NCBI GenBank assembly: GCA_020433785.1
Contig: JAGRCC010000384.1
Span: 1 to 7,476, forward strand
Reading direction: 5' to 3'
DNA: 7,476 bases
From: Anaerolineae bacterium
GTDB taxonomy: Bacteria > Chloroflexota > Anaerolineae > 4572-78 > J111
Each line of letters starts with the position of its first letter. Position 1 is the first letter of the stretch. The position numbers and the translations under genes were made by a program. Shown here piece after piece: positions 1-7,476 of the stretch. The notes under the pieces are model-generated. The model did not search any database. It had not been told where the DNA came from and was given only the letters and a program-made list of their open reading frames with translations.

Positions 1-324
1 GATATGGATATTTGGATAGCCATCGCGCCTGAAAATGCAGCGAAAGTGGTCAAGGTCTTGCAGACGTTTGGATTCGGTGTAGATGAAGTGACGCCGGATT
101 TGTTTTTGAAAGAAGAGCAGATTATTCGAATGGGTCTGCCGCCGGTGCGGATAAAGATCCTAACGACAATTTCTGGGGTAAGTTTCGAGGAATGTTATGC
201 CGAGCGACAGGTAGATGTTTTGGATGGGGTTGAAGTTAACCTGATTAGTCTGGCGCATTTGAAGGTCAACAAGAAAGCCAGTGGTCGGTATAAGGATTTG
301 AATGATTTGGAAAACCTTTCTTAA
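1..324 (+). CDS. DUF6036/AbiEii-like nucleotidyltransferase, 5' end missing
   Basis: The gene is cut off by the window edge. Frame 1 is open from the first base and ends at TAA 322-324. It opens with Asp-Met-Asp-Ile-Trp-Ile, the D-x-D stretch that in the minimal nucleotidyltransferase fold supplies two of the metal-binding acidic residues, so the ATG at 4 is internal and not a real start. The glycine-serine motif that normally lies some 30-50 residues earlier is outside the window. The later landmarks fit the DUF6036 group: a Gly-Leu-Pro-Pro-Val-Arg-Ile-Lys-Ile-Leu-Thr segment near residues 45-55 and the closing pattern Leu-Lys-x-Asn-Lys-Lys-Ala-x-Gly-Arg-x-Lys-Asp-Leu-x-Asp-Leu. The family is related to AbiEii/MenT-type toxins that transfer nucleotides to tRNA or other targets, but many members are uncharacterised and may be housekeeping-neutral cargo. 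No partner gene is visible downstream. The attC-like element starting 10 bases after the stop suggests it may be a gene-cassette passenger. Family call fairly sure; activity and substrate unknown. Confidence 0.72.
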   Translation, partial: DMDIWIAIAPENAAKVVKVLQTFGFGVDEVTPDLFLKEEQIIRMGLPPVRIKILTTISGVSFEECYAERQVDVLDGVEVNLISLAHLKVNKKASGRYKDLNDLENLS

Positions 325-334
325 AGATCAAGCC

Positions 335-463
335 AGCTAACAAATAAATTAAACGGGAATTGGCAAGCTGCGCGAATTTTGAAAGTTCTAAACTAACAAA
401 CGCTGTAAGGCTACAAAGTTGCTTTTCTAACCTTGCCAATCCGGTTAATTTTGGGCGTTGAGT
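335..463 (+). other. attC-like integron recombination site (candidate)
   Basis: The element lies 10 bases after the preceding stop codon. Its 5' end AGCTAAC (335-341) matches the R' consensus RYYYAAC at six of seven positions. Its 3' end GTTGAGT (457-463) matches R'' GTTRRRY fully and is preceded by GGGC, as in many attC sites. Inside are two arms, 346-367 and 432-451, that pair over 19 bp (runs of 7, 3 and 9). One mismatch (353) interrupts them, and two extra bases on the left arm (357-358) resemble extrahelical bases. Between the R boxes and the arms sit 4 and 5 unpaired bases, like the attC central spacers. The 64-base interior would be the variable terminal structure. Alternatives are a MITE-like remnant with imperfect terminal repeats or a chance dyad. 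No integrase is in the window. Confidence 0.42.
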
Positions 464-498
464 CGCCTCAGGAGATATAAGACAGACGAAAGAAAGAT

Positions 499-588
499 AT
501 GCGGACTTGGGTTGAAGAGACAAAACAAATTCTCACCACATTGTGGGGCACGCATAGTGCGATTGAGATTGCCGAGCAGAAGATATAA
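499..588 (+). CDS. Short ORF, 29 codons, resembling half of a Myb/GcrA-like helix-turn-helix
   Basis: ATG 499 reads through 29 codons to TAA 586-588. The pattern Trp-x-x-Glu, Ile-Leu-x-x-Leu-Trp-Gly and Ser-Ala-x-Glu-Ile-Ala-Glu is reminiscent of the first two helices of Myb/SANT-like or GcrA-type DNA-binding domains. The third (recognition) helix that should follow is missing, because the frame stops immediately. A good Shine-Dalgarno is lacking: GGAG at 471-474 is about 24 bases upstream, and only a purine-rich GAAAGAAAG lies close. I could not find the missing half in another frame downstream. It may be the remnant of a truncated regulator, an undeveloped short peptide gene, or chance. If the attC-like element is real, this would be the first ORF of the next cassette. 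Confidence 0.22.
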   Translation: MRTWVEETKQILTTLWGTHSAIEIAEQKI

Positions 589-614
589 CTTGCCATTCAA
601 GTCGCTAGCGTAAA

Positions 615-645
615 AAAAAGCAGAGCCACATGGGCTCTGCTTTTT
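615..645 (+). terminator. Intrinsic terminator, perfect 13-bp stem, probably bidirectional
   Basis: Arms 615-627 and 633-645 are perfectly complementary, with the core AGCAGAGCC/GGCTCTGCT and a 5-base loop (628-632). The outer pairs are A-T, so the right arm ends in TTTTT. On the opposite strand the A run at 612-619 becomes eight U, so the hairpin should stop transcription from both sides and arguably works better on the - strand. It closes whatever is transcribed from the nucleotidyltransferase and short-ORF region and insulates the downstream operon. No - strand gene that would need it is visible in the window. Confidence 0.85.
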
Positions 646-944
646 AATGTGTTGTTTTATCCTGTCCGGGGCAGTGAGGGTGAGCGTTAAACGGTTAGCA
701 GGGTATCCAGCCGCCTGCTTAACTTAACCAAATTATGAATGATAAAGGATGAGAGATGAATTGGGTTGGGGCGAAAAGTAGAGCGTGGTCTTAGCTACAT
801 TAACCTCAGTTACGGTAGTAACTTGGATTAGGACTTATTCACTGTTGCCATCCGCGGTGGAATTATGTACCCTTAAGGGAGAAACTACACGACCTACTAC
901 CCCTTAATTATGCCTTCGCTGTGTTACGCCTTTTGCGCCGATTG
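646..944. other. AT-rich non-coding stretch with small dyads
   Basis: I see no convincing gene here: reading frames are short and lack ribosome sites. Visible structure is limited to AGCAGG/CCTGCT (697-702 and 714-719), a six-base dyad AGTTAC-ggta-GTAACT (808-823) and a perfect ten-base palindrome CCCTTAAGGG (870-879). The last two lie 65-140 bases upstream of the candidate promoter of the TIR operon, where an activator or repressor could bind. That role is only a guess. Confidence 0.5.
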
Positions 945-953
945 TGTTAAAAT
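945..953 (+). promoter_or_regulatory. Candidate extended -10 promoter for the exported protein/TIR operon
   Basis: TGTTAAAAT fits the extended -10 form TGnTATAAT with one mismatch in the hexamer (TAAAAT). No good -35 hexamer sits 16-18 bases upstream, which is tolerable for an extended -10 promoter. Transcription would start near 960 and leave a leader of about 65 bases before the ATG at 1026. The match is short and could be chance. Confidence 0.38.
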
Positions 954-1007
954 GAATCTGGGAGGCATTCGTTGGGTGTGCCTGCTCCACTTTAGGGGAT
1001 TAATCTT

Positions 1008-1013
1008 GGAGGA
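1008..1013 (+). promoter_or_regulatory. Ribosome binding site of the exported protein gene
   Basis: GGAGGA lies 12 bases before ATG 1026. The spacing is slightly long, but this is the only strong Shine-Dalgarno nearby and it supports 1026 as the start. That start is also the one that yields a complete signal peptide. Confidence 0.6.
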
Positions 1014-1025
1014 ATATCAAATACG

Positions 1026-2030
1026 ATGTTACGATTTTGGTCCACCCTGCATCGATATGGGACGGCGACCGGCGTTTGGCTGGTCAGGGCCGGCTTGGGA
1101 ATGGCTTTGGTTTTAACTTGGTCAGCCATTAGCCGGGCCGACACCCCCCTCAAACCCAGCGGCAGCGCTGAAACTGCGGTGTCGGTCTGGGTCCCCGAAG
1201 GGGCGCTGTCTGAGCCGGCGTCGCTGTTGGTTACAGCCGATTATTTGTCGGAGGACAATTTACCGGCCGGAATTACGGCGCCGCCCGGTACGGTTGGCAG
1301 CCCCATTACCTTTGGCATCTGGCAGGGCGAGAGTCAAATTTATACAAATTTTAATCCCTCCCTGGTGATCAACATCCAGTATAATGAAGAAGATGTCCCC
1401 GCCGATGTTCTGGCCGAGGAACAAAGCCTCCACCTTTTCATGTATCAGCCCACCCTGCAAACATGGGTCAAGCTGTGTACCAGCGTTCAGATTGACGAGA
1501 ATCTTCTCTCCGCCGCGTTAGCCCGCGTTGTGCCCGCCGAAGACCAGGGCAGCGTGCTGTTGGCTATCGCCCCGGATAGATCGGCCCCGTTAACGCAGAC
1601 GGTCGACAGCAGTGGCTTGACCGAGATCACGTCGCCCGACAGCGATCTGCGGTTTCAGGTTCAATCCGCTTCTGTGCCGGACGGAACCCATTTTGTCATG
1701 ACCGTCCTGCCCTCATCGGCCGCGGCTGGCTCGTTGCAACTGCTGTCTAATCCGGTCGATATCAAGGCTTGCCACGTGGACCATACCAATCCCACCCAAA
1801 ACACCGTTGAAATGACCAGCTTTTTCTTCAAGCCGCCCCAAGTGGCTTTCAGTTTCAATGCCGCCACCCTCTCCCGGGCCGGGCGAACGACTAACCTCAC
1901 GGTAGCCGGCATGTTTGATAATCAAAATTGGATCGATCTGGAGGCGTTTGGCTCCCGTTTAGTCCGTGAGCGTCGGATGGTAGCTGTCGATACCCCCGTA
2001 CTGGGCGCCTTTAGCCTGGCTACCCGTTAG
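1026..2030 (+). CDS. Exported beta-rich protein with two similar, possibly ZU5-like, modules
   Basis: The 334-residue product starts with a signal peptide. It has a basic N-terminus (Arg3, Arg10, Arg21), a hydrophobic stretch at about 22-35, and a Ser-Arg-Ala motif at 36-38 that fits signal peptidase I cleavage before Asp39. The mature part has no membrane helix, lipobox or sorting signal. It looks like two beta-sandwich modules, about 50-182 and 200-332. The first opens with Val-Pro-Glu-Gly-Ala-Leu. Each carries a Trp-[Val/Ile]-x-Leu strand (W147, W302) and ends in a hydrophobic strand of similar type. The Val-Pro-Glu-Gly-Ala-Leu opening and the later 'strand, Tyr/Phe, Trp-Val-x-Leu' order recall bacterial ZU5-like domains, but I am not sure of that family. 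The gene ends 7 bases before the TIR gene and very likely shares its message, so the product may modify, shield or act as ligand for the outward part of that protein. No enzymatic motif is visible. Expression and export are well supported; function unknown. Confidence 0.82.
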   Translation: MLRFWSTLHRYGTATGVWLVRAGLGMALVLTWSAISRADTPLKPSGSAETAVSVWVPEGALSEPASLLVTADYLSEDNLPAGITAPPGTVGSPITFGIWQGESQIYTNFNPSLVINIQYNEEDVPADVLAEEQSLHLFMYQPTLQTWVKLCTSVQIDENLLSAALARVVPAEDQGSVLLAIAPDRSAPLTQTVDSSGLTEITSPDSDLRFQVQSASVPDGTHFVMTVLPSSAAAGSLQLLSNPVDIKACHVDHTNPTQNTVEMTSFFFKPPQVAFSFNAATLSRAGRTTNLTVAGMFDNQNWIDLEAFGSRLVRERRMVAVDTPVLGAFSLATR

Positions 2031-2037
2031 TTGCTCA

Positions 2038-5000
2038 ATGGACGATATTTTTATTTCGTACTCGCGGCGAGACAAAACGTTCGTCCAAAAATTTCACCAA
2101 GCCCTAGTCGATAATGGCCGCAGCGTCTGGGTCGATTGGGAAGGTATTCCCCTAACCGCCGACTGGCGGGCCGAGATTCGTTCGGCTATCGAGTCGGCGG
2201 ACTGTTTTATCTTCATCCTCAGCCCTGACTCGATTATCTCCGAAATATGCCATCAAGAGTTGGCTCACGCCGAAGGGTTCAATAAACGGATTGTTCCGAT
2301 CGTTTATCGAGATGTGGACCCCGACAACGCGCCTGGAACCTTGGCCTCGATCAACTGGTCGTTTTTTCGCGACAGCGATGATTTTAACACCGCTTTAGAA
2401 GCGCTGTCCGAAGCCTTAGATACTGACCTGAAGTGGGTTAAAATTCATACCCGGCTGCTAGTCCGGGCGCTTGAATGGGATAACCGGAAGCGCAACCGCA
2501 GCTATTTACTGCGCGGCGATGATTTGATTGAGGCCGAGCATAATCGCACAGTCCACGCCGAAACGCCGCCGACGCTAACCCGGTTGCAGGGTGAGTATAT
2601 TTTCACCAGCCGTGAGGATGCGCTGCGCCGGCAGCGGCAGCGGATGATCGCCATTAGTTTGGGGTTGGTCCTCGCCACCGTGTTGGCCATTCTCGCTTTC
2701 TGGCAGTTTCGAGTGGCCCAAGACCAACGGTATATTGCCGAAGAGCGTCGAGTGGAAGCCGAAGATGCCCGCTCTACGGCCGAATTGGAGCGTGATCGGG
2801 CTGAGTTAGCCGAACAGGTGGCCAAAACCGAGCGCGATAGAGCTATCCGGCAGAACCAAATTTCGCTGGCTAAATCATTGGCCTCCCTGGCGCCGCCGCT
2901 GGTAACCCGCACCGGCAACACCGAATTGGGTGCACTATTGGTTGTGGAAGCGGAGCGGCTCAACACTGAAGCCGTCGGCAATGCGCGGCCCTTGATTGAC
3001 AGCGCCTTCCGCCAAATTTTGGGCGAGTCAAACTTTAACGCTATCCTGGGGGTTTATGAGGCCGAGGTCACGGCTATGGCCTTTAGCCGGGTTGAGACTG
3101 AAACCGTGTCCCTGGCCTACGGTCTGGCCGATGGCACCATTCTGCTGTGGCCGGACATTAACGACTACGCGGCTGAACCTATTGCCTGGCAGACAGACAG
3201 TGGTCTAACCGCCCTGGCCTTTAGCCCCACCGAGCCGGACCGCCTGGTCTCGGCCGGCGATGATGGCCTAATTCTACTATGGCGGCTAAGTGACTCGGCC
3301 GCGCTGCCCAGCCAAGAACGGGTCTTAGAGGCCCATCCCGGTGGGGTATCGGCCATCGCCTTCAGCCCCGATGGCCGGCGTCTGGCCTCCAGTGGTCGTA
3401 GCAGCGGGTCCATTCGGCTGTGGGATCTGGTGACGCCGGCGGCTCGTCCTCAAGAAATCGGTACGCAAGAGATTTTAGTGACCGACCTGGCCCTGAGTCC
3501 TGACGGCCAGACTCTGGCTACCGTAAGTAATAACCCGGTGACCGGACCGGTGGTCAAATTGTGGGATTTAACCAATCTAACTGCGGAACCGCGCGAACTT
3601 CATGGCCACACGGTGACCATCCGAGCCGTGGATTTCAGCCCGGACGCCCAATGGTTGGCTTCGGCCGGAGCCGAGGGTTTCGGCGGAGCCGAGTGGGTCA
3701 TTCGCTTGTGGTCGATGGCCGATCTCGAGGCCGACCCCCAGATTTTGCGGGGTCATACCGGCAGCATTGGCGATTTAGTATTTAGCCCCGACAGCCAGAC
3801 CTTAGCCTCGGCCAGTTTGGACCAAACCATCCGCCTGTGGCCGATCGGCCCTGAGGCTGGCCAAATCGAGGTGCTGCAGGGGCACACCGCCGAAGTCCAG
3901 GCCATTGCCTATAGCCCCGACGGTGAGTTTTTAGCGTCCGGCAGCGATGACCAATCGGTCAGATTATGGCACACCGGCGCTCCCTCGGCGGCTCCCCTCA
4001 CGTTGGTTGACAATATGCTGGTGGGCAACCTGGCCTTTAGCCCGGTTGATCCTAACCTGTTGGCCGTGTTGGTTGATAACACGGTCCAACTGTGGCGAGT
4101 CAATCCGGCTAGCCAAGTTGGCCTGCTGGAAGGCCAGGCCGGTGAACTACGTTCGTTGGCCTTTAGCCGTGACGGTCAACGATTGGCTGCGGGCGACGGC
4201 GATGGAGCGGTCTGGCTGTGGGATGTGACCGAGCCGGCAGAAGCCTCACCGCAGTCGCTGCTTAGCCACGAGAGTGTGGTGCTATCACTGGCCTTTAGCC
4301 CGGATGGCCACTGGCTGGCATCGGGCGACCTTGAGGGCCAGATTAATCTGTGGGACTTGACAGCCGGCGTGCCTGAACCGCAGCCCTTGCCGTCAACTCA
4401 TCTGGAAGGCATATCCGGCCTGGCTTTTAACCCCAACGGCCAGTCTCTGGCCTCCGCCAGTTTTGACGGGCTGGTCAATTTATGGAGTTTGGACACGCTG
4501 GAACCCCAACCCCTGCCACTTGAGAACACGCTGGATGTAGAAACGCTGACCTTCAGTCCGGATGGCCAATATCTGTTAATCGGCGGCGGAGATAACAATG
4601 TTGGGCTGGTCTGGCGGTGGGATCTGGCTGAGGCAGAGGGGGTCGCGCTGCGGGGGCATCGAGGTCGTGTCTTTTCTCTGGCCTTTAGCCCCAACGGCCA
4701 AACACTGGCCTCTGCCAGCTTCGACGGCACGGTGCAGTTGTGGGACATCGAAGCGCCGATGGTCAGCCCGACCATTCTGAGCGACCATCAGGATGGTGTC
4801 CGGTCGGTATCATTTAGCGCCGACGGCCAGTGGCTGGCCACAACCGGCGATGATTTCTCGCTCAAACTATGGATTGCCCAAACCCAAACGCTGGCCGACC
4901 GCGCCTGCCGGCAGGTTCGCCGTAATCTAACGCCGTTGGAATGGCAGCAATATCTGGGCGATGAAACGTACCAATTAACCTGCCCCAATTTACCCCGGCC

Positions 5001-5058
5001 AAGCGCTACAACCCCCACCCCTGTCGCCATACCCTCAGTTGAACCCGAGAACAAATAG
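2038..5058 (+). CDS. TIR domain - transmembrane helix - coiled coil - 14-blade WD40 protein
   Basis: The 1006-residue multidomain receptor-like protein begins with a TIR domain (about 1-135). It shows the opening Phe-Ile-Ser-Tyr-Ser-Arg-Arg-Asp (5-12), Trp31/Trp34 before the BB loop, and Ser68-x-x-Cys71-x-x-Glu74, where Glu74 matches the catalytic glutamate of TIR NAD-cleaving enzymes. A linker with basic Arg197-Arg202 leads into one hydrophobic helix (about 203-224). A highly charged coiled coil (about 228-275) and a helical stretch (276-335) follow. Then come 14 WD40 blades (about 336-950), ending in W371, 415, 462, 509, 558, 601, 644, 686, 728, 772, 816, 861, 902 and 945. The tail (951-983) holds Cys957 and Cys982, followed by a Pro/Thr-rich end. 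The positive-inside rule puts TIR in the cytoplasm and the propellers outside. The start is fixed by the TIR domain beginning at residue 3. No Shine-Dalgarno precedes it, so translation is probably coupled to the upstream gene. By analogy with other TIR NADases, ligand-induced clustering could trigger NAD loss or a nucleotide signal. Domain calls are firm; the role is inferred. Confidence 0.93.
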   Translation: MDDIFISYSRRDKTFVQKFHQALVDNGRSVWVDWEGIPLTADWRAEIRSAIESADCFIFILSPDSIISEICHQELAHAEGFNKRIVPIVYRDVDPDNAPGTLASINWSFFRDSDDFNTALEALSEALDTDLKWVKIHTRLLVRALEWDNRKRNRSYLLRGDDLIEAEHNRTVHAETPPTLTRLQGEYIFTSREDALRRQRQRMIAISLGLVLATVLAILAFWQFRVAQDQRYIAEERRVEAEDARSTAELERDRAELAEQVAKTERDRAIRQNQISLAKSLASLAPPLVTRTGNTELGALLVVEAERLNTEAVGNARPLIDSAFRQILGESNFNAILGVYEAEVTAMAFSRVETETVSLAYGLADGTILLWPDINDYAAEPIAWQTDSGLTALAFSPTEPDRLVSAGDDGLILLWRLSDSAALPSQERVLEAHPGGVSAIAFSPDGRRLASSGRSSGSIRLWDLVTPAARPQEIGTQEILVTDLALSPDGQTLATVSNNPVTGPVVKLWDLTNLTAEPRELHGHTVTIRAVDFSPDAQWLASAGAEGFGGAEWVIRLWSMADLEADPQILRGHTGSIGDLVFSPDSQTLASASLDQTIRLWPIGPEAGQIEVLQGHTAEVQAIAYSPDGEFLASGSDDQSVRLWHTGAPSAAPLTLVDNMLVGNLAFSPVDPNLLAVLVDNTVQLWRVNPASQVGLLEGQAGELRSLAFSRDGQRLAAGDGDGAVWLWDVTEPAEASPQSLLSHESVVLSLAFSPDGHWLASGDLEGQINLWDLTAGVPEPQPLPSTHLEGISGLAFNPNGQSLASASFDGLVNLWSLDTLEPQPLPLENTLDVETLTFSPDGQYLLIGGGDNNVGLVWRWDLAEAEGVALRGHRGRVFSLAFSPNGQTLASASFDGTVQLWDIEAPMVSPTILSDHQDGVRSVSFSADGQWLATTGDDFSLKLWIAQTQTLADRACRQVRRNLTPLEWQQYLGDETYQLTCPNLPRPSATTPTPVAIPSVEPENK
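3043..4887 (+). repeat. Fourteen tandem WD40 blade units within the TIR gene
   Basis: Units of 41-49 codons (mostly 42-45) repeat in phase, each with an Ala-Phe-Ser-Pro-[Asp/Asn]-Gly-type turn and a closing [Arg/Lys/Gln/Asn]-Leu-Trp. The 13-mer CTGGCCTTTAGCC recurs exactly at 3214, 4030, 4288 and 4678, with near copies at 4159 and elsewhere. DNA-level similarity is therefore limited to the turn motif, while the blade faces have diverged. This suggests an old repeat array rather than freshly amplified blades. Confidence 0.9.
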
Positions 5059-5119
5059 ATAGTGCCCCAAAAGTAAGGGCTAAGTCAAAGGAACGAATGA
5101 TGGAAAAATAATCAGGTCT

Positions 5120-5151
5120 CAATTTGTCAAACTTTCCCTACAGACAAATTG
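5120..5151. repeat. Inverted repeat, 9-bp perfect arms
   Basis: CAATTTGTC (5120-5128) and GACAAATTG (5143-5151) are exact reverse complements around a 14-base loop. There is no U run, so this is not a standard terminator. It could be an mRNA 3' stabilising hairpin or a protein binding dyad. Confidence 0.5.
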
Positions 5152-5203
5152 TAAATTCTCTGTACCATAATTCGATGGGGGAATATTGCATTGAAAATTG
5201 AGA

Positions 5204-5257
5204 TGGCCACTTTCTTAATCGGTGAGGCTGTCGTGAATAAAGTTAGAAAGTTGGCCA
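5204..5257. repeat. Imperfect inverted repeat, about 12-bp arms
   Basis: TGGCCACTTTCT (5204-5215) pairs with AGAAAGTTGGCCA (5245-5257) apart from one bulged base, with a loop of about 29 bases. Together with the 5120-5151 hairpin and the terminator at 5352 it makes this 3' region unusually structured. Confidence 0.42.
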
Positions 5258-5351
5258 ATAGTTTGTGAAGGGTGTGCTAGACGATTCTAGAGCAGTGGCG
5301 GCCCCATGTTTCAGTGCAATTGCAACTAAGTATTGACCAACCCAGATATGT

Positions 5352-5387
5352 AACCGTTATTCTTACCGATAAGGATAGCGGTTTTTT
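5352..5387 (+). terminator. Intrinsic terminator closing the exported protein/TIR operon
   Basis: Arms 5352-5365 and 5370-5383 form a 14-bp stem (12 Watson-Crick pairs, two G-U) with a CCGA tetraloop, followed by a run of six T (5382-5387). There is no T run in the opposite direction, so it acts on + strand transcripts. It lies about 290 bases after the TIR stop and separates that operon from the PAS/GAF gene. Confidence 0.88.
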
Positions 5388-5507
5388 ATACTTAAGTTGA
5401 ACTGTTGCCCCTTAAGCTCACCCGGACTTTATTATCGTCCTATGGCCTGCCATTCCGGGAATTTACACATCTCATCGGCCCAATTTTTGACCCATTGCCC
5501 GTATGCC
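5388..5507 (+). promoter_or_regulatory. Leader of the PAS/GAF gene, weak promoter candidate
   Basis: Because a strong terminator lies just upstream, the PAS/GAF gene should have its own promoter here. The best pair I can see is TTGCCC (5405-5410) and TATTAT (5430-5435), but the 19-base spacer is long and the -35 match is only four of six. Two CTTAAG sites (5391-5396 and 5411-5416) flank the start of this stretch. The position of the promoter is therefore unsure. Confidence 0.25.
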
Positions 5508-5514
5508 AGGGAGG
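5508..5514 (+). promoter_or_regulatory. Strong ribosome binding site fixing the PAS/GAF start
   Basis: AGGGAGG ends 5 bases before ATG 5520. A second ATG at 5515 directly abuts the site, is in another frame and stops after about 20 codons, so 5520 is chosen. An in-frame TTG at 5487 has no such site. Confidence 0.82.
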
Positions 5515-5519
5515 ATGTT

Positions 5520-7476
5520 ATGCCAACATCGCCAAAAAAGGCCCCTTCAAATCATCACCCCCACGCTTTAGAATCCAGTCGGCCAGAACTGGACCAACAG
5601 GTGCGTGAATTGGAAGAAACGAATCGCCAGTTGGAGGCTCAAGTGGCTGCTTTGCAACAGGAGCAGATGCGATGGCAGCTCAACGAAGCCATCTTGCGTG
5701 AGAGCGAAGTTCGCTTGCAAATTCTGGCTAATCTGGTGCCGTCTATGGTTTGGACGGCTTCACCGGATGGCGCTATGACGTACGCCAATGACCGCTGGTT
5801 GAACTACGTCGGCCTGACTCCGGAGCAAAATGCCCGGCAGTGGCCGGACCGCATCCTCCATCCCAGTGATCGGGATCGCTGCCTCAGTCAGTGGACGCAC
5901 GCTCTACAGACCGGCGCTGATTACGAGATCGAAGCGCGCCACCGGCGTCACGATGGCGTCTATCGCTGGTTCCTGACCCGCGCTGTGCCGCTGCGTAACG
6001 CCGAGGGCCATCTCACCGCCTGGTTGGGCGCCTCTATCGACATCCACGATCGTAAAGTAGCCGAACGCAAACTGCGTGAAAGTGAAACCGAACTGCGGTT
6101 AATTATGGATACGGTGCCGGGCCTCATGGCGCATATTGATCGCGATCAGCGTTATCAATTCGTCAACGCGGCTTACGAGCGCTGGTACAACCTCTCCCAC
6201 CAGCAAATTATAGGCCGCTCTATTCGTGAAATTATCGGTTCGGAGGCATACGAACAGCTTCGGCCTGGTATTGAGGCGGCGCTGGCCGGCGAGCAGGTTA
6301 GCTTTGAAACGACCATTACCTATGCTGAAGGTGATAAAACAGTACTGTCGACGTACGTTCCTCATCTGGATATAGATGGCCAGCCGTCCGGATTTTATGC
6401 GTTGGTCATGGACATTAGCGCCCGTAAACAGGCTGAACTGGCCCAGCGCCTGTTGGCCGAAACCGGTAAGGTACTGGCCAGTTCTTTGGATTACACCGTG
6501 CGGCTGTCCAACGTGGCCCACCTGGCCGTGCCTCACCTGGCCGATTGGTGCGCTGTGGATATTTTTGAAGATGACGGATCGATTCATCATATCGCGGTCG
6601 CCCACATCGACCCGGCCAAAGTGGCGCTGGCGCGTCAATTGCAGCAGCGCTACCCGCCCCGGCCAGACGTTATCAAGGAGAAAGCACGCCCCTGGCTGCG
6701 AGGCCAGGCCGAGCTTTACCCGGAGATTACCGAAGCCATACTGCGAGAGAGCGCCCAAGATGCCGAGCATTATCAAATTTTGCGCGATCTGCGTTTACAG
6801 TCGGCGATGGTGGTGCCGCTGATGGTTCAGGAGCGGGTGGTGGGCATGATGCTTTTTGTGTGGGCCGAGTCGGGGTATCGTTACAGTGAGCAAGATCTGG
6901 CCCTGGCCGAAGAGTTGGCTCGGCGAGCCGCCATTGCCCTGGAGAATGCCCGTACTTACCAGGCCGAACAAGCCGCCCGGCAAACCGCCGAGCAAATAGC
7001 CGAACGGATTGCCAGTTTGCAAACGGTCACCACCCGGCTGTCGCAAGCGGTTAGGTCGGCTCAGATCGCTGAGATTGTCCTCACCCATGGCCTGGCCACC
7101 ATGGGCATCAATGCCGGCTTGATTGCCCTGCTGACTGATGAGGGCACTGAATTTGAGCTGCTGGCTTCGATTGGTTATCTGGAGGAAACCATGACTCGCT
7201 GGCAGCGATTCCCGGCCCAATCCGGCATCCCTATGGCCGATGTGGTTCAGTCGGGCCAGCCGCTCTATGTCAACTCCCGTCCAATGGCCCAGGCGCTCTA
7301 CCCGGTCGTCGTCAGTGAAACGTCCCATGCGGCCTGGGCTGTTATGCCGTTGGTCGTAGAGGGCCGGACCATCGGCGGCTTGAGTTTCAGCTTCCCCGAA
7401 GCCCACGAGTTCAGCCCGGAGGAACGTGAATTTGGCCTGACCCTGGCCTATCAATGCGCCCAGGCGTTGGAACGCG
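5520..7476 (+). CDS. PAS-PAS-GAF-GAF sensor protein, 3' end missing (probable sensor kinase)
   Basis: The frame is open from ATG 5520 to the window edge, giving 652 residues without an output domain. There is no signal peptide or membrane helix, so it is a cytoplasmic sensor. A coiled coil (about 22-65) leads into PAS 1 (about 64-180). This is of the PAS_3 type, with Trp78-Thr-Ala-x-Pro-Asp-Gly, the loop Leu-His-Pro-x-Asp-Arg (113-118), and a C-terminal Arg-Arg-x-Asp-Gly-x-Tyr-Arg-Trp-Phe motif ending in Asp-Ile-x-Asp-Arg-Lys. PAS 2 spans about 188-305 and ends in Met-Asp-Ile-Ser-Ala-Arg-Lys. GAF 1 (about 308-478) is followed by an Ala/Glu/Arg-rich helical linker, and GAF 2 (about 497-651) is cut near its end. 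No chromophore cysteine is obvious in the visible GAF domains. Family knowledge predicts a C-terminal histidine kinase or a SpoIIE-like phosphatase, giving redox, small-molecule or light sensing. Its own terminator-separated promoter suggests it is not part of the TIR operon. Confidence 0.9.
   Translation, partial: MPTSPKKAPSNHHPHALESSRPELDQQVRELEETNRQLEAQVAALQQEQMRWQLNEAILRESEVRLQILANLVPSMVWTASPDGAMTYANDRWLNYVGLTPEQNARQWPDRILHPSDRDRCLSQWTHALQTGADYEIEARHRRHDGVYRWFLTRAVPLRNAEGHLTAWLGASIDIHDRKVAERKLRESETELRLIMDTVPGLMAHIDRDQRYQFVNAAYERWYNLSHQQIIGRSIREIIGSEAYEQLRPGIEAALAGEQVSFETTITYAEGDKTVLSTYVPHLDIDGQPSGFYALVMDISARKQAELAQRLLAETGKVLASSLDYTVRLSNVAHLAVPHLADWCAVDIFEDDGSIHHIAVAHIDPAKVALARQLQQRYPPRPDVIKEKARPWLRGQAELYPEITEAILRESAQDAEHYQILRDLRLQSAMVVPLMVQERVVGMMLFVWAESGYRYSEQDLALAEELARRAAIALENARTYQAEQAARQTAEQIAERIASLQTVTTRLSQAVRSAQIAEIVLTHGLATMGINAGLIALLTDEGTEFELLASIGYLEETMTRWQRFPAQSGIPMADVVQSGQPLYVNSRPMAQALYPVVVSETSHAAWAVMPLVVEGRTIGGLSFSFPEAHEFSPEEREFGLTLAYQCAQALER

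Follow-up and report, generated by a model that had tools for sequence, protein, structure and literature searches.

We analysed a 7,476-nt stretch of Anaerolineae DNA (the window) and found two adjacent + strand genes, ORF A and ORF B, separated by 7 nt (Table 1). This confirms a preliminary description of the same DNA, which had reported a signal-peptide protein and a TIR-transmembrane-WD40 (TIR-TM-WD40) protein 7 bases apart. The final ~35 nt 5' of A are similar in the window and at a related locus, L001. Whereas GGAGGA precedes A, no ribosome site was seen 5' of B in the window, at L001 or at a third locus, L009. Hence, translation of B is likely coupled to that of A.

The strong terminator that had been placed behind the pair is present but starts about 290 nt downstream of B, and a terminator-like hairpin also lies upstream (615-645). 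The single promoter proposed in front of A was not recovered: the scan of the window gave three promoter-like sites versus 4.2 expected from shuffles, and none of the three falls between the upstream hairpin and A (646 to 1026). A loose -10-like TAAAAT near 949, seen by eye in the sequence, was not counted as a promoter, and no window match reached the Rfam gathering score. Beside the pair, a frame at 4-324, cut by the window start, weakly resembles DUF6036 nucleotidyltransferases (E 0.12). A gene for a PAS-GAF protein starts at 5397 and is open at the window end.

Table 1. Features of the A-B locus, in window positions.
Feature	Position	Strand	Basis
GGAGGA ribosome-binding site of A	1008..1013	+	inside the ~35-nt stretch shared with L001
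ORF A, exported-looking protein, 334 aa	1026..2030	+	12 other clusters, 64-82% identity
A residues 1-38, predicted signal peptide, S-R-A/D site	1026..1139	+	sequence; low pLDDT in 1-38
A residues 41-184, first ZU5-like sandwich	1146..1577	+	model
A residues 186-334, second ZU5-like sandwich (also GAIN-like), less sure	1581..2027	+	model
ORF B, TIR-transmembrane-WD40 protein, 1006 aa	2038..5058	+	domain matches, hydropathy, model
B residues 4-123, TIR domain with C71 and E74	2047..2406	+	TIR_2 E 7.5e-25
B residues 203-221, predicted membrane helix	2644..2700	+	hydropathy; positive charges on TIR side
B residues 241-328, helical stalk and linker	2758..3021	+	model
B residues 334-946, 14 WD blades	3037..4875	+	56 strands in model; WD40 E 3.5e-104
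B residues 949-982, C-terminal helical cap with C957 and C982	4882..4983	+	helices in model
Terminator-like hairpin and T run, 14-pair stem, behind the pair	5352..5383	+	

Protein B has a TIR_2 domain, one membrane helix and WD40 repeats in that order, and the helix is the single hydrophobic stretch that our hydropathy script found fit to span a membrane. The model allows the blades to be read as two seven-bladed propellers, and both cysteines of the cap are present in all 12 aligned rows that extend this far. Of 46 TIR-TM proteins, the window's included, 42 carry more lysine and arginine on the TIR side of the helix than on the other side, with four ties and no opposite case, and the number of cysteines after the helix is even in 42; the relatives are non-independent samples, and the 46 include two proteins truncated by the end of a contig. 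Hence, from the charge bias, a topology with TIR inside and the WD40 propellers outside is more likely, in line with the outward-facing propellers considered in the preliminary description.

The TIR residues C71 and E74 (a C-x-x-E motif) are conserved in 46 of 46 aligned TIR-TM proteins. E74 aligns with a glutamate in two of four solved chains and with a threonine in the two chains of Toll-receptor-related 2. B carries the conserved glutamate of TIR NAD+-consuming enzymes, and we take this residue, E74, to be the catalytic one.

Animal Toll-like receptors have an outer repeat domain, one membrane helix and an inner TIR domain, and by analogy B would share this plan. However, its TIR domain is N-terminal, its repeats are WD40 blades, and nothing suggests common receptor descent. 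Its TIR domain also resembles Thoeris proteins (best PADLOC ThsB model, E 2e-10; NCBIfam ThcB4, E 2.4e-6, 26.7 bits versus a cut-off of 220), from which B differs in its predicted place in the membrane and in its WD40 repeats. No ThsA was matched among the three proteins of the 7.5-kb window put to PADLOC, the PAS-GAF protein not being one of them. The PADLOC candidate HEAT-ARM_XIII matches B residues 477-692 (E 8.2e-38); since this match falls among the WD40 repeats, and 197 of the 1972 model positions are covered by its best stretch, we took it as repeat likeness.

Protein A begins with a hydrophobic stretch and an S-R-A/D signal-peptidase-like site, and S36, A38 and D39 are invariant in 13 of 13 aligned rows. 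Searched at E 1, its sequence matches no family of Pfam, NCBIfam or PADLOC, and we saw no wall anchor or further domain in it; against the sequences of solved structures, the A profile gave one weak match, to an axonemal protein (E 0.9). With the AlphaFold model (mean pLDDT 84.7), all eight Foldseek matches at E ≤0.001 were ankyrin ZU5 structures (E 1.3e-6 to 2.6e-4), and UNC5b and GAIN domains were also among the structural likenesses. Of the two modelled ZU5 sandwiches, the second is the less secure. We thus predict a tandem ZU5-like protein, a fold that is new in this analysis and fits the two modules described for A before. The term 'ZU5-like' is used in place of ZU5 superfamily membership because no curated ZU5 sequence model matches: with E values allowed up to 10, and search filters dropping most matches above 0.1, none of the 20 A proteins matched Pfam ZU5.

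Only some ZU5 superfamily members carry an autoproteolytic motif, of which H[FL][ST] is one pattern. CxH is another, according to PMC3482391. Both patterns are absent from A in 20 of 20 rows. A is predicted to share the fold of ankyrin and UNC5-type ZU5 domains and of adhesion GPCR GAIN domains, and differs from them as a short exported-looking bacterial protein with neither a Pfam ZU5 match nor these patterns. C151 and C249 occur together in 15 of 15 sequences (13 close relatives and the A proteins of L009 and L010), are both absent from five of five distant relatives of ~370 aa, and probably form a disulfide.

Elsewhere, we found the pair again at two loci. At L001 (genome G001), A is followed after 9 nt by a TIR-TM-WD40 gene; we read the neighbouring genes as aldolase-type and glnE-like. 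At L009 (G105), the interval is 15 nt, A is 41% identical to that of the window, and B, cut by the contig end, has diverged to 46%. The flanks differ among the window, L001 and L009, while the pair is kept. Since conserved relatives of both ORFs are neighbours again at these loci, the pairing is, as judged by sequence comparison, more than chance. WD40-bearing open frames number at least 14 in G001, at least 5 in G105 and at least 9 in G201; from these lower bounds, at about one gene per kb, we estimate chance adjacency at roughly 0.2-0.3% per locus or somewhat more, and few independent loci stand behind the pairing. That it is kept in some relatives suggests that A may work with the outer part of B. 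Nine flanking proteins of L001, L009 and L010 were put to PADLOC, and the two with matches, an AAA protein read as FtsH (IetA/TRIP13 models, best E 1.7e-22) and a protein read as RelA/SpoT (PDC-S33, E 5e-19), are read as generic hits.

At L010 (G201), the neighbour has another head. A 1952-aa Pkinase-nSTAND1-TM-WD40 gene (4879-10737) is followed 83 nt later, on the same strand, by a gene for a 402-aa A-like protein, the reverse of the order in the window, and the kinase-nSTAND-TM-WD40 protein has a C-terminal Cys pair resembling that of B. A membrane WD40 gene thus adjoins three of four full-length A loci, with two kinds of inner head. Since the neighbour at L010 is not a TIR protein, it may be the WD40 half, not the TIR head, that A goes with, on the evidence of this one locus. 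It is possible, if rather doubtful, that the exported tandem ZU5-like family acts as ligand or co-receptor for membrane WD40 receptors with interchangeable inner heads (TIR or kinase-nSTAND), which would be a bacterial counterpart of ligand-plus-Toll-receptor signalling across a membrane. The same neighbour, with an A that looks exported and unanchored, would also fit a diffusible ligand for both B and the kinase receptor, making a bacterial ligand-receptor pair between cells. We regard this as improbable: release of A is an assumption, and a complex made in cis is favoured because a single gene pair supplies both A and B to the cell that carries it.

The fourth full-length locus, L012 (G001), has a 370-aa A relative that stands alone, without a membrane WD40 neighbour; it follows what we take for the last part of CobN and precedes an opposite-strand gene. 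In a phylum-wide search, 17 of 400 genomes matched A, and in the 16 besides G001 the matches covered only parts of A residues 34-178 and lay within frames of 421-2469 aa. Such parts fit a surface domain, and ZU5 domains have been reported from large bacterial surface proteins (PMC3482391). Together with the solitary relative, they favour an account in which A is an ordinary surface or wall protein with its own job outside and B guards it, sensing envelope damage or attack. The lack of any wall anchor or further domain in A and the apparent translational coupling of B to A argue against this, and we consider it unlikely, while still a serious contender.

The spread of A is narrow. The A set comprises 13 protein clusters including itself (64-100% identical to A), and the three with organism names are all Anaerolineae; a wider-profile protein search gave 18 clusters, namely these 13 and five of ~370 aa (27-31% identity to A). 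For B, nine clusters including itself lie at ≥69% identity, after which identity drops to 42-44%. Besides the window's own, longest contigs of 4719, 33895, 8634 and 32793 bases recur in the A and B cluster lists, which suggests the same contigs; the pair was read directly on the 33895-base contig (L001) alone. Eight of 13 A clusters and four of nine close B clusters have no longest-contig size in common with the other list. The unmatched A clusters include contigs of 34604, 15515, 8709 and 5349 bases, some of which could fit both genes; since the lists name only the longest contig of each cluster, these neither show nor exclude pairing.

With the A profile, four of 396 genomes of the class matched, one of them weakly, and within the order of G001 seven of 25 genomes matched at E 0.01: three hold the four full-length loci, and the other four gave weak partial matches only. 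We did not count as A the G122 match (E 8.7e-6), which is confined to a short part of a 614-aa frame, or the weak partial matches from G297, G288, G144 and G212. No A relative was found in viral contigs.

In comparison, the TIR-TM-WD40 family is wide. At E 1e-40, a TIR-helix-linker profile hit 37 of the 396 genomes of the class and gave at least 66 TIR-TM matches, a lower bound since at most five candidates were scored per genome, and neighbourhoods were covered for 45 of them (G001, G105 and 43 others), calling frames ≥70 aa and keeping the longest of overlapping frames. All 43 TIR-TM proteins outside the paired loci have TIR_2 and 41 have WD40; like B, the family has the predicted membrane helix and the conserved cysteine and glutamate. 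Unlike the window, none of these 43 loci shows an A-like frame within the stretch read, which at L136 is shortened upstream because the contig ends there, and the best other A-profile match there has E 0.52 (L143). A is also absent from all 11 loci of another set, of which L072 and L073 are counted among the 43 as well. The neighbours vary (an ABC-type ATPase by our own reading, a C39-like peptidase, a SLATT protein and others). B-like matches also occur in cyanobacteria and a myxobacterium in the protein search listing, and sources name TIR-TM-WD40 relatives 'TIR domain-containing protein' or 'WD40 repeat protein'.

Hence, this receptor type does not need A, and the exported partner is, from these neighbourhoods, an add-on of one cluster. 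The preliminary description had asked how often homologues of the two proteins adjoin and named frequent TIR-WD40 homologues without the exported neighbour as evidence against a module: the close readable loci are paired in three of three cases, window included, while the wide family lacks A throughout. What stands of the proposed two-gene module is a conserved TIR-TM-WD40/exported-looking unit; its generality fails with the wide family and the solitary A relative. The A-B pair is thus, by comparison of loci, a real but narrow module.

In a tree of 56 rows, the nine close B proteins grouped with support 100/100, and L009, L073 and L072/P0023-P0025 group around this clade in an unresolved fork, so the pairing may have been lost or gained around the close clade, both being compatible with the tree. 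Labels on ten rows, three of them assigned by shared contig size alone, fitted the tree no better than shuffles. The narrow spread, with full-length A in three of 25 order genomes and at 0 of 43 other TIR-TM loci, would fit neighbours with separate functions whose pairing was inherited by descent in one lineage. The pair has nonetheless been kept despite changed flanks and divergence to 41% (A) and 46% (B), and a relative of A also adjoins a WD40 receptor with another head (L010); we find this account improbable.

Other neighbours of TIR-TM genes were also noted. By the hydropathy rule, exported-looking same-strand neighbours within 150 nt, besides the three A loci, occur only at L126 (238 aa), L145 (439 aa) and, doubtfully, L130 (109 aa), and we rejected an exported neighbour as a general TIR-TM feature. 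The L145 protein (503-1822), without a Pfam match, is encoded 27 nt downstream of the TIR-TM gene. L134 (19-10127), from another Anaerolineae genome, encodes a HEAT-cNMP protein, a C39-like peptidase with SH3 domains, the TIR-TM-WD40 protein 15 nt later, a SLATT protein and a TPR-S protein; the same peptidase gene, recognised by its N-terminus, also lies just upstream of the TIR-TM gene in L125, L132, L135, L137, L138 and L140. At L113, a 400-aa gene (3418-4620) 37 nt downstream of the TIR-TM-WD40 gene has weak likeness to nucleoside deoxyribosyltransferase and CAP12-type TIR, and a 139-aa frame that begins similarly lies 41 nt downstream at L116. In L073 (4341-6335), a short TIR-TM protein (389 aa) is followed after 24 nt by a 266-aa protein that weakly matches glycosyl hydrolase 16.

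We tentatively favour, at slightly under an even chance, a two-part cell-surface receptor made of A and B, in which A is a WD40-binding co-receptor or brake and TIR activity is the output. The one helix of B would anchor it so that TIR is cytoplasmic and both WD40 propellers lie outside the cell. A would be exported, fold outside as a tandem ZU5-like protein, probably with one disulfide (C151-C249), and bind the WD40 ectodomain of B as co-receptor or brake, while coupled translation of B to A would keep the two proteins in proportion. An outside event, either a ligand on A or the loss or damage of A, would then alter the clustering of B, whose TIR domains would cleave NAD+ or make a nucleotide signal. 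A could be a ligand, cofactor or inhibitor, as the preliminary description had proposed, and NAD loss and phage defence could follow; a defence role is possible, and envelope sensing is an equal candidate.

To our knowledge, TIR defence in bacteria has been described mostly as an intracellular affair. Bacterial conflict systems with TIR, STAND, WD40 or ZU5 parts, several from Chloroflexi, are described in PMC9218822, PMC7159879, PMC8195603, PMC10907252 and PMC3482391. Among the literature matches listed, which are mostly outside subscription journals and were available in part, a TIR-TM-WD40 protein with an exported ZU5-like partner is not described; the preliminary description had not recognised the arrangement as a known system either. 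If the favoured receptor model is true, these bacteria would have a membrane TIR receptor with an outside sensor and a dedicated exported partner, a receptor that reads the outside and answers by TIR chemistry. With the ZU5-like fold, one more component of death and receptor proteins of animals would then turn up in a bacterial receptor setting.
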